This document shows, in pieces, positions 1 to 64,000 of a stretch of 64,000 nt of DNA. The stretch spans positions 1 to 64,000 of the forward strand of contig JAUJND010000001.1 in assembly GCA_030446505.1 (NCBI GenBank), read 5' to 3'. A program made the translations under genes and the position numbers. Below the pieces are notes generated by a model. That model searched no databases and was not told the origin of the DNA. It saw only the letters and a program-made list of their open reading frames with translations. Numbering within the stretch: the stretch's first letter is position 1; every line of letters starts with the position of its first letter. The DNA comes from Chroococcidiopsidaceae cyanobacterium YX2bin18 (GTDB lineage: Bacteria > Cyanobacteriota > Cyanobacteriia > Cyanobacteriales > Chroococcidiopsidaceae).

Positions 1-250
1 GGAAGCGAGCTAATCCTTTAACTCCATAAGAGCAATCCAATTCCCAGTTCTGCTCCAAGGTCTTGCGCTGCGTGTTGTTCAGCATACTAAAGATTAACCG
101 CTGACACTGCTCAGCACTCAGCGGCTCTTCGCCAATTGGAGTTAAATGACCACTAATGCGAAAGTAGGGAGGCAAACCAGCAGATAAGTGCAGATCCGAG
201 CCGCCCATCTCAATTAGCTGTTCCATTAAATCTTCAATCATGAGTTCCAT
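1..250 (-). CDS. pilT: Type IV pilus retraction ATPase PilT, N-terminal part (runs off window)
   Basis: The 83 visible residues are the amino end of PilT, the hexameric ATPase that disassembles the type IV pilus at the inner membrane and powers twitching motility. The start reads MELMIEDLMEQLIEMGGSDLHLSAG, and the GSDLHL segment is the typical PilT/GspE N-terminal signature. I chose the ATG at 250 because AGGAAAA lies about 8 bases upstream; ATG at 241 is an alternative. The gene continues past base 1, so the Walker motifs are not visible. It lies directly downstream of pilB on the same strand, the usual pilB-pilT order in cyanobacteria. No lesion is seen in the visible part. Confidence 0.9.
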   Translation of the reverse strand, partial: MELMIEDLMEQLIEMGGSDLHLSAGLPPYFRISGHLTPIGEEPLSAEQCQRLIFSMLNNTQRKTLEQNWELDCSYGVKGLARF

Positions 251-378
251 GGTTTTTCCTTTGTAGTAGTAGTAATAGGGCGGCATCTTTTGGGAGAATA
301 ATTTCTGCCAAAAATCTCGCCGGAAGTTAGAAGTAACGAATGTTCAATTGAAAAATAAGAATTAAAAAATTTAATTCT

Positions 379-2449
379 TCAGTCTACGAAACGAGGTGTC
401 ATGCAGTAGGGACATTCTAGCCACTCCAATTTTAGTTCTGCATTACAAGCGCGGCACTCTAGAGAAGTTTTGCGTTTTGCTTGCAATTCTGCCTCAAGAC
501 CAGAATCAGTAAATGTCACGCGTTCTACTTCTTCTAGGGTCGTATAGCCCTGGCGAACCAAGTCGAGGCTGTAAGCCAGTAAAGTCTTCATCCCATCTTC
601 AACAGCCACTTCTTTAATCCGCTCTGTAAGTGCGCTTTCTCCGATTAAGGTTTGCAGCCGTGGGGTGATTCGCATCACTTCATACACACCACAACGTCCC
701 TTATAACCAACGCCATTACACACCGAACACAATTGGTTGCTAGATTTGGCAGCAGCAATTTGTTCTGGCTGGAGGGAGTTGGCTTTGTATAGTGTGAGTC
801 CCACGTCTTGGGAACTTAAAAGACCAAATCGAGCTAACTCCGCAGTAGTAGGTGTATAAGAGATGCGACAGGAGGAACAAACGCGTCTTACCAAGCGCTG
901 TGCCACAACGCCAAGTAATGCACCAGACACCATGAAAGGTTCTACGCCCATTTCATCTAAGCGGGCGATCGCCCCAGCGGCATCGTTGGTGTGTAGTGAA
1001 GTTAGCACTAAGTGTCCCGTTAGCGCCGCCTCAAGTGCTGTTTTAGCCGTTTCTTTATCCCGCGTCTCACCTACTAGAATTACATCCGGGTCTTGTCGCA
1101 GGAAAGAGCGCAGAATTGATGGGAAGTTCATGCCTTTTTCCCGAATCACCTGCACCTGAGTAATACCAGGCAAGGAGTACTCAATTGGGTCTTCGGCTGT
1201 ACTAATATTCACCCCTGGCTGATTGCGTTCTGCTAAGACGGAGTAAAGAGTAGTTGATTTACCAGACCCGGTTGGTCCTGTTACCAACAGTAGTCCAAAG
1301 GGACGGCTTGCCATATCTCTGACAATTTGTAAGCATTCAGGATCACTGATTAATTTATCCAAGCCCAGTTGAGTACTGGAGTTATCTAAAATCCGCAGTA
1401 CGACCTTCTCCCCATAGCGGCTGGGCATTGTACTAACGCGGAAGTCTACTTTGCGTCCGTCAAACATTCGCCGAATCCGACCATCTTGGGGCATCCGTCG
1501 TTCCGCAATGTCCAATTCAGCAATAATTTTAAAACGGGCTGTTACTGCCGCAATAATTTGTTTAGGCAAAGGATCAAAGGCTTGACGCAGTATCCCATCT
1601 TTACGAAAGCGAATCCGTAAATTCTCTTCTTGGGGTTCAATGTGGATGTCTGAAACATTCTCTTGTAAACCCTTGACGAGGATTTTATTCACAAGAGCAA
1701 TTACAGGTGCTGTTTCTGCATTTTGGGCAGCGGCACTTAAATCGGCATCCATTTCATCAGGTACATCATTCAAGTCAAAACCTGCTAGATCTGACTTGAC
1801 ATCAACTGCTTTTTGTAATTCCACCTGCTTTTGATGTTCAACCTGTTGATCCAGGTACCTTGCGAGTATCTGCTGAAAGTCCTCCGGGGTAATTACCATG
1901 CGTTGCAACCCTAATCCGCGCGATCGCAAAATCCGGTTTAAGTTATCCTGAGCATCGAGATTATCCGGCTCAACCATTGCCACTAAAACTGTCGAGATGC
2001 CAGGGGCAATTTTCCCTCTGCCACTTTCGGAGCCTGGCTGAGTATCTTTACTGTTTTTATCAGACGAAGATTCTCCGGAAGCAACAGTCTGCGATAGTGG
2101 TATTAATTGATAGCGACGACAAATATCAATCGGAATCAAGGTATCGATCAAGGTTCGCATTTGAGTGGTAGCAACAACGCTGATCTCAGGATCGAGGAAT
2201 TCAACACCATAGATGATTTTAAGTTCAAACAGCCGTTGTTTCTTGTACTGCCTGAGTAATTCCGGTGGCAATTGTCGCCCAGTAAGCGATTCTAAAACCT
2301 GTGTCAGGTTTTTTGAACTTGCGGCTTTCGCTCAAAGCCTGCTGCATCTGTTCGTTGTTGACATACCCAGACTCAATTACCTTGTTGCCAAAAGGAGAAA
2401 AGTCATTCTTGATGATTAAGGCACGCCGCTGGGATGGGGAGTAAGTCAT
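379..2449 (-). pseudogene. pilB: Type IV pilus assembly ATPase PilB, frameshifted near the N-terminus
   Basis: This is PilB (GspE/PilB family), the cytoplasmic ATPase that drives pilus extension. The long reading frame (379-2271) carries Walker A GPTGSGKST, Walker B with DVILVGETRD, a CxxC pair around CSSCRISY and CSVCNGVG, and a second C-terminal zinc-ribbon-like segment (CRACNAEL to CPYCMTPR). The first about 45 codons, from MTYSPSQRRA at 2449, lie in another frame. The two frames join at a run of six T (2309-2314 on the plus strand), where one base fewer would restore a protein of about 690 residues. It could be a real mutation, a sequencing error or a slippage site. It is followed by pilT. 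Confidence 0.88.
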
Positions 2450-2880
2450 AACGGAGACATTAAAGTTTCTACATAGAGTATTCCCAAAAGGCACGGTCAA
2501 AATTGCTATAGCTCTGAAAATAAATGACGTAGGCGACTGGGTGGAGGAAACGCAATCGGATTTAGCTCTAAACTTGCCGATGGTGTATGTGCCGGATTAC
2601 TATCCAAATGGCTGAGGAATGGTTTTAACCGGAATCAAAGAAAAATTTTTCCCTATCGCTGATAATTGCCGAGAGTATTTCCCAGTGAGAGTTCTAAAGA
2701 GACGCTCCGGCTCCTTTGTCATACTCCTGTGATCGCTGCGAAAGATCAAGTTCCCCTTGGTTTACAACAAAATAGTTTTAAGACTTTGCTACTGAGCGGC
2801 TAATTGGTGCATCCTAGAAGAGATACCCCAAATAGGTAAGTAATTTAAGCGCAGTTTTGAGCATTTGGGATTGGTGCATA
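2450..2880. other. pilB-grpE intergenic region, possible coding relics
   Basis: This gap separates divergent pilB and grpE. I see no intact gene and no CIRCE-type operator (TTAGCACTC-N9-GAGTGCTAA). Two short plus-strand stretches read like protein, around 2552-2614 and 2728-2803, each ending at a stop. They may be remains of an eroded gene, but I cannot assign a family. Confidence 0.3.
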
Positions 2881-3603
2881 ATGGTTGACGAGGAAAGACA
2901 GATAGATAACACAGACCAACAGAGTGATACTTCAGAGGTAATGCGCCCAATGACGAGTGAGGCAACAGCGGAAACGATGAATTTGAACGACAACTCCGAG
3001 GCAAACACTCAAGTAACAGATACCAATCAACCAATGGATACTGCTACTACGGTCGATGAATCCGTTGCGGTTCCTTCAGTAGAAGGCGATTATCAAACTT
3101 TGGCACAGATGAAGGCGCAAGTGGAATCGCTCAAAGCTCAAGTTGAAGAGCGCTCTACGCAATATATGCGGATTGCAGCAGATTTTGATAATTATCGCAA
3201 GCGTAATCAAAAAGAGAAGGAAGACTTAGAGCAGCAAGTGAAGCGAGCTACGATTACGGAACTACTGCCGATAGTTGATAATTTTGAGAGGGCGCGATCG
3301 CATCTCAAACCGCAAACCGACTCGGAAATGAGTATCCATAAAAGCTACCAAGGTGTCTATAAACAACTGGTTGACTGTCTTAAACGCTTGGGAGTTTCCC
3401 CAATGCGACCTGAGGGTAAGGAGTTTGATCCTAATTTGCACGAAGCCGTAATGCGCCAACCCACAAATGAACAACCAGAAGGCACAGTATTAGAAGAATT
3501 AGTCCGGGGATATTTCTTGGGCGATCGCGTCCTGCGTCACGCACTGGTTAAAGTTGCTGCTCCTGAGGACGGCTCAGAGTCAGCGCCAATAACAGATACT
3601 TAA
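2881..3603 (+). CDS. grpE: Nucleotide exchange factor GrpE
   Basis: GrpE is the cytosolic homodimer that releases ADP from DnaK. The protein has about 240 residues, starting at ATG 2881 (MVDEERQI). The N-terminal 70 residues are acidic and Thr/Asn-rich, likely disordered as in other cyanobacterial GrpE. A long helix follows ([21 protein letters not shown]) and then the family signature [18 protein letters not shown]. The C-terminal beta domain includes HEAVMRQP and [10 protein letters not shown]. It is the first gene of the grpE-dnaK-dnaJ chaperone cluster, 104 bases upstream of dnaK, so co-transcription is likely. An in-frame extension upstream to about 2857 exists but is less likely. Confidence 0.95.
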
Positions 3604-3707
3604 AACACTTCCACTAAGTTACATTGCTCGATGCGGGATATATTGCAATCACCCAAAAACGTTTTTTTGAACCACAACCTTTTACAACTACGACACTACC
3701 ACTAAGT

Positions 3708-5624
3708 ATGGGAAAAGTGATTGGCATCGACTTAGGTACGACTAATAGTTGTGTTGCCATCTTAGAGGGTGGTAAACCAATGGTTATCGCCAATATAGAA
3801 GGTGGACGCACGACTCCGAGCGTTGTCGGATTTGGCAAAGGCAAGGATCACGTTGTTGGGCAATTGGCGAAGCGGCAGGCGGTGACTAATGCGGAAAACA
3901 CAGTTTACAGTATCAAACGCTTTATTGGTCGTCGCTGGGATGATACTCAAGTGGAACGCCATCGAGTACCTTACACGTGTGTCAAAGGTCGTGACGATAC
4001 TGTAGATGTCCAAATTCGTGGTGTTACCTACACTCCTCAAGAAATCTCCGCCATGATCCTGCAAAAGCTAAAACAGGATGCGGAAAGCTTTTTGGGTGAA
4101 ACTATTACTCAGGCAGTAATTACAGTGCCAGCGTACTTTACAGATGCCCAACGGCAGGCAACCAAAGATGCTGGCATTATTGCTGGACTAGAAGTGTTGC
4201 GGATAATTAACGAGCCAACCGCCGCTGCTCTCGCCTACGGGTTGGATAAACAAGATCAAGAGCAACAAATCCTGGTATTCGATCTAGGAGGCGGAACATT
4301 CGATGTCTCAATTTTGCAGCTTGGAGGTGGAGTGTTTGAAGTTAAAGCTACCTCTGGAAACAACAACCTTGGCGGCGATGATTTTGACAACTGTATCTTA
4401 CGCTGGATGATTTCCCACTTCCAATCGCAAGAGAAAATAGACCTTTCTCTCGACAAAATGGCTCTCCAGCGACTACGCGAAGCAGCAGAAAAAGCCAAGA
4501 TAGAACTCTCCAACATCGGTACTACGTCAATCAACTTGCCTTTTATCACGGCTGATCAGACGGGACCAAAGCACCTGGAGATGGAACTTACAAAGGCTAA
4601 GTTTGAAGAACTGGTGAGCCACTTGATTGAAAGAACTATTCAACCGATGACTCAGGCTTTGAAAGACTCTGGTTTGAAGCCGACGGATATTGAGCGGATT
4701 ATTTTGGTTGGCGGTTCAACACGAGTTCCTGCTGTTTCAAGTGCGGTACAGAAATTTTTTAACGGCAAAACTCCAGAGCGCTCTGTAAATCCAGATGAAG
4801 CAGTGGCACTAGGAGCAGCTATTCAAGGCGGGGTGCTAGGTGGCGAAGTCGAGAATCTATTGCTATTGGATGTAACACCGCTATCGTTGGGAATTGAAAC
4901 ATTAGGAGAAGTTTTTACGAAAATCATTGAGCGCAATACGACAATTCCTACTAGTAAGTCCCAAGTGTTTTCGACGGCAACCGATGGACAAACTTCGGTT
5001 GAAATTCATGCACTCCAAGGCGAACGAGCAATGTCTAGGGATAACAAAAGCTTGGGTAAATTTCTTTTAGCTGGAATTCCACCGTCTCCTCGTGGTGTGC
5101 CACAAATTGAAGTTAGTTTTGAAATTGATGTTAACGGTATTCTGAAGGTTTCAGCCCAAGACAAAGGTACAAGTCGGGAACAGAGTATTCGGATTACAAA
5201 TACAGGCGGGTTGAGTGCTGTAGAAGTAGAACAGATGCGTAAAGAAGCGGAAACCTATGCAGAGCAAGACAAAAAACGTGTTCAGCTAATTGATCTGAAA
5301 AATCAAGCAGATACTCTGTTTTACAGTTATGAATCGAATTTAAAAGATAATAGTGATTTAATCAGCGAAGACTTCAAGCGGATATTAAAAGATGAAGTAG
5401 AGGAGCTAAAAGCAGTATTTAATGATCCGGCGATCGCTGTAGAAACGGTAAAGGAAAAGCTGGACAACTTTCGAGAACTGCTATTTTCTATTGGGACAGA
5501 TGTGTACAAGCAAGCTAGCCCTGGGAACCAAACAGAAAGCAATTCTTCGGCGCAATCGGTATCTGAGCAAAACACTCACTCTGAGGACAATACAGTAATA
5601 GCTGATTATGAGGCGATCGAATAA
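3708..5624 (+). CDS. dnaK: Molecular chaperone DnaK (Hsp70), DnaK2 type
   Basis: DnaK is the ATP-dependent Hsp70 that binds unfolded peptides and is recycled by DnaJ and GrpE. The protein has 638 residues from ATG 3708 ([15 protein letters not shown]); the open frame extends 28 codons upstream but lacks Hsp70 homology there. Actin-fold motifs are present: [22 protein letters not shown], and the adenosine-binding [10 protein letters not shown]. The linker [15 protein letters not shown] precedes the substrate-binding domain. The C-terminal lid ends in a short acidic tail (DYEAIE). Its position between grpE and dnaJ matches the essential DnaK2 locus of other cyanobacteria (family knowledge). No lesion was found over 1.9 kb, in contrast with many genes in this window. 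Confidence 0.96.
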
Positions 5625-5757
5625 GAGCTATTAGCATAAGGCAGAGTTGAGAATGTAGAATGTAGAAAAATTTATTAAAATTCATGCGTCATTGTCAGTG
5701 ACACATGAAAGATTAAAGTTACTTATAACCCTCTCACCTCCAACACAGCAGTGCTTT

Positions 5758-6882
5758 ATGGCCCGCGATTACTATGAAATTCTGGGAGTATCCCGTGACA
5801 CAGACAAAGAAGAAATTAAAATTGCCTATCGTCGTTTAGCCCGGAAGTATCACCCTGACATAAACAAAGAACCCGGAGCTGAGGAGCGCTTTAAAGAGAT
5901 TAACCGAGCTTACGAAGTGCTTTCAGAGCCAGAAACCCGCGCCCGCTACGACCGTTTTGGCGAAGCAGGTGTTGCCGCTGGTGCGGGAGGCTTTCAGGAT
6001 ATGGGTGATATGGGTGGATTTGCCGATATCTTTGAAAGCTTCTTTAGTGGCTTTGCTGGCGGAACGGGGAGTACAACACGTCGCCGTAGTGGTCCAGTTC
6101 GGGGTGATGATCTGCGACTAGACTTGAAATTAGACTTTCAAGAAGCAGTGTTTGGCGGCGAAAAGGAAATTCGGATTTCTCATTTAGAAACTTGTGAAGT
6201 TTGTACAGGCACGGGAGCAAAGCCAGGAACTCGACCCCGAACTTGCTCTACTTGTACTGGCTCAGGTCAAGTCCGTCGGGCAACCCGAACTCCATTTGGT
6301 AGCTTCACTCAAGTATCCGCTTGTCCTACTTGTAACGGTACAGGACAGATGATTGAGGAAAAATGCGAGACTTGCGATGGTAATGGCGTGCGTCAAGTGA
6401 CCAAGAAGCTGAAGATCACTATTCCAGCTGGGGTAGATAACGGCACACGCTTACGGATTTCTAGCGAAGGTGATGCCGGGCAAAGAAGTGGTCCTGCGGG
6501 AGATTTGTACGTCTACTTATTTGTTAATGAGGATGCAGAATTTCAGCGGGATGGCATTAATGTCCTGTCGGAAATCAAAATTAGTTACCTCCAAGCGATT
6601 TTGGGCGATCGCTTAGAGGTAAATACGGTAGATGGTCCAGTGGAGCACACAATTCCACCAGGAACACAGCCAAATACTGTGATGAAGTTGGAAAATCACG
6701 GCGTACCACGTTTGGGAAACCCAGTAAGTCGGGGAGATCACTTGCTCACAGTTTTAATTGACATTCCGACTCGGCTCACTTCTGAAGAACGGAAACTACT
6801 GCTAAAATTGGCTAAAATTAAAGGTGAACGTGCTGGTAAAGGTGGTATAGAAGGATTTTTGGGAAATCTGTTCCACAAATGA
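5758..6882 (+). CDS. dnaJ: Co-chaperone DnaJ (Hsp40, type I)
   Basis: DnaJ stimulates DnaK ATP hydrolysis and delivers substrates to it. The protein has 374 residues from ATG 5758 ([11 protein letters not shown]). The J domain occupies residues 1-70 with the HPD tripeptide in [10 protein letters not shown] Gly/Phe-rich linker follows (about 77-115), then four CxxCxGxG zinc repeats ([32 protein letters not shown]) and the C-terminal substrate-binding domains. That layout makes it a full type I DnaJ. Its TGA stop overlaps the ATG of the next gene by 4 bases, suggesting translational coupling with the TusA-like gene and rsgA. Confidence 0.96.
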
Positions 6883-7127
6883 GCAATCTATTAACTCCCG
6901 ATGCCCAACTAGATCTGCGGGGTACTCCCTGTCCGATTAATTTTGTCCGAACTAAACTGCGGTTGCAACAAATGCAACCGGAGACTTTACTGGAAGTATG
7001 GCTAGATCCAGGAGAGCCAATTGAGCAAGTTCCTGATAGCCTGATAATGGCAGGTTTCAAGGTTGAGCAAATTACAGACTGTGCGGGGTATTTTGCACTT
7101 TTAGTCCGGCATTCAGTTGTTGCATGA
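6879..7127 (+). CDS. Sulfurtransferase TusA family protein (SirA/YedF-like)
   Basis: A small cytosolic protein of 82 residues with the TusA/SirA fold. The CPxP motif ([15 protein letters not shown], Cys near residue 19) is the family signature, and this cysteine carries persulfide in studied members. The C-terminal half ([17 protein letters not shown]) matches the family. The start ATG overlaps the dnaJ stop and the TGA stop overlaps the rsgA ATG, each by 4 bases, so dnaJ, this gene and rsgA appear to be translated as a coupled unit. The actual sulfur acceptor in this organism is not known, and a tRNA-thiolation role should not be assumed. Confidence 0.88.
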
Positions 7128-8187
7128 GTGAACCTAACTCGGTAGCAGCACCATTAATTGGTACCGTACTAGCGGTACAAGCAAACTACTACTGGGTACA
7201 GTTACAACCAAAAGCAAGCTGCAAGCCTACGCCGCTGCTTTGCACTCGTCGTTCGCGGCTAAAAAAATTGGGCAGCAGGTAATGGTAGGCGATCGCGTCG
7301 AAGTTGTAGAACCTGACTGGGTAGACAACAGAGGCGCGATCACTAATGTACTACCACGCCAAACGCAATTAGATCGTCCCCCGATCGCTAATGCCCAGCA
7401 AATTCTCCTAGTTTTTGCCCTAGAGGAACCGACGCTGGATTCGTATCAGTTGAGTCACTTTTTGGTTAAAGCAGAGTCTACTGGATTAGATGTTCGCTTG
7501 TGCCTGAACAAAAGTGATTTACTCACTGATCAACAATTGAACCAATGGCGCGATCGCCTTAACACTTGGGGCTACCAACCGATGTTTATCAGCGTCCAGA
7601 GCGGTACAGGTTTAGCCGAAGTGAGCCGCCAACTCAACCAGAAAATAACTGTCATTGCTGGACCTTCAGGCGTTGGCAAGTCGAGTTTAATCAATACACT
7701 GATTCCTACAGCTAATTTGCGGGTGAGTGCGGTTTCTGGCAAACTTGGTCGAGGTCGCCACACTACCCGTCATGTTGAACTATTTGAATTGCCTCCAGCT
7801 GGACTGCTAGCAGATACCCCTGGCTTCAACCAACCAGACTTAGACTGTACCCCGGAAGAGTTAGTATATTATTTCCCAGAAGCAAGGCAGCGGTTAGCTG
7901 TTGCCAGTTGTCAGTTCAGCGATTGTCTGCATCGAGGTGAGCCGAACTGTGCTGTGTCCGGAGAATGGGAACGCTATCAGCATTACTTGGGCTTTCTAGC
8001 AGGTGCGATCGCACTTCAGGAACACTTAAATCAACAAGCCGATCCCGAATCTAGCCTCAAGTTAAAATCGATTGGCAAAGGTCACACTCAGTACGAACCA
8101 AAGCTGGAAACTAAAAAATATCGTCGACCTTCGCGGCGCACTCAACAGCAAGTGTTACAGCAGTTGTATCAAGACGAAGAATCTTGA
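7124..8187 (+). pseudogene. rsgA: Ribosome small-subunit GTPase RsgA, frameshifted at an A7 run
   Basis: RsgA (YjeQ) is a circularly permuted GTPase that checks late 30S subunit maturation. The natural start is ATG 7124, overlapping the previous stop, and gives [19 protein letters not shown]. That frame hits a stop right after seven A (7261-7267). One more A would join it to the frame running to 8187. The downstream part has all signatures: G4 NKSD, G1 GPSGVGKSSL, G3 DTPGF, and the C-terminal Cys/His zinc knuckle (CQFSDCLHRGEPNC). A shorter start near 7240 would lose the OB-fold domain. The homopolymer position makes read error or transcriptional slippage credible alternatives to a null mutation. 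Confidence 0.87.
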
Positions 8188-8228
8188 GAGCATTCTAGAA
8201 TTAGGTATTACTTATAGTTGAGGATATT

Positions 8229-8501
8229 ATGGCTCCTAAAGTTGAAATCTACACTTGGAGAAGTTGCCCATTTTGCATCAGGGCAAAGGAATTGCTAAAA
8301 AGCAAGGGCGTTGATTTTATGGAGTACAGCATAGATGGAGATGAAACCGCGCGATCTCAAATGGCTCAACGGGCAAATGGACGACGCTCTGTACCTCAAA
8401 TTTTCATCAGCGATGAGCACGTTGGTGGTTGTGACGATATTTACGAATTGGACTGGCAAGGAAAGCTCGATCAAATGCTGGCTGCAACTAACGGCGTGTA
8501 G
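8229..8501 (+). CDS. grxC: Glutaredoxin 3 (GrxC family)
   Basis: A 90-residue dithiol glutaredoxin that reduces disulfides and mixed glutathione disulfides in the cytosol using glutathione. The active site is CPFC in TWRSCPFCIRAKELL (residues 13-16). The cis-proline and glutathione-binding segments (RRSVPQIFISDEHVGGCDDI) are present. It starts at ATG 8229 with GAGG about 8 bases upstream. The next gene is gshB, which makes the glutathione it depends on, so the pair forms a small functional unit, as in other cyanobacteria. Confidence 0.95.
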   Translation: MAPKVEIYTWRSCPFCIRAKELLKSKGVDFMEYSIDGDETARSQMAQRANGRRSVPQIFISDEHVGGCDDIYELDWQGKLDQMLAATNGV

Positions 8502-8610
8502 CTTGGTAATGTGAATCAGTCTAGCTGCTAAAACAATCGCAATACACAAGTTTAAACAATTTGCGAGTTTAATAAATCCCTTCCACATCCTTTATGAAAG
8601 AGTTATTGCG

Positions 8611-9573
8611 GTGAAACTTGCTTTTATCATTGATCCCATCCATCAACTTGATCCAGGTCATGATACCAGCGTGGCTCTGATGGAAGCCGCGCAAATCCTT
8701 GGTCATGAAGTTTGGCTGACTCAAGCTAACTTGTTGAGTGTCGTAGAGGCTAAGGCTTGGGCAGTATTAGAACGAGTGCAGCTAAAACCAGTGCAGCTAG
8801 TAGAGGGACGTTGGGTAGCACACTCTCCTTGGTATCAGTTGCAGGAGCGTACCTTTAGTTGCCTAGAGGCTATGGACGCAGTATTTATGCGTACAGATCC
8901 GCCAGTAACAACTCCTTACCTTTATGCCACATACATTTTGGACTACATAGATTCCTCAAAAACTTTGGTGGTTAACAATCCTCAAGCGCTGAGGGCGGCA
9001 AATGAAAAAATGTATGCCCTGCAATTTACAAAGGTAGTTCCAGAAACGATTGTTACAGCAGATAAACAAGTTATCCGCCAATTTGTAGAATCAAAACAGG
9101 CAGCTATTCTCAAGCCACTGGGCAATAAGGCTGGAGAAGGAATATTGTATTTGGAGCCAAGCGATCGCAATTTCAACTCTATAGTCGAACTTAGTACGTT
9201 TCAAGGGCAGTTACAAGTCATGGTGCAGACGTACTTACCACAGGCAAAAGAGGGCGACAAGCGAATTATTTTACTGAATGGTAAACCAATTGGTGCTCTC
9301 AATCGTCTTTCCAGTGGTAGTGAATTTCGTAACAATATGGCAGCTGGCGGTACGGTAGCTAAAACTGAAATTACGCCACAAGAGCAGATAATTTGTGCCG
9401 AAATAGCTGAAAAACTGCGTCAAGATGGCTTATTTTTTGTTGGTATTGACGTTATTGGCGGCTACCTCACTGAAATCAACGTTACCAGTCCTACCGGAAT
9501 CCGAGAAATAGATCGGCTAGAGGGTACACGCTTGGGTGAACAGGTAATTGAATGGGTGGCAAGTAGGGAGTAG
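8611..9573 (+). CDS. gshB: Glutathione synthetase
   Basis: Prokaryotic-type glutathione synthetase (ATP-grasp) joins gamma-glutamylcysteine and glycine, the second step of glutathione synthesis. The protein has 320 residues starting at GTG 8611 (MKLAFIIDPIHQLDPGHDTS), typical of the family length. Visible landmarks are the substrate-binding segment MRTDPPVTTPYLYATYILD, the ATP-grasp lysine region AAILKPLGNKAGEGI, and the C-terminal metal and ATP contacts FFVGIDVIGGYLTEINVTSPTG. It lies 109 bases after grxC. The stop is followed at once by four copies of the heptamer TTTTGAG/A. No lesion is seen. Confidence 0.96.
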   Translation: MKLAFIIDPIHQLDPGHDTSVALMEAAQILGHEVWLTQANLLSVVEAKAWAVLERVQLKPVQLVEGRWVAHSPWYQLQERTFSCLEAMDAVFMRTDPPVTTPYLYATYILDYIDSSKTLVVNNPQALRAANEKMYALQFTKVVPETIVTADKQVIRQFVESKQAAILKPLGNKAGEGILYLEPSDRNFNSIVELSTFQGQLQVMVQTYLPQAKEGDKRIILLNGKPIGALNRLSSGSEFRNNMAAGGTVAKTEITPQEQIICAEIAEKLRQDGLFFVGIDVIGGYLTEINVTSPTGIREIDRLEGTRLGEQVIEWVASRE

Positions 9574-9601
9574 TTTTGAGTTTTGAGTTTTGAGTTTTGA
9601 A
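9574..9601 (+). repeat. Tandem heptamer TTTTGAG/A, four copies
   Basis: Immediately after the gshB stop come three copies of TTTTGAG and one TTTTGAA. A similar four-copy array sits after the aldehyde dehydrogenase stop at 54498. These look like the short tandemly repeated heptamers known from cyanobacterial intergenic DNA. Confidence 0.75.
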
Positions 9602-9680
9602 TTGAAGAGTGAAGAAGTTGAGAGTAACCAATTCATCACTTCTTTTAACTCAACAGTCAAAACTTAGAACTCATAACTAT

Positions 9681-10934
9681 TTAAGAGCGTGGAGAACGCC
9701 GTCGCTGGAGAAAGTCAGGAATATCCAATCCGGTTTTTTCTTTCGGATCAAAAACTGGTGGATTTTGTGGCGATTCCGGTTGTTTCATGGATGCTGCCCT
9801 TGTAGGAAGCGGTGCGGGTGGAGCTTCACCTGTAAATCCCGTAGCAATGACTGTAATTCTAATCTCTCCTTGAAGCCGCTCATCAATCACTGCACCAAAA
9901 ATAATATTGGCATTGGGATCAACCACTTCATAAATTGTTTCTGCTGCTGTATTTACTTCATGCAGCGTTAGATCATTACCACCTGTGATGTTAAAAACAA
10001 CGCCTCTGGCTCCTTCAATTGAAGACTCTAGTAACGGAGAAGAAATAGCTGCGATCGCGGCTTCTCTAGCACGAGATTTACCTGAACCGATCCCGATTCC
10101 CATCAATGCCGATCCAGCATCTGCCATAATCGCTCGCACATCTGCAAAGTCGACATTAACTAAACCTGGGATCGTAATAATATCCGAGATTCCTTGCACG
10201 CCTTGACGCAGAATATCATCAGCAACCCGAAAAGCCTCTTGCACGGGCGTTTGTTCAGAAATCACTGCTAGTAATTTGTCGTTCGGGATTACAATCAGCG
10301 TATCTACTCGGCTTTGAAGTGCTTCAATGCCTTGATCCGCTTGACTGGTGCGCCGTCGTCCCTCGAAAATAAATGGACGCGTCACCACACCTACCGTCAG
10401 AGCACCCATTTCCTTGGCTACTTCTGCAACAATTGGTGCGGCACCAGTACCTGTGCCGCCTCCCATGCCAGCGGTAATAAAAACGAGGTCAGCATTCTCT
10501 AAAGCTGCGGCAATTTCATCGCGTGATTCCTCAGCTGCCTTCTGACCAATAGCAGGATTACCACCTGCGCCCAGTCCCCGCGTCAGCTTCTGACCAATTT
10601 GTAAGCGTTTAAGAGTAACTGTATGAGTTAAAGCTTGGGCATCAGTGTTGATTGACCAAAACTCAACTCCGGCAACATCACTAGCGATCATCCGGTTAAC
10701 AGCATTGCCACCACCACCACCGACTCCAATCACTTTAATATTGGCGACTCGACCGGGAACAATGTCATCCATTTGGTTGTATTCCTCAGGTATCCCCTTG
10801 GAGTCGTAATTTTGCCTGAAATGATGTCCAGAGTTATTAAAAGGATTGCTGGAGTTAACTGCTAGTGAAACCCCTGGCTGTTCTGGAGATTGGGAGATTT
10901 TATGGGTAAGCCCTCTTTTATTAATAAGCGCCAT
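9681..10934 (-). CDS. ftsZ: Cell division protein FtsZ
   Basis: FtsZ is the tubulin-like GTPase that polymerises into the division ring at mid-cell. The protein has 417 residues. An N-terminal extension of about 60 residues, rich in Asn, Ser and Gln, precedes the core, as is usual in cyanobacteria. The core begins [20 protein letters not shown] and contains the GTP-binding signature GGGTGTG and the T7-loop region [12 protein letters not shown] proline-rich linker ([10 protein letters not shown]) leads to a conserved C-terminal peptide ([10 protein letters not shown]) that docks partners in this family. The gene is intact, although the ftsQ gene that normally precedes it is destroyed and lies 1.1 kb upstream. 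Confidence 0.96.
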
Positions 10935-11336
10935 TGGAATCAGGAAGGATATATAAACGACTTTTTTAAGCGGGATTTGGCTAAGAGTCTACTATGAGAT
11001 GACACTTTCAAGATATGCTTGTACTTAGCATCACCGAAGATAGCCTTAGCAGACACATTTACAGCCAACAAATCTGGGGTGACTGCGTTGGAATTGTGCC
11101 AATGCAACATTAGATAAATCAGAGGCAACAACTGCTGTAAGGACATTCTCCATTCAAAATCTGAAGTTAGTTGCACAAGTTTTTGCTAATGATATGGTTA
11201 ATTAATTTCACTACTAAGAATTGCTATCAACTCTAAAGGCAAAACTGAATCTTTTGCCGATTTTGAACCACCTTTATCTGCCGTTTCTCAAGTGCTGCGA
11301 AGCAACTTGGTGGCAATAGTTTAGGCGGAGTGTCCT
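10935..11336. other. Intergenic region upstream of ftsZ
   Basis: No gene recognised. A 78-codon minus-strand open stretch (10940-11176) has no recognisable motif and contains poorly protein-like sequence, so I do not call it. The ftsZ promoter and leader must lie here, but I cannot point to a convincing -35/-10 pair. Confidence 0.5.
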
Positions 11337-11471
11337 TTATACTTTTTGGCTTAGGGAGCGGATAAACTCTCGGACAACGTCTGTTTTAGTTCTTTTAGAC
11401 TTCTTACAGTATTGCGTTAGAATTTTCATCTCTGCTTCTGGAAGTCTTATGCTTAAATGACTTTCTAGCAT
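11337..11471 (-). CDS. Small ribbon-helix-helix (CopG-like) protein
   Basis: A 44-residue reading frame starting at ATG 11471. The N-terminal strand HLSIRLPEAEMKIL is followed by two helices (TQYCKKSKRTKTDVVREFIRSLSQ), the arrangement of a ribbon-helix-helix DNA-binding domain. In that fold the strand contacts the major groove as a dimer. The pattern SIRLPEAE...TKTDVVREFIRSL strongly resembles CopG/Arc-type regulators and antitoxins. No toxin gene is visible beside it, so it is either an orphan regulator or the survivor of a decayed pair. It lies in the eroded stretch between ftsZ and ftsQ. Function is inferred only from the fold. Confidence 0.6.
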   Translation of the reverse strand: MLESHLSIRLPEAEMKILTQYCKKSKRTKTDVVREFIRSLSQKV

Positions 11472-12062
11472 TTATGCTGCAATACGCACTACGACAAAAG
11501 AACTCTATTCTAGTTCTCGTTAGATGTCCAAGAGTAATTATACTGAAAACTTTGCCTGGTTTTTTAGGATTGCTAAATAACTCCAGTGAATATACGGTGG
11601 TAAAAAAGATGAATTCATAATATCATAGAAATGCCTTTAGTCTAAAGCACGATTAATAACTACTAAGTTTAAGCTACTTACTATAATCGATGCGAATGCA
11701 ACTACATATTTAGTCAATTAATTAGCACTGGTATAATTTTAGGAATTTTGATGCAGTAGGTTCATTACTCCTCTTGTAAGAAAAAACTAACACTCTTAGC
11801 TGCGTCGCAACGAGGGAACATTAGATTTCCTGCTTAAAATTAGGAGAGTTTCAAAGAAGTTATAGGTATATTTTGTAATAAGTCTACAGAAATAAGAAAA
11901 TCATAAAGGGACTTTGAAAAATTACTGTGATTTTTGTACGAGAACTCTTGATCGTGAATCTTAGTCAAGGCTAGATGCAGAGATTAATAGTAATTCACCC
12001 AGCTTTTGTAAGCGCAATAACATACTAATTGTTTAAAAGCGGGCTTTTTAAAACAGTTGAAC
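11472..12062. other. AT-rich region without recognisable genes
   Basis: About 590 bases with dense stops in all frames. I see no tRNA, repeat or recognisable protein. In cyanobacteria ftsQ and ftsZ are usually close neighbours, so this looks like expanded, non-coding sequence. Confidence 0.45.
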
Positions 12063-12903
12063 CTATTGTGTATCAGCTTTAACCATTTTTTTTATCTGGT
12101 TCATCTGAACTGAAGGAGTTTTAGGATTTGTAAGATCAATGTAGGCAATCTGACTAGACTTTACTTGCTGAGTTAGTCGCCGCATTTGAGCAAGGACTTT
12201 GAATTGAGTAGTCAAGTGAGAACTATATGAACCAAGATGAACAATTCCTAATTCAGTTTTCAAGATGATATTAGCTGGATCTTGGCAATCAATTTCAGTC
12301 ACTTTAATAGGACCTGCGACTCACTGCTTGATAAGTTGGAGTCCAATACAGGCGATAGTGTTCAGCGGACCAATTACTTTAAGCTTGGGCAATTTCAGGC
12401 TGTGATCTGGGACGCATAACTTTCGATTGGGATCAAGACACCAGTTTCCATCTAGCAAACCCATATTTCTGAGGTTGGAGTAGTGCCTTTGATAGCCTTA
12501 GTTAGGGAGCTAACGCCACTGGTACGCGTTCCTTAACTTGGATAGTTACTTCCAGGAGGAAACAACTGGCGAGTGACAGTTGCATCAGCAATGGTAGGCT
12601 GAGACTCTAAAGAATGTGCGATTATTTCAGTTGAACTCTTAGCAATGACTGGGGATAGGGAAAGCAGCAAAAACGATTTAATTACTTGGTTAGACAAGAA
12701 TTATTTACCTTCATAACAACTTGGTCAGATTCGCGCAGCACCCAAATTGGTCGAGTCGTTGCCCAGATCAAACCGCCTGCCAAACTACTGACAGCTAATG
12801 TTCGCCAAATAGCCTGAACCATTTTAATGCGTCTTTCGGTACGCAACATCGGCGTCGTTATCGCCCAGGGAAATCCTGAAAGCACGCTGGTATCCTAACT
12901 CAT
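12063..12903 (-). pseudogene. ftsQ: Cell division protein FtsQ, degraded
   Basis: Pieces of FtsQ, the bitopic membrane protein that links cytoplasmic and periplasmic parts of the divisome, can be read in different frames. The N-terminal part (12682-12885) has the transmembrane segment AIWRTLAVSSLAGGLIWATT and the start of the POTRA-like domain PIWVLRESDQVV. The middle shows SLESQPTIADATVTRQLFPPG and then VKERVPVA in another frame. The C-terminal piece (12063-12302) reads NIILKTELGIVHLGSYS and SQIAYIDLTNP. I count at least four frame changes. The start near 12903 is a guess. FtsQ normally sits just before ftsZ and is important for division, so an intact copy elsewhere, or read errors, should be considered. 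Confidence 0.8.
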
Positions 12904-13394
12904 CAATAGGGTAAATATGAAGTAATTAGCCTTTAAATTTGATTTAGTTGACAGACGCAGTTCGGGCTAAGCTGTTTTCACGGATGCTTTAGATTAAAGA
13001 ACAGTAGAAATTAACTTTATCCACCTAAAAAGTCACTCCTACTAAAAGCAATAACCCCTGGAAAATATAATTTGCGGACTATACTAACATAAACGTGCGG
13101 CTTGTCGGTGAGCAGCCCGCGCAACATGAGACTGACAGAATAAAAGAACTTTGAAACCTGCCTTCGTGAGGTTTAGATTGGATGCAAGATTAACTGCTGT
13201 TTCACCTGCTAAGTGTAGGATTGAAGATATTTAAACGATTTACTAGGATTAAGTGGTTTACTGGCAAGGAATAATATTTAACTAAAAAAGTAACTTTTAG
13301 GTAAAGAGTGCTTCTTTATAGTCAGTACAAAGGCACTAAGCAGTAGAATTTTTGTATCTTTGTGTAAAAAAACATCATCCCTTTCCCAACCATC
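12904..13394. other. ftsQ-aroC intergenic region
   Basis: Divergent spacer between the ftsQ and aroC remnants. No open frame, RNA gene or clear repeat was recognised. Confidence 0.45.
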
Positions 13395-14495
13395 ATGGGT
13401 AACATTTTTGGGCATCTATTTCGGATCACGACTTTTGGTGAATCACACGGCGGCGGAGTTGGGGTAGTAATTGATGGTTGTCCGCCGCAGTTGGAAATCA
13501 GACGGCTAAAATTCAGCTGAATCAGGACCGTATGACCAGGTCAAAGTAAAATTACGACACCTAGAAAGGAAGCTGATACTTGCGAAATTCTTTCTCAGGG
13601 TGTTTGAAGGCAAACTGGGAACGCTAGATCGCGACGAGAAAGTGAAACAACACAGCTGTCCGCAAGACCATGATGAGATGCAAGAGAAGTATCGCCCTTC
13701 TCACGCGGATGCTACCTACGATGCGAAATACGGGATTCGTAACTACCAGGGTGGAGGACGTTCATCAGAAGAGAGACAATTGGACGCGTGGCAGCAGGTG
13801 CGATCGCTAAAAAAATCCTTCCTCTGTTGCTGGCACAGAAATTGTTGCTTACGTTAAGCGGATCAAAAGATTTTAGAAGCTGCCATTGATCCTGGCATGT
13901 CACCTTGCAACAGGTTGAGAGTAACATTGTCCGCTGTCCTGATGCTGAATGTGCTGAACGGATGATTGAACAAATTGAACAGATTGGAAGACAAGGTGAT
14001 TCTATCGGTGGTGTAGTGGAATGCGTTGCGCGGAATGTACCAAAAGGTTTAGGCTCCCCAGTATTTGACAAGCTGGAAGCGGATATAGCCAAGGGCGTAA
14101 TGTCTTTACCTGCTACTAAAGGTTTTGAAATTGGCTCTGGCTTTGCCGGAACGCTAATGACTGGAAGTGAACATAATGATGAATTCTATCTAGCTGAAAA
14201 TGGTGAGATTCGTGCCGTAACTAACCGTTCTGGCGGTGTTCAAGGCGGCATTTCTAACGGTGAAAATATATTTTGCGGGTGGCGTTTAAGCCAACGGCTA
14301 CGATTCGCAAAGAGCAGCGTACAGTCAACCGGGGTGGTGAGGAAACATTACTTGCAGCAAGGAAGGCATGATCCCTGTGTGTTGCCAAGAGCAGTACCAA
14401 TGGTAGAAGCGATGGTTGCTCTGGTGCTATGGATCATCTATTGCGGCATCAAGGACAGTGTGGAGTGTTGGGTTGCCTACCCCATCGCAGCCTAA
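13395..14495 (+). pseudogene. aroC: Chorismate synthase AroC, degraded by several indels
   Basis: Chorismate synthase makes chorismate from EPSP, the last shared step toward aromatic amino acids, folates and quinones. The start at ATG 13395 reads [21 protein letters not shown], the AroC N-terminal signature. After about 40 codons the frame breaks. Further family blocks follow in changing frames: [19 protein letters not shown], then [18 protein letters not shown] and [35 protein letters not shown] and finally [18 protein letters not shown]. At least five indels are needed to restore the product, plus one scrambled stretch near 13620-13660. Most blocks are otherwise well conserved, so decay is recent or the sequence is faulty. 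trpA at 17918, downstream in the same pathway, is intact. Confidence 0.88.
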
Positions 14496-14892
14496 AATTT
14501 GCCTGGTATGATAATAGTTGGGTAGTGCCTTAGAACTCTTGCCAGATAACGGTAATCGCTTTAGTTTGCTAAAATTAATGGCAACCTGTTAAAATGTTGT
14601 CATCACCTAGAGATGGGCAAGCGCTATCTAGTTTATGCAATAGTTTGAAAATATTAGTAAGCCGAAAACACTAGCAACTATTTGTTTTTACTTCAACTGA
14701 TTAAAACCTAAGCAGCACATCATTTGAAAATGTTTATTTAAGATGATTTTTTAGTTTTTACTAGTAGTTATTTAGTTAGTATACTTGATTGATATTCATA
14801 CTTTGCTAGTTATTACTGACTTATTGACTTTGTTTTTACCATCTAAAATAGATTAGAGATAAAATAATATTCTGCTGACGCTAAAAAAGCCT
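14496..14892. other. AT-rich intergenic region before the radical SAM gene
   Basis: No gene or clear structured RNA seen. The region becomes strongly AT-rich toward 14880 and presumably holds the promoter of the radical SAM gene. Confidence 0.45.
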
Positions 14893-16515
14893 GTGACTGC
14901 CTCTGTTTTTTCCGCTGAACGCCTGTTATTTACCCCAGCTACACCTGACACCAACGCGATCCCCACAATATTTGCTTTTCCCAACGAGTACAGTGTTGGC
15001 ATTACTAGCTTGGGCTATCAGGTAGTGTGGGCAACTTTGGCAATGCGCTCTGATGTTCAAGTCAGCCGCTTATTTACTGATACTCATGAACCTCTGCCGC
15101 GATCGCCTGAGTTAGTCGGCTTTTCCTGCTCGTGGGAACTTGATTATGTCAATATTTTGAACTTGCTAGAATCGCTGGAAATTCCGCTCAGGGCAGCTAA
15201 TCGTTCTGATCATCCTCTGGTTTTTGGTGGTGGACCCGTCCTGACTGCCAACCCAGAACCTTTTGCTGATTTCTTTGACGTTATTTTACTGGGCGATGGC
15301 GAAAATTTATTAGGCGATTTTATTGAGGCTTACAAAAAAGTCCGCAACGCTAATCGCAAAACTCAGTTAATCCAACTAGCGCAAGTACCAGGTGTCTATA
15401 TTCCTAGTCTGTACAAGGTGACTTATCACGATCCCACTGGCTATATTCAGTCAATTCAACCAGTTGCTCCTGAAGTACCTAGTTCAGTAGAAAAGCAGAC
15501 TTACCGAAGTAATATTTTATCTGCCTCAACTGTAGTGACTGAAAAAGCAGCCTGGGAAAACATCTACATGGTGGAAGTAGTACGTAGCTGTCCAGAAATG
15601 TGCCGCTTCTGCCTTGCTAGTTATTTAACGCTGCCTTTTCGGACGGCAAGTATTGATTCATTAATTCCAGCAATTGAGCGAGGTTTAGCTGTAACAGATC
15701 GGCTAGGCTTACTAGGAGCATCTGTGACTCAACATCCAGAGTTTGCCAGCTTGCTAGATTACCTAAGTAAACCTCAGTACGATCATGTCCGGCTAAGTAT
15801 TGCATCAGTGCGGACGAATACGGTAACGGTGCAGCTAGCTGAGACTTTGGCTCATCGGGATACGCGATCGCTCACGATTGCAATTGAAAGTGGCTCTGAA
15901 CGGTTACGCCAGATTATTAACAAAAAACTCAATAACGATGAAATTATCCAGGCAGCTGTAAATGCTAAGGCGGGTGGATTAAGTAGTCTCAAACTCTACG
16001 GGATGGTAGGTATTCCTGGTGAGGAACCAGAGGATTTAGAGCAAACTATGGCAATGATGCGATTACTTAAAAAAGCCACTCCTGGTTTACGTTTAACACT
16101 GGGATGTAGCACTTTTGTTCCCAAGGCACATACACCTTTTCAGTGGTTTGGAGTGAATCCGCAGGCAGAAAAATACTTACAACTATTACAGAAACAGCTA
16201 AAGCCTCAAGGCATTGATTTTCGACCAGAAAGTTACAATTGGTCAGTGATTCAGGCTTTAATTTCTAGGGGCGATCGCCGCCTATCTAAGTTATTAGAAC
16301 TAACACGACACTATGGCGACTCGTTAGGCAGTTACCGCCGCGCCTTTAAGGAACTACGAGGTCAACTTCCTGAGTTAAACTTTTACGTTCATACTAACTG
16401 GCCAACAGCACAAATTTTGCCTTGGAGCCATCTGCAAGGTCCACTCCCCCAAGCTACTTTAATAAAGCATTTAGCATCTGCTGAAGCTCTATTTAAAAGC
16501 GCGATCACAGTGTAG
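14893..16515 (+). CDS. B12-binding domain radical SAM protein
   Basis: A 540-residue protein starting at GTG 14893. The first about 160 residues form a cobalamin-binding-like Rossmann domain (FAFPNEYSVGITSLGYQ; PLVFGGGPVLTANPEPFADFFD; LLGDGENLL). The radical SAM core has the cluster motif CPEMCRFC (Cx3Cx2C) near residue 236 in VVRSCPEMCRFCLASY, and later VGIPGEEPEDLEQTMAMMR. The architecture matches a family of radical SAM proteins conserved in cyanobacteria whose substrate is not established. The gene is intact and lies head to head with the tail of trnL (opposite strand). I do not assign a reaction. Confidence 0.9.
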   Translation: MTASVFSAERLLFTPATPDTNAIPTIFAFPNEYSVGITSLGYQVVWATLAMRSDVQVSRLFTDTHEPLPRSPELVGFSCSWELDYVNILNLLESLEIPLRAANRSDHPLVFGGGPVLTANPEPFADFFDVILLGDGENLLGDFIEAYKKVRNANRKTQLIQLAQVPGVYIPSLYKVTYHDPTGYIQSIQPVAPEVPSSVEKQTYRSNILSASTVVTEKAAWENIYMVEVVRSCPEMCRFCLASYLTLPFRTASIDSLIPAIERGLAVTDRLGLLGASVTQHPEFASLLDYLSKPQYDHVRLSIASVRTNTVTVQLAETLAHRDTRSLTIAIESGSERLRQIINKKLNNDEIIQAAVNAKAGGLSSLKLYGMVGIPGEEPEDLEQTMAMMRLLKKATPGLRLTLGCSTFVPKAHTPFQWFGVNPQAEKYLQLLQKQLKPQGIDFRPESYNWSVIQALISRGDRRLSKLLELTRHYGDSLGSYRRAFKELRGQLPELNFYVHTNWPTAQILPWSHLQGPLPQATLIKHLASAEALFKSAITV

Positions 16516-16572
16516 CAGGATAAATTTTAACTTCAAATTTATCACAATTTAGGAGCAACAAAATATTTAAAA

Positions 16573-16886
16573 TGGGGGCGGAGGGACTTGAACCCACACG
16601 ATCGTTTAAGATCAACGGATTTTCATCCTCTTGCAGCTTTCACTACTGCCTTGGAGTTTTAACTACAAGGCTTTGAGAATTGGACTCTCCCTTTACCCTC
16701 GTCTTGACGTTAGGGTAGCTCCCGTCGGGTCTCTGCACCTTCCGATATCTTCTCGGCTTGGCTCAGGATTGCCATGTCTGTTACCAGATTTAGGTTTCCC
16801 TGAGTTTGAGAGCAGTCACTTGATAAATTTCTCTACCAAGGCTCAGTTATCTAAGTCCGTAGCGTCTACCATTCCGCCACGCCCCC
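16573..16886 (-). tRNA. trnL-UAA: tRNA-Leu(UAA) interrupted by a group I intron
   Basis: The 5' exon (16853-16886) reads GGGGGCGTGGCGG and ends in GGACTT. The 3' exon (16573-16623) starts AAAATCCG and ends with the T arm GGTTCAAGTCC and acceptor CGCCCCC plus discriminator A. Acceptor stems GGGGGCG and CGCCCCC pair perfectly. The split falls inside the UAA anticodon after U, the classic cyanobacterial and plastid trnL intron site. The mature tRNA would be 85 bases with the long variable arm expected for leucine. CCA is not encoded. Confidence 0.95.
16624..16852 (-). ncRNA. Group I intron of tRNA-Leu(UAA)
   Basis: A 229-base insert between the two exons. On the minus strand it begins AGATAACTGAGCC after the exon T and ends in G, as group I introns do. 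Conserved core elements are recognisable, including the GACTCTCC/GGGAGAGTC region, the G-binding segment CAGAGACCCGACGGGAGCTACC and TCAAGACGAGGGT. It would self-splice with a guanosine cofactor. It is small and has no open reading frame for a homing endonuclease. Confidence 0.92.
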
Positions 16887-17235
16887 TTTTAGGTTTGGTG
16901 TTGGTAATTAGCTCCAACACTACCTCTTTTGTCTATTCAACATCAACTTGGTAGATTTATGCAACATGAATGATAAATTTTTCCTAAAACGCGTCACTCG
17001 TTTGTGGTTCTAGTCTTCTAGCGCTAGCTAGCGAATTAGATATGTATGCTTATCGAAGCTGGTGTGAGTATAAACATCAGCATGAGTAAAAGATAATTGT
17101 TTTTTCTTAATGTCAGCCAGAAGCGATACAATAACTCAGAGATGCAGATGTCTCCATCGTAGAGACAGATGTACCTAACATTAATTGCTAGTTAAGCAGC
17201 GATCGCTAATTATTTTTCTCCTTCTTTAAAAAAGT
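16887..17235. other. Intergenic region between trnL and ndhL
   Basis: Divergent spacer holding the trnL promoter (minus) and the ndhL promoter (plus). I see no further gene. A HIP1-like GCGATCGC is near 17199. Confidence 0.5.
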
Positions 17236-17448
17236 ATGGTTGTAGCGCTACTGTATCTAATTTTGACTGGAGCTTACCTATTGGTAGTACCTTTGGCGCT
17301 GTTATTCTACTTAAAACAGCGGTGGTATGTGGCTAGCTCTTTTGAGCGTGCCTTCATGTACTTTCTAGTATTCTTTTTCTTCCCAGGGTTGTTGGTGCTT
17401 GGTCCATTCGTGAATTTTCGACCCCAGCGGCGACAGGTTCAGGGTTAA
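17236..17448 (+). CDS. ndhL: NAD(P)H-quinone oxidoreductase subunit L
   Basis: NdhL is a small membrane subunit of the NDH-1 complex, which feeds electrons into plastoquinone for respiration and cyclic electron flow. The 70-residue protein has two transmembrane helices ([20 protein letters not shown] and [18 protein letters not shown]) separated by the loop [13 protein letters not shown], and ends with [11 protein letters not shown], all typical of NdhL. It starts at ATG 17236. Its stop is 15 bases before the DUF3007 gene, and trpA follows. This ndhL-DUF3007-trpA order is common in cyanobacteria and suggests one transcript. Confidence 0.94.
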
Positions 17449-17463
17449 AGTAAATAGTCAAGT

Positions 17464-17781
17464 ATGGCTCTAATGCGAAAAATTGACGCTATTGGAATTG
17501 GGTTAGGCGTTTTTGCTGCCGGTGGACTAGTTTACATAATCTTGCAGGTGGCTGGTTTAGATAGCCTGGAAGCGGGCATTTGGAGCCAAGTGTTATTAAT
17601 TGGTGGGTTGATTGGCTGGGTGGGAACTTACGTATACCGAGCGGTAGGGAACAAGATGACCTATCATCAGCAGCGAAAAGATTATGAGGAAGCCTTCTTG
17701 AAGAAAAGGTTAGAGGAACTTAGCCCCGAAGAATTAGCAAAGCTCCAAGCGGAGATCGAGGAAGAACGAACGAAAGTTTAG
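17464..17781 (+). CDS. DUF3007 family membrane protein
   Basis: A 105-residue protein with two hydrophobic helices, IGIGLGVFAAGGLVYIILQV and WSQVLLIGGLIGWVGTYVY, and a basic and acidic C-terminal helix (KDYEEAFLKKRLEELSPEELAKLQAEIEEE) that is likely a coiled coil. It belongs to DUF3007, found in cyanobacteria and plastid-bearing organisms. The function is not established. Position directly after ndhL suggests a link to thylakoid complexes, but that is inference from context. It starts at ATG 17464. Confidence 0.88.
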   Translation: MALMRKIDAIGIGLGVFAAGGLVYIILQVAGLDSLEAGIWSQVLLIGGLIGWVGTYVYRAVGNKMTYHQQRKDYEEAFLKKRLEELSPEELAKLQAEIEEERTKV

Positions 17782-17798
17782 GGTAAGTGAATTTTGGA

Positions 17799-17823
17799 TT
17801 TTAGATTAGCATCGCATCTAAAA
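17799..17823 (+). terminator. Hairpin after the ndhL-DUF3007 pair
   Basis: TTTTAGAT (17799-17806) and ATCTAAAA (17816-17823) form an 8-bp perfect stem with a 9-base loop, followed by TTTTG. It may act as a weak or partial terminator before trpA. Confidence 0.45.
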
Positions 17824-17917
17824 TTTTGAATCTCAAGTCTTTTCACTAAGCTGTAGCCCGCCAGGTTGACTAGCACAGCTAAACCGCATTGCACCGCTAA
17901 ACTCTAACCTCCAGTTA

Positions 17918-18742
17918 ATGATGAACTCAATTTCTGATTGCTTTAAGTCCCTACGCGATCGCGCCATAGACACTAACGGCGTACGTGGCTGCGCCCTGAT
18001 TCCATTTATCACCGCTGGCGATCCGGACTTGGAGACAACAGCTGAGGCATTACAGGTTCTAGACGCAGCTGGTGCAGACATAATTGAGTTGGGCGTTCCC
18101 TACTCTGATCCACTAGCGGATGGACCAGTAATTCAAGCAGCAGCAACCCGCGCCCTGCAACGAGGAATAAGATTAGATCAGGTGCTGGAACTGGTAAAGA
18201 GTGTTAGCCCAAAGCTGCGATCGCCGATTATCCTATTTACCTACTACAATCCGATTTTGAATCGAGGTATAGAGGTATTCTTACACCAACTAGCTGATGC
18301 TGGTGTAGCGGGGTTAGTTGTACCTGACTTGCCCCTAGAAGAAGCAGCAGACTTGTTGAAACCAGCGGCAGAGGTGGGAGTTGAAGTGACGTTATTAGTG
18401 GCTCCTACAAGTTCTGCTGAACGAATTGAAGCGATCGCGCGTCAGTCTCAAGGATTTATCTATTTAGTTAGTGTAACTGGGGTAACTGGAATGCGCTCAG
18501 GGATAGAGACGCGGGTGCAAGATTTACTGCAACAAATGCGGCAGATAACTGATAAACCGATTGGTGTTGGCTTTGGCATTTCTCAACCAGAACAGGCACA
18601 GCAAGTCAAGGAATGGGGAGCCGATGCAGTAATTGTGGGTAGTGCTTTTGTGAAACGCTTGACAGATGGTACACCAGAACAGGGATTGAGTGCGATCAGC
18701 GAGTTTTGCCAAAGCCTTAAGACAGCGATTACAAAGGTATAA
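17918..18742 (+). CDS. trpA: Tryptophan synthase alpha subunit
   Basis: TrpA cleaves indole-3-glycerol phosphate to indole, which is channelled to TrpB. The 274-residue TIM barrel has the catalytic segment [19 protein letters not shown] with the active glutamate and aspartate, [12 protein letters not shown] at the N-terminus, and the phosphate-binding [10 protein letters not shown] and [10 protein letters not shown]. Two ATG codons stand side by side at 17918 and 17921. The gene is intact and follows ndhL-DUF3007 with a gap of 136 bases holding a hairpin. It faces recA, with a spacer of 560 bases between them. Confidence 0.96.
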
Positions 18743-18809
18743 ATCGTCTTACCCTTCAGTATCTGTGGGTTGATATTGGGTATTACATAACGTTGGTTAT
18801 GATAAAACA

Positions 18810-18925
18810 ATTGGGTTAGAGTGTTCCGCTGGGCAACGTCCAAACGTAATCCTCTGGTCGTCGCGTCAGAGAAGAACGGTATTGAACTTGCCCCGATTAA
18901 CCTTAGCATCACTATGATGCCTCGG
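18810..18925 (+). ncRNA. Candidate structured small RNA, possibly 6S RNA-like
   Basis: Three nested helices can be drawn: GGGTTA (18813-18818) with TAACCT (18898-18903), GGGCAA (18831-18836) with TTGCCC (18888-18893), and CTCTG (18852-18856) with CAGAG (18867-18871). A 5-bp hairpin GCATC-GATGC follows (18906-18920). A promoter-like TTGGGT (18776-18781), 16-base spacer and TATGAT (18798-18803) stands just upstream. A long bulged rod of this kind resembles 6S RNA, but I cannot test homology by eye. No protein is plausible here. Ends are approximate. Confidence 0.4.
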
Positions 18926-19189
18926 CTTTGGGCAGTAGAACTTACTTTCAATTTACTAAAGCAATAGCGGCTAGCGAGTAAATCCGAATATCCATTGGTG
19001 ACCAGAGACGTATTTACTCTGTAACATTACGGTCGTTGTTGTGGAGATTAGTATAACCGCTATTTATAGTATATTCTCTGAGTATCACCCAGAAGATATT
19101 TATTAACGACGCGATAGTATACTGCGTCCTAAAAACTACAAAACTTTTATTATAATTTTTGAATAAAATTTGATAGACCAATAGTTTAC

Positions 19190-19234
19190 TATAGCTATGC
19201 TTCCCGTAATTCCGCCTTGGAAAGCATAGCTATA
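19190..19234. terminator. 13-bp perfect inverted repeat between trpA and recA
   Basis: TATAGCTATGCTT (19190-19202) and AAGCATAGCTATA (19222-19234) are perfect complements around a 19-base loop. It lies downstream of recA and also of the trpA/RNA unit, so it may terminate transcripts from both sides. There is no strong U run. Confidence 0.45.
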
Positions 19235-19302
19235 CTGCTAGACTTGCTTGATACCTGAAAACCAGACAATATCTAAATTTTATCAGGTTTATTTGGTAGT
19301 AT

Positions 19303-20373
19303 TTATTCGTCGGATTCTAAGTCCATTTCTTCTACTTCGTCATTAGCTATGACTGAGTTAGCAGAAACAACTGCTCCCATCTCTAGCTTTTGACGCACTT
19401 GCTGCTGAACTTCTTGAGCAATTTGAGGATTTTCTTCTAGGTACTTAATGGCATTGTCCCGACCCTGAGAAATGTTCTCACCTTTGTAGCTGTACCAAGC
19501 TCCCTTACGGACAATAATGCTAGTCTCTTCTGCTAGATCAACTACACAACCTAGAGTAGAGACTCCTTTGCCAAAAATAATGTCAAACTCTGCAATGCGG
19601 AAAGGCGGAGCAACTTTATTTTTAGCAACTTTAACTTTGACGCGGTTCCCAAATTCTTCTGTACCTTTTTTTAAGGTTTGAATCCGGCGAATATCCAGCC
19701 GCACAGAAGCGTAAAACTTCAAGGCGTTACCACCAGTTGTGGTTTCTGGACTACCATAGGTAACGCCGATTTTTAGGCGCAACTGGTTGATGAAAATTAC
19801 TGTGCAACCAGACTTACCGATGTTACCAGTAATTTTTCTTAGAGCTTGGCTCATCAAGCGAGCCTGAAGACCGACATGAGTGTCACCCATTTCGCCTTCG
19901 ATCTCAGCACGGGGTACGAGCGCTGCCACTGAGTCAATTACTACAATGTCAACAGCAGCAGAGCGAACCAGTTGATCGACAATCTCTAAGGCGGATTCAC
20001 CAGTATCAGGTTGAGAGATTAGCAGGTTGTTAATATCAACTCCCAATGCAGCGGCATAGGTGGGATCGAGGGCGTGTTCAGCATCAACAAAGGCAGCAAT
20101 GCCGCCACTTTTTTGTACTTCTGCGAGTGCATGCAACGCTACTGTTGTCTTCCCAGAACTTTCTGGGCCATAGATTTCAATCACCCGTCCCTTGGGTAAG
20201 CCGCCACCTAGAGCAAGGTCTAGAGTGAGTGCTCCGGTAGGAATTGTTTCAACCTTCATGCGGGTGGCATCGCCTAAGCGCATGATTGCCCCTTTGCCAA
20301 AGCTGCGCTCAATCTGGTTAAGCACAAGATTTAGAGCTTTTTGCTTGCCAGCAGTATCAGTATCAATAGCCAT
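19303..20373 (-). CDS. recA: Recombinase RecA
   Basis: RecA forms filaments on single-stranded DNA, catalyses strand exchange and drives SOS cleavage reactions. The protein has 356 residues, the normal length. Walker A is GPESSGKTT, Walker B lies in [12 protein letters not shown], and the family signature [13 protein letters not shown] is present, as are the L1/L2 region residues around [19 protein letters not shown] and [20 protein letters not shown]. The acidic C-terminal tail ends EEMDLESDE. The gene is intact. No clear SOS operator was identified upstream. Confidence 0.97.
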
Positions 20374-20708
20374 TCGCGCCTCTAGATAGGGAGGTTTAAG
20401 AACTGTTAGTCTGGGAGTTAGGACTAGTGCAGATATACTATTTTAGCGAAATTTACTCTATTTTTGCATTATGTCCCAGCCTCGTATTTTCAGGAGAGAC
20501 AACAAGCCGTGAACTGATAATAACGCGATCGCGCTGACTAAATTCAAATGACATTATTTTAGATGATGGAATGGAATAAGATAGTAAATTCCGGTTTTTT
20601 TCACTTATTTAGATCTGACATATTTACAGAGTGATCGCCTGGGATCACACTGCTTTATACCGCCGCCGCTATCTTCAATAATTTCTGCTTTGTGTCAAGT
20701 ACCTTGTG
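20374..20708. other. recA-xseA divergent spacer
   Basis: Promoter region for two divergent DNA-repair genes. A short inverted repeat GTGATC-GCCTGG-GATCAC is at about 20632-20649. No gene was recognised. Confidence 0.45.
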
Positions 20709-21971
20709 ATGACTTCTGATATCGATTCTCTAATACCAGATACAGCGCTCTCAGTAGCTGGATTAACAACTTACATTCAGGCGTTGTTAGAACAGGATCA
20801 GCAATTGCGGCAAGTTTGGGTAACTGGGGAAGTTTCCAGTGCCAATCACCATCGTCGGGGTCTATTTTTTACGCTGCAAGATCCAGATACAAAGGCGGCA
20901 ATCAGTTGTGTGGTATGGAATAGCCAGGTGGAAAAAGTGATCCAGATGCCAACTTCCGGGGAGCAGCTAATTATTTTGGGTAGTATTCGGCTTTATCCTC
21001 AGCGAGGACAGTACCAGTTGACGGTATGGCAGACGTTGCCAGCAGGAGAAGGTTTACTGGCATTGCGCTATCGACAGCTACGTTTGAGGTTGGAGGCGGA
21101 GGGGTTGTTTGATCTAGAACGTAAGCGATCGCTCCCGACTCATCCCCAAATTATTGCTGTTGTTACATCACCTGCTGCTGCTGCTTGGGGCGATATTCAA
21201 AAGACTCTCAAGCGACGTTATCCTGGTTTACACGTGCTATTTTCCCCCGCTGTCGTGCAGGGTGAGCAAGCACCAGCGTCTATCGTGGCAGCAATTGAGC
21301 GGGTGGAGCAAGATAATCGAGCTTCGGTATTGATTCTCTCGCGCGGAGGTGGAGCGGTTGAAGAATTGGCTTGTTTTAATGATGAACGAGTAGTCCGAGC
21401 AGTTGCTAATTGTTCTATTCCAGTGATTACTGGCATCGGTCATCAGCGAGATGAGTCTTTAGCTGACTTGGTTGCTGATGCTTGTGTCCATACTCCCACT
21501 GCTGCTGCTGAGCAAGTTGTTCCCGAACTGACTGAGCTTTATGCCCAGCATCAACAACGGATAATAGCACTGAATGAAGCTTTAGAGCAGCACTTGGAAA
21601 CAGCCCATAATCAACTGCAAAAATTGCGAAATCGGTTGCGGCGGCTACGCTTAGACCAACAAATTCAGCAACAAAGGCAATTACTGGATTGGCAGCGTCA
21701 ACGATTAGTGCAGGCTACGACGCAGCGATTTCAAATGGCAGACCAACACTGCCAAATGTTGCAGTCAAAGCTGGTAACCCTTGACCCAAAAGCTGTATTA
21801 AAACGAGGTTACGCGGTGGTACGACAGGAAAATGGAGCGAACCGCGAAGATGATAAGCCCTTTTGGGGCATCGCCCGATCAGCTGCTGAATTACTACCAG
21901 GGCAGGAGTTATTAATTCAGCTGAATCGAGGTCAAATCAAAGCGCAAGTAATAGATATCTTGACAGATTAA
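20709..21971 (+). CDS. xseA: Exodeoxyribonuclease VII large subunit
   Basis: XseA is the catalytic subunit of exonuclease VII, which degrades single-stranded DNA from both ends. The protein has about 420 residues. The N-terminal OB fold includes VWVTGEVSSANHHRRGLFFTLQD. The catalytic domain shows IAVVTSPAAAAWGDIQKTLKRRYPG, LILSRGGGAVEEL and VITGIGHQRDESLADLVAD. A long helical segment (residues about 280-360) precedes the C-terminal LKRGYAVV block. I favour ATG 20709; a GTG lies one codon earlier. xseB follows after 31 bases on the same strand, but that small-subunit gene is frameshifted. Confidence 0.95.
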   Translation: MTSDIDSLIPDTALSVAGLTTYIQALLEQDQQLRQVWVTGEVSSANHHRRGLFFTLQDPDTKAAISCVVWNSQVEKVIQMPTSGEQLIILGSIRLYPQRGQYQLTVWQTLPAGEGLLALRYRQLRLRLEAEGLFDLERKRSLPTHPQIIAVVTSPAAAAWGDIQKTLKRRYPGLHVLFSPAVVQGEQAPASIVAAIERVEQDNRASVLILSRGGGAVEELACFNDERVVRAVANCSIPVITGIGHQRDESLADLVADACVHTPTAAAEQVVPELTELYAQHQQRIIALNEALEQHLETAHNQLQKLRNRLRRLRLDQQIQQQRQLLDWQRQRLVQATTQRFQMADQHCQMLQSKLVTLDPKAVLKRGYAVVRQENGANREDDKPFWGIARSAAELLPGQELLIQLNRGQIKAQVIDILTD

Positions 21972-22002
21972 ATATACAGATAACTTGACAGCAGAACTTC
22001 AT

Positions 22003-22259
22003 ATGGTTAAACCTACTGATACTTCTAGTTATAACCCCGCTATCCCACTTCAGGAAGACTGGAATTATGAAGCAAGCCTGTTGCCAAAGTAGAAACAATC
22101 ATTGCTTCAATTGAAGCAGGTGAATTGGAATTAGAAGAAGTGTTCGAGCAGTTTACAGCCGCTGTTGAGTATCTGCGTCAATGTGAAACCTTTTTACAAC
22201 AGCGACAACAGCAAGTAGATCTTGTGATTGAAACCCTGAAAGATGAGCCACAATTTTAA
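22003..22259 (+). pseudogene. xseB: Exodeoxyribonuclease VII small subunit XseB, frameshifted
   Basis: XseB is the small helical subunit of exonuclease VII. From ATG 22003 the first frame reads [24 protein letters not shown] and stops at 22090. The next frame continues at once with [24 protein letters not shown] and ends [16 protein letters not shown] at 22259, a full XseB core. One missing base between about 22075 and 22086 explains the break. The gene is directly downstream of xseA, as expected for one operon. Without XseB the large subunit is normally poorly active, so the lesion matters if it is real. Confidence 0.82.
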
Positions 22260-22267
22260 AGAATTGG

Positions 22268-23439
22268 TTAGGCGATACTGCCGCGTTTTCGAGCTTCTTT
22301 GTAAGAAGTCCCAACATTTCTCAAGCCCGCTTTAATCATTTGCTGTTCGAGCAAGGCAAAAACTAGCGATCGCCTCCGCGCACAACTGCCTGATTATGAG
22401 CCTCAGCCAGGGCAACTGGATAGCCATATCCTTTTTGTACTTGAGCTAACATTAAAGCCAGCGATTGCTCTAGCAGCGTTGAATTTTCAGCTACCCAAGC
22501 TGGTACTTCAATCCGAGCAATTTCTGTGCCGACATGGACATAGCAGAAGTAGATAGTGTGGTCACCGTATAAATCGAGAATTCGGGCGGAACTGCGCCAT
22601 AAAGCACTGCGTTGTCCTGGTTGGAGTTCGATTGTCCATACAGCCGTATCCCGCAGTGGTTCCAACATGACAAGCCATTTTTTCTAATTGGTTAGGACAA
22701 TAAGTCATACAGTCCGGGACTTCATGGGGACAGGCTTGCAGACGCAAAAAGTTAAGCGCTTCACCACTGCGGGAGGCGCTAAGATAGCCCATTAGCGGAA
22801 TACCAAAATCTTTTAACTGGCTCCATGCGTCCAGAATTGGAGGCAGAATGTGATCGCGTGCCTCAAGGGGCAGTTGCTCCAGAAACCAGTAAATTAACGA
22901 ACCATCCACCATAGCCAGTGTTGGGCAAGACATTGGTGCAGCACAAGCTAGTTCTGCTAATACTGTGGCTTCTGAAGTGGTACGGCAATAGCTCATCCAT
23001 TCCTCAGTGCGAATTCCCCACTGACGAGAAATGTATAAGTCTTCCGCGCGATAGAAAACCTCTGGGATACTATCGAGTAACGGTTGTTGGTTCTGTCCAT
23101 AGTGCAACATCACGCGACCAACATTAAGCAAATAGCAGTAGGCAATCTCGTGATGATTAGGAGCAATTTGGGAACCGTCTGTGGCAATGACGAGTATGAA
23201 CAGGCTGGCGAAACTGGCAAATCGATACAGGTATTTAATGGCTCGACTGGGGAAGCGGCGGCAAATAATATGCGATCGCGCCATTTCTGTTGTCGCTGCA
23301 CTAACTCTGTCTGTTGTGCATAAGCTGCCGCAAGTAACTGTGCAGCCAATTCCAAACGCTGGCGACTGGCAGTAGCCTCAGTTGTTAGATGCTGGCTGAT
23401 GCCCTGCATTGCCTTTGCTAGTTTCGTTAAATCGAGCAT
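22268..23439 (-). pseudogene. nurA: NurA-domain nuclease, several frameshifts
   Basis: NurA proteins are 5'-3' nucleases that act in DNA end processing; cyanobacteria carry a member of this domain family. The N-terminal piece (to 23439) starts MLDLTKLAKAMQGISQHL. The central frame shows the signature IVATDGSQIAP-like block (VIATDGSQIAPNHHEIAYCYL), VDGSLIYWFLEQLP and IPLMGYLSASRSGEALN. The third piece reads SARILDLYGDHTIYFCYVHVG and PAWVAENSTLLEQSL. A fourth frame carries the tail LLEQQMIKAGLRNVGTSYKEARKRGSIA, ending at 22268. At least three indels are needed. It converges with xseB, 8 bases apart. Confidence 0.78.
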
Positions 23440-23457
23440 AGTTTTAACTATTATGCG

Positions 23458-24231
23458 CTAAGCGGCGAAATCCTGAGCATACTGAGAGAGCGATAATACC
23501 TGGATTCGCGGGTTACGGTGGGCAAATTCTCGCTCAGATGTAGTGTTGTAACCCCAATCTGCTAGGTAAAGCTTTACAGCATTAAGGTCTTGTTGTTGTT
23601 GAACCAATTGTAATGTTTTCAGCCGATCTTCTACAAACCATAAGCTATGTGGCACACCTGTTTCTGTAATCAATTCCCTGATAATTTGGTGCTTCGGACG
23701 AATTGATTTGCCAATAATCCACTCATGAGGCATTTGAATACCTTGTTGCTGCAACAACTGGCTTACGAATCAACCTTCTTTAGTAGTTATAATTACTGGC
23801 TGAACTGGACTATTAACAAGCAATTGTAATCTCTCTACCACACCAGGATAGAACCGATGTAGACTCAGCCAATTAGTCAAATCAGTGCTAATCCACTCAT
23901 CCCGAATTTGATCTAGTTTTCTGCCAATGTCTGCTGCTATAAGATCTGCTTCTTCTAACAAATTTTGGGCAATAGTAGCCCATTTCTGCAAAATATTCTC
24001 TGGAGAAATCCCTAACAATAAGGCTCTGATTAAGACTGGCATCTCCCACCCAGTTTCAATTACAGGTCGCAGCTTATAAAATTTGCTAGCTAAATCCTCT
24101 GGTGGGATGTGACTGGCAGGCGACCAAATTTGACAGTAGGTGCGCCAAGCGGTTTGGAAATATTCAATTAGCCCATCGCAGATAACACCATCAAAATCAA
24201 GGGCTAAAATTGTTGGCATACTTGCCGTCAT
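23458..24231 (-). pseudogene. HAD-superfamily hydrolase interrupted by an in-frame TGA
   Basis: A HAD-type phosphatase of about 257 residues. Motif I is LALDFDGVICDG near the start, motif II lies in VQPVIITTKEG, the conserved lysine is in IIGKSIRPKHQ, and motif IV is WFVEDRLKTL. Both halves are in one frame, separated by a single TGA at 23770-23772 between KEG and FVSQLLQQQG. A CGA arginine codon mutated to TGA would explain it. The family is common in cyanobacteria, and the substrate is unknown. This is one of the few lesions here that is a base substitution and not an indel. Start is ATG 24231 or 24219. Confidence 0.8.
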
Positions 24232-24340
24232 TGTTTTGACATTGCAATTCTTTGGTTAGCTCATTGTATCTAATACCGAATTTAGATCTCTAATCCTCAG
24301 ACAATTAGACACAACATATCTACACACTAATTTAATTATA

Positions 24341-24412
24341 CTGGGGCGCTAGGATTCGAACCTAGGAATACCGGAACCAAAACCCGGTGCCTTACCACTT
24401 GGCCACGCCCCA
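24341..24412 (-). tRNA. trnQ-UUG: tRNA-Gln(UUG)
   Basis: The 72-base minus-strand sequence starts TGGGGCGTGGCCAAG and ends CGCCCCA plus discriminator G. The D loop is AAGTGGTAAGGC, the anticodon loop is TTTTGGT with anticodon UUG, and the T arm is TAGGTTCGAATCCTA. All four stems pair. CCA is not encoded. It lies alone between the HAD gene and ycf45. Confidence 0.95.
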
Positions 24413-24511
24413 ACAAGGCACATTGATTATCTTAGCAGTCACTGACACCATAATGTCAAGATGAGAAGTGAGCAAAGGAGAGATATTTACTCTCTCCTTG
24501 TCCGCTCAAGG

Positions 24512-26245
24512 TCATGCCGGATAAATCCGGATGCGACGATTTGGTTCATCACCAAAGCTGTTGGACTTCAGACGGTAGTGTTCAACCAATTCGTGCTGCA
24601 TTTTCCGTACTTTTGCCGAGCGAGGTAGCAATTCTACTGGCTGTCCTTTGGGAATTACAATCTGCTCCACAGCAAGTCTAGCTTCTTCCAGGGCATCAAT
24701 TTCATCTTCACTACCGCTTTGAGCAAAGAGGCTGAGTTCGCGCTCATCGGTTGCGTCAGGTTCGTCTAAATTCAATAATCGTCGTAAGGCACGGGTAATC
24801 TGAGGAATCGTACTAACTTTAATCATGTGAATCGGCACCTGACGCACTTTAGCAACGTGCCGTAACTTGGAGTGATTTTTCACGTGCGATCGCAACGCCA
24901 AAATTGCGTCTGCACTATCAATATCTTTAGATAGCACTACGGGCAAGTTCAACACCTGGATTACCTGCTCTAACTGATGGCGGCTAACGCCATAGGGGTA
25001 AATGTGCAACGGCAAATCTTCCCCATTTGGTCCAGGGCTTTGCGTAAAGTAACCAAAGCGATCAGTCTGCTCTAAGGATTCATTCAGCAACCGCTCAAAT
25101 TCCCGTTCCCCTGGTTGCTCTCGTTTGGTTGGAGGCAGTGGTAACATCTGTCCATCTGCACGCCATCCGTTGGACTGTAAAGAGGAATCGAGGTGAGAAG
25201 AAGGCGTTTCTTCCCCTCTTACCTCGTGTCCGATCGCTCTTGGCTTTGGTAATTCATCATGTCTAATTGTGACTCCTTTCTCATTAACAGTTCTTACTTG
25301 GGGAGTAGGTTGATGCCCCCGTAATAGACTGTCTACTGTCTCAGCCACGCTTTCATGCACCACCCAACGCTGCCGTTCCAACATCTCCACAGCAATCTCA
25401 AACGTAGGCGGGGCTTTGCGCTCCAAAACTGTCTTTTGAGAGCGCCGCCTTCTGGCTTCATCGTCTCCAAGTGTTACTGCTTGGATACCGCCGACTAGAT
25501 CAGACAGCGTGGGGTTTTTAATCAAATTCTCAATTTGGTTACCGTGAGCAGTACCTACCAACTGCACACCGCGCTCTGCAATGGTACGAGCAGCCATTGC
25601 TTCCAGTTCTGTCCCGATTTCATCAATGACAATGACTTCTGGCATATGGTTTTCCACTGCTTCAATCATTACCTGATGCTGGAATTCTGGACGTGCCACT
25701 TGCATCCGTCGGGCGCGACCGATCGCTGGGTGAGGAACATCACCATCTCCAGCAATTTCATTGGAGGTGTCGATAATAACTACGCGCTTATGCAATTCAT
25801 CTGCTAAAACGCGAGCAATTTCCCGCAAAGCAGTTGTTTTGCCCACACCTGGGCGACCTAACATCAGAATTGACTGACCAGTTTCGACTAAGTCGCGGAT
25901 CATGTGAATTGTGCCGTATACTGCGCGACCAACGCGACAAGTTAGACCAATAATCTTGCCTGTGCGGTTACGCATGGCGCTGATCCGGTGCAAAGTTTGG
26001 GCAATTCCGGCGCGGTTATCCCCACCAAATTCTCCTACTCGTTGAATGCAATCGTTCAGCTGTTCTTGAGAAACCAGTGTTTCCGAAAGGTACTCTGCTG
26101 CCAAAGGAAAGCGGGCTTCTGGGCGACGACCCAGATCCATAACTACTTCAATCAAACTATCCCGCTCTTGGTGCTGCTGTAATATCTTTCTAATATCGAG
26201 TGGCAGAATATCTAGCAATTTCTGGAGATCGTCTGTAATCTGCAT
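24512..26245 (-). CDS. ycf45: Ycf45-like AAA ATPase with R3H nucleic-acid-binding domain
   Basis: A 577-residue protein intact over 1.7 kb. The central ATPase has Walker A LGRPGVGKTTALREI and Walker B VIVIDEIGTELEAMAA, preceded by DTSNEIAGDGDVPHPAIGRARRM. It is related to the SpoIIIAA/secretion-type ATPases. The C-terminal segment KMQHELVEHYRLKSNS with NRRIRIYP is an R3H single-stranded nucleic-acid-binding domain. The middle (residues 320-400) is a poorly conserved linker. Homologues are conserved in cyanobacteria and some plastid genomes as ycf45. The role is not known, and I infer an RNA- or DNA-linked function from R3H only. ldpA precedes it on the same strand, 59 bases away. Confidence 0.92.
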   Translation of the reverse strand: MQITDDLQKLLDILPLDIRKILQQHQERDSLIEVVMDLGRRPEARFPLAAEYLSETLVSQEQLNDCIQRVGEFGGDNRAGIAQTLHRISAMRNRTGKIIGLTCRVGRAVYGTIHMIRDLVETGQSILMLGRPGVGKTTALREIARVLADELHKRVVIIDTSNEIAGDGDVPHPAIGRARRMQVARPEFQHQVMIEAVENHMPEVIVIDEIGTELEAMAARTIAERGVQLVGTAHGNQIENLIKNPTLSDLVGGIQAVTLGDDEARRRRSQKTVLERKAPPTFEIAVEMLERQRWVVHESVAETVDSLLRGHQPTPQVRTVNEKGVTIRHDELPKPRAIGHEVRGEETPSSHLDSSLQSNGWRADGQMLPLPPTKREQPGEREFERLLNESLEQTDRFGYFTQSPGPNGEDLPLHIYPYGVSRHQLEQVIQVLNLPVVLSKDIDSADAILALRSHVKNHSKLRHVAKVRQVPIHMIKVSTIPQITRALRRLLNLDEPDATDERELSLFAQSGSEDEIDALEEARLAVEQIVIPKGQPVELLPRSAKVRKMQHELVEHYRLKSNSFGDEPNRRIRIYPA

Positions 26246-26304
26246 GCTGGCGGAAAGTAAGTTTTTTAACGATAGCGAGAAGGCAATGGGCTTGAGGAGT
26301 GCAA

Positions 26305-27396
26305 TTAGTCCTCCGGCAATAATTTGATTTGGGAAACGAGAGAATCGGCAAGCGCTACAGCTTGCCAGAGCAATTCAGGATTTTCCTCTAAGCGAACCGA
26401 CATTAGACTAGGTTTCATTTCTATTTTCTCCAATTGATCGAGAATCGGTGATAGTAAAACACGAGCATAGCTACCGTAAGCAATACCGGAAATAGTTGAA
26501 AGGCTAGATGCTTGCCCCTGATGTTTAAGCAGCCCAGTTGAGCGGAGCTTAGTAACAGTGTAGCTATTTGTACCACCAGCTAACTGTACATATCCAGGTA
26601 ATCCAGCTGCTAAAACTTTTTGACTCAACTTTACAGTGGCTAAAGTCGTACCATCACCAATATCACCACTCATAGGTCGTCCGTCAGTCTGCCAGATCAA
26701 GGCACAGTTAAGGGGGGCAATTAAGTTATAAAGGCTCCATAGGTAGTCAATCATGCCATCTCCATCGGGGCAACTAATCGCTACTAGCTTCAACTGATCG
26801 ACCCAGGGAACAATTGCTTTCCACAAGCGCTCAAATTCTGCCAACCGCCCTACTTGAGTATGAATTTCAACCGCATCTACCCCGGTTGATATTACTAAAG
26901 GCGCGATCACTCCTGGCGTTGAAACATAAGAACGCGTGTAAATCAACTGCTGTGGACAGATAGGCAGACAGCGACCACAACCATAACAACGCTCTTGCAC
27001 TACTCCGGAAAACTCTGCGTCGCGGTCAAAAACAATAGCTTGAGCCGGACAAATCTTTTCACAAGGTCGGGGACAGTCTACAGGACACTCCACCGAGTTA
27101 AATTCAGCTTTGCGAAAATGTGGGTCTTGTCCATCATTCAAGCTCACCATCAACCACGGCAACCCGTGATCATTTAGCCCTCGGTGGTTGACCATAAGGT
27201 TATCAGCAACCTGTAGTGCTTCTTGAGCTGCTGCAATTACAGCTGAATCTGCTGCCACATCAATACAGTCAGCGCCAGCTAATGTATAAGCCAATGTTAA
27301 ATTTCTAACCGCAGGTAAATGTTGGAAGCTGGCGCCGCAGATCAGCTTGAACCAGTGTCCTGACTTAAGGGAACGTAAGGGTTTGTACACAGTCAC
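26305..27396 (-). CDS. ldpA: Light-dependent period protein LdpA (Fe-S protein)
   Basis: LdpA is a cyanobacterial iron-sulfur protein that links redox state to circadian period, first described in Synechococcus elongatus. The protein has 363 residues. Two 4Fe-4S motifs are visible: CPVDCPRPCEKICPAQA (about residues 103-119) and CYGCGRCLPICPQ (about 136-148). The C-terminal half (from VEIHTQVGRLAEFERLWK to VQLAGGTNSYTV) is the LdpA-specific domain. It starts at ATG 27396. It lies upstream of ycf45 in the same direction, and the two may be co-transcribed. The gene is intact. Confidence 0.92.
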   Translation of the reverse strand: MTVYKPLRSLKSGHWFKLICGASFQHLPAVRNLTLAYTLAGADCIDVAADSAVIAAAQEALQVADNLMVNHRGLNDHGLPWLMVSLNDGQDPHFRKAEFNSVECPVDCPRPCEKICPAQAIVFDRDAEFSGVVQERCYGCGRCLPICPQQLIYTRSYVSTPGVIAPLVISTGVDAVEIHTQVGRLAEFERLWKAIVPWVDQLKLVAISCPDGDGMIDYLWSLYNLIAPLNCALIWQTDGRPMSGDIGDGTTLATVKLSQKVLAAGLPGYVQLAGGTNSYTVTKLRSTGLLKHQGQASSLSTISGIAYGSYARVLLSPILDQLEKIEMKPSLMSVRLEENPELLWQAVALADSLVSQIKLLPED

Positions 27397-27533
27397 ACTT
27401 CTATGCTAATGTGCAACACAAAAAATTAACACATTTCTTCAAGTTAATTTCACTATAAAAATTTTGCAGATACCCTTTTTTCTTAACCCCTGTAACAATT
27501 GGGGTTAAGTTATGGAGCGTTTTATATCTAATT

Positions 27534-28177
27534 GTGTCTAACTACTTACTGAATATATTTCTTAAGTCCACCTGTCCTCTATGTCAGCGCCCGACTGCTA
27601 AAGAATTTTGTCTAGACTGTAGCAGACAACTCCAACGTTGCCAATTGCCTCACCCTAATCCTAAGCTTGGACAACTGCCAGTATTCGTTTGGGGAATGTA
27701 TGGCGGAATACTCAAACGCGCGATCGCCGCATTGAAATACGAAAACCAACCACAGATAGCTCGACCTTTAGGCCAATGGCTGGCTCAAGCCTGGTTAAAC
27801 TCACAACTTGCTTCTAGGCTAATTGTTGTCCCGATTCCGCTCCATGCCGATAAGCTTAAGCAGCGGGGCTATAACCAGGCAGCACTACTAGCTGAAAGTT
27901 TTTGCGACCTTACTGGCTTACAATTGCAAAAAAATGGGTTTAGAGCGGATTCGAGCGACGGAAGCACAGTTTGGTTTATCGGCTTTAGGGCGAGAACAAA
28001 ACTTAGCAATGGCGTTTAAGTTGGGGTCAGGATTTCGTCGTGAAGTCCCAGCCAAACCGATACTGTTATTAGATGATATTTACACTACTGGAGCAACAGC
28101 TCGTTCGTACTGTCCAAACATTGCGTCACGCTGGAATTCAGGTGTATGGATTAGCGGCGATCGCTCAAGGTTCCTGA
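27534..28177 (+). pseudogene. comF: ComF-family phosphoribosyltransferase-like protein, two frameshifts
   Basis: ComF proteins couple an N-terminal zinc ribbon to a phosphoribosyltransferase fold and are linked to natural transformation. The first piece has CPLCQRPTAKEFCLDC and PIPLHADKLKQRGYNQA, which are ComF signatures. Near 27935 a base too many in the A7/GGGTTT region shifts the frame to LERIRATEAQFGLSALGREQN. The PRPP-binding loop LLLDDIYTTGATA follows. A second shift near 28110 leads to VQTLRHAGIQVYGLAAIAQGS, stopping at 28177. The start codon is probably GTG 27534. Both breaks are single-base, so the original gene was about 215 codons. Confidence 0.82.
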
Positions 28178-28309
28178 ATCCAACCGCAACCGCCCATGCC
28201 AGATTGAAAAACCTATATGCAAGCTATCTAAGTGACCTTTATAATATATAGGCTTAAGCTATTTTGCTGGGACGTTGCTCTGGATGATGATTAAAGCTTT
28301 TGCCGCGGG

Positions 28310-28738
28310 TTGCGTCAAGTCTTAATTATTCCTGCCACCTTACTAACAATTGGCATAGGTGCAACTTCATCCATAGCACAAAATAAGCTGTACAATCCAA
28401 CTGCATTACCTGCCAGTAATCAGGTTTCAGATACACTAACTGAAAAAGACATTCCTACAGGTGAGGGGGGATTCGCCCGTGATTACCTAGTAAAGTTTAA
28501 TAAGGGTGACAATGTAGCAATTGATTTAGCCTCCGAAAGCTTTGATAGCATTGTCACATTGCTAGCACCCGACGGTTCAACAATTGCCGAAAATGATGAC
28601 GGTCCCGACGGTAGCACGAATTCTTTGCTGTTTACCCGCATTACAGAAGCAGGAACCTACGTTGTTCGTGTGCAAGCTTTTGGTGAAACAGGGATTGGAG
28701 CTTTTAAACTTAAGGTTACACGCCTACAACCGTTGTAA
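28310..28738 (+). CDS. Secreted protein with pre-peptidase C-terminal (PPC) domain
   Basis: A protein of about 142 residues. A hydrophobic signal (VLIIPATLLTIGIGATSSIAQN) suggests export with cleavage after SIAQ. The remainder is a PPC beta-sandwich with repeats such as GDNVAIDLASESFDSIVTLLAPDGSTIAENDD and the closing AGTYVVRVQAFGETGIGAFKL. PPC domains usually accompany secreted peptidases but here it stands alone, as it often does in cyanobacteria. The TTG at 28310 is the first start in frame. A better start (ATGATG at 28284) is in another frame one base out, so a small deletion near 28305 is possible. Function is unknown. Confidence 0.75.
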   Translation: MRQVLIIPATLLTIGIGATSSIAQNKLYNPTALPASNQVSDTLTEKDIPTGEGGFARDYLVKFNKGDNVAIDLASESFDSIVTLLAPDGSTIAENDDGPDGSTNSLLFTRITEAGTYVVRVQAFGETGIGAFKLKVTRLQPL

Positions 28739-28846
28739 TAGTTGAATTACATTCTGTTGTATCCCAGAGGAGACCTCACGTAAACGGGGATTGAGTTTCT
28801 CACATAGTAGGGATTAGAGGCAACTGAGAAGTGAGAGATAAGTTGA

Positions 28847-28940
28847 TATAGCAGTCCTATTCCATTTATGAATGTGGTGCAGGCTTCTGGTTCCTGGACA
28901 GGCAGGATGCCCATCCCACAAATCAAATCAGATTGCTATA
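28847..28940. repeat. MITE-like palindromic repeat with TATAGCA ends
   Basis: The 94-base segment begins TATAGCAGTCCTATTC and ends, read on the other strand, TATAGCAATCTGATTT, so the ends match at about 13 of 16 positions. The interior contains GGATGCCCATCCCAC. It lies in the spacer between the PPC gene and cobS. Small inverted-repeat elements of this type occur in many copies in cyanobacterial genomes. The outer nine bases TATAGCAGT also occur at the edge of the IS630-type relic near 62986. Confidence 0.5.
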
Positions 28941-28958
28941 AATTATCTAAACCCACTT

Positions 28959-29735
28959 TTAAAATGCTGTGAGTAGGCAGAGTAATAAAGCCTCTGTCCA
29001 TTCTACGACTGCCCCGTATGTGTCTCCTGTATGACCACCTAATTGGTAGTTGAAATATGCCCCTGTCAAAAAAGCAATTGTACCTCCGCCCAAAGCCATC
29101 GCAACAGCAAATATGACGCGATCTTTATCTAGTAAAATTTGCAGCCCGCTCAAACCCAGGAGCAACACCAGCCCAGGCAAAATATCCCAAAGAGAACGAA
29201 TTGCAGCTTTGTGAAATGCACCCTTTCCAGTTAGTTTGAGGTAAGGATATTGGGCGATCGCTAGCTGTTGTCCCCAGCGCCCCCAGCCACAGACAGCTAT
29301 TAGGGCGATCGCTCGATATGAATCTAAGTCACTCAGAGCAGCTGTTTTAAGTAGTAAAAGTGCGATCGCTGCCATTGCCCCAAATGCCCCTGTAGCACTA
29401 TCTGCCATCACTTCAAGCTGCCGTTGTGGATTCTGCACTGCTAACCCATCAGCAGTATCCATTACCCCATCTAAGTGAAGTCCACCAGTAAGCGCAATCC
29501 AACAAACTACTACTAAAGCACTTGCAGTTAATGCTGGTATATTTAAAACTAACCGCATCCCAGCATCAAAGAACCCCAAGATTCCCCCAATCATTAGCCC
29601 TACTAACGGTGCCAGACGAGCTACACGCTGGAAGTCTAAGCCTTTTGTAGCTGAAATTGGAATTGAAGTATAAAATATAACAGATGCTATGAGATTTAAC
29701 CTCAAATGTGTCGACCAATGTTGCTTGTTTGTCAT
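28959..29735 (-). CDS. cobS: Adenosylcobinamide-GDP ribazoletransferase (cobalamin synthase)
   Basis: CobS is the integral membrane enzyme that joins adenosylcobinamide-GDP and alpha-ribazole in the last assembly step of (pseudo)cobalamin. The protein has 258 residues with about six to seven hydrophobic helices. The conserved motif [15 protein letters not shown] (residues about 84-98) carries the metal-binding aspartates, and STGAFGAMA follows. N-terminal FYTSIPI is typical. The gene is intact. It fits a genome with a B12-binding radical SAM protein at 14893. No cobalamin riboswitch was recognised upstream. Confidence 0.93.
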
Positions 29736-30059
29736 ATTAGTTACGTTTAACTGTGATAGCTAAAAAATAATTGGCATAATTTCTCGCTCAACAATAGACT
29801 CAGTGTATAAATCTTGAGATAAGATTGACTGGTGCAGAAGAATTATGTATTAATTTTTTTGTGATTTTGAATTTTGAATGCTGTGGGCTTTTAAATAAGA
29901 TAGGCTACTGGCAATTAATTTAAAAGTCGCGCTTTAACTTAGCGCAGTTTTTGCATAACTTCTTCTAACTTAAAACTCATAAGGCATAAATTAACTCAGC
30001 TATTAAATTGACTTGCTATCTACGTTCTTTAAGCCCCGTTCACTCAAAAGTTTTTTATT
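29736..30059. other. cobS upstream spacer
   Basis: AT-rich divergent spacer. No RNA gene, riboswitch or repeat was recognised, apart from GATTTTGAATTTTGAATG near 29861, related to the TTTTGAA heptamer. Confidence 0.45.
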
Positions 30060-30509
30060 ATGAGTCAACATCGTGACACAAAGTTGCCAGCACCGTGTAT
30101 CATTAGCACTGGTATAGTTATTAACAAACTAGATATACGACGACTGCTAACCGATTTGGGTCGTGTCCGTTATATTCATATTCAAGAAGGCGAGTCCAAG
30201 AGCGAGGGAGAGGGGGAGGTGCTGGAGGTGTTTGCCAACCAGAACCGATCTACAATTGTTGCAAACCATGCCCTTTATCTTAATATTTATAGTTTTGATT
30301 ACTTAGAATTAAGACAGTCTCCAGAGCAAGAAACATATTTTGATTTAGTGCAAGACAATCGCTGTCTGCGGCTGATTCCACTCTCAACACCTGTGCAAGA
30401 ACGAGCTACGCGGAAGTTAAATGAAACCGCATGGGAAGCAATGATGGATCAAGTTTTATCAGCTAGATGGGATGCAGAGATTGATGACGACGGCAATTGC
30501 CTATTTTAA
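30060..30509 (+). CDS. Conserved cyanobacterial protein of unknown function
   Basis: A 149-residue soluble protein, not recognised as a named family. It starts at ATG 30060. There are no transmembrane segments. The sequence is acidic in the middle (GESKSEGEGEVLEVF) and at the end (WDAEIDDDGNCLF). A hydrophobic core block reads ALYLNIYSFDYLELRQSPEQETYFDLVQ. Codon use and the well-formed frame support a real gene. It is 272 bases upstream of tgt on the same strand. No function is inferred. Confidence 0.7.
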   Translation: MSQHRDTKLPAPCIISTGIVINKLDIRRLLTDLGRVRYIHIQEGESKSEGEGEVLEVFANQNRSTIVANHALYLNIYSFDYLELRQSPEQETYFDLVQDNRCLRLIPLSTPVQERATRKLNETAWEAMMDQVLSARWDAEIDDDGNCLF

Positions 30510-30751
30510 TATAGCCATGAGTCATTAGCTTTCAGCTATTACCTTTTTTGAGTTATCGTCTTTAAATCAAAAGTCAGAACTAGAGATTGACGGAAGTTCT
30601 GCGCCCTAATATTTAGTTAGGTCGAAAAAGAAAAGTGTTTAAGCAGGAGGCGCTGCGGTGTAGATAATACTGATAAATTAAATCGTTCTCAGGTAATGCC
30701 TTAATCGGTTATTTATCATCATGCTTATTTTTGACTTTTATTGACTGCTGA

Positions 30752-31897
<1,146 letters not shown>

Positions 31898-31976
31898 TTT
31901 TAGCGCTAATTTAGGTTATTATTATGCTAATATGCATTTCAATTCTAAAAGCTGTATTAGAGAGATAAAAACAAAT

Positions 31977-32114
31977 ATGGAAGCCGCATTGTTGTTAGCA
32001 AAACTGCCGGAAGCATACTCAATTGTCGACCCCATAGTAGACGTTCTGCCTCTGATTCCGGTTTTTTTCTTGCTGCTAGCTTTTGTTTGGCAAGCAGCGG
32101 TTGGTTATAGATAA
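31977..32114 (+). CDS. psbK: Photosystem II reaction-centre protein K
   Basis: PsbK is a single-helix thylakoid subunit at the edge of photosystem II near CP43. The 45-residue precursor starts at ATG 31977 ([16 protein letters not shown]). The mature protein begins around [17 protein letters not shown], which is the family signature, and ends [11 protein letters not shown] longer upstream start exists in frame but would add 15 residues that do not belong to PsbK. A strong hairpin follows at 32167. Confidence 0.95.
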
Positions 32115-32166
32115 GCCATTGGGCGGGTGATTATAGCGTTTAGTAACAATCTAAATTCAGTGTTTA

Positions 32167-32188
32167 GGACAGGCGAAAATGCCTGTCC
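32167..32188 (+). terminator. Hairpin after psbK
   Basis: GGACAGGC (32167-32174), loop GAAAAT, GCCTGTCC (32181-32188) form a perfect 8-bp GC-rich stem. It is likely the terminator of the tgt-psbK unit and lies between it and the convergent GST gene. Confidence 0.65.
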
Positions 32189-32226
32189 TGACTCTTAAGC
32201 GCAGCAAAAACGCTGCCACAAGTATG

Positions 32227-32781
32227 TCAACTACGTCCCCCGATTGCCTTTTGAAAGGCAGGTCGCTCAGACATCCGCTTAATATAGTTCACAACATCTG
32301 GGTACGCGCTCAAGTCAAGCTTGAGCATCATGGGAATGTAAGCTAGGGTAGACCCCACCGCCACATCTGCCACACTAAACTGTTCACCCAGTAGAAAAGT
32401 TTGCTGCTCAAAAATTTGATTCAGTGGATTTAGTAAGCGCGGTGTTTCACGCTCCCGACTTGCTTCCACAAAAATTCCCGGTCCTAAAGTAGCATTGGCA
32501 AATAACACCCACTGGTTAAGTTCGGCGCGTTGCTCTAAAGACGTGGTTTTGTCATACTTTTCTGCGAGATAAAGCAGAATTGCCCCTGATTCCCAAAGCT
32601 TGAAATCGCCGTCTACAATCGCTGGGACTTTGCCCATTGGATTAATAGCCAAAAATTCTGGCTCTCTGTGCGCTCCAGCCTGCATATCCAACAGCACAAA
32701 TTCATAGGGAATTTCTAGTTCCTCTAAATACCACTGGACAATTGAGGCTCGACTACGCGCACCGCCGTAAAGTTTTAACAC
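32227..32781 (-). CDS. Glutathione S-transferase family protein
   Basis: A 184-residue cytosolic protein with a thioredoxin-like N-terminal domain (MLKLYGGARSRASIVQWYLEEL) and the GST glutathione-binding turn KVPAIVDGDFKLWESGAILLYLAEKY, where cis-Pro and Glu-Ser contact glutathione. The C-terminal helical domain includes FSVADVAVGSTLAYIPMM, the N-capping box of GSTs. The substrate is unknown. It is preceded on the same strand, 19 bases upstream, by a conserved gene (32801-33265), so they may form an operon. Confidence 0.9.
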   Translation of the reverse strand: MLKLYGGARSRASIVQWYLEELEIPYEFVLLDMQAGAHREPEFLAINPMGKVPAIVDGDFKLWESGAILLYLAEKYDKTTSLEQRAELNQWVLFANATLGPGIFVEASRERETPRLLNPLNQIFEQQTFLLGEQFSVADVAVGSTLAYIPMMLKLDLSAYPDVVNYIKRMSERPAFQKAIGGRS

Positions 32782-32800
32782 TATTTTCCTGGGCTTAGGG

Positions 32801-33265
32801 CTAAAGGACTTTATGAGTATGCGAGTGCTGTTTTACATTATCTTCTTTTGTGACAACTCGACTAACATTTAACACCCGCTTGCGTTCTGTAGAGTATTTA
32901 AAGTCATTACGGGTTGTGCCTTGAGGAATATGAGATTGAGCTACTGGGCGAGCTTTGTAGGTGCGGGCAGCAGCGATCGCGCGTTGGACAAATTCTTCGC
33001 TGAACTGCGCCGATTCTGGGAATCCATCTGGTTTTTGAGGGGTATCACCTGCAATCACAGCATTAATAGTCGTTGCCCAAGCTAGCTTGTATGAAGTAGG
33101 GATACCTTTAATAATCGCTTCCAGTGCGGCAGAAGGAATAGGCTCTAAAACTTGGATTTCATGAACTTCCCCATCTTCCTTAACGAAGCAAGTTGCCAAG
33201 CCAATAACGATATAATCATCTGCCGCTAGATCAGGAGCATTGGGATGTACGAGAGCGGTTGCCAT
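32801..33265 (-). CDS. Conserved cyanobacterial protein of unknown function
   Basis: A soluble protein of 154 residues if started at ATG 33265 (MATALVHPNAPDLAADDYIVIGLATCF). The frame is open 18 codons further upstream. A block EVHEIQVLEPIPSAALEAIIKGIPTSY is well formed and hydrophobic-patterned. The C-terminal half is basic and histidine-rich near the end (KQHSHTHKVL). I do not recognise the family. It lies just upstream of the GST gene on the same strand, which may hint at stress or redox use, but this is only context. Confidence 0.75.
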   Translation of the reverse strand: MATALVHPNAPDLAADDYIVIGLATCFVKEDGEVHEIQVLEPIPSAALEAIIKGIPTSYKLAWATTINAVIAGDTPQKPDGFPESAQFSEEFVQRAIAAARTYKARPVAQSHIPQGTTRNDFKYSTERKRVLNVSRVVTKEDNVKQHSHTHKVL

Positions 33266-33656
33266 CAGAAAATTCCTGCAATTAAGAACTGGGATATGCA
33301 TTAGTTGTAGTTGTTGCATTGTACCAACTTGACAGGCTGTGGCTTAACGACCTAACTGTATTACATATATTTACAAAACTTAACCAACGAAGGATGAATT
33401 CTTAGCAATGAAATGGGAACCATGAAGGATGAAGGTTGAATTTAGGATGACTGCCTACCTCTATGGACAAGCTAAATTTTCTATCTTTCTATCTGCCTAG
33501 TAGATAAAACTTATTTTGGCGAAGTCGTCGGCTCGTCTTACCAAGATGGAGGCTGCAATGACCACAGACACCTGAGTAAGTGACACAAGAATAAACTTGT
33601 TGGTAAACAGAAAATTATAAGTTGATGTTATTGAGCTAGTGCTCAAATATAAATAT
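33266..33656. other. Intergenic region before the TPR gene
   Basis: No gene recognised. Several GGATGAA-type short repeats (33390-33450) occur, without clear structure. Confidence 0.4.
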
Positions 33657-34373
33657 ATGAATAGTAACTCCTTAAAATCACTTCAAGATAAGCCTAAACA
33701 TTATCGTGGCTCAGTTCCATCCTCCAGTTGGAAAGTAAAAAAGCGTACAACTGAACGTCAGCAGCGAGCAGTTCCAGACAGCTATTTACGATCTTTAGCC
33801 TCAACAAAAGCGCAAGAAGGAGATTATGGGGGAGCGATCGCGCTCTTGAACCAGCTAATTGACCGCCATCCCGATAATGCGATTGATTACAATAATCGGG
33901 GGCTAGTTTATTTCCAGAGCGGTCAACGAGCGCTGGCGATTAGAGACTACAAAACAGCGCTTAAACTTAACCCACAACTAGCTAGCGCTTATAACAACCG
34001 CGCTAATTATTACGCCGCTTGTGTACAGTTGGCAGCAGCGATCACAGATTATGACCAAGCCATTGACTTAAATCCCAGCTATGTCAGAGCGTGGATTAAC
34101 CGCGGAATTACGTTACGCGATCTAGAGCAGTATGAGCAGGCGATTGAGAATTTTGACATTGCGTTGTTATTAGGTCAACTAGCAGGTCACATCTACGCTG
34201 AACGCGGACGGACATATCATCTTTGGGGTGACTGGAATTGTGCGATCGCTGATTATCGTCGTGTCTTAACTTATCTGCCTCACGAGAGTGCTTTCAGTTG
34301 TGATCCGGCTGTTCGCTTGCGTCTACAGGTTGAAAAGGAGTTAAACCAGTTGCTTAGTCCACTGTCAATTTAA
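33657..34373 (+). CDS. Tetratricopeptide repeat protein
   Basis: A protein of 238 residues with a basic N-terminal tail of about 50 residues and then at least four TPR units: GDYGGAIALLNQLIDRHPDN, YNNRGLVYFQSGQRALAIRD, YNNRANYYAACVQLAAAITD and WINRGITLRDLEQYEQAIEN, with a weaker fifth (AERGRTYHLWGDWNCAIADY). TPRs form a helical scaffold for protein partners. There is no signal peptide, so it is likely cytoplasmic. ATG 33657 is preferred; GTG 33639 is an alternative. The partner is unknown. It converges with the broken sugar kinase gene. Confidence 0.85.
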   Translation: MNSNSLKSLQDKPKHYRGSVPSSSWKVKKRTTERQQRAVPDSYLRSLASTKAQEGDYGGAIALLNQLIDRHPDNAIDYNNRGLVYFQSGQRALAIRDYKTALKLNPQLASAYNNRANYYAACVQLAAAITDYDQAIDLNPSYVRAWINRGITLRDLEQYEQAIENFDIALLLGQLAGHIYAERGRTYHLWGDWNCAIADYRRVLTYLPHESAFSCDPAVRLRLQVEKELNQLLSPLSI

Positions 34374-34393
34374 AAAGGGACACAGAAGACCTT

Positions 34394-35727
<1,334 letters not shown>

Positions 35728-35818
35728 ATTGTAAAAACTTGTTCCATCAATTGAGCACTTTAGTCAAAAGTAGTGATTGACCTGTTCATAAAATGTTGAG
35801 TTTAGGAGTTTTCACACC

Positions 35819-35917
35819 ATGTCTATATCTGATACTCAAATCTATATAGCGCTGATCGTGGCGCTAATTCCCGGTGTTCTAGCTGTGCGACTTGCAACAG
35901 AACTTTACAAAAACTAG
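35819..35917 (+). CDS. psaM: Photosystem I reaction-centre subunit XII
   Basis: A 32-residue membrane peptide from ATG 35819 to TAG 35917. The sequence MSISDTQIYIALIVALIPG followed by VLAVRLATELYKN is the PsaM signature, a single helix that stabilises the photosystem I trimer interface with PsaI and PsaL. TTTAGGAG lies about 11 bases upstream as ribosome binding site. It stands alone between the broken kinase gene (divergent) and a long spacer. Confidence 0.95.
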   Translation: MSISDTQIYIALIVALIPGVLAVRLATELYKN

Positions 35918-36381
35918 GCGGTATTACAGCTAAAAATATCCTGGTAGTAAGCAGCGTTTGCTGGAAATACCTACAGTTCTGAATGCGTTCAACGCATTTA
36001 GAGGCTGGAGATTATCTGCTAACACTGATCTAAAACTGCCAGGATTATTCTTGCTTGCCGCAACAGGTAAGCCACGCGAATTTCGTGCAGTGATATGGCG
36101 ATATTGTGAGTGATCTGAGCTACACCGAAAATTCGCTTCTTTGGAGCATCGCGGAGAAAAATTTATAGTATTTATCTACTTTGACTGAATTAGACGTACT
36201 TCAGCCTTGATAACTTCTCTTTAAAGGAAGTCAGAATTTGGGGAACTCTACCTCAGATTCAGATATAGGTCTACTAATTTTGCACCTAAATCATTCAAAT
36301 GATCATGGAGGCGCGACTTCAAAGAGTTTCCCCTGCCTAGTGCTACATAAAAAAAGCTTTATAAATTCATAAAAATAGTTT
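35918..36381. other. Long spacer downstream of psaM
   Basis: Stops occur in all frames. A small hairpin AATGCG-TTCAA-CGCATT sits at about 35976-35992 and may help end the psaM transcript. I recognise no gene. Confidence 0.45.
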
Positions 36382-36762
36382 TTATACAACCGTATATTTA
36401 CTTAAACTGTTTAATAAATTAGAAAATACTGAATATTTTTTCAGTAAAACTACGGTTGGAGATAGAGTAAAGTAGCGGTAGTTTGCTTTTGTAGTTTTGT
36501 ATAAGGCTACTTCGAGAAGCAAGTTTGCAATGTCTAGCTTTGCAATCCGTTGGCGAATTGCGGTATGGTGTCCCAGCAAGTTTACGATTCGCTTAAGCCT
36601 CTGGGAATCATGTGCAATATCGCTGTGCAAAGCATAAGTTCGCAGGAATAACAAATCCTGTTTTAAGGTAAAGTATTTACGTTCATAATCTGCAAAAATT
36701 CTCAACTTTTGGATTACACCTCCCGTCTCTAGAGCAACTTTCCAGCTATGAACGCAATTCAA
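36382..36762 (-). CDS. Uncertain 126-residue open reading frame
   Basis: An open frame whose ATG overlaps the start of the divergent gene at 36748 by 15 bases. Parts look protein-like (DYERKYFTLKQDLLFLRTYALHSD; IRQRIAKLDIANLLLEVALYK) with helical, charged character and no membrane segment. The last 30 codons are AT-rich. I recognise no family and there is no clear ribosome binding site. It may be a remnant or a chance frame. Confidence 0.25.
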   Translation of the reverse strand: MNCVHSWKVALETGGVIQKLRIFADYERKYFTLKQDLLFLRTYALHSDIAHDSQRLKRIVNLLGHHTAIRQRIAKLDIANLLLEVALYKTTKANYRYFTLSPTVVLLKKYSVFSNLLNSLSKYTVV

Positions 36763-37146
36763 CCCTCAAGACCCCAATTACAAACAGTAAAACCCCGCCG
36801 AGTTCCTCAGAGTCGCAGCAGCCGTCGTCCATATCGGTTTATGGCGCTGCAAACAACGGCAAAATTGACAGTTAATGTTCTACTCTCAGCGGCAGCAGTG
36901 TCTGCTTTAGTGAAACTCTTGCCTTATTACCAATCTCAACAAGAGAAGTTGCAAGAGATCCAAACTGAAGTCAATATGACACAAGGACGTGTTGCTAGTC
37001 TGCGGACAGAATTCAGCCGCTACTTTGATCCGCAGCAAGCCAAAAGTATTATGCAAGATCAGAGTAATAGAGTTGATCCCGGACAACGCTCGGTCTTTTT
37101 GTTGAATAAGGCTGTTGCGATTGAACAGCCAGCCGCGTCACGCTGA
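36748..37146 (+). CDS. Small single-pass membrane protein with coiled coil (FtsB/FtsL-like layout)
   Basis: A 132-residue protein. The first 40 residues are basic and proline-rich (RRVPQSRSSRRPYRF). One hydrophobic segment follows (VNVLLSAAAVSALVKLLPYY, about 44-63), then a coiled coil (QSQQEKLQEIQTEVNMTQGRVASLRTEFSRYF). The C-terminus contains DPQQAKSIMQDQSNRVDPGQR, a block I associate with conserved cyanobacterial proteins of this size. The layout resembles FtsB/FtsL divisome proteins, but I see no decisive motif, so function stays open. The gene is intact, and the ABC permease gene follows after 200 bases. Confidence 0.75.
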   Translation: MNAIQPSRPQLQTVKPRRVPQSRSSRRPYRFMALQTTAKLTVNVLLSAAAVSALVKLLPYYQSQQEKLQEIQTEVNMTQGRVASLRTEFSRYFDPQQAKSIMQDQSNRVDPGQRSVFLLNKAVAIEQPAASR

Positions 37147-37346
37147 TAATAGTTAGTTTTTCTTGGGCAAACAAGTTTTTAAAATCCACTGCGCTTGAAG
37201 TAATCAAGCGCAGTTCTAGATGTAGGGCTAAATTCTGGTTCGATGAATCCAGTTAGGGCTTAACATTTTAAAGCTAAAGAGTCTAATTAAAAGCCCTGTT
37301 CCGGTAAATTGGTTTAAGCGGGTTGAGAGACTAAAAGTAAGTTAAT

Positions 37347-38253
37347 ATGCAAAAACTAATGCCTTTAAATTGGGGTTTAATTCAACAACGAATCACCCCA
37401 TATCTGTTTTTGCTGCCTGCCCTGGTTATTTTGGGGTTAACTGTCTTTTGGCCTGCCTTACAAGCGTTTTACCTTAGCTTTACCCGCTACGAATATGACC
37501 TTACGCAGTCACCGCAGTGGGTAGGTTTTGCAAACTTCCGTCGTTTGGGGGCTGGATCAGGTTTTTTGGCAGACGCTGTCCAACACTGTAATTTATCTTG
37601 TTGGTGTCGTGCCAATTTTGGTGGTTGCTCCGTTGGCACTAGCAATTTTGGTAAACCAGAAACTACGCAGCATTAATTGGTTTAGGGCAGCCTACTACAC
37701 GCCAGTTGTGATTTCAATGGTGGTTGCTGGAATTGCCTGGAAATGGCTTTATGCAGAAAATGGGTTGCTGAATCAGCTGCTCAAACATTTAGGTATCTCC
37801 GGCGCAGATGGAATTCCTTGGCTGACTAGCCCCAAATGGGCAATTTTCAGTGTTATGGCGGTGACAGTATGGAAAGGATTAGGCTATTACATGGTTATCT
37901 ATCTAGCAGGGCTGCAATCGATTCCTACCGATTTGTATGAAGCAGCAGCAATAGACGGTTCAGACGGTATCCACAAACACTGGGATATTACAGTACCGTT
38001 AATGAAGCCATATCTGGTGCTAGTATCCGTAATTTCTGCTATTTCTGCTACGAAGGTCTTTGAAGAAGTTTACATCATGACTCAGGGAGGACCACGCAAT
38101 AGCTCTAAGACGATTGTGTATTACCTTTATGAGCAAGCCTTCCAAAACTTGGAGATGAGCTACGCCTGCACGATTGGACTAGTGCTATTTTTGGCAATCT
38201 TAGGCTTGTCGCTCTTGAATCTCCAGTTGTCAACAAGGGGGATAAGTAGCTAA
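37347..38253 (+). pseudogene. Sugar ABC transporter permease (MalF type), frameshift in a G5 run
   Basis: A membrane permease of carbohydrate ABC importers. The N-terminal frame starts MQKLMPLNWGLIQQRITPYLFLLPALVILG and runs to FANFRRLG. At a run of five G (37546-37550) the frame changes, and the rest continues VFWQTLSNTVIYLVGVVPIL to 38253. The EAA loop that docks the ATPase is intact (YEAAAIDGSDGIHKHWDITVPLMKP). Removing one G would give about 301 residues. No substrate-binding protein, second permease or ATPase gene is adjacent, so it is an orphan that must partner with subunits encoded elsewhere, if it works at all. Confidence 0.86.
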
Positions 38254-38394
38254 GCTTAGGGACACACTGAACTAATGTATCACCAATCCCTGACGGTAAA
38301 AATCTGGATTTTGAGAAGTGTAGAGTAAAAGTGTGTTCTCCTTTAATTATCGCTGGTCTTGTATTAAATAGCTCGTTACTTGTTGCATTTAGAA

Positions 38395-38988
38395 TTACTC
38401 ACTATAGCGTTCTTCTGCCCAGGGTTCGCCACGTCGGTGATAGCCGTTGCGCTCCCAGAACCCTTGTTCTTCGTGGTCTAAAAACTCTATCCCATTAATC
38501 CATTTGGCGCTTTTCCAAGCATAAAGGTGGGGAACAACTAGCCGCATCGGACCACCGTGTTCTGCTGGAAGGGGATCACCAAATACGGTGTGAGCAAAGA
38601 AGTTTTCCTCACGGACAAAATCTGCTAAAGGAATATTGGTAGTGTAATCGCCGTAGCAGTGCTCCATGATATGGACAGCTTTGGGATCTACTTCAATTAG
38701 GCGCATAAAGTCTGTTACTTTAATGCCAGTCCACTTGACATCAAGTTTAGACCAGCGCGTCACACAATGAAAATCCGCTGTAAAATCGTGTTGCGGCAGC
38801 GCCATGAAGTCTTCCCAGGTAAAGGTAGCAGGTTTTGCTAGACCCCATACTCGTAATTGCCATTCTTCAGAATTGATTTGGGGTGTTTGACCGTATGTAA
38901 GTACCGGAAACCCCTTAGCTAAGTATTGACCAGGAGGGACGCGAGCATCCTCTTCTGTTCCTGGTTTTTGAAAAAATTTTCCTAACAT
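38395..38988 (-). CDS. Sulfite-oxidase-like molybdopterin-dependent oxidoreductase
   Basis: A protein of 197 residues from ATG 38988 (MLGKFFQKPGT). It has the sulfite oxidase fold: LRVWGLAKPATFTWEDFMALPQ, then the molybdenum-ligating cysteine in DFHCVTRWSKLDVKWTGI, and LPAEHGGPMRLVVPHLYAWKSAKWI. The C-terminal GFWERNGYHRRGEPWAEERY is typical of cyanobacterial and YedY-like members. There is no twin-arginine signal, so it is probably cytoplasmic. The substrate is unknown. A molybdenum cofactor gene (mobA) is at 60802. The gene is intact and stands alone. Confidence 0.9.
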   Translation of the reverse strand: MLGKFFQKPGTEEDARVPPGQYLAKGFPVLTYGQTPQINSEEWQLRVWGLAKPATFTWEDFMALPQHDFTADFHCVTRWSKLDVKWTGIKVTDFMRLIEVDPKAVHIMEHCYGDYTTNIPLADFVREENFFAHTVFGDPLPAEHGGPMRLVVPHLYAWKSAKWINGIEFLDHEEQGFWERNGYHRRGEPWAEERYSE

Positions 38989-39145
38989 ATAGATATAGGT
39001 TTGTGGAGGCACTCCAGCTAGGAAAGACAGATCCTAAATTCACTGGCAGAGAACCTGTAGTCTTAAGCTCTAACGTAATCGACCAAATCCTCACACTATT
39101 TTTAAGCTAGCACTTTATTTATTCAAGTAACTAGCTTGCTTGTGA

Positions 39146-39319
39146 TTAAGATTCTTCTTCAACTTCTTCCTTAGTTGGATAGACAAATTTAGAACGTCCA
39201 GTCAGAATCGACTTGCCTAGCGACAAAGCTTTCTGAGCCTCAACTACCGCTTTACGTCTCCAGGTAGTTTTGCGTTTATCTCGTTTTGACTTTGATGTTT
39301 TCTTCTTAGGAACAGCCAT
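39146..39319 (-). CDS. rpmF: 50S ribosomal protein L32
   Basis: A 57-residue protein from ATG 39319 ([20 protein letters not shown]). The basic N-terminal part with [16 protein letters not shown] is the L32 signature. It lacks the four zinc cysteines, as do other cyanobacterial L32 proteins. The C-terminus is acidic (KEEVEEES). It is intact and lies between the oxidoreductase gene and the large envelope protein on the same strand. Confidence 0.95.
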
Positions 39320-39513
39320 GACAACACTCTGGGTAATTTTTTACGACCTATCTATTCTATAGCTTTGCGGTGTAGCTGGAAAAACCTCCAAACTTCTCGT
39401 AGACATTGAAACGTATGCAGAACTTGGTTAATTGATTTGGCAACTAATTTTAGTTTCAAAGCATCACTATTCAGTATTGCCGAATCACGTTCAGGTTCTA
39501 TAGCAGTGATGGC

Positions 39514-41976
39514 TTAATTTGACATTGTGTCAGGAGCAGAAATATCAGTACCCCTAGACGTGTCCAGCAGTGGCTCAGGGAAATTAACGTTGGGTATTGT
39601 TGGCGTAGTGATGTTGCTAGGAACGCTGATCTGAGTAGAGTTATTAATTCTAGTACCCCTAGAAGATGGCGTAACTAAAGAATTTTGCGGCGCACTTGTA
39701 GGAGTCGAGAGTAAAGTCGAACCTGAACTGCTGTTTGTTGAAGTTGGAGTCTGAGAATTCCTGGGACCAGCTGTGGTTTGATTGGGAGTGGAAGAATTAG
39801 AAGCAGGAGAAACTTTTAATTTAGTAGAAGTACTATTTGGAGACTGGCTTGACCTTACATTAGCAGTTTCGGGAACGCTGTTGCTGTCATCAAGCTGTTC
39901 TATTTTGAAGATAGCCGTCTCTGGTTCTGCTGGAGTTGCCAGATTATCAGTTGCAGTTGCTACGTTTTTAAGTCCAAGTAGCGATCGCGCACTCGTAAGA
40001 TATGTACCCCAGCGCTGAATATTAGGACTTTTACTCCATTGACTTCGGCTGACTTCCAAAGACATTACTGGTGCAATCACTCCATAGTTTTCTGCCATAA
40101 CCATGACTGTCACAGCTGTTGCTTGCTTATTCTTTTTAAAGTTTTCTTTCACGACTGTCTGTGTAGCCGCTTCTGCACGACTCAGTAGTGTTTCGTAACT
40201 CTCATTTGGCAGACTTTGAACAGAGAGGTCAATGTGAGTTGTTTCCCTTTGGACTATCTGTGGCTTAATCACCTTATTAGTAACTGCAAATTCTTTTGGA
40301 GGATTAGCGCTTGCAGCTACTGGCGCTTTAACACCCGCTGGCAGAGAAGTTGGGGCGGTGGGAACAGGCTGCTTAGGCGTAGTAGCGTTATCAGTGTCTA
40401 TATAGACAGAAGTATCTTCAAGTTCTTCCGCGACATCATTTGTTTCGCTAGCAGCAGTAGTTGCCACATCTTCAAATGGCACGGTGGCATCTGCTATTAT
40501 AGAGTCTTGCTCAGTTCCAGAAGTTTGATCTTGATTATATGTAGTTGCGGCTGCATCGGTTTCTAGCCCACCAAAGCTATCCTCAGGTTCTTCAGCGACA
40601 GCAGTATCAGTTACTATTTCACTAGCAGTTGTAGTTGCTACATTTCTAAAGCCAAGTAGCGATCGCGCACTCGTGAAGTATGTACCCCAGCGCTGGACAT
40701 TGGGGCTAGCGTTCCATTGACTGCGGCTAACTTCCATTGCCAGTACTGGGGCGATCGCCCCGTAATTGTCCGCCATAACCATGACCGTAACCGATGTCAC
40801 TTGGGTGTTTTTCCAGCTATCTTCAACTACTGTCTGCATTGCCGCTTCTGCGCGACTTACTAATGTTTCATAACTTTCATTGGGCTGACTTTGAACAGAG
40901 AGGTCGATGCGAGCGGTTCCCGCTTGAGCTATCTGGGGCGCGAACAATTCATTAGTCACCCAAGACCCTCCTGCTAATCCCAATAACAGCACTAAGGTTG
41001 CCCTCTGGGTTGTCTGAGTAAACCATTGCTGAGATTGGCTTAAGGCTGCTAGGAGTATTAGCTTCAAACTAGGAGACGATTTTTCAATTAAGCTAGGCTT
41101 GATTGTCGTTTGCAGCGGCAGATGAAAATTAGAGGTACCATTGCTCAAATCTAATTTTGTGCAGGTGGAACCAACTGCTTCGGCAGGCACTACCTGTTTA
41201 TTTTCAAGCTCTTGTTGAGACTTAAGTTGAGCAATTTGCTGGTCGAGTTCTTTTAACCTGTTTTTCAGTCTCTGCCGATCTATTTTTACTTGCTTTAATT
41301 CCTGAAGTAAACTTTCCCGTGATTTCCAACTTGCTGTTGAACTACTAATATTTACACTAAGTTGGTGCAAGATTTCTCTAGATACTGCTTTACCTAATAG
41401 CCAACTGCTGCGGGTTAATAAAGCCGATTGTACTGCTTGCAGCTTACCTTTTCCTGCAATTACCTCAGGATGATTAAAGGGAAGTTTAGTTAGTAGATCT
41501 TCCACCTCATTTCTAGTTTCAGCATAATGCTGTAAATTTTGTCGAAACACTCGATCTGATTGCAAAACAGAAGCATCTGATGTTTGCCCAGGGGGAACGC
41601 CCACAATCGCAATCAGCTGTTTTAAATGTTTACTCGCTTCTTGCTCTTTGGCTAACATTTCAGCTTGCTCTTGATGCAGCTGTTCTGTGTGGGTTGAGAG
41701 GTTTATAACTTCAGGAGAACTCTTAACCAGGTGAGAGTTATACTCGGAAAGCTTCTTTTTTGCACTACTTCTACCTTGGCTCAATCTTTGCGTAATGGGG
41801 ATTGACTTTACACTTTCTGCTGAGTTAATTGTTTTCTCAGGCAGTTAATCTCACAAATAAACGCTTGATAACGAGAATATTTTTGCTCAACGGACTTATA
41901 TTTGCCATCAACCTCGAAAATTTTGCTGTCTTTGAGTAGCCTAAATCTTTGGTCAACCAAAGTATTTATCAGACAT
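39514..41976 (-). pseudogene. Envelope protein with coiled coil, one membrane helix and two QRW-type repeats; frameshifted at the N-terminus
   Basis: The main frame (39514-41784) encodes 756 residues. Residues 20-220 are helical and coiled-coil-rich (RLKNRLKELDQQIAQLKSQQE). A single hydrophobic segment (ATLVLLLGLAGGSWVTNELF, about 262-281) leads to two copies of a domain of about 90 residues. Each runs from ARIDLSVQSQPNESYETLVSRAEA-like to SQW...P..QRWGTYFTSARSLLG. A Ser/Thr/Pro/Asn-rich tail of about 130 residues ends the protein. Further N-terminal sequence lies upstream in other frames (from ATG 41976: LVDQRFRLLKDSKIFEVDGKY), so two small indels are likely; a TTG at 41784 could start a shorter intact product. 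Function is unknown. Confidence 0.7.
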
Positions 41977-42151
41977 ATTTGCTTAACAAACTTTTAAGAT
42001 GAGATTGCCACTTTAAGCCTCCAGTCAGCTTATGTCAATCCCATTTAAATTTGAATGTTTATTTTTATTAACGACTATAGTAGCTCTTATAGCAAATTTT
42101 TACAATCTTTCTCATTTAGAGGAAATTGGCGGTGTAGCGCTTTTTGATCTG

Positions 42152-43122
42152 CTACTTGATTTGGCGGTTTACTTCCTCTGAGATTCCAGCAGGCGGAGTA
42201 CTACTCGGCAAGACATTTTGATTTGGTCTTGTGGTGCTAGGAATAGTGTTATTAAGACTTCCAGACGTATTGGTTCCTGGTTCTATAACTCCAGGAAAGT
42301 AGTGTTAGGAATTAGTGGTGTGACTGAGGAATTGTTATTTGGGACAATGCCAGCATTATTAGGAACGCTGATTGTGCTGCTATTGTTGAGTGGCGCTGTT
42401 GCTGGAGCAATTGCGTCTTGTGTGATTGAGGAGGAAGGTACACTCAGTCTGACACTGCTTGATGGGTTTGTTGGATTTTGAGAAGTATCTGGAGTTTTTA
42501 ATGGTACGGCAGTGGTCGATGGGATAGAACTTGAACCAGTGCTAGAAGTTGGGGTTTGATTAGGCTTAGTAGTTGCGGCAACACCCGGACTGCTAACAGT
42601 ATCTTGGGTTGTATTAGCTGAGGTAGGAGTGCTTGGTTGAGGAGTAATATTTGCTATGTCTTCCAAACCAAGTAGCGATCGCGCAACAGTGAAGTATGTA
42701 AACCAGCGTTGGACATCAGGGTTACTAAACCATTGAGTTCGGCTGACTTCTAAAAACAAAACAGGTGCGATCGCGCTGATTTTGACCCATAATCATCACA
42801 GAAACATCCGTCATCTGAATATCCTGGTCGAAGCTTTGCTGAACAGCGCTCAAGGCTACCGCTTCTGCTCGACTCAGCAGATTTTGGTAAGTTTCATGTG
42901 ACTGGCGATCAAGAGAAACCTCAACACGCTTGGTATCAGCTTGGGCAATTTGTGGTGCGATTACTTCACTACTCCAACCTCCCCTAACCCCAATAACACC
43001 ACCAAAGTCGCCATTGGGCTTTTCTTCGCAACCCATTCCCAAGACTGATTAAGGGTGTAGCTCAAAATGCTAACTTTAGATTGGGCTGCTATTGAGGCTT
43101 GATGAAGAAAATTGCCCTGCAT
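42152..43122 (-). pseudogene. Paralogue of the QRW-domain envelope protein, three frameshifts
   Basis: Starting at ATG 43122 (MQGNFLHQASIAAQSKVSIL), the product has a membrane helix (PMATLVVLLGLG), then changes frame to SSEVIAPQIAQADTKRVEVSLD and a QRW-type domain (TYQNLLSRAEAVALSAVQQSF; DVSVMIMGQNQ). After a second shift comes FLEVSRTQWFSNPDVQRWFTYFTVARSLLGL. A low-complexity Ser/Thr/Pro tail follows, and a third shift near 42290 leads to PGTNTSGSLNNTIPSTTRPN and a stop at 42152. It is clearly related to the neighbour at 39514, sharing the membrane anchor, domain and tail style, and arose by tandem duplication. Confidence 0.72.
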
Positions 43123-43411
43123 AACCGCGCTTCTCCTTAGTTTAGTAGTTACTTGAAAAGTGTTGATTCTTCAAATGCCTTAAAATCATTTGCTTTCAGC
43201 AAAAATAGCTAAATATTTCTTCGGAGCTATAGCTTAATCTGACAGTAGTTGTAGTAATTACCAAAAAAATAATTTGTAATCAAAGTCAATTACGTTTGGT
43301 TCCAGTGAAAGTAGTGTCCTACTTTGGATAAGTATAGTATTCGCGCTGGGATAAATTTTGTACTGAACAAGAGTTGACTACAATTTTGGAGTGTGTTGAC
43401 GCAAGAATACT

Positions 43412-44077
43412 ATGAACAGTTCTAAAGAGCGCAATCCCGTATTATTAGTTCATGGAATTAATGATACGGGTGCAGTTTTTCATAGAATGGCTCCCTACTT
43501 AACTCAGCGGGGTTGGTCTGTGTATGACTTAGATTTAATGCCCAGCAATGGCGATCTAAGTCTTGACCAATTGGGTCAACAAGTTGCTAGTTCTATTGCA
43601 ACGACCTTTGCACCAGAACAACCCTTCGATCTAGTGGGCTTTAGCATGGGAGGAATTGTCAGCCGCTACTATGTCCAATGCTTGGGAGGAATTAACCGTG
43701 TTCAGCGCTTAATCACCATAGCGTCTCCTCATCACGGCACCTGGATAGCTTACCTGTCCGAGCGCCTTGGTTGTGTTCAAATGCGTCCTGATAGCGCTTT
43801 TCTCCAACAGTTAAATCAAGAAGCTGTAATGTTAGAGCGGCTGAATTTTACTTCAATTTGGACACCTTTTGATCTAATGATTGTTCCTGCCAATAGTTCC
43901 CAAATGCAAGTGGGTCAAAATGTGCAAGTACCTGTCTTAACTCATGCTGGAATGATCACAGATGCAATGAGTTTAGAAGTCGTAGTGGAAGCGCTTTCCG
44001 AACCGCTTAAGCAGAATCGCCAATTTGGGCATAGTCATAACTACCAAAAATCGCTTCAGTATGACAGTAATACTTAA
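43412..44077 (+). CDS. Alpha/beta hydrolase, lipase-like
   Basis: A protein of 221 residues from ATG 43412. The oxyanion-hole segment is NPVLLVHGINDTGAVFHRMAPYL, and the nucleophile elbow GFSMGG sits in FDLVGFSMGGIVSRYYVQ. ITIASPHHGTW is the histidine-containing block typical of bacterial triacylglycerol lipases of the LipA/EstA type. A late aspartate (PFDLMIVPANSS) and VPVLTHAGMI complete a plausible triad. The substrate is unknown. Its last 71 bases overlap the convergent VOC gene, so the true end may originally have been nearer 44010. Confidence 0.85.
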   Translation: MNSSKERNPVLLVHGINDTGAVFHRMAPYLTQRGWSVYDLDLMPSNGDLSLDQLGQQVASSIATTFAPEQPFDLVGFSMGGIVSRYYVQCLGGINRVQRLITIASPHHGTWIAYLSERLGCVQMRPDSAFLQQLNQEAVMLERLNFTSIWTPFDLMIVPANSSQMQVGQNVQVPVLTHAGMITDAMSLEVVVEALSEPLKQNRQFGHSHNYQKSLQYDSNT

Positions 44078-44432
44078 ACTCCATTAAGTTATAAGACGGA
44101 TCTTCTAAAAAGAAGGTGTGATGCTCCAATGTTGAACCGGAAAAGCGGCGCTTAGGTTCTTCTCTAAAACGTAACTGCCGAGACACCCGCTCTAACAAGG
44201 TTTCCCAATCACGTTTTATTGTAAAATTAACCCAAAGTGTCTAGGATAAATGCCGCGTTGGGGTGTAAGAAGTTCTTTAGTAACGTGGGCAACTAGCTGA
44301 TGACCGTAGAGATTCAAAATCAGGGCATGAGCGGTTTCACGACCAGGGATACAGCCTAAGCCATCAATATAAAATTCTTTTGTTTGGGCAATGTCTGTAA
44401 TTGGAAAGGCAAGATGAAATAAAGTTTTGCAC
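44007..44432 (-). pseudogene. VOC-family (glyoxalase-like) protein, frameshifted
   Basis: The vicinal-oxygen-chelate fold is recognisable in two parts. The N-terminal part (about 44220-44432) reads LFHLAFPITDIAQTKEFYIDG, GCIPGRETAHALILNLYGHQLV and GIYPRHFGLI. A missing T near 44221 then shifts the frame to the part with TLEHHTFFLEDPSYNLMEFKYY, ending at 44007. The GTG at 44432 is one base out of frame, so a second indel near the start is likely. Metal ligands expected from the family are in place (His, Glu). The product would be about 140 residues. The substrate is unknown. Confidence 0.72.
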
Positions 44433-44459
44433 GGCTAGTGTTTAGGAGGCTCGTGGTTG

Positions 44460-45249
44460 ATGTATCCAATTTATTCTCTAAATCCTTGGCTAGTTGCTGT
44501 TGGATTAAATACACTTTTACTGCTCTTAGCCTCGATTGCTCCTAAAAAGCTGCTTACCCCTGGCTCGGACTTTTCCACGCCTGGTTGCTAGGTGTTCTGA
44601 TCTGGGGCAGTTTAGGTTGGCAGGGATATTTAGTAGTAATGTTTTATTTTTTGGTTGGTTCTGCCGTGACGCGAATTGGCATGGAGCAAAAGGAAGCAGA
44701 GGGAATTGCTGAAAAACGGTCGGGAGCAAGAGGACCAGAAAATGTTTGGGGTTCAGCACTAACTGGAGCACTATGTGCTTTGGGAACATTAGCGGTTCCC
44801 GCCCTTAATTTAGAGACTAAACCACTACATCTTTACTATTGTTGGGATATGCAGCAAGTTTCAGTACAAAATTGTCTGATACCTGTGCCAGTGAAGTCGG
44901 GAAAGCTTACGGTAAGCGGATATATTTAATTACAACATTACAAGCAGTACCGCGGGGAACAGAAGGGGCGGTGAGTCTAGAAGGAACACTGGCTGGAGTA
45001 ATGGCTTCAGCGGCGATCGCCTTGGTTGGTTGGGGGGTAGGTTTGATTGATTTATTAGGAGTGCTTTTGTGTGTGCTGGCAGCGTTTATTGCTACCAATA
45101 TAGAAAGTGTAATTGGGGCAACGCTGCAAGCAAAAATAGGCTGGCTCACAAATGAAGTTGTGAATATTTTGAATACCTTAATAGGTGCTTTAGCTGCTAT
45201 ATTACTAGCGTTAGCATGGCACTGGTATAGCTTACTGCCTCAAATCTAA
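44460..45249 (+). pseudogene. DUF92 family membrane protein (phytyl-phosphate kinase-like), two frameshifts
   Basis: A multi-pass membrane protein of about 262 residues. It starts at ATG 44460 with AGGAGG at 44444-44449. The first frame reads LVAVGLNTLLLLLASIAPKKLLTP. After a shift near 44560 it continues GLFHAWLLGVLIWGSLGW, FYFLVGSAVTRIGMEQKEAEGIAEKRSGARGPENVWGSA. A second shift near 44840 leads to GYAASFSTKLSDTCASEVGKAYG and ITTLQAVPRGTEGAVSLEGT, the DUF92 signatures. Plant VTE6 in this family phosphorylates phytyl-phosphate for tocopherol synthesis, so a role in phytol salvage is plausible by family, not shown here. Confidence 0.82.
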
Positions 45250-45274
45250 CTATAGCCAAATCTATTGACCTACC

Positions 45275-45761
45275 TTACGGCAGCTTAATCAAGGACAGTA
45301 CCAAGAGAAAAACAATCTCCAACAAATAGCTGACGAACACACTGGGATTAAAAAGACCATCCCACAAATAACCCTTACGCTTAGGAGTTGCATTGCGCTT
45401 TAATGTACAACACCATCCACCATAGATGACTGGACCACGTAGTTGACATTCTTGGGCAAAAAATTGCTCAATTTTATCTACACGGGGATAGAAGCCATGC
45501 TGAAAATGTTTCCACTGGCTCTCAAAATCAGAAAAAAGAGCGGAATTGAGCAGCCGATCAAAGCAATTATACTTAACTTTTGCTGCAATGCCAAAGCAAC
45601 AACAGCGCCAGTACCCGTAATTCCCAGTGCTTTAATTACCCAAATTTGTTTGTTGTAGTCTTCTATCGTAGTTGCAAAAAAAAATACTCAAGCAAGAGTA
45701 TTTCTAACTCAAAATCAGTTAACGGATGGGGGTAACAACCAGCAGGTAATGAAGTAGACAT
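45275..45761 (-). pseudogene. Small conserved membrane protein, frameshifted
   Basis: Starting at ATG 45761, the pieces read MSTSLPAGCYPHPLTDFELE, then DYNKQIWVIKALGITGTGAVVALAL and a hydrophobic segment SIIALIGCSIPLFFLI. A further shift gives WKHFQHGFYPRVDKIEQFFAQE, LRGPVIYGGWCC and a closing helix VSYLLEIVFLLVLSLIKLP, ending at 45275. It looks like a protein of about 160 residues with two or three membrane helices. An A9/T9 run near 45678 is one break. I do not recognise the family. Confidence 0.5.
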
Positions 45762-45945
45762 GAATACTTATCAAGCTCATGAATCAAGATAAATTCTGAA
45801 TGGAAATGCAAGCAAAATCTCTGCCTTTAAGATAGCTAGAATTTTAATTCAATCATACAATTTACTTGTAAGATATTCCGACCTTTAACACCATAGCTAT
45901 CATTTTCCAAGCTTTCTCAGAAGTCAATACCGTAGTCTTTAATGT

Positions 45946-47767
45946 TCAAAGTTTAATAGCGATACTGATTGAGGAAATCTTTAATATCATCACTGGTATC
46001 TCCTGAGTCCCAAACTCGATGTTGACATAAGACTTCCCAATCATGACGAGCTTTGCTAAATCATCTACATTAAAGCTCTCTTCCAAGGATCTTGTGAAAT
46101 CTACTTGCCCCTCAAAAGTGCTAACCGCAAAATTTCCAATAATTCCAAAATCATCCATGATTCTTCCATCTGAAATTCTTTTAAAAGGAACCAATCCAAC
46201 TCGAAATCCTTGTTGTAGCATACTTTTAACGACTACTACACATTTCTGAATTTCTTCTTCGTAAGTAAAATAAGGTTTATCTAGGATAAGAATTCTAACT
46301 TTTTTGCCCTGAAACCTTCTTAAAGGTTCGGAGTATCTACCTGCATCAGAAAGTGAGTTGTTTGCTGTCAGCCAGTAGTCGAGATCGTTTCTACTAACTA
46401 ATCGAATTTCTGGCGGCTGTGTATTTTGGGCAAGCTGAATAAGATCATTCCACTGTTGCCAAATCCTTGGAGAACGGAAAACTAAACGCTTCTGTCCAAT
46501 ATTTTTAAGATCCTCTGAAAGTTGAGACCAAACTGCCCTGAAGAAATTATCGAAAGGAGGTTTTTTAGCTGATTTTGTATAATCTCTAACTGCTTCTAAG
46601 ACTGGTAGTAAGATCTCTTGCTGGTTAGGTGGTGTAATGTCAGCACAAACTTCGGATACTTGAGGGAGTAATCGACCTACTCTTACAAGTCGCTGAGGCA
46701 GTGGAATCTTCCTAGGGTCTTCTGGAGGAGCTTCTAATAAATGGTTTGGAGGATCTGCTAAATCGTAGTAATACAAAGCGGCGTAATACGAACTTGTAGG
46801 ACTATGAACGTCAATTATCGTATAGCCAAGTTTATTACCCTTAAAAAGACTAGGGGAAGTGTAAACGTCAATTCCTCCATTTTTATTTCTCAAGTGAACT
46901 AGACAGCGATTATGCCTATGACCAGTTAAAACGAGATCGTAATTCTTTGCAATTAGCTCATCCAGCATTCTGCCTGCATCAACAACTGATTCAAATTGTG
47001 AGACTTCAAGTTGATTGTCAGGTAATAAATGATGATGAAGAACTGCAATCCGAATTGCGTCCCTATTAGTCGAAGGTGGAATCTGGCTCCGTTGATCTGC
47101 ACCAATGGCAGCAATATCTAATAAATTAAAATCTTCTTTAATTTCGCTATCATCAATGCCTGCTTCATGTCTACGTAACTTTTCTTGAAGCTCGCGCACC
47201 CTTTGCTTAATTTTCTCTTTTGTTGGATCTGGAACTCCACTATATGTTGGTGAAATGAAAAGTGTAACTCTTAAGGAAATATCATGAACAAGACTACTCA
47301 AATCTTCGTGGTGGATCTTCAATCCTCCCCTCATGGTTAACTCTGGTGACGAAAATTCTTGTACAGTCTGAAAATAATTTGCAAATCTATCCTCCAGGTT
47401 CACTCCTCCAGACCAATTGACATCATGATTTCCTGGGACAACAAAAATTCTTTTTCTATCAATGTTTAGGGTTGCAGCTAGATCAATAAGAAACTTTTTG
47501 CTCTATCAAATTCTTCAGGGTTACTACCTCTTTCAACAAGATCTCCAGAGACAATGACAAGTTTCGGTCGTTGATCTTCTGCAATTTTTCTTCTTTGAAG
47601 AAATTTTTAAGATTATTTATGAATTTTTTCACGACATCATCTGCTAGCATCACATCCGCATCAGGAATTCTGTCTTTCTGTTTACCCCAGACAGTCTCTC
47701 TATGGGGTAATGGAGTGAAATGGAGATCGGAGATATGAAGAATGCGTAGAGAGGGATTATTAGCCAT
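45946..47767 (-). pseudogene. Calcineurin-like metallophosphoesterase with unknown C-terminal domain, two frameshifts
   Basis: The phosphoesterase metal sites are visible: ILHISDLHFTP at the N-terminus (47767), KLVIVSGDLVERG in a second frame near 47550, then VVPGNHDVNW and VLHHHLL and VLTGHRHNRCLV in the long frame (to 45946). Two single-base indels, near 47590 and at an A run near 47495, separate the frames. The original protein was about 600 residues. From about residue 370 a second domain of about 200 residues begins, with RIWQQWNDLIQLAQ, YWLTANNSLSDAGRY, KVRILILDKPYFTYEEEIQ and a final acidic segment. I do not recognise that domain. The phosphoesterase substrate is unknown. Confidence 0.75.
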
Positions 47768-47928
47768 GTGTGTTGCTTTGGGCGCACCTAATTTTATAGG
47801 AACATACTAAACTTCAAACTGAAATTGCACCATTCCGAATTCTGTTCCTGATTTTTGGCAAAACTGAACAGATTTACTGGGACTTTATGAGTTCGCTTAG
47901 TGATTGATAGTGCGTTAACTGAGTGAAG

Positions 47929-49680
47929 TTACCCATCGCTGACAATGTTTTCAACCAATAGCCAATTACCTGCATAATTCAGGCGACCATAGATAGTCAG
48001 AGGTTGCTGGTCAATACATATTTTCAATTGCTCGTCTAGATGTGATCGCAGAGTAACAAGTGTCCAGGGTTGCTTTTTGTAAAGTCAGCAGCTTCAGTAA
48101 TAGTGAAACTATAATCTTGCTCGCTGTGACGGTGAAAAATGCCATTGAAAGGGCGAGCGAGCGACAGGTGAGAGGGGTTTTGGGAACAGGGACAATTGCC
48201 GCTAGCTGGGTAAGATTCTGGATGCTCTAAGTAATAGCGCTGCCAGTGTAGCCAGTCGGGGTGATTTGGAGGCAAATTGAACAATGGGATAATTGCTGCG
48301 GACGATCGCAACAAAGCCTCTTGCAAATCTCTTACAGGCAAATCTCTTGGTTCATAGCCTAGATTGACACACAGCGCTGCTGCCATTCCAGCTGCTTGAC
48401 CAATACCCATAACTACTGGCTGCAATCTAGTTGCACCATTGGCAATGAGACACGGAAATATTTTTCACATACTAGTAAGCCATCCATTTCAGCTGGAATC
48501 AAGCAACCGTAGGGAATCGTGAACGGGGTTCCTGTACTCCGTCCTCCCCAGCGAATTGATTTTGATTTGAGAGGAAAATCAATGCCGGGATAGTGGTGGT
48601 CATTGACATAATTACCAAAGGCGATCGCACTCACACCCCCAACTTGCATCCTATAGGTAATGGCGCAACCTGATCCCTAGGAGAAGGCAAAATATCCTGC
48701 TCTCGGATTGTCGTTATTCCTACTAGACGACGGCTTTCTCGATAGTAAGGATGCATTGCGTAAGCGCCACCGCCGAGGAGTGGGGAATTGAGGGAAAGAC
48801 TTGATTCGCCAAACCGTAACGACGACCTAGCTGAGTTTGAATAAAGCGGGCAAAACTTTGAGTATGCCAGCGAGATTCATAGAGAAATTCCTGCCGTGAT
48901 GCCTCCGATTTAATCAACCTGGCAACGTCTTTACCATAGTCATTACCCGATTGGGCCAGTTGATCATAAACAGATTCCTGGTAGTCGCCCGTAATTCAGG
49001 AATTGCTCTGAACCGTAGCCATCCCAAGCATCAGCAAACTGCATTAGATCGTCTTGAGATGCTGGAATTTCTGGAGCAGTTGATTCCCCAAAATCTTGCA
49101 GTATTACAACCCAAGTGGGCGCTTGTACTGGATATCTTTCTGTGAGAGTGTTAAAAGCAGTTGGCGCACTAGGTTCATTCCACTCAGATTGCAATTCCAT
49201 CCCCAACGGTAAGGTACTTCAGCTAGAGCAAGTAAATCTCTAGTTCTGTCGCATCCAGAGTAATCTTTGCTTTTACTGTAAAGTCTGCAAACTGGACACC
49301 AGTAATACGATTCCCCACTTGAGGACTTCTAATGGCGATCGCCCACTAAGCATCTGCAACGGTAATTCCTGCCCAATCTGCAAACACTTTGGCAGCAATA
49401 CGTGGGTCATAACTAAAAAAACTAACCCAGCTATTATCTAGTCCGCCAGTTTGCCGCTGCTGCAATTCCCGCAGAAACTCACCCCATAACCCTGTTTGAA
49501 AAGCGACCAATTCATTGCCATCCGGCGCAGATACTCCCGCCGATGTCAGCATTCCTCCTAGCCAAGGCAATTCACTCACGAGAATAGTCTTTGCACCTTT
49601 ACGCGCGCCGCTTGGATAGCAACAGGCTGTTCCCCAGTGCCACCTCCCACAACTAAAACATCGGCTGTTAGTTCATTCAT
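47929..49680 (-). pseudogene. FAD-dependent oxidoreductase, many frameshifts
   Basis: Starting at ATG 49680, the product begins MNELTADVLVVGGGTGEQPVA with the dinucleotide-binding GxGxxG-type loop. It continues in other frames: VSELPWLGGMLTSAGVSAPDGN, FFSYDPRIAAKVFADWAG, then DDLMQFADAWDGYG, IKSEASRQEFLYESRWH, GIDFPLKSKSIRWGGRSTGTPFTIPYGCLIP, MGIGQAAGMAAALCVNLGYEP and a tail LTIYGRLNYAGNWLLVENIV ending at 47929. At least five indels are required. The fold is the FAD_oxidored type found in polysaccharide or sugar-linked oxidoreductases of unknown substrate. The original gene was about 580 codons. Confidence 0.82.
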
Positions 49681-49775
49681 CAATCAAGAAATCCTACAAG
49701 CCAGAATACATAATATTCCCTAGTGACTCCTGAGTCCTGCTAAAGTCTAAAATCGCTGGACAAAAAGAGATAATT

Positions 49776-50823
49776 ATGAAAGCACAGGTATTTAGAGGCG
49801 TTAATCAGCTAAGTTATGAAGAATTGCCGATACCGACACTTGCACCGGATGAAGTGCTGGTACAGGTACGGGTAGTAGGCTTGTGCCAATCGGATATTAA
49901 AAGATTCGTTATCCCCTCTACGAACCACCGCGCATTTTTGGGCATGAAACTGCTGGAGTAATTACAGTCGTAGGTAATGAAGTAACTAACTGGAAAATAG
50001 GACAACGGGTTGTCGTGATGCACCACATCCCTTGCATGCGCTGTAATTATTGCCTTAACGACAACTTTTCGATGTGCGAAGTCTATAAAAACATTTCTAC
50101 AACAATGCCTGGTTTTAATCCCAGTGGCGGCGGCTTTGCCGAGTATGTTAAAGTTCCTGGTCATATTGTCCGTAATGGTGGGTTAATTCCCATCCCAGAT
50201 GCAGTAAGTTTTGAGCAGGCAAGTTTTGTAGAACCTACTAACTGCTGCCTCAAAGCCGTAAAAAAGCCCAAATTGCCCCTGGTCAATCAGTTCTAGTAAC
50301 TGGTGCTGGTCCGATTGGGCTAATGTTCATTATGCTGGTAAAGTATTTTGGCGCTAGAGTAATCGCAACTGACTTACTTCCCTCCCGCATAGCAAAAGCT
50401 TTAAGTGTTGGTGCAGATGCGGCGTTTGATGCACGCGAGCGCAATTTACCTGCCAAAATTCAGGAATTTACTGATGGCATGGGAGTTGATACAACTCTGT
50501 TAGCCGTCCCCAGTGACAAAGCTTTCTTCCAAGCTTTAGACTGTACCCGTAAGGGTGGCAAAATTCTTTTCTTTGCCGAGTTTCCCGATGAAGTGGAAAT
50601 TCCGCTCAATCCCAATATTCTCTATCGTCGGGAAATTGATTTGATGGGTAGCTACAGTTCTTCTTACCGGGTTCAAAGCCTTGCTGCTGATATTGTGTTT
50701 AACCAGCGCATTGATGTAGAAGCATTGATTAGCGATCGCTACTCTCTCCAAGATTTAGCAAAAGCTGTGGAACTTGCGATTACTCCCAATCCCGATACTT
50801 ATAAAATTCTCATCTATCCTTAA
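49776..50823 (+). pseudogene. Zinc-dependent alcohol dehydrogenase family protein, two homopolymer frameshifts
   Basis: A medium-chain dehydrogenase of about 350 residues. The first frame (MKAQVFRGVNQLSYEELPIPT) has the catalytic zinc cysteine in GLCQSDIK. One A missing near 49902 moves to the frame with FGHETAGVITVVGNEV (GHE zinc ligand) and the structural zinc cysteines CMRCNYCLNDNFSMCE. A second missing A in a run near 50262-50267 leads to the last frame with QSVLVTGAGPIGLMF (NAD-binding) and FDARERNLPAKIQEFTDGMGVD. Both breaks sit in A runs. The sugar- or polyol-dehydrogenase subgroup is likely, with substrate unknown. Confidence 0.85.
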
Positions 50824-50958
50824 GCTGAAGATATAACTAGAATCTTTCGTTGCTGAAAATCACTCTTTAGGAGTATTCTTAGGTTTTTAACCTACTGATA
50901 CAGTTGTTAATGTTCATCTATCTGATGAGAGATATGTTGGTAGTGAATTTTATTACCT

Positions 50959-51328
50959 ATGGACGCATCTTATCCTACGCGTGGGCAAATAGAACGAACC
51001 CTCTCGCAGCGGATTCAGGCTCTATATCGCACTCAACTAGAGCATCAACCAAGTCGAGTAATTTGCCAAATTTTTGACGGAAAAATTGCTATTATTTTGG
51101 AGGATTCTATTACTCAACCAGAGCAGCTTCTAGTTGAAAACGGTCAAGAAGAATTAGCAGAGCAAGTACGCTCAAAACTAGATGATGCTCTTGAACCACA
51201 ACTAAAAGCCTTAATTGAAGAAGTAGTTGGAGTAGCTGTAGTTGACTTTTTAAGTGATGCTAAATTAAGAAACAGGTCGTACTGCAACAATTGTTATTTT
51301 GGCTGATCTGCCTCAGATCAGAAACTAG
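50959..51328 (+). pseudogene. DUF2294 / MpsC-family protein, copy 1, frameshifted at the C-terminus
   Basis: A small protein of about 122 residues of the DUF2294 family, named after MpsC of a Na+-translocating membrane-potential system in Staphylococcus. It starts at ATG 50959. Blocks typical of the family are TLSQRIQALYRTQLEHQPSRV, KIAIILEDSITQPEQLLVENG and VGVAVVDFLSDAKL. An extra A near 51269 breaks the frame before ETGRTATIVILADLPQIRN, which would end at 51328. There is no signal or membrane helix. The cyanobacterial role is not known. A second copy lies 350 bases downstream. Confidence 0.75.
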
Positions 51329-51674
51329 CCTTAAATGCAGGAAGTTAATTTGGGTCTTGAGTTTTGGGTCTTACAGCGTAAATTAGTTATTAATTAGGAA
51401 TTGCTGTTAACACACTAAACCTAACACCCAATAGCTAAAACTTAGGATTTAAAGTAGGTCTGTTACCTAAACATTACTTAAAATAATTGACTCATTAGAC
51501 TAGTCGAAACAACAGTAAATTACAAAATATTTTAATAATTTTCTTAACTATCAAATTACTCAAGTTCAAATTTGATTAATGTTCCTGAAGATATATATCT
51601 TTAGATTGGTTAAGACTATTTTCTAGCCTGTTAAACTCTAAAAAATAATGAAAATTATTTAATTTATAGCAGAG
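51329..51674. other. Spacer between the two MpsC-like genes
   Basis: AT-rich, with no gene or clear structure seen. It may carry its own promoter for copy 2. Confidence 0.4.
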
Positions 51675-52086
51675 ATGTGGTATATGACAGAGAGTGGGGA
51701 AACTGATAGGCAGTTAGAACATAAACTCTCGCACCATATTATAGATTTATACCTTACTCACTTGGGGCATCAGCCGCACAAAGTCTCTTGTCACTTGGTT
51801 GACAAAACCCTAACTATTATTGTGGAAGACTCTATTACCTTACCAGAGCAACTTTTAAATAATAGTGGTCAGCATGAATTAGCTAACCAAGTACGAGCTA
51901 ACATCCAAAAAAGCAATTGAGTTACCTATAAAATCAGTAATTGAAGAAACTTACGCAACAAGTGTAATTGATCTTTTTAAGAGTTATGCGTTTGATACAG
52001 GACGTACAAGTATTGTTGCTGTTTTAGCCCCAAAAGCGGGAATTGCAACTAAGCAACAGACGCAAGTGGAAGATAGCAACGGATAA
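51675..52086 (+). pseudogene. DUF2294 / MpsC-family protein, copy 2, frameshifted in an A6 run
   Basis: A paralogue of the preceding gene. It reads MTESGETDRQLEHKLSHHIIDLYLTHLGHQ, TLTIIVEDSITLPEQLLNNSG and ELANQVRANIQK. One A too many in the run near 51907-51912 breaks the frame. Removing it gives AIELPIKSVIEETYATSVIDLFKSY and FDTGRTSIVAVLAPKAG, ending at 52086. The start is ATG 51675 or 51684. The restored protein is about 136 residues, longer at the C-terminus than copy 1. Its 3' end overlaps the convergent response-regulator gene by 38 bases. Confidence 0.74.
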
Positions 52087-52435
52087 GCGCCTCTAAATCC
52101 CTCAAGAATATAAGGTTTGCTAATGTAGGCATTACATCCTGCTAAAATTAGGCGGGATCGCGATCTTCTTCTCTTGCTAAAGCCGTTACTGCAATAACTG
52201 GTATCTCTCTCAGTTTCCTGGTTCTGCTTGAGACGCTGCACTACTTCTATCCCATTTATGTCAGGCAGCATAACATCTAGCAAGATTAAGTTTGGCTGAT
52301 AACCTTGTGCTAAGAGTATAGCAGTCTCACCTGCGTCGCGGTCATAACTAAGCAATTTAGAGGCTCAAGCACTTCAGTAAGCAGCAGCAAGTTGTCTTCG
52401 TTGTCATCTATAGCTAAAACTATTTGCTTATTCAC
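52049..52435 (-). pseudogene. CheY-like response regulator, several frameshifts
   Basis: A receiver domain of about 129 residues. It starts at GTG 52435: VNKQIVLAIDDNEDNLLLLTEV has the acidic pocket (DDN). In the next frame LILLDVMLPDINGIEVVQRLK holds the phosphorylated aspartate (LLDVMLP). Then comes PVIAVTALAREED in another frame with the conserved Thr/Ala, GCNAYISKPYIL with the conserved lysine, and the tail LEALIRCYLPLASVA to 52049. At least four indels. There is no output domain, so it was a stand-alone receiver. No histidine kinase gene is adjacent. Confidence 0.78.
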
Positions 52436-53128
52436 AGTTAGCAGTCCACTATGAAGTAGAATTTCCAAATCCATTCTCCGTTGAGGTATGTCAATCGGCG
52501 GAGTTCAATCTACACTGTAAGAGTAATTGAGGCATTCCCCAAGCGGTGGTATAGCTGAATTGCATGGTTTCAACCTTTAACCTAGCGCTTGTAATGGACT
52601 GGCTCTTAGCTAACCCTCTTGGCTCGCGTATAGGGTTGATTAAACCCAAAGCGGGTAAGCTGAAAGGCATCTACCTATTGATGTAATTTTAGCAGACTTA
52701 AGGTAAGATATGAAATCTTTGTGAACAAAGGTAGACAATTCAAAGAGGCTTAATTGTCTACCTTTCTGATAAATAGGGAATTCAGGTATAAGCTGTATTG
52801 ACTCATCCAAATATTTGCTTAACTTAATATAACTTTAATAATATCTTGTTTTTTAAACTGCTATTAGTATATTTTCTAACATTTAGCTCAAATATACATA
52901 AATTAGACATAACTTAGACTTGTGCGTGTTGTTAAATTGATACTCAAACCTGAGTCTAAATCCTTAAAGTTATAATGTCAAAATTAGAATTTGGCATATT
53001 TACATTTTTATCCTCAAGCTTTGATGTCCAATAAATTACATTATGAAATAAAAATTGTTAGAGTAGCTAGACAATATAAATAGCAATAAAAAAGTGATTT
53101 AATGTGTTGTTAAAAGAGAGGTTAGGCA
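52436..53128. other. 693-base spacer before the aldehyde dehydrogenase gene
   Basis: No gene recognised. It contains a 14-bp perfect inverted repeat (52727-52765) and a long AT-rich tract (52800-53110) upstream of the aldehyde dehydrogenase start. Base use is unlike the coding neighbours. Confidence 0.45.
52727..52765. terminator. 14-bp perfect inverted repeat
   Basis: AAAGGTAGACAATT (52727-52740), an 11-base loop and AATTGTCTACCTTT (52752-52765) are perfect complements. It lies in a long spacer with no gene close on either side. It is a possible bidirectional terminator or a mobile-element remnant. Confidence 0.5.
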
Positions 53129-54493
53129 ATGGCGATCGCCACCATTAATCCTACAACTGAAACACTTAAAACGTTTGATTCCCTGACCGATGCAGAGATT
53201 TTAACTAAACTTGAGCAGGCGCAACACGCTTTTAAGTATTATCGCAGAACGCCAATGACGCAGCGTTCTGAGTGGCTTCAGGCAGTAGCTAAGATTTTAG
53301 AGCAAGAGAAAGAACAATTTGGTAAGCTGATTACCTTGGAAATGGGCAAGCCGCTACAAGAATGAGATCGCCGAAATAGAAAAATGTGCTTTAGGCTGTC
53401 GCTACTATGCAGAACACGCAGCAGAATTCCTGGCAGATGTAGTAGTAGCAACCGATGCTAGCCATAGTTTTTATCCGTTATCAGCCATTAGGGGCGATTT
53501 TAGCAGTAATGCCCTGGAATTTTCCCTTTTGGCAAGTGTTTCGATTTGCTGCACCAGCGCTAATGGCTGGGAATGTAGGCTTACTCAAACACGCCTCAAA
53601 TGTGCCACAGTGCGCTTTAGCAATTGCGGAAATTATGCAGCAAGCAGGCTTTCCATCTGGTGTATTTCAAACTTTATTGGTGGGATCTGATAAAGTTGCA
53701 GACTTAATTGCATCACCGCAAGTTAAAGCCGCAACGCTAACGGGAAGTGAATTAGCCGGAGCAAGTTTAGCTTCTGCTGCGGGGAAACAAATTAAAAAGA
53801 CTGTATTGGAATTGGGAGGAAGCGATCCGTTTATTGTGATGCCGAGTGCTGATTTAGATACAGCAGTTGCAACAGCTGTAACAGCACGGATGCTGAATAA
53901 CGGGCAATCTTGCATTGCAGCAAAACGCTTTATTGTGGCAGAGGAAATTGCAGATCAGTTTGAAAAACAGCTAGTAGAAAAATTCCAAGCTCTAAAAATT
54001 GGCGATCCGATGCATCCCGATACTGATTTAGGACCGCTGGCAACGCCAAATATTCTTCAGGATCTAGACTACCAAGTTAAAGAATCGGTTAAGAGTGGGG
54101 CAAGAATTCTCGTGGGGGACAGCCTTTAGCGGATCGTCCAGGTAACTTTTATCCTCCGACGATTTTGACTGATATTTCGCCTGGTACTCCAGCAGATCAA
54201 GAGGAATTTTTGGTCCAGTGGCGCTGCTATTTCGGGTAGCAGATATTGATGCAGCAATTGAGCTAGCCAATGCTACGCCGTTTGGATTGGGAGCGAGTGC
54301 CTGGACAACAAGTGATCTTGAGCGCGATCACTAATTTCCTGAAATCGAAGCAGGAGTTGTATTTATCAACGGTTTGGTTAAATCCGATCCACGTCTGCCT
54401 TTTGGTGGCGTTAAGCGTTCTGGCTATGGCAGAGAATTGAGTAACCAAGGCATCCATGAGTTTGTCAATGTTAAAACAGTGTGGGTGAAGTGA
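53129..54493 (+). pseudogene. gabD: Succinate-semialdehyde dehydrogenase-type aldehyde dehydrogenase, several frameshifts
   Basis: An NAD(P)-dependent aldehyde dehydrogenase of about 455 residues. It begins MAIATINPTTETLKTFDSLTD and includes ITLEMGKPLQE. After shifts near 53350-53460 it continues [52 protein letters not shown] (active Glu) and [12 protein letters not shown] (active Cys). Further breaks near 54115, 54205 and 54330 separate [10 protein letters not shown], then [20 protein letters not shown] and the end at 54493. The adjacent thiamine diphosphate enzyme at 54629 makes this the likely partner in the cyanobacterial 2-oxoglutarate bypass, where it oxidises succinic semialdehyde to succinate. 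Confidence 0.85.
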
Positions 54494-54497
54494 ATAG

Positions 54498-54525
54498 TTT
54501 TGAATTTTGAATTTTGAGTTTTGAG
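54498..54525 (+). repeat. Tandem heptamer TTTTGAA/G, four copies
   Basis: Two TTTTGAA and two TTTTGAG units directly after the aldehyde dehydrogenase stop, the same array type as at 9574 after gshB. Confidence 0.75.
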
Positions 54526-54628
54526 TTGAATGTAGTTATAACTCAGAAGAGTTAGAGGGCGATTGCTCATATCCTTGCATCGCTTCAACTCAAAACTACT
54601 GGTGAAACAAAGGCGCAGAGGAAATCGC

Positions 54629-56274
54629 ATGAATACAGGCTGAACTGTTGGTACAATGCCTGGAAAACGAAGGTGTGCGCTACGTCTTTGGTTTGCCTGG
54701 GGAAGAAAAATCTGCACGTCCTTGAAGCGCTAAAAAAATCTTCGATTCAATTTATTACTACCCGTCACGAACAAGGCGCGGCGTTTATGGCAGATGTCTA
54801 TGGGCGCTTGACTGGTTTATCGGGGGTGTGCCTTTCTACATTGGGACCAGGTGCTACTAACTTAATGACTGGGGTGGCAGATGCTAATTTAGACGGCGCT
54901 CCTTTGGTAGCAATTACCGGACAGGTGGGAACCGATCAAATGCACATTGAGGCACACCAATATTTGGATCTGGTGGCGATGTTTGCTCCAGTAACAAAAT
55001 GGAATACGCAAATTGTGCGACCGAGTAATACACCGGAGATTGTGCGAAAGGCTTTTATGCGATCGCAGAGTGAAAAACCAGGTGCAGTTCACATTGATTT
55101 GCCGGAAAATATTGCCGCCATGTCAGCAGTTGGGCAGCCTTTAAGCACAGGAAAATTGCAAAAAACCTATGCAGCATTTGAATGTATTAGCAAAGCAGCT
55201 ACTTTAATATCTCAAGCAACTAATCCCTTAATCATGGTAGGGAATGGCGCTATTCGGGCTAATGCTCATGAAGCTTTAACTCAATTTGCGACTCAGTTAA
55301 ATATCCCAGTAGCTAATACCTTCATGGGCAAAGGTGTAATTCCTTATACCCATCCTTTAGCATTATGGGCAGTGGGATTACAGCAGCGAGATTACATTAG
55401 TTGTGGCTTTGATAACACAGATTTAGTAATTGCAATTGGCTATGACTTAATTGAGTATTCGCCAAAACGGTGGAATCCTGACGGTAAAATTCCAATTATT
55501 CATATTGGTACTACTCCAGTGAAATTGACAGCAGCTATATTCCCCTTGTTGAAGTAGTGGGAGACATTTCCGATGCTCTCAATGAAATCTTAAATCGGGC
55601 AGATAGACAGGGGCAGCCCAATCCATATGCTCTGGGAGCAAAAGCAGACATTCGCGCTGATTATGAACAGTACGCAAACGATGAGGCATTTCCGATTAAA
55701 CCGCAAAAAATGATCTATGACCTGCGGCAGGTGATGGGACCAGAAGATATTGTGATCTCGGATGTAGGAGCGCATAAAATGTGATTGCGCGTCATTATCA
55801 TTGCGATCGCCCTAATACTTGCTTAATTTCCAACGGCTTCGCGGCAATGGGAATTGCGATTCCGGTGCTGTAGCTGCCAAACTTGTTCATCCAGGGCGCA
55901 AAGTTGTAGCTGCAACCGGAGATGGTGGTTTTATGATGAATTGTCAGGAATTAGAAACAGCCCTTCGTGTCGGTACGCCGTTTGTGACTCTAATTTTCAA
56001 TGACGGCGGCTACGGCTTGATTGAATGGAAGCAGCAGAACCAATTTGGCACATCATCCTACGTCCGTTTCGGCAATCCTGATTTTGTCAAATTTGCTGGG
56101 AAAGTATGGGGCTTAAAGGCTACCGCGTTGAATCTACAGCTGATTTTATTCCCATACTTAAAACTGCCTTGGCTCAAGATGTACCTGCTGTGATTGATTG
56201 TCCTGTAGACTATCGCGAAAAACTACCGTTTTACCCAAAAAGCTGGTGACCTCAGTTGTAAAATGTGGGAATAG
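54629..56274 (+). pseudogene. 2-oxoglutarate decarboxylase (acetolactate synthase-like, ThDP enzyme), several frameshifts
   Basis: A thiamine-diphosphate enzyme of about 548 residues, easily mistaken for acetolactate synthase. From ATG 54629 the start MNTAELLVQCLENEGVRYVFGLPGEEN needs two one-base corrections. Then RHEQGAAFMADVYGRLTG, LSTLGPGATNLMTGVADANLDG and VAITGQVGTDQMHIEAHQ follow. The C-terminal part has DIVISDVGAHKM, GFAAMG, then ATGDGGFMMNCQELETALR, the ThDP motif. At least five indels are spread along it, the last near 56223. In Synechococcus PCC 7002 the homologue next to succinate-semialdehyde dehydrogenase is 2-oxoglutarate decarboxylase, closing the TCA cycle. The same pairing here supports that role. 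Confidence 0.82.
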
Positions 56275-57073
56275 TTTTTGGCTTAATTTACTTGTAAATG
56301 TTGCCTTCAGTCGCGATCGCTCCTTTAGGGATTGTAGCGTTCAATAACTACGCGCAGTTCCAGCAGTAAATCGCGCTCTAGCCCAGAGACCTCTCTAGCA
56401 ATGGATTTCAGAGATGGTCTCTAGTTTATTGTTGCCATCATTGTCTAAATTATCCACAACAGGCTGTCAATTCTCATGCCTGACATAGTTGTTGGTCTAT
56501 TTGGGGAATTGCTACGAATGTAGTGTATTAATTGACGAGCAGTATCTAGAGATGCATAACACTACCTGAAAATTATTCAAGGGTTATCTGAAATAAGCTC
56601 AGATCTTGCACCAAGCTTAAATGCTTTCACCATAAGTGTTTTACCTAAATTTTCTGTGATCTTAATTCCACGTCATGTAAGCCTTCCAAAGCTAAAGGCG
56701 ATCGCTTGAAAAAAATTAGGAGAGCTTGAGAACCTTATTTTTCTGTTAGGTGCAAGATCTGAGATAAGCAAATAATAGACAGAGTTTTTGACAGAATGGA
56801 GCACAATAATATATTTGTAAAAATAGTAACTAAAAACAACATTCAGTCTTTTATGCTTTAAATTCACAATATTGTTTATCTTCCAGTCTTTAACAAATAT
56901 TATTAAATTACTACAAATAGATTTTTACTTCTGTTATACCTAATAGAAATTGAATAGTTATTCAATATCCAGCATAAGTTAATAATTAGTGCAATCTATA
57001 ACTTTATTCAAATGTTGTAAATTTAGTTACTGATTTTTGCTAAAAAAAGCATTAATCAAAAAGAGCTACATGG
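56275..57073. other. Long spacer with a possible coding relic
   Basis: On the minus strand about 56322-56470 reads, in two frames, NLDNDGNNKLETISEI and then AIAREVSGLERDLLLELRVVIERYNP before a stop, which looks like the C-terminus of a lost protein. The remainder is AT-rich (56700-57060) and shows no gene. Confidence 0.35.
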
Positions 57074-58829
57074 ATGAAAAATATCAAGGAGTCCAAATTG
57101 TATTTATTTGGCAAAATTACGGGCTTTGTCTTTGACAGGTGTATTCAGTATCTACGGTATTTTGACTCCCGTAACAGGAGCGTTAATTTCAGGAAATTCT
57201 GTGGCGATCGCAGCCAACAGACCAACTACCATGTCTACAAATGGTATGGTGACAACTCCCATTATCTGGCTTCCCAAGCAGCTTTAGAGATTCTCAAAGA
57301 GGGTGAAATGCAGTTGATGCTAGCATTGCTGCTGCGTCTACCTTAGCAGTGGTTTATCCTCATATGAATAGTATCGGGGGAGACAACTTTTGGCTGATTT
57401 ACAATGCAAAAACAAAGGAACTGAAAGCATTAAACGCCAGTGGTCGTTCTGGTGAAAAAGCAACGATTAAATTTTATCAGGATCAAGGTTATCAGAAGAT
57501 TCCATCTAGGGATATCTCGCTGCAAATACTGTCCCTGGAGCAATTTCTGGCTGGGGAGAAGCATACAAATATGCTCAGCAAAAGATGGGGAACAATCTTC
57601 CTTGGAAGCAACTTCTTGGTTCTGCTATTGGATATGCAGAAACTGGGTTTGCCGTAACACCAAGCCAAGAAACCTGGACAAAGACAAACATTGATGAAAA
57701 AGACAAGGAATTTCGCGCCCTTCAGCGTTTCAAAGGTTTCCAACAGACTTATCTTAAGGCAGGTGAGCCTTATCGAGTTGGTGAAGTATTTAAACAGCCA
57801 GAGCTTGCTAATACATTAAAGGCGATCGCTGATAAAGGAGCTACTGAATTTTACAAAGGTGAAATTGCCCAGAAAATTGTTGCAGATGTCCAAGCTAATG
57901 GCGGTATTTTAACTCTTAAAGACTTTACCGAACATACAGCAAATTGGGTTGAACCAATTTCCGCTGACTACCGCGAATACAAAGTATACAACCTCCCGCC
58001 TAATACACAGGGAATGGCTTCTTTATCTATTCTAAATATCTTAAATAACTTTGATCTAAAAAAGGTAGGAGAGGGAACAGTAGATTATTATCACATTATT
58101 GTAGAAGCAACTAAGCAAGCTTTTTGCTGATCGCGACAAATTCTTGAGCGATCCTGAATTTGTTAAAATTCCCTTGGATTCTCTTTGTCCAAAAAACATG
58201 GCAGCGAATTAGCAGCACGCATTGATGTGAACAAAGCGGTAAAAGAAGTAAACTCCTTGATCTAAAGGCGATACTGTATGGCTAGGTGTAGTTGATAAAG
58301 ATGGCAATGCTGTGTCTTTAATTCAAAGTATTTACCATGATTATGGGTCAGGAATTGTTGCGGCAAATACCGGAGTCCTTTTACAAAATAGGGGTAGCTT
58401 CTTTTCATTAGATCCAAGTCATATTAATCATTTAGAACCACGAAAACGTACTTTTCATACTTTGAACCCGGCAATGCTATTTAAGGAGAAAAACCCTTAT
58501 CTTGTCTACGGAACAATGGGAGAGAAGGACAACCACAAACCCAAGCCGCCCTTGTTACTCGGATTGTAGATTTTGGATTTAGCGTCCAAGATGCGATTGA
58601 AGCACCGAGATGGCTTAATGGTAGAACTTGGGGAGCTTCTTCCAATGACCTAAAAATTGAAGGACGTGTGCCGAAAACTGTAACTGATGAACTAATTAAA
58701 CGCGGTCATCCGGTCAAAGTAGTTAGCGATTATACAGATACGATGGGTCATGCTGGAGCGATTCTGATCAATCCTGTAACTAATGTCAAACACGGCGGTG
58801 CAGATCCGCGCGGGACGGGGCTGCTGTAG
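57074..58829 (+). pseudogene. ggt: Gamma-glutamyltransferase, many frameshifts
   Basis: Gamma-glutamyltransferase is a periplasmic enzyme that cleaves glutathione. The pieces run in order: a signal-like segment (VFSIYGILTPVTGALISGNSVAIA), HYLASQAALEILKEGGNAVDA-like sequence, VVYPHMNSIGGDNFWLIYNAKTKEL, GNNLPWKQLLGSAIGYAETGFAV, then EPISADYREYKVYNLPPNTQG, the start of the small subunit near GDTVWLGVVDKDGNAVSLIQS with the expected nucleophile threonine, YGTMG, and GGADPRGTGLL at the stop 58829. At least seven indels. The intact gene would have been about 585 codons. It would act on the glutathione made by GshB (8611). Confidence 0.85.
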
Positions 58830-58916
58830 GCTATTAACAATGGGGATTAGTTGTATTGCAATGGTGGTAGCCTGATAAGCTGAAGGCTGATAGCTAGTTG
58901 CTGAGTGCCAACATTA

Positions 58917-59691
58917 ATGAAGATTGCTACTTGGAATGTCAACTCAATTCGCACTCGTTTAGCACAAGTAGTAGATTGGTTAGATCAAAATCGGGTTGAT
59001 GTTTTGTGTCTGCAAGAAACCAAGGTTATAGATGCAGACTTTCCGCGATCGCCTTTTGAGCAGCTAGGCTATCACCTCTACGTATCTGGACAGAAATCTT
59101 ATAACGGCGTTGCTCTAATTAGTAGTAAGCAGCTACAGGACGTTAGCACTGGTTTTGCGCCAATACTAGGTGTGGATGATTTGGATGAGCAAAAGCGGGT
59201 GATTACAGGTGTGTTTGATGGCATCCGCATTATTAATCTTTATGTCCCCAATGGTTCGGCCTGTCGGTAGCGAAAAATACGAATACAAGCTTCGCTGGCT
59301 GAAGGTGTTACAGGAATATCTGCGTTCCCTCCTCCAACAACTTGCTATATGTGTCTGCGGTGATTTCAATATTGCCTTAGAAGATCGAGATATTCACGAT
59401 CCAGCTACCTTGACAGGTCAGATTATGGCATCTGATCTGGAGCGTCAAGCATTACAGGAAATTCTCGACTTGGGGTTATGCGATGCATTTCGCAAATTCA
59501 CAACCGCAGGCGGACACTTTAGCTGGTGGGATTATCGCGCTGGAGCTTTCCGTCGCAACTTGGGCTGGCGGATTGATTATCACTATCTCACCTTTAACCT
59601 CTACCAGCAAGCAACTAGTTGTATTATTGATGTCTCCCCCAGAAAGCTGCCAAAACCTAGTGATCATACCCCAGTGATTGTTGAGTTTTAA
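58917..59691 (+). pseudogene. xthA: Exodeoxyribonuclease III (AP endonuclease), one frameshift
   Basis: XthA is a Mg-dependent AP endonuclease and 3' repair exonuclease. From ATG 58917, MKIATWNVNSIRTRLAQVVDWL, then VLCLQETKV (catalytic Glu) and GVALISSK. One base too many near 59254 (TTCGGCC) breaks NLYVPNGS, and the frame continues VGSEKYEYKLRWLKVL, CGDFNIALEDRDIHDP, WDYRAGAFRRNLGWRIDYHYL and SDHTPVIVEF, the catalytic His at the end. The single indel leaves both halves otherwise perfect, so read error is quite possible. The repaired product is about 257 residues. Confidence 0.88.
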
Positions 59692-59923
59692 AAATTTAGG
59701 AATGACACCTTATTTAAGATCCCCTACTTGCAAATAAGCTGGAAGCTATATGGCTCTCTTGTTTTTTAAGGGGAGGCAAAAGTCCTATAGCTATGCAATC
59801 GGCGGGGAGCAAAATTAAGGTTCTTGGTGCATAAGTCCGATAATTTTTAAATTTCTCCGATATGTCTTTGTATATTTGAAGTTTCTAAGATAGTTTTTAA
59901 ACAACTAATAGATAACTAATGCC

Positions 59924-60799
59924 ATGTTTTTAGTGACTGGAGCAACGGGAGGAATAGGGCGTAGAGTAGTACGACTGCTACGCGAACAAGAAACACCTGT
60001 TCGCGCCTTTGTCCGCCTTACTTCTGATTACGGACAGTTAGAACACCGGAAAGCGGAAATATTTATTGGTGATTTGCGGCATGAAAAGGATATTCAAAAA
60101 GCTTGTCAGGGAGTGCAATACATTATTAGCGCTCACGGCTCAGATGGTGATGCTCTGGCATTAGACTACCGCGCCAATATTGAACTAATTGACCACGCTA
60201 AGGCAGTTGGGGTGCAGCACTTTGTATTCATTTCCGTACTGGGAGCCGAGCGCGGTTATGAAGATGCACCGACATTTAAAGCAAAGCGGGCAGTGGAACA
60301 ATATTTGCAAGTTAGTGGCTTAAATTACACAATTTTACGTCCGGCTGGATTATCCTCAAATCTTCTGCCACTGGCAGAACGGTTCCGCGAAACAAGGACA
60401 TATCTGCTGATCGGCGATCACAAAAACCGCACTTCGATTGTGAGTACCGATGATTTAGCACGAATTACTGTAAGTTCTGTAACGACTCCAGCTGCTCAAA
60501 ATCAAATTTTGCCAGTAGGAGGACCAGAAATTTTACAGCGGCAGGATATACCTCGCATCTTGGGGCGGATATTCAACCAAGAGCCGATTATAATTAATCC
60601 GCCACTATTTTTAGTTGATGGGGTACGGAGTGCAGTAGGGCTGCTAAATTCCCAAGCTCAAAAAGCACTAGGAACCTTTCGCACTTTGCTAGCAAATGAA
60701 TTTTTCTGCACACCTGATGAGATTTCCCACTTGGAGTCGATTTTTAACTTCAAGCTAGAACCCTTGGAGAGTTTCTTGCGACGCTATTTAGCAGTTTGA
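59924..60799 (+). CDS. NAD(P)-binding atypical SDR protein (NmrA/Ycf39-like)
   Basis: A protein of 291 residues from ATG 59924. The N-terminal GATGGIGRRVVRLLREQ is the Rossmann GxxGxxG motif. AEIFIGDLRHEKDIQKACQGVQYII and HFVFISVLGAERGY follow, then a substrate-side block NYTILRPAGLSSNLLPLAERF and the C-terminal FFCTPDEISHLESIFNF. It belongs to the atypical SDRs related to Ycf39 and NmrA, several of which assist photosystem II assembly or chlorophyll handling. The exact role is unknown. It is intact, and mobA starts 3 bases after its stop. Confidence 0.88.
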   Translation: MFLVTGATGGIGRRVVRLLREQETPVRAFVRLTSDYGQLEHRKAEIFIGDLRHEKDIQKACQGVQYIISAHGSDGDALALDYRANIELIDHAKAVGVQHFVFISVLGAERGYEDAPTFKAKRAVEQYLQVSGLNYTILRPAGLSSNLLPLAERFRETRTYLLIGDHKNRTSIVSTDDLARITVSSVTTPAAQNQILPVGGPEILQRQDIPRILGRIFNQEPIIINPPLFLVDGVRSAVGLLNSQAQKALGTFRTLLANEFFCTPDEISHLESIFNFKLEPLESFLRRYLAV

Positions 60800-60801
60800 G
60801 T

Positions 60802-61455
60802 ATGGATAACAGCGAATTTCCAGCCGTTTGTGTACCTCTGAGCGCAATTATTTTAGCAGGGGGTCAAAGTTCTCGGATGGGTCAAGATAAAGCTTTGCTA
60901 AAAATTAATGGGGTTGCGCTACTGCGACTAGTTTATGACATTGCTAGTGCGTTGTGCGATCGCGTCTATGTTGTAACACCTTGGCCAGAACGCTATCAGT
61001 TCTTACTCCCAGCAAATTGCCAGTTTGTCCAAGAAACTCCTTTATCGAGCGAAGAATCAAGCATTGTTACACCTCTATCCCACGGACCGCTAGTTGGGTT
61101 TGCCCAAGGACTTGCTCAAGTTGAAACGAATTGGGTACTGTTACTTGCCTGTGATTTGCCCCGATTGCGGGTTGAAGTGTTGCAAAACTGGGCAGACGGA
61201 CTAGATACTGTGGCAGAGGAAGTAATCGCCTTGCTTACGCACCATGCTAAGGGTTGGAACCCCTTGTGTGGTTTCTACCGTCGCAGTTGCTTATCAGCTT
61301 TAACTGAGTACATTAATCAAGGAGAGCGATCGTTTCAGCACTGGTTAGCTCAACATTCTGTCCAACTCTTGCCTCTGCTAGATGCTCAAATGCTGTTTAA
61401 CTGTAATACACCAGCTGATTTTGCTGGTGTAATCTCAAATGGGTCTGACTGCTGA
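60802..61455 (+). CDS. mobA: Molybdenum cofactor guanylyltransferase MobA
   Basis: MobA adds GMP to molybdopterin to form the bis-MGD type cofactor. The protein has 217 residues from ATG 60802 (MDNSEFPAVC); a TTG two codons upstream overlaps the previous stop. The nucleotide-binding signature AIILAGGQSSRMGQDKALL is at residues about 15-33, and LLACDLPRL carries the metal-binding aspartate. HAKGWNPLCGFYRRSCL is a late family block. It is close to the SDR gene, so co-transcription is likely. It is intact and supplies cofactor for enzymes such as nitrate reductase. Confidence 0.93.
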   Translation: MDNSEFPAVCVPLSAIILAGGQSSRMGQDKALLKINGVALLRLVYDIASALCDRVYVVTPWPERYQFLLPANCQFVQETPLSSEESSIVTPLSHGPLVGFAQGLAQVETNWVLLLACDLPRLRVEVLQNWADGLDTVAEEVIALLTHHAKGWNPLCGFYRRSCLSALTEYINQGERSFQHWLAQHSVQLLPLLDAQMLFNCNTPADFAGVISNGSDC

Positions 61456-61456
61456 T

Positions 61457-61526
61457 AATTAATCTTTCTCCCCTCTATCTTAAGTTTGAGGGGGCATGGT
61501 TTATCAATGCCATATCCCTGAGCATA
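61457..61526 (-). pseudogene. EAL-domain protein, C-terminal fragment beyond the IS element
   Basis: Read on the minus strand from 61526, this piece begins TATGCTCAGGG and encodes the end of an EAL phosphodiesterase, AQGYGIDKPCPLKL. Joined to the fragment at 62423-62636 and with one copy of the TA duplication removed, the reading is LGVDYAQGYGIDKPC in a single frame. The original stop cannot be fixed. Confidence 0.72.
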
Positions 61527-62422
61527 GGGCGTGTCTGCGAACCTTCGCTACCTTAGAAAAAAGAGTTAGGAGTAGCTAGGTGATGAAGTGGCGGGATGAT
61601 GGGGGTAGAGGTGATTTAACCGATAGGCAGTGGCAAAAGCTTCAGCCATTGTTGCCACCTCAAAAAGCTCATACAGGTCAACCAGCCTACGATCACCGCC
61701 GTATCATCAACGGTATTCTTTGGCTACATCGAACTGGCGCGCCGTGGCGAGATATTCCAGAGCGCTATGGTAAACACAGCACAATCTCAAGTCGGTTTTA
61801 CCGATGGCGAGTAGAAGGACTGTGGCAACAGATATGGGAGAATCTGATGCAACAAGCTGATACAGAAGGAAATATAGATTGGGAGGTACACTTCGTAGAC
61901 AGTACCATAGTTCGCGCCCATCAGTATGCAAGGTTGGTGCAAAGGGGGAACCAGAAGCTCAGGCTTTGGGACATAGCGTTGGTGGCTTCAGCACCAAAGT
62001 CCATGTGAAAGCAGAAGGCTTTGGTAAACCAATCCATTTTGTCCTTACCCCAGGAGAACGGCATGATACAGTTGCATTTGGGGCATTGGTTAAGGAAGGA
62101 AAAGTCAAGCGCCCTGATCGAGGTAGGCCCAAGCATCACAGCCGATATCTAGTTGGTGACAAAGCCTACAGTAGCAACGAGATTCGGCAACAACTGCGTC
62201 GCTCTGGCACTACTGCTGTCATCCCCAAACGTAGTAACGAGAAACGACGTGGGCGCTTTAATCGAGGTTTGTACCGAGAGCGCAATCGGGTAGAGCGTTT
62301 GATTAATCGACTCAAACAATATCGACGAATAGCGACCCGGTACGAAAAATATGCTGTTAACTATCTTGCCATGCTGATGATTGGTGCTATTCGTCTTTGG
62401 CTGTGAGTTTGCAGACACGCTC
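61527..62422 (+). mobile_element. IS5-family insertion sequence (896 bp)
   Basis: Ends are GGGCGTGTCTGCGAAC (left, 61527) and, inverted, GAGCGTGTCTGCAAAC (right, ending 62422). The element is flanked by TA at 61525-61526 and 62423-62424, a 2-base target duplication typical of the IS427-type subgroup. It carries one transposase gene in two frames. Insertion into an EAL gene is proved by rejoining of the flanks. Confidence 0.88.
61583..62406 (+). CDS. IS5-family transposase in two overlapping frames
   Basis: The first frame starts MKWRDDGGRGDLTDRQWQKLQPLLP and holds the first catalytic aspartate in HFVDSTIVRAHQ. The second frame (from about 61930) begins GAKGEPEAQALGHSVGGFSTKVH, has LVGDKAY with the second aspartate and ERNRVERLINRLKQYRR with the glutamate of the DDE triad, ending at 62406. 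A shift back by one base on CAAAGGGGGAA (61939-61949) would join them. Members of this IS group often use such programmed frameshifting, so the element may be active; a plain mutation is the alternative. The fused product is about 274 residues. Confidence 0.85.
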
Positions 62423-62636
62423 TAATCCACCCCAAGCAATTTTAGCTTCATTAAAATAGCATCATCTTCGACAAACTCAGCAATTGTCTGAATTTCCATT
62501 ACAGATGCAATCCCAGGGATCGCTGCTACCATTTCCGAGGCGATCGCGTCTTTGACAATATCCTTAATAAAAACACCATCAATTTTCAGGTAATCAACAG
62601 GTAGTTTTTTCAAGTTGAGCGCACGCAGGGCGTTCG
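62423..62636 (-). pseudogene. EAL-domain (c-di-GMP phosphodiesterase) fragment
   Basis: The minus-strand reading LKKLPVDYLKIDGVFIKDI followed by DAIASEMVAAIPGIAS and TIAEFVEDDAIL is the late part of an EAL domain, including the loop 6 DGxFIKD motif. The IS5 element interrupts it right after LLGVD. Upstream it abuts the IS630-type remnant, so the N-terminal part of the protein is missing or displaced. It was part of a cyclic-di-GMP signalling protein. Confidence 0.8.
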
Positions 62637-62988
62637 GACATGATGTCTCCTTCCCACATCGCTGCCATCTCAGCTTGAGTCTTATCGCCATGCGTTTTGA
62701 CAAATTCACACGAAATTTTTCCCAGTCGGTGATGAGCGTATCCCACTTGCCAAGGGGACACTTTGGCTTTGCTTGGTAGTCTCCAGTCTCAGATCGCCGC
62801 TGAGCACCATAGGTCAATCGTGTTACGACTGATTTGGCACACTTGTGCGGCAACGCTAGTCTTTATGCCGTCCAACTCGATCACGCGAATCACCTTCTGT
62901 CGCAAGTCGTAACTGTAGGGGTTTGCCATGAGTGGATTGAACCTATCAAAACTAGAGGTTATCTCTATTATCTTGGCAACTGCTATAA
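62637..62988 (-). mobile_element. IS630-type transposase remnant
   Basis: From ATG 62929 the minus strand reads MANPYSYDLRQKVIRVIELDG and SVAAQVCQISRNTIDLW, the helix-turn-helix start of an IS630-family transposase. After a frame break it continues with EFVKTHGDKTQAEMAAMWEGDI, and then the element ends near 62637. The catalytic domain is missing. The outer edge on the upstream side carries TATAGCAGTTGCC (inverted, near 62986), a likely terminal repeat. It sits beside and probably within the EAL gene. Confidence 0.7.
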
Positions 62989-63012
62989 CCCTCTTCTGTC
63001 AAACTGGGAAAG

Positions 63013-63051
63013 CTCAAACCATTGCTAAAACAATTACTTAGCAATGGTTTG
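63013..63051. repeat. 15-bp perfect inverted repeat
   Basis: TCAAACCATTGCTAA (63013-63027), a 9-base loop and TTAGCAATGGTTTGA (63037-63051). It lies between the IS630 relic and the secreted-protein gene. It may be a terminator, or the compact remains of a palindromic repeat element. Confidence 0.6.
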
Positions 63052-63180
63052 AACTTGTTGAGAATATCTGACAATGACATAAGATGTAAAAGCGTGTATT
63101 CCTTGTGGAGCACGCGTTGCAAATTTCGACTTTGCGAGAGCGATGAAAGAGGGATAAATCACTCCCATGTTTGCCCAAAA

Positions 63181-63689
63181 CTATTTAGACTCTGGAACTG
63201 AGGGTGATAGCGATCGCCTAGCTGCTGGCTGTGGTGTTAACTTAGAGTGTGCCTGTTTGTAAAAGCCGAGAACTTTTTGTGTATAGGCAAGCTCGTTGTA
63301 CCGCTCTTACATCCTGTAGGCTCACCAGTCATCCACCAACAAGCAGCGCGACTTACAGCAACGCTTTCATTGTTGCTTTCACGATACTGCTTCTGTAGTT
63401 CGCGCCCCATAATACAACTTACAATAGCCCGTGTTGTCACAGGGCTTGTTTCAAGCTGTGTCGGTGTCAGTTCGCGTCCGATACATTGTTTAGACCACCT
63501 AGGAATAATACCTGCTGTAATTTGCCACTCGCTATATAGTCCATCGTCCTGTTTACCAGTTTTTGGTGCTGCCTGCCGCAGCGCCTCGACCAGCGCCCCG
63601 ACTTGTGTGTTAGTGACCTGTTGTGCTTGAACTGGTAGCGCCCACAACCCCAAACTGGCTATTAGTCCGCTAAGTAATAACTGCCGCAT
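63181..63689 (-). pseudogene. Secreted protein of unknown function, C-terminal frameshift
   Basis: From ATG 63689, with AAGGAG about 5 bases upstream, the signal peptide MRQLLLSGLIASLGLWALPVQA predicts export with cleavage after VQA. The mature part contains CIGRELTPTQLETSP, RAIVSCIMGRELQKQY and a Cys/Trp-rich patch ACWWMTGEPTGC, suggesting disulfides. The frame stops at 63237, but another frame continues ELAYTQKVLGFYKQAHSKL and RRSLSPSVPESK to 63181, more protein-like than the first ending, so an indel near 63297 is likely. The family is not recognised. Confidence 0.65.
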
Positions 63690-64000
63690 CTGTCTCCTTA
63701 CTCTATTATCCATTTCAGATCACTAAAAATCCTCAAAATGCTAAAGATTTTACCTAGGCATACTTAAACAGTGCCTTTACTACCTCCTGAGTTGCGGACA
63801 TGAATTCAAAAGCTAATCTTCCTTCTAGACGAGGTTTTTAGCTTTTCCTTATTCCTAAAATGCTCGCAGAGGATTATACCAAGTTGTAAACATTTGTTAA
63901 AGATACTACTTGAATAATTACTCAGTACAACGTTAGCTTTTAAGAACTCATCGATAAACTAGAAGCCAGAAAAAATTCAAAGCAGGAAAGGAAACAACAA
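63690..64000. other. Terminal intergenic sequence
   Basis: No gene recognised. Possible promoter of the secreted-protein gene. No repeats or RNA genes were seen up to the window end. Confidence 0.4.

Follow-up and report, generated by a model that had tools for sequence, protein, structure and literature searches.

Pseudo-orthocaspases are widespread in cyanobacteria. The YN type, as described by Klemencic et al. 2019 (PMC6426788), carries Tyr and Asn in place of the catalytic His and Cys, and the accessible part of that account gives it no identifiable domain C-terminal to p20 and reports no gene neighbour. In the accessible portion of the literature on cyanobacterial orthocaspases, no partner or function was found for the YN type. 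The domain described here is not a caspase but rather the product of a candidate partner gene, and the neighbour of one of its subfamilies (A) has the same Tyr/Asn replacement of the dyad. A second point of comparison is the PhoX (PF05787) and PhoA (PF00245) operons, where a domain gene of subfamily B lies directly upstream on the same strand, often with Pho-box-like sites; the upstream domain differs from the known operon members in having no Pfam match, and the copies considered first below belong to subfamily A. Wzz/GumC-like co-polymerases are homologous to the N-terminal coiled coil of one of the genes studied (E 8.5e-30), but that gene is without their first helix and Wzz part, and the new domain follows the coiled coil. 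Finally, CamS/sex pheromone precursor lipoproteins (2qx2, 4hn3, 3ib5, 3n2q) account for four of the top five structural matches to the domain, with 77-80 residues aligned at 2.2-2.8 Å, yet with Z of only 4.5-6.2, a Foldseek E of about 0.6, 8-14% identity, and a lipobox-like motif in just 2 of 147 domain rows.

The domain genes of the window

The stretch of DNA referred to as the window comprises 64,000 nucleotides of a draft genome of Chroococcidiopsidaceae cyanobacterium YX2bin18 (73.5% complete, 153 contigs). Its domain-bearing features are collected in Table 1. A sequence-only reading of the window had placed a domain of about 90 residues twice in one protein, preceded by a membrane helix, followed by a tail rich in Ser, Thr and Pro and, in the larger protein, accompanied by a coiled coil. 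All of these elements were located: the two copies lie in tandem in one open frame of gene 1 (E 1.7e-41 by sequence comparison), the N-terminal region is helical, the tail has the described composition (in gene 2 it reaches 50% Ser/Thr/Pro), and the hydrophobic stretch is present, albeit as a weak membrane helix (Kyte-Doolittle mean 1.42) with a signal-peptide-like A-Q-A after it. At full length gene 1 has no ATG start, and the TTG start used is uncertain.

Table 1. Features of the domain locus, in positions of the window
Feature	Position	Strand	Remarks
Molybdopterin (sulfite-oxidase-like) gene	38395..39012	-	PF00174; conserved downstream neighbour, marks the ancestral locus
Gene 1	39514..41784	-	756-aa ORF: coiled coil, hydrophobic helix, two domain copies, S/T/P-rich tail
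C-terminal tail of gene 1	39517..39960	-	47% Ser/Thr/Pro
Domain copy 2	39961..40236	-	76% identity to copy 1
Domain copy 1	40639..40914	-	beta-alpha-beta-beta-alpha (predicted); AlphaFold pLDDT 95
Hydrophobic stretch	40939..40995	-	internal, signal/anchor-like, ahead of first domain; then APQIAQA
Coiled-coil segment of gene 1	41173..41784	-	related to Wzz/GumC-like exopolysaccharide proteins of ~480 aa (lowest E 8.5e-30)
Gene 2	42283..43122	-	single-domain paralogue with two frame changes; ATG at 43122, end 42283
Domain copy 3	42658..42928	-	over two frames, 42776-42928 and 42658-42780

The orthologue of gene 1 in a sister species of the same genus has 818 aa and three domain copies (L035 5171-7624). 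Against this species the dN/dS of the window's domain copies is 0.18-0.21 (about 0.18 for copy 2 against the sister's last copy), that of the coiled coil about 0.40, and that of the weakly constrained tail about 0.43; these ratios indicate purifying selection on both domain copies of gene 1 and on its coiled coil. The frame is open in both species, and this together with the dN/dS led to rejection of the coiled coil as a non-coding relic. The Wzz/GumC-like relative of this segment gives Wzz and GNVR matches just under the cut-off, gene 1 itself was found to have no first membrane helix or Wzz domain, and stops interrupt the sequence upstream of it in both species. Judged by homology, the domain has been joined in the window's genus to a coiled coil that stems from an exopolysaccharide protein of Wzz/GumC-like type, an origin that offers the sole hint of a link to the sheath.

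A third copy had also been claimed within a continuous neighbouring protein. The copy itself is present in gene 2, while the continuous protein is not: relative to the intact orthologue in the sister species (G001; 304 aa, L035 8062-8973), gene 2 has lost 4 bp near 42978, before the domain, and 2 bp near 42777, inside it, and the continuous protein was therefore a mental repair. Other genes of the window are likewise divided between two frames, namely those for an ABC sugar permease (37347-38253) and for a DUF92 membrane protein (44585-45249) that the sister species has intact; this hints at sequencing error as the source of the breaks in gene 2, with decay as the alternative.

A previously undescribed domain family

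The copies of the window had no family match over the domain in Pfam, NCBIfam or PHROGs, where a match was defined as exceeding the curated cut-off (Pfam, NCBIfam) or as E <= 0.001 (PHROGs), and 47 homologues gave only scattered weak matches to Pfam. The earlier view that the family is unnamed is thereby upheld, and nothing on the domain was found in the literature on orthocaspase neighbourhoods and PhoX. Chance is excluded by its occurrence in 41 of 60 related genomes. A search of cyanobacterial genomes, which had been proposed from the sequence, revealed the domain as real and common, being present in 96 of 175 Cyanobacteriia genomes sampled evenly from the class and absent from all genomes of other classes in a phylum-wide sample. 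Counts are taken from the class sample because a genome scan with a tighter alignment (A2) favours subfamily A, as do its loci. This is a real, previously undescribed domain family, and it merits a family name in the databases. Plasmid and phage collections and a defence-system library contained no match to it.

AlphaFold2, run on an alignment of 47 rows, predicts a beta-alpha-beta-beta-alpha fold with a pLDDT of 95, and the domain carries conserved Arg, Trp and Tyr residues. Matches of this fold were weak, the best being CamS lipoproteins (Z 6.2, rmsd 2.2 over 80 residues), so that for the modelled fold a relation to CamS is a weak lead only. Viral and PDB fold collections gave nothing below E 0.001 for the model, and the domain profile found nothing significant among PDB sequences.

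A hydrophobic stretch ahead of the domain is common to gene 1 and other homologues; it precedes the domain in 140 of the 144 homologues examined, with AxA near its end in 91. Such signal-peptide-like segments make it very probable that the domain proteins are exported, in agreement with the surface or envelope location first suggested. The more specific suggestion, a surface or cell-wall anchoring module whose domain binds a wall or sheath polymer while the Ser/Thr/Pro tail spans the wall, fared less well. Export, the conserved Arg, Trp and Tyr, the tails and a coiled coil derived from an exopolysaccharide-related protein would all fit such a module, but the domain matched no wall-binding, S-layer or anchor family, the majority of homologues are small single-domain exported proteins, many of which (142-185 aa) have no long tail, and the partner genes code for phosphatases and a pseudo-caspase, not for wall proteins. 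Co-occurrence with divisome or sheath genes had been put forward as a check, and the neighbours proved to be pseudo-orthocaspases or secreted phosphatases, not divisome genes. Anchoring is improbable.

In a tree of the domain, based on about 90 columns and with moderate supports of 0.76-0.94, a subfamily A of 65 rows separates from subfamily B, a group of 45 rows. Subfamily A includes all of the caspase-linked rows, together with each copy that the window's family has at this locus.

Subfamily A and the YN pseudo-orthocaspase

Among 73 loci from named genomes, picked with subfamily A patterns, the domain gene adjoins and diverges from a caspase-like gene in nearly all. The product of this neighbour, at homologous loci rather than in the window, is a Peptidase_C14 homologue (PF00656, E 1.8e-17; the general caspase model was its sole match in the defence-system library), and in 73 aligned proteins from such loci the dyad His is replaced by Tyr in 71 and the Cys by Asn in all 73. 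By these residues, the divergent neighbour is identified as the YN type of pseudo-orthocaspase described by Klemencic et al. 2019 (PMC6426788). The proteins found here have a single membrane helix and, in their C-terminal region, predicted TPR-like helical repeats, unlike the YN type in the accessible part of that account.

In the class sample, where a YN-like pseudo-caspase was scored by a p20 match of at least 180 bits (the dyad, read in part of this set, being mostly but not always YN), the domain occurs in 96 genomes, the pseudo-caspase in 75 and both in 60, leaving 36 genomes with the domain without the pseudo-caspase and 15 with the reverse. For their co-occurrence Fisher's test, which ignores shared ancestry, gives p = 7e-9. 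Where both are present, they lie within 4 kb of each other in 55 of 60 genomes, divergently in all 55 and across ten families, which provides a direct experimental handle on the YN pseudo-caspase.

A divergent pair may persist for regulatory reasons, and a wider synteny block is conserved in Nostocales as well, so that shared promoters or locus inertia might explain the pairing of genes whose products do not work together. The pairing, however, outlasts changes to the rest of the block in many families, being kept in Symploca, Moorena, Leptolyngbyaceae and Pseudanabaenaceae despite loss of the other synteny, and in one genome (G076) a caspase gene that has lost its caspase domain and retains the helix-plus-repeats part still adjoins the domain gene. 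Mere co-residence of the two genes is improbable. Upstream of 76 caspase-linked domain genes no Pho-box-like site was found (0/76); NtcA-like sites, seen before 28 of the 76 against 8.6 in shuffles, were set aside, the genomes being closely related.

The pseudo-caspase begins directly with its caspase domain and shows no evident export signal. The flank C-terminal to its helix is the more positive one in 51 of 77 proteins and the less positive in 10, and these charges lean towards a cytoplasmic C-terminus. With that orientation the repeats would lie in the cytoplasm, on the other side of the membrane from the exported partner, and it is the main doubt on the partnership set out below.

Helical repeats like those at the pseudo-orthocaspase C-terminus are found in a 695-aa protein encoded elsewhere in the window's genome (L178 2727-4811, G000:C82); this type of repeat protein is present in most cyanobacterial genomes searched and is without a Pfam family. 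Stand-alone genes for the repeat part, lacking a caspase domain and with no gene for the exported domain nearby, were seen at L213 and L214 (G034, G036).

Subfamily B and phosphatase loci

Of 55 loci read, chosen mostly for absence of a caspase neighbour, 27 have the domain gene directly upstream, on the same strand, of a gene for PhoX (22) or PhoA (5), the phosphatase identity having been verified for a single example of PhoX (PF05787) and of PhoA (PF00245). Half of the PhoX-linked domain genes (11 of 22) have tandem Pho-box-like sites ahead of them, versus none in shuffled controls. No description of this PhoX-linked pattern of subfamily B was found in the literature, and subfamily B would represent a hitherto unnoticed component of phosphatase operons, which are important for phosphorus scavenging. 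Several kinds of PhoX gene are preceded by a gene of subfamily B, frequently with Pho-box-like sites (L192, L194, L195, L205 and similar loci). Smaller groups of domain genes lie beside RidA/amine oxidase genes or PilQ; in one family (L164, L216, L217) the domain gene comes after the gene for the PilQ secretin in a type IV pilus operon.

An upstream, co-directional position next to exported PhoX or PhoA, the small single-domain build and the diversity of neighbours, including the RidA/amine-oxidase and PilQ loci, could be expected of a dedicated exported chaperone, that is, a secretion, folding or maturation helper for the adjacent exported protein, with the pseudo-caspase as one more client. 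Such a role is rather unlikely, as the pseudo-caspase lacks an evident export signal, starts with the caspase domain and is encoded divergently instead of in one operon with its supposed helper.

A proposed role for the domain

The genetic linkage of the domain with its neighbours is an observation. The reading preferred here, to which a probability of roughly 0.5 is given, takes the domain as a small exported module, seen only in photosynthetic cyanobacteria, that works outside the cytoplasm as a partner or accessory of the adjacent gene's product. Subfamily A and the membrane-anchored YN pseudo-orthocaspase would form one membrane complex, in which the domain is read or held outside and the dead caspase domain may serve as a scaffold inside, and subfamily B would assist or tether the secreted phosphatase PhoX or PhoA. 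Physical contact between the products, the direction of any signal and the role of the dead caspase are what we infer for such an arrangement. A more elaborate form of the proposal is doubtful, if conceivable: an envelope signalling or scaffolding pair, with an exported ligand or receptor domain coupled via a one-helix protein to a dead caspase inside, a sister subfamily that serves phosphatases under phosphate stress and, in the window's genus, a pair rewired after loss of the caspase, its domain increased in copy number and joined to a coiled coil.

Probable caspase loss in the window's family and domain expansion in its genus

Nostocales carry the genes of the locus as asd-dapA-RNaseJ-MoNif-pseudo-caspase-domain-SUOX-ALDH-response regulator/kinase. 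In the window's family this arrangement is retained, partly or completely, with the pseudo-caspase absent; a search of 19 genomes of the family found no p20 match, the sole match being to the repeat part of another protein. Because the pair is present in other orders of the class, the simplest reading is that the pseudo-caspase was lost in this family, and the proteins of the window are best read as a derived, pseudo-caspase-free branch in which the domain was kept at the ancestral locus. According to the proposed history, the domain stayed at the locus after this loss and, in the window's genus, was then duplicated and joined to a coiled coil of Wzz/GumC-like origin.

The module had also been thought to be expanding, and copy number bears this out for the genus: the sister species has three plus one copies at the locus where the window has two plus one broken. 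A fourth copy in the window's genome lies on another contig (C123; 32% identity). A fifth, degenerate copy with six stops (G000:C6:37608-37832, locus L179) lies a short way upstream of a PhoX gene in which there is also a stop.
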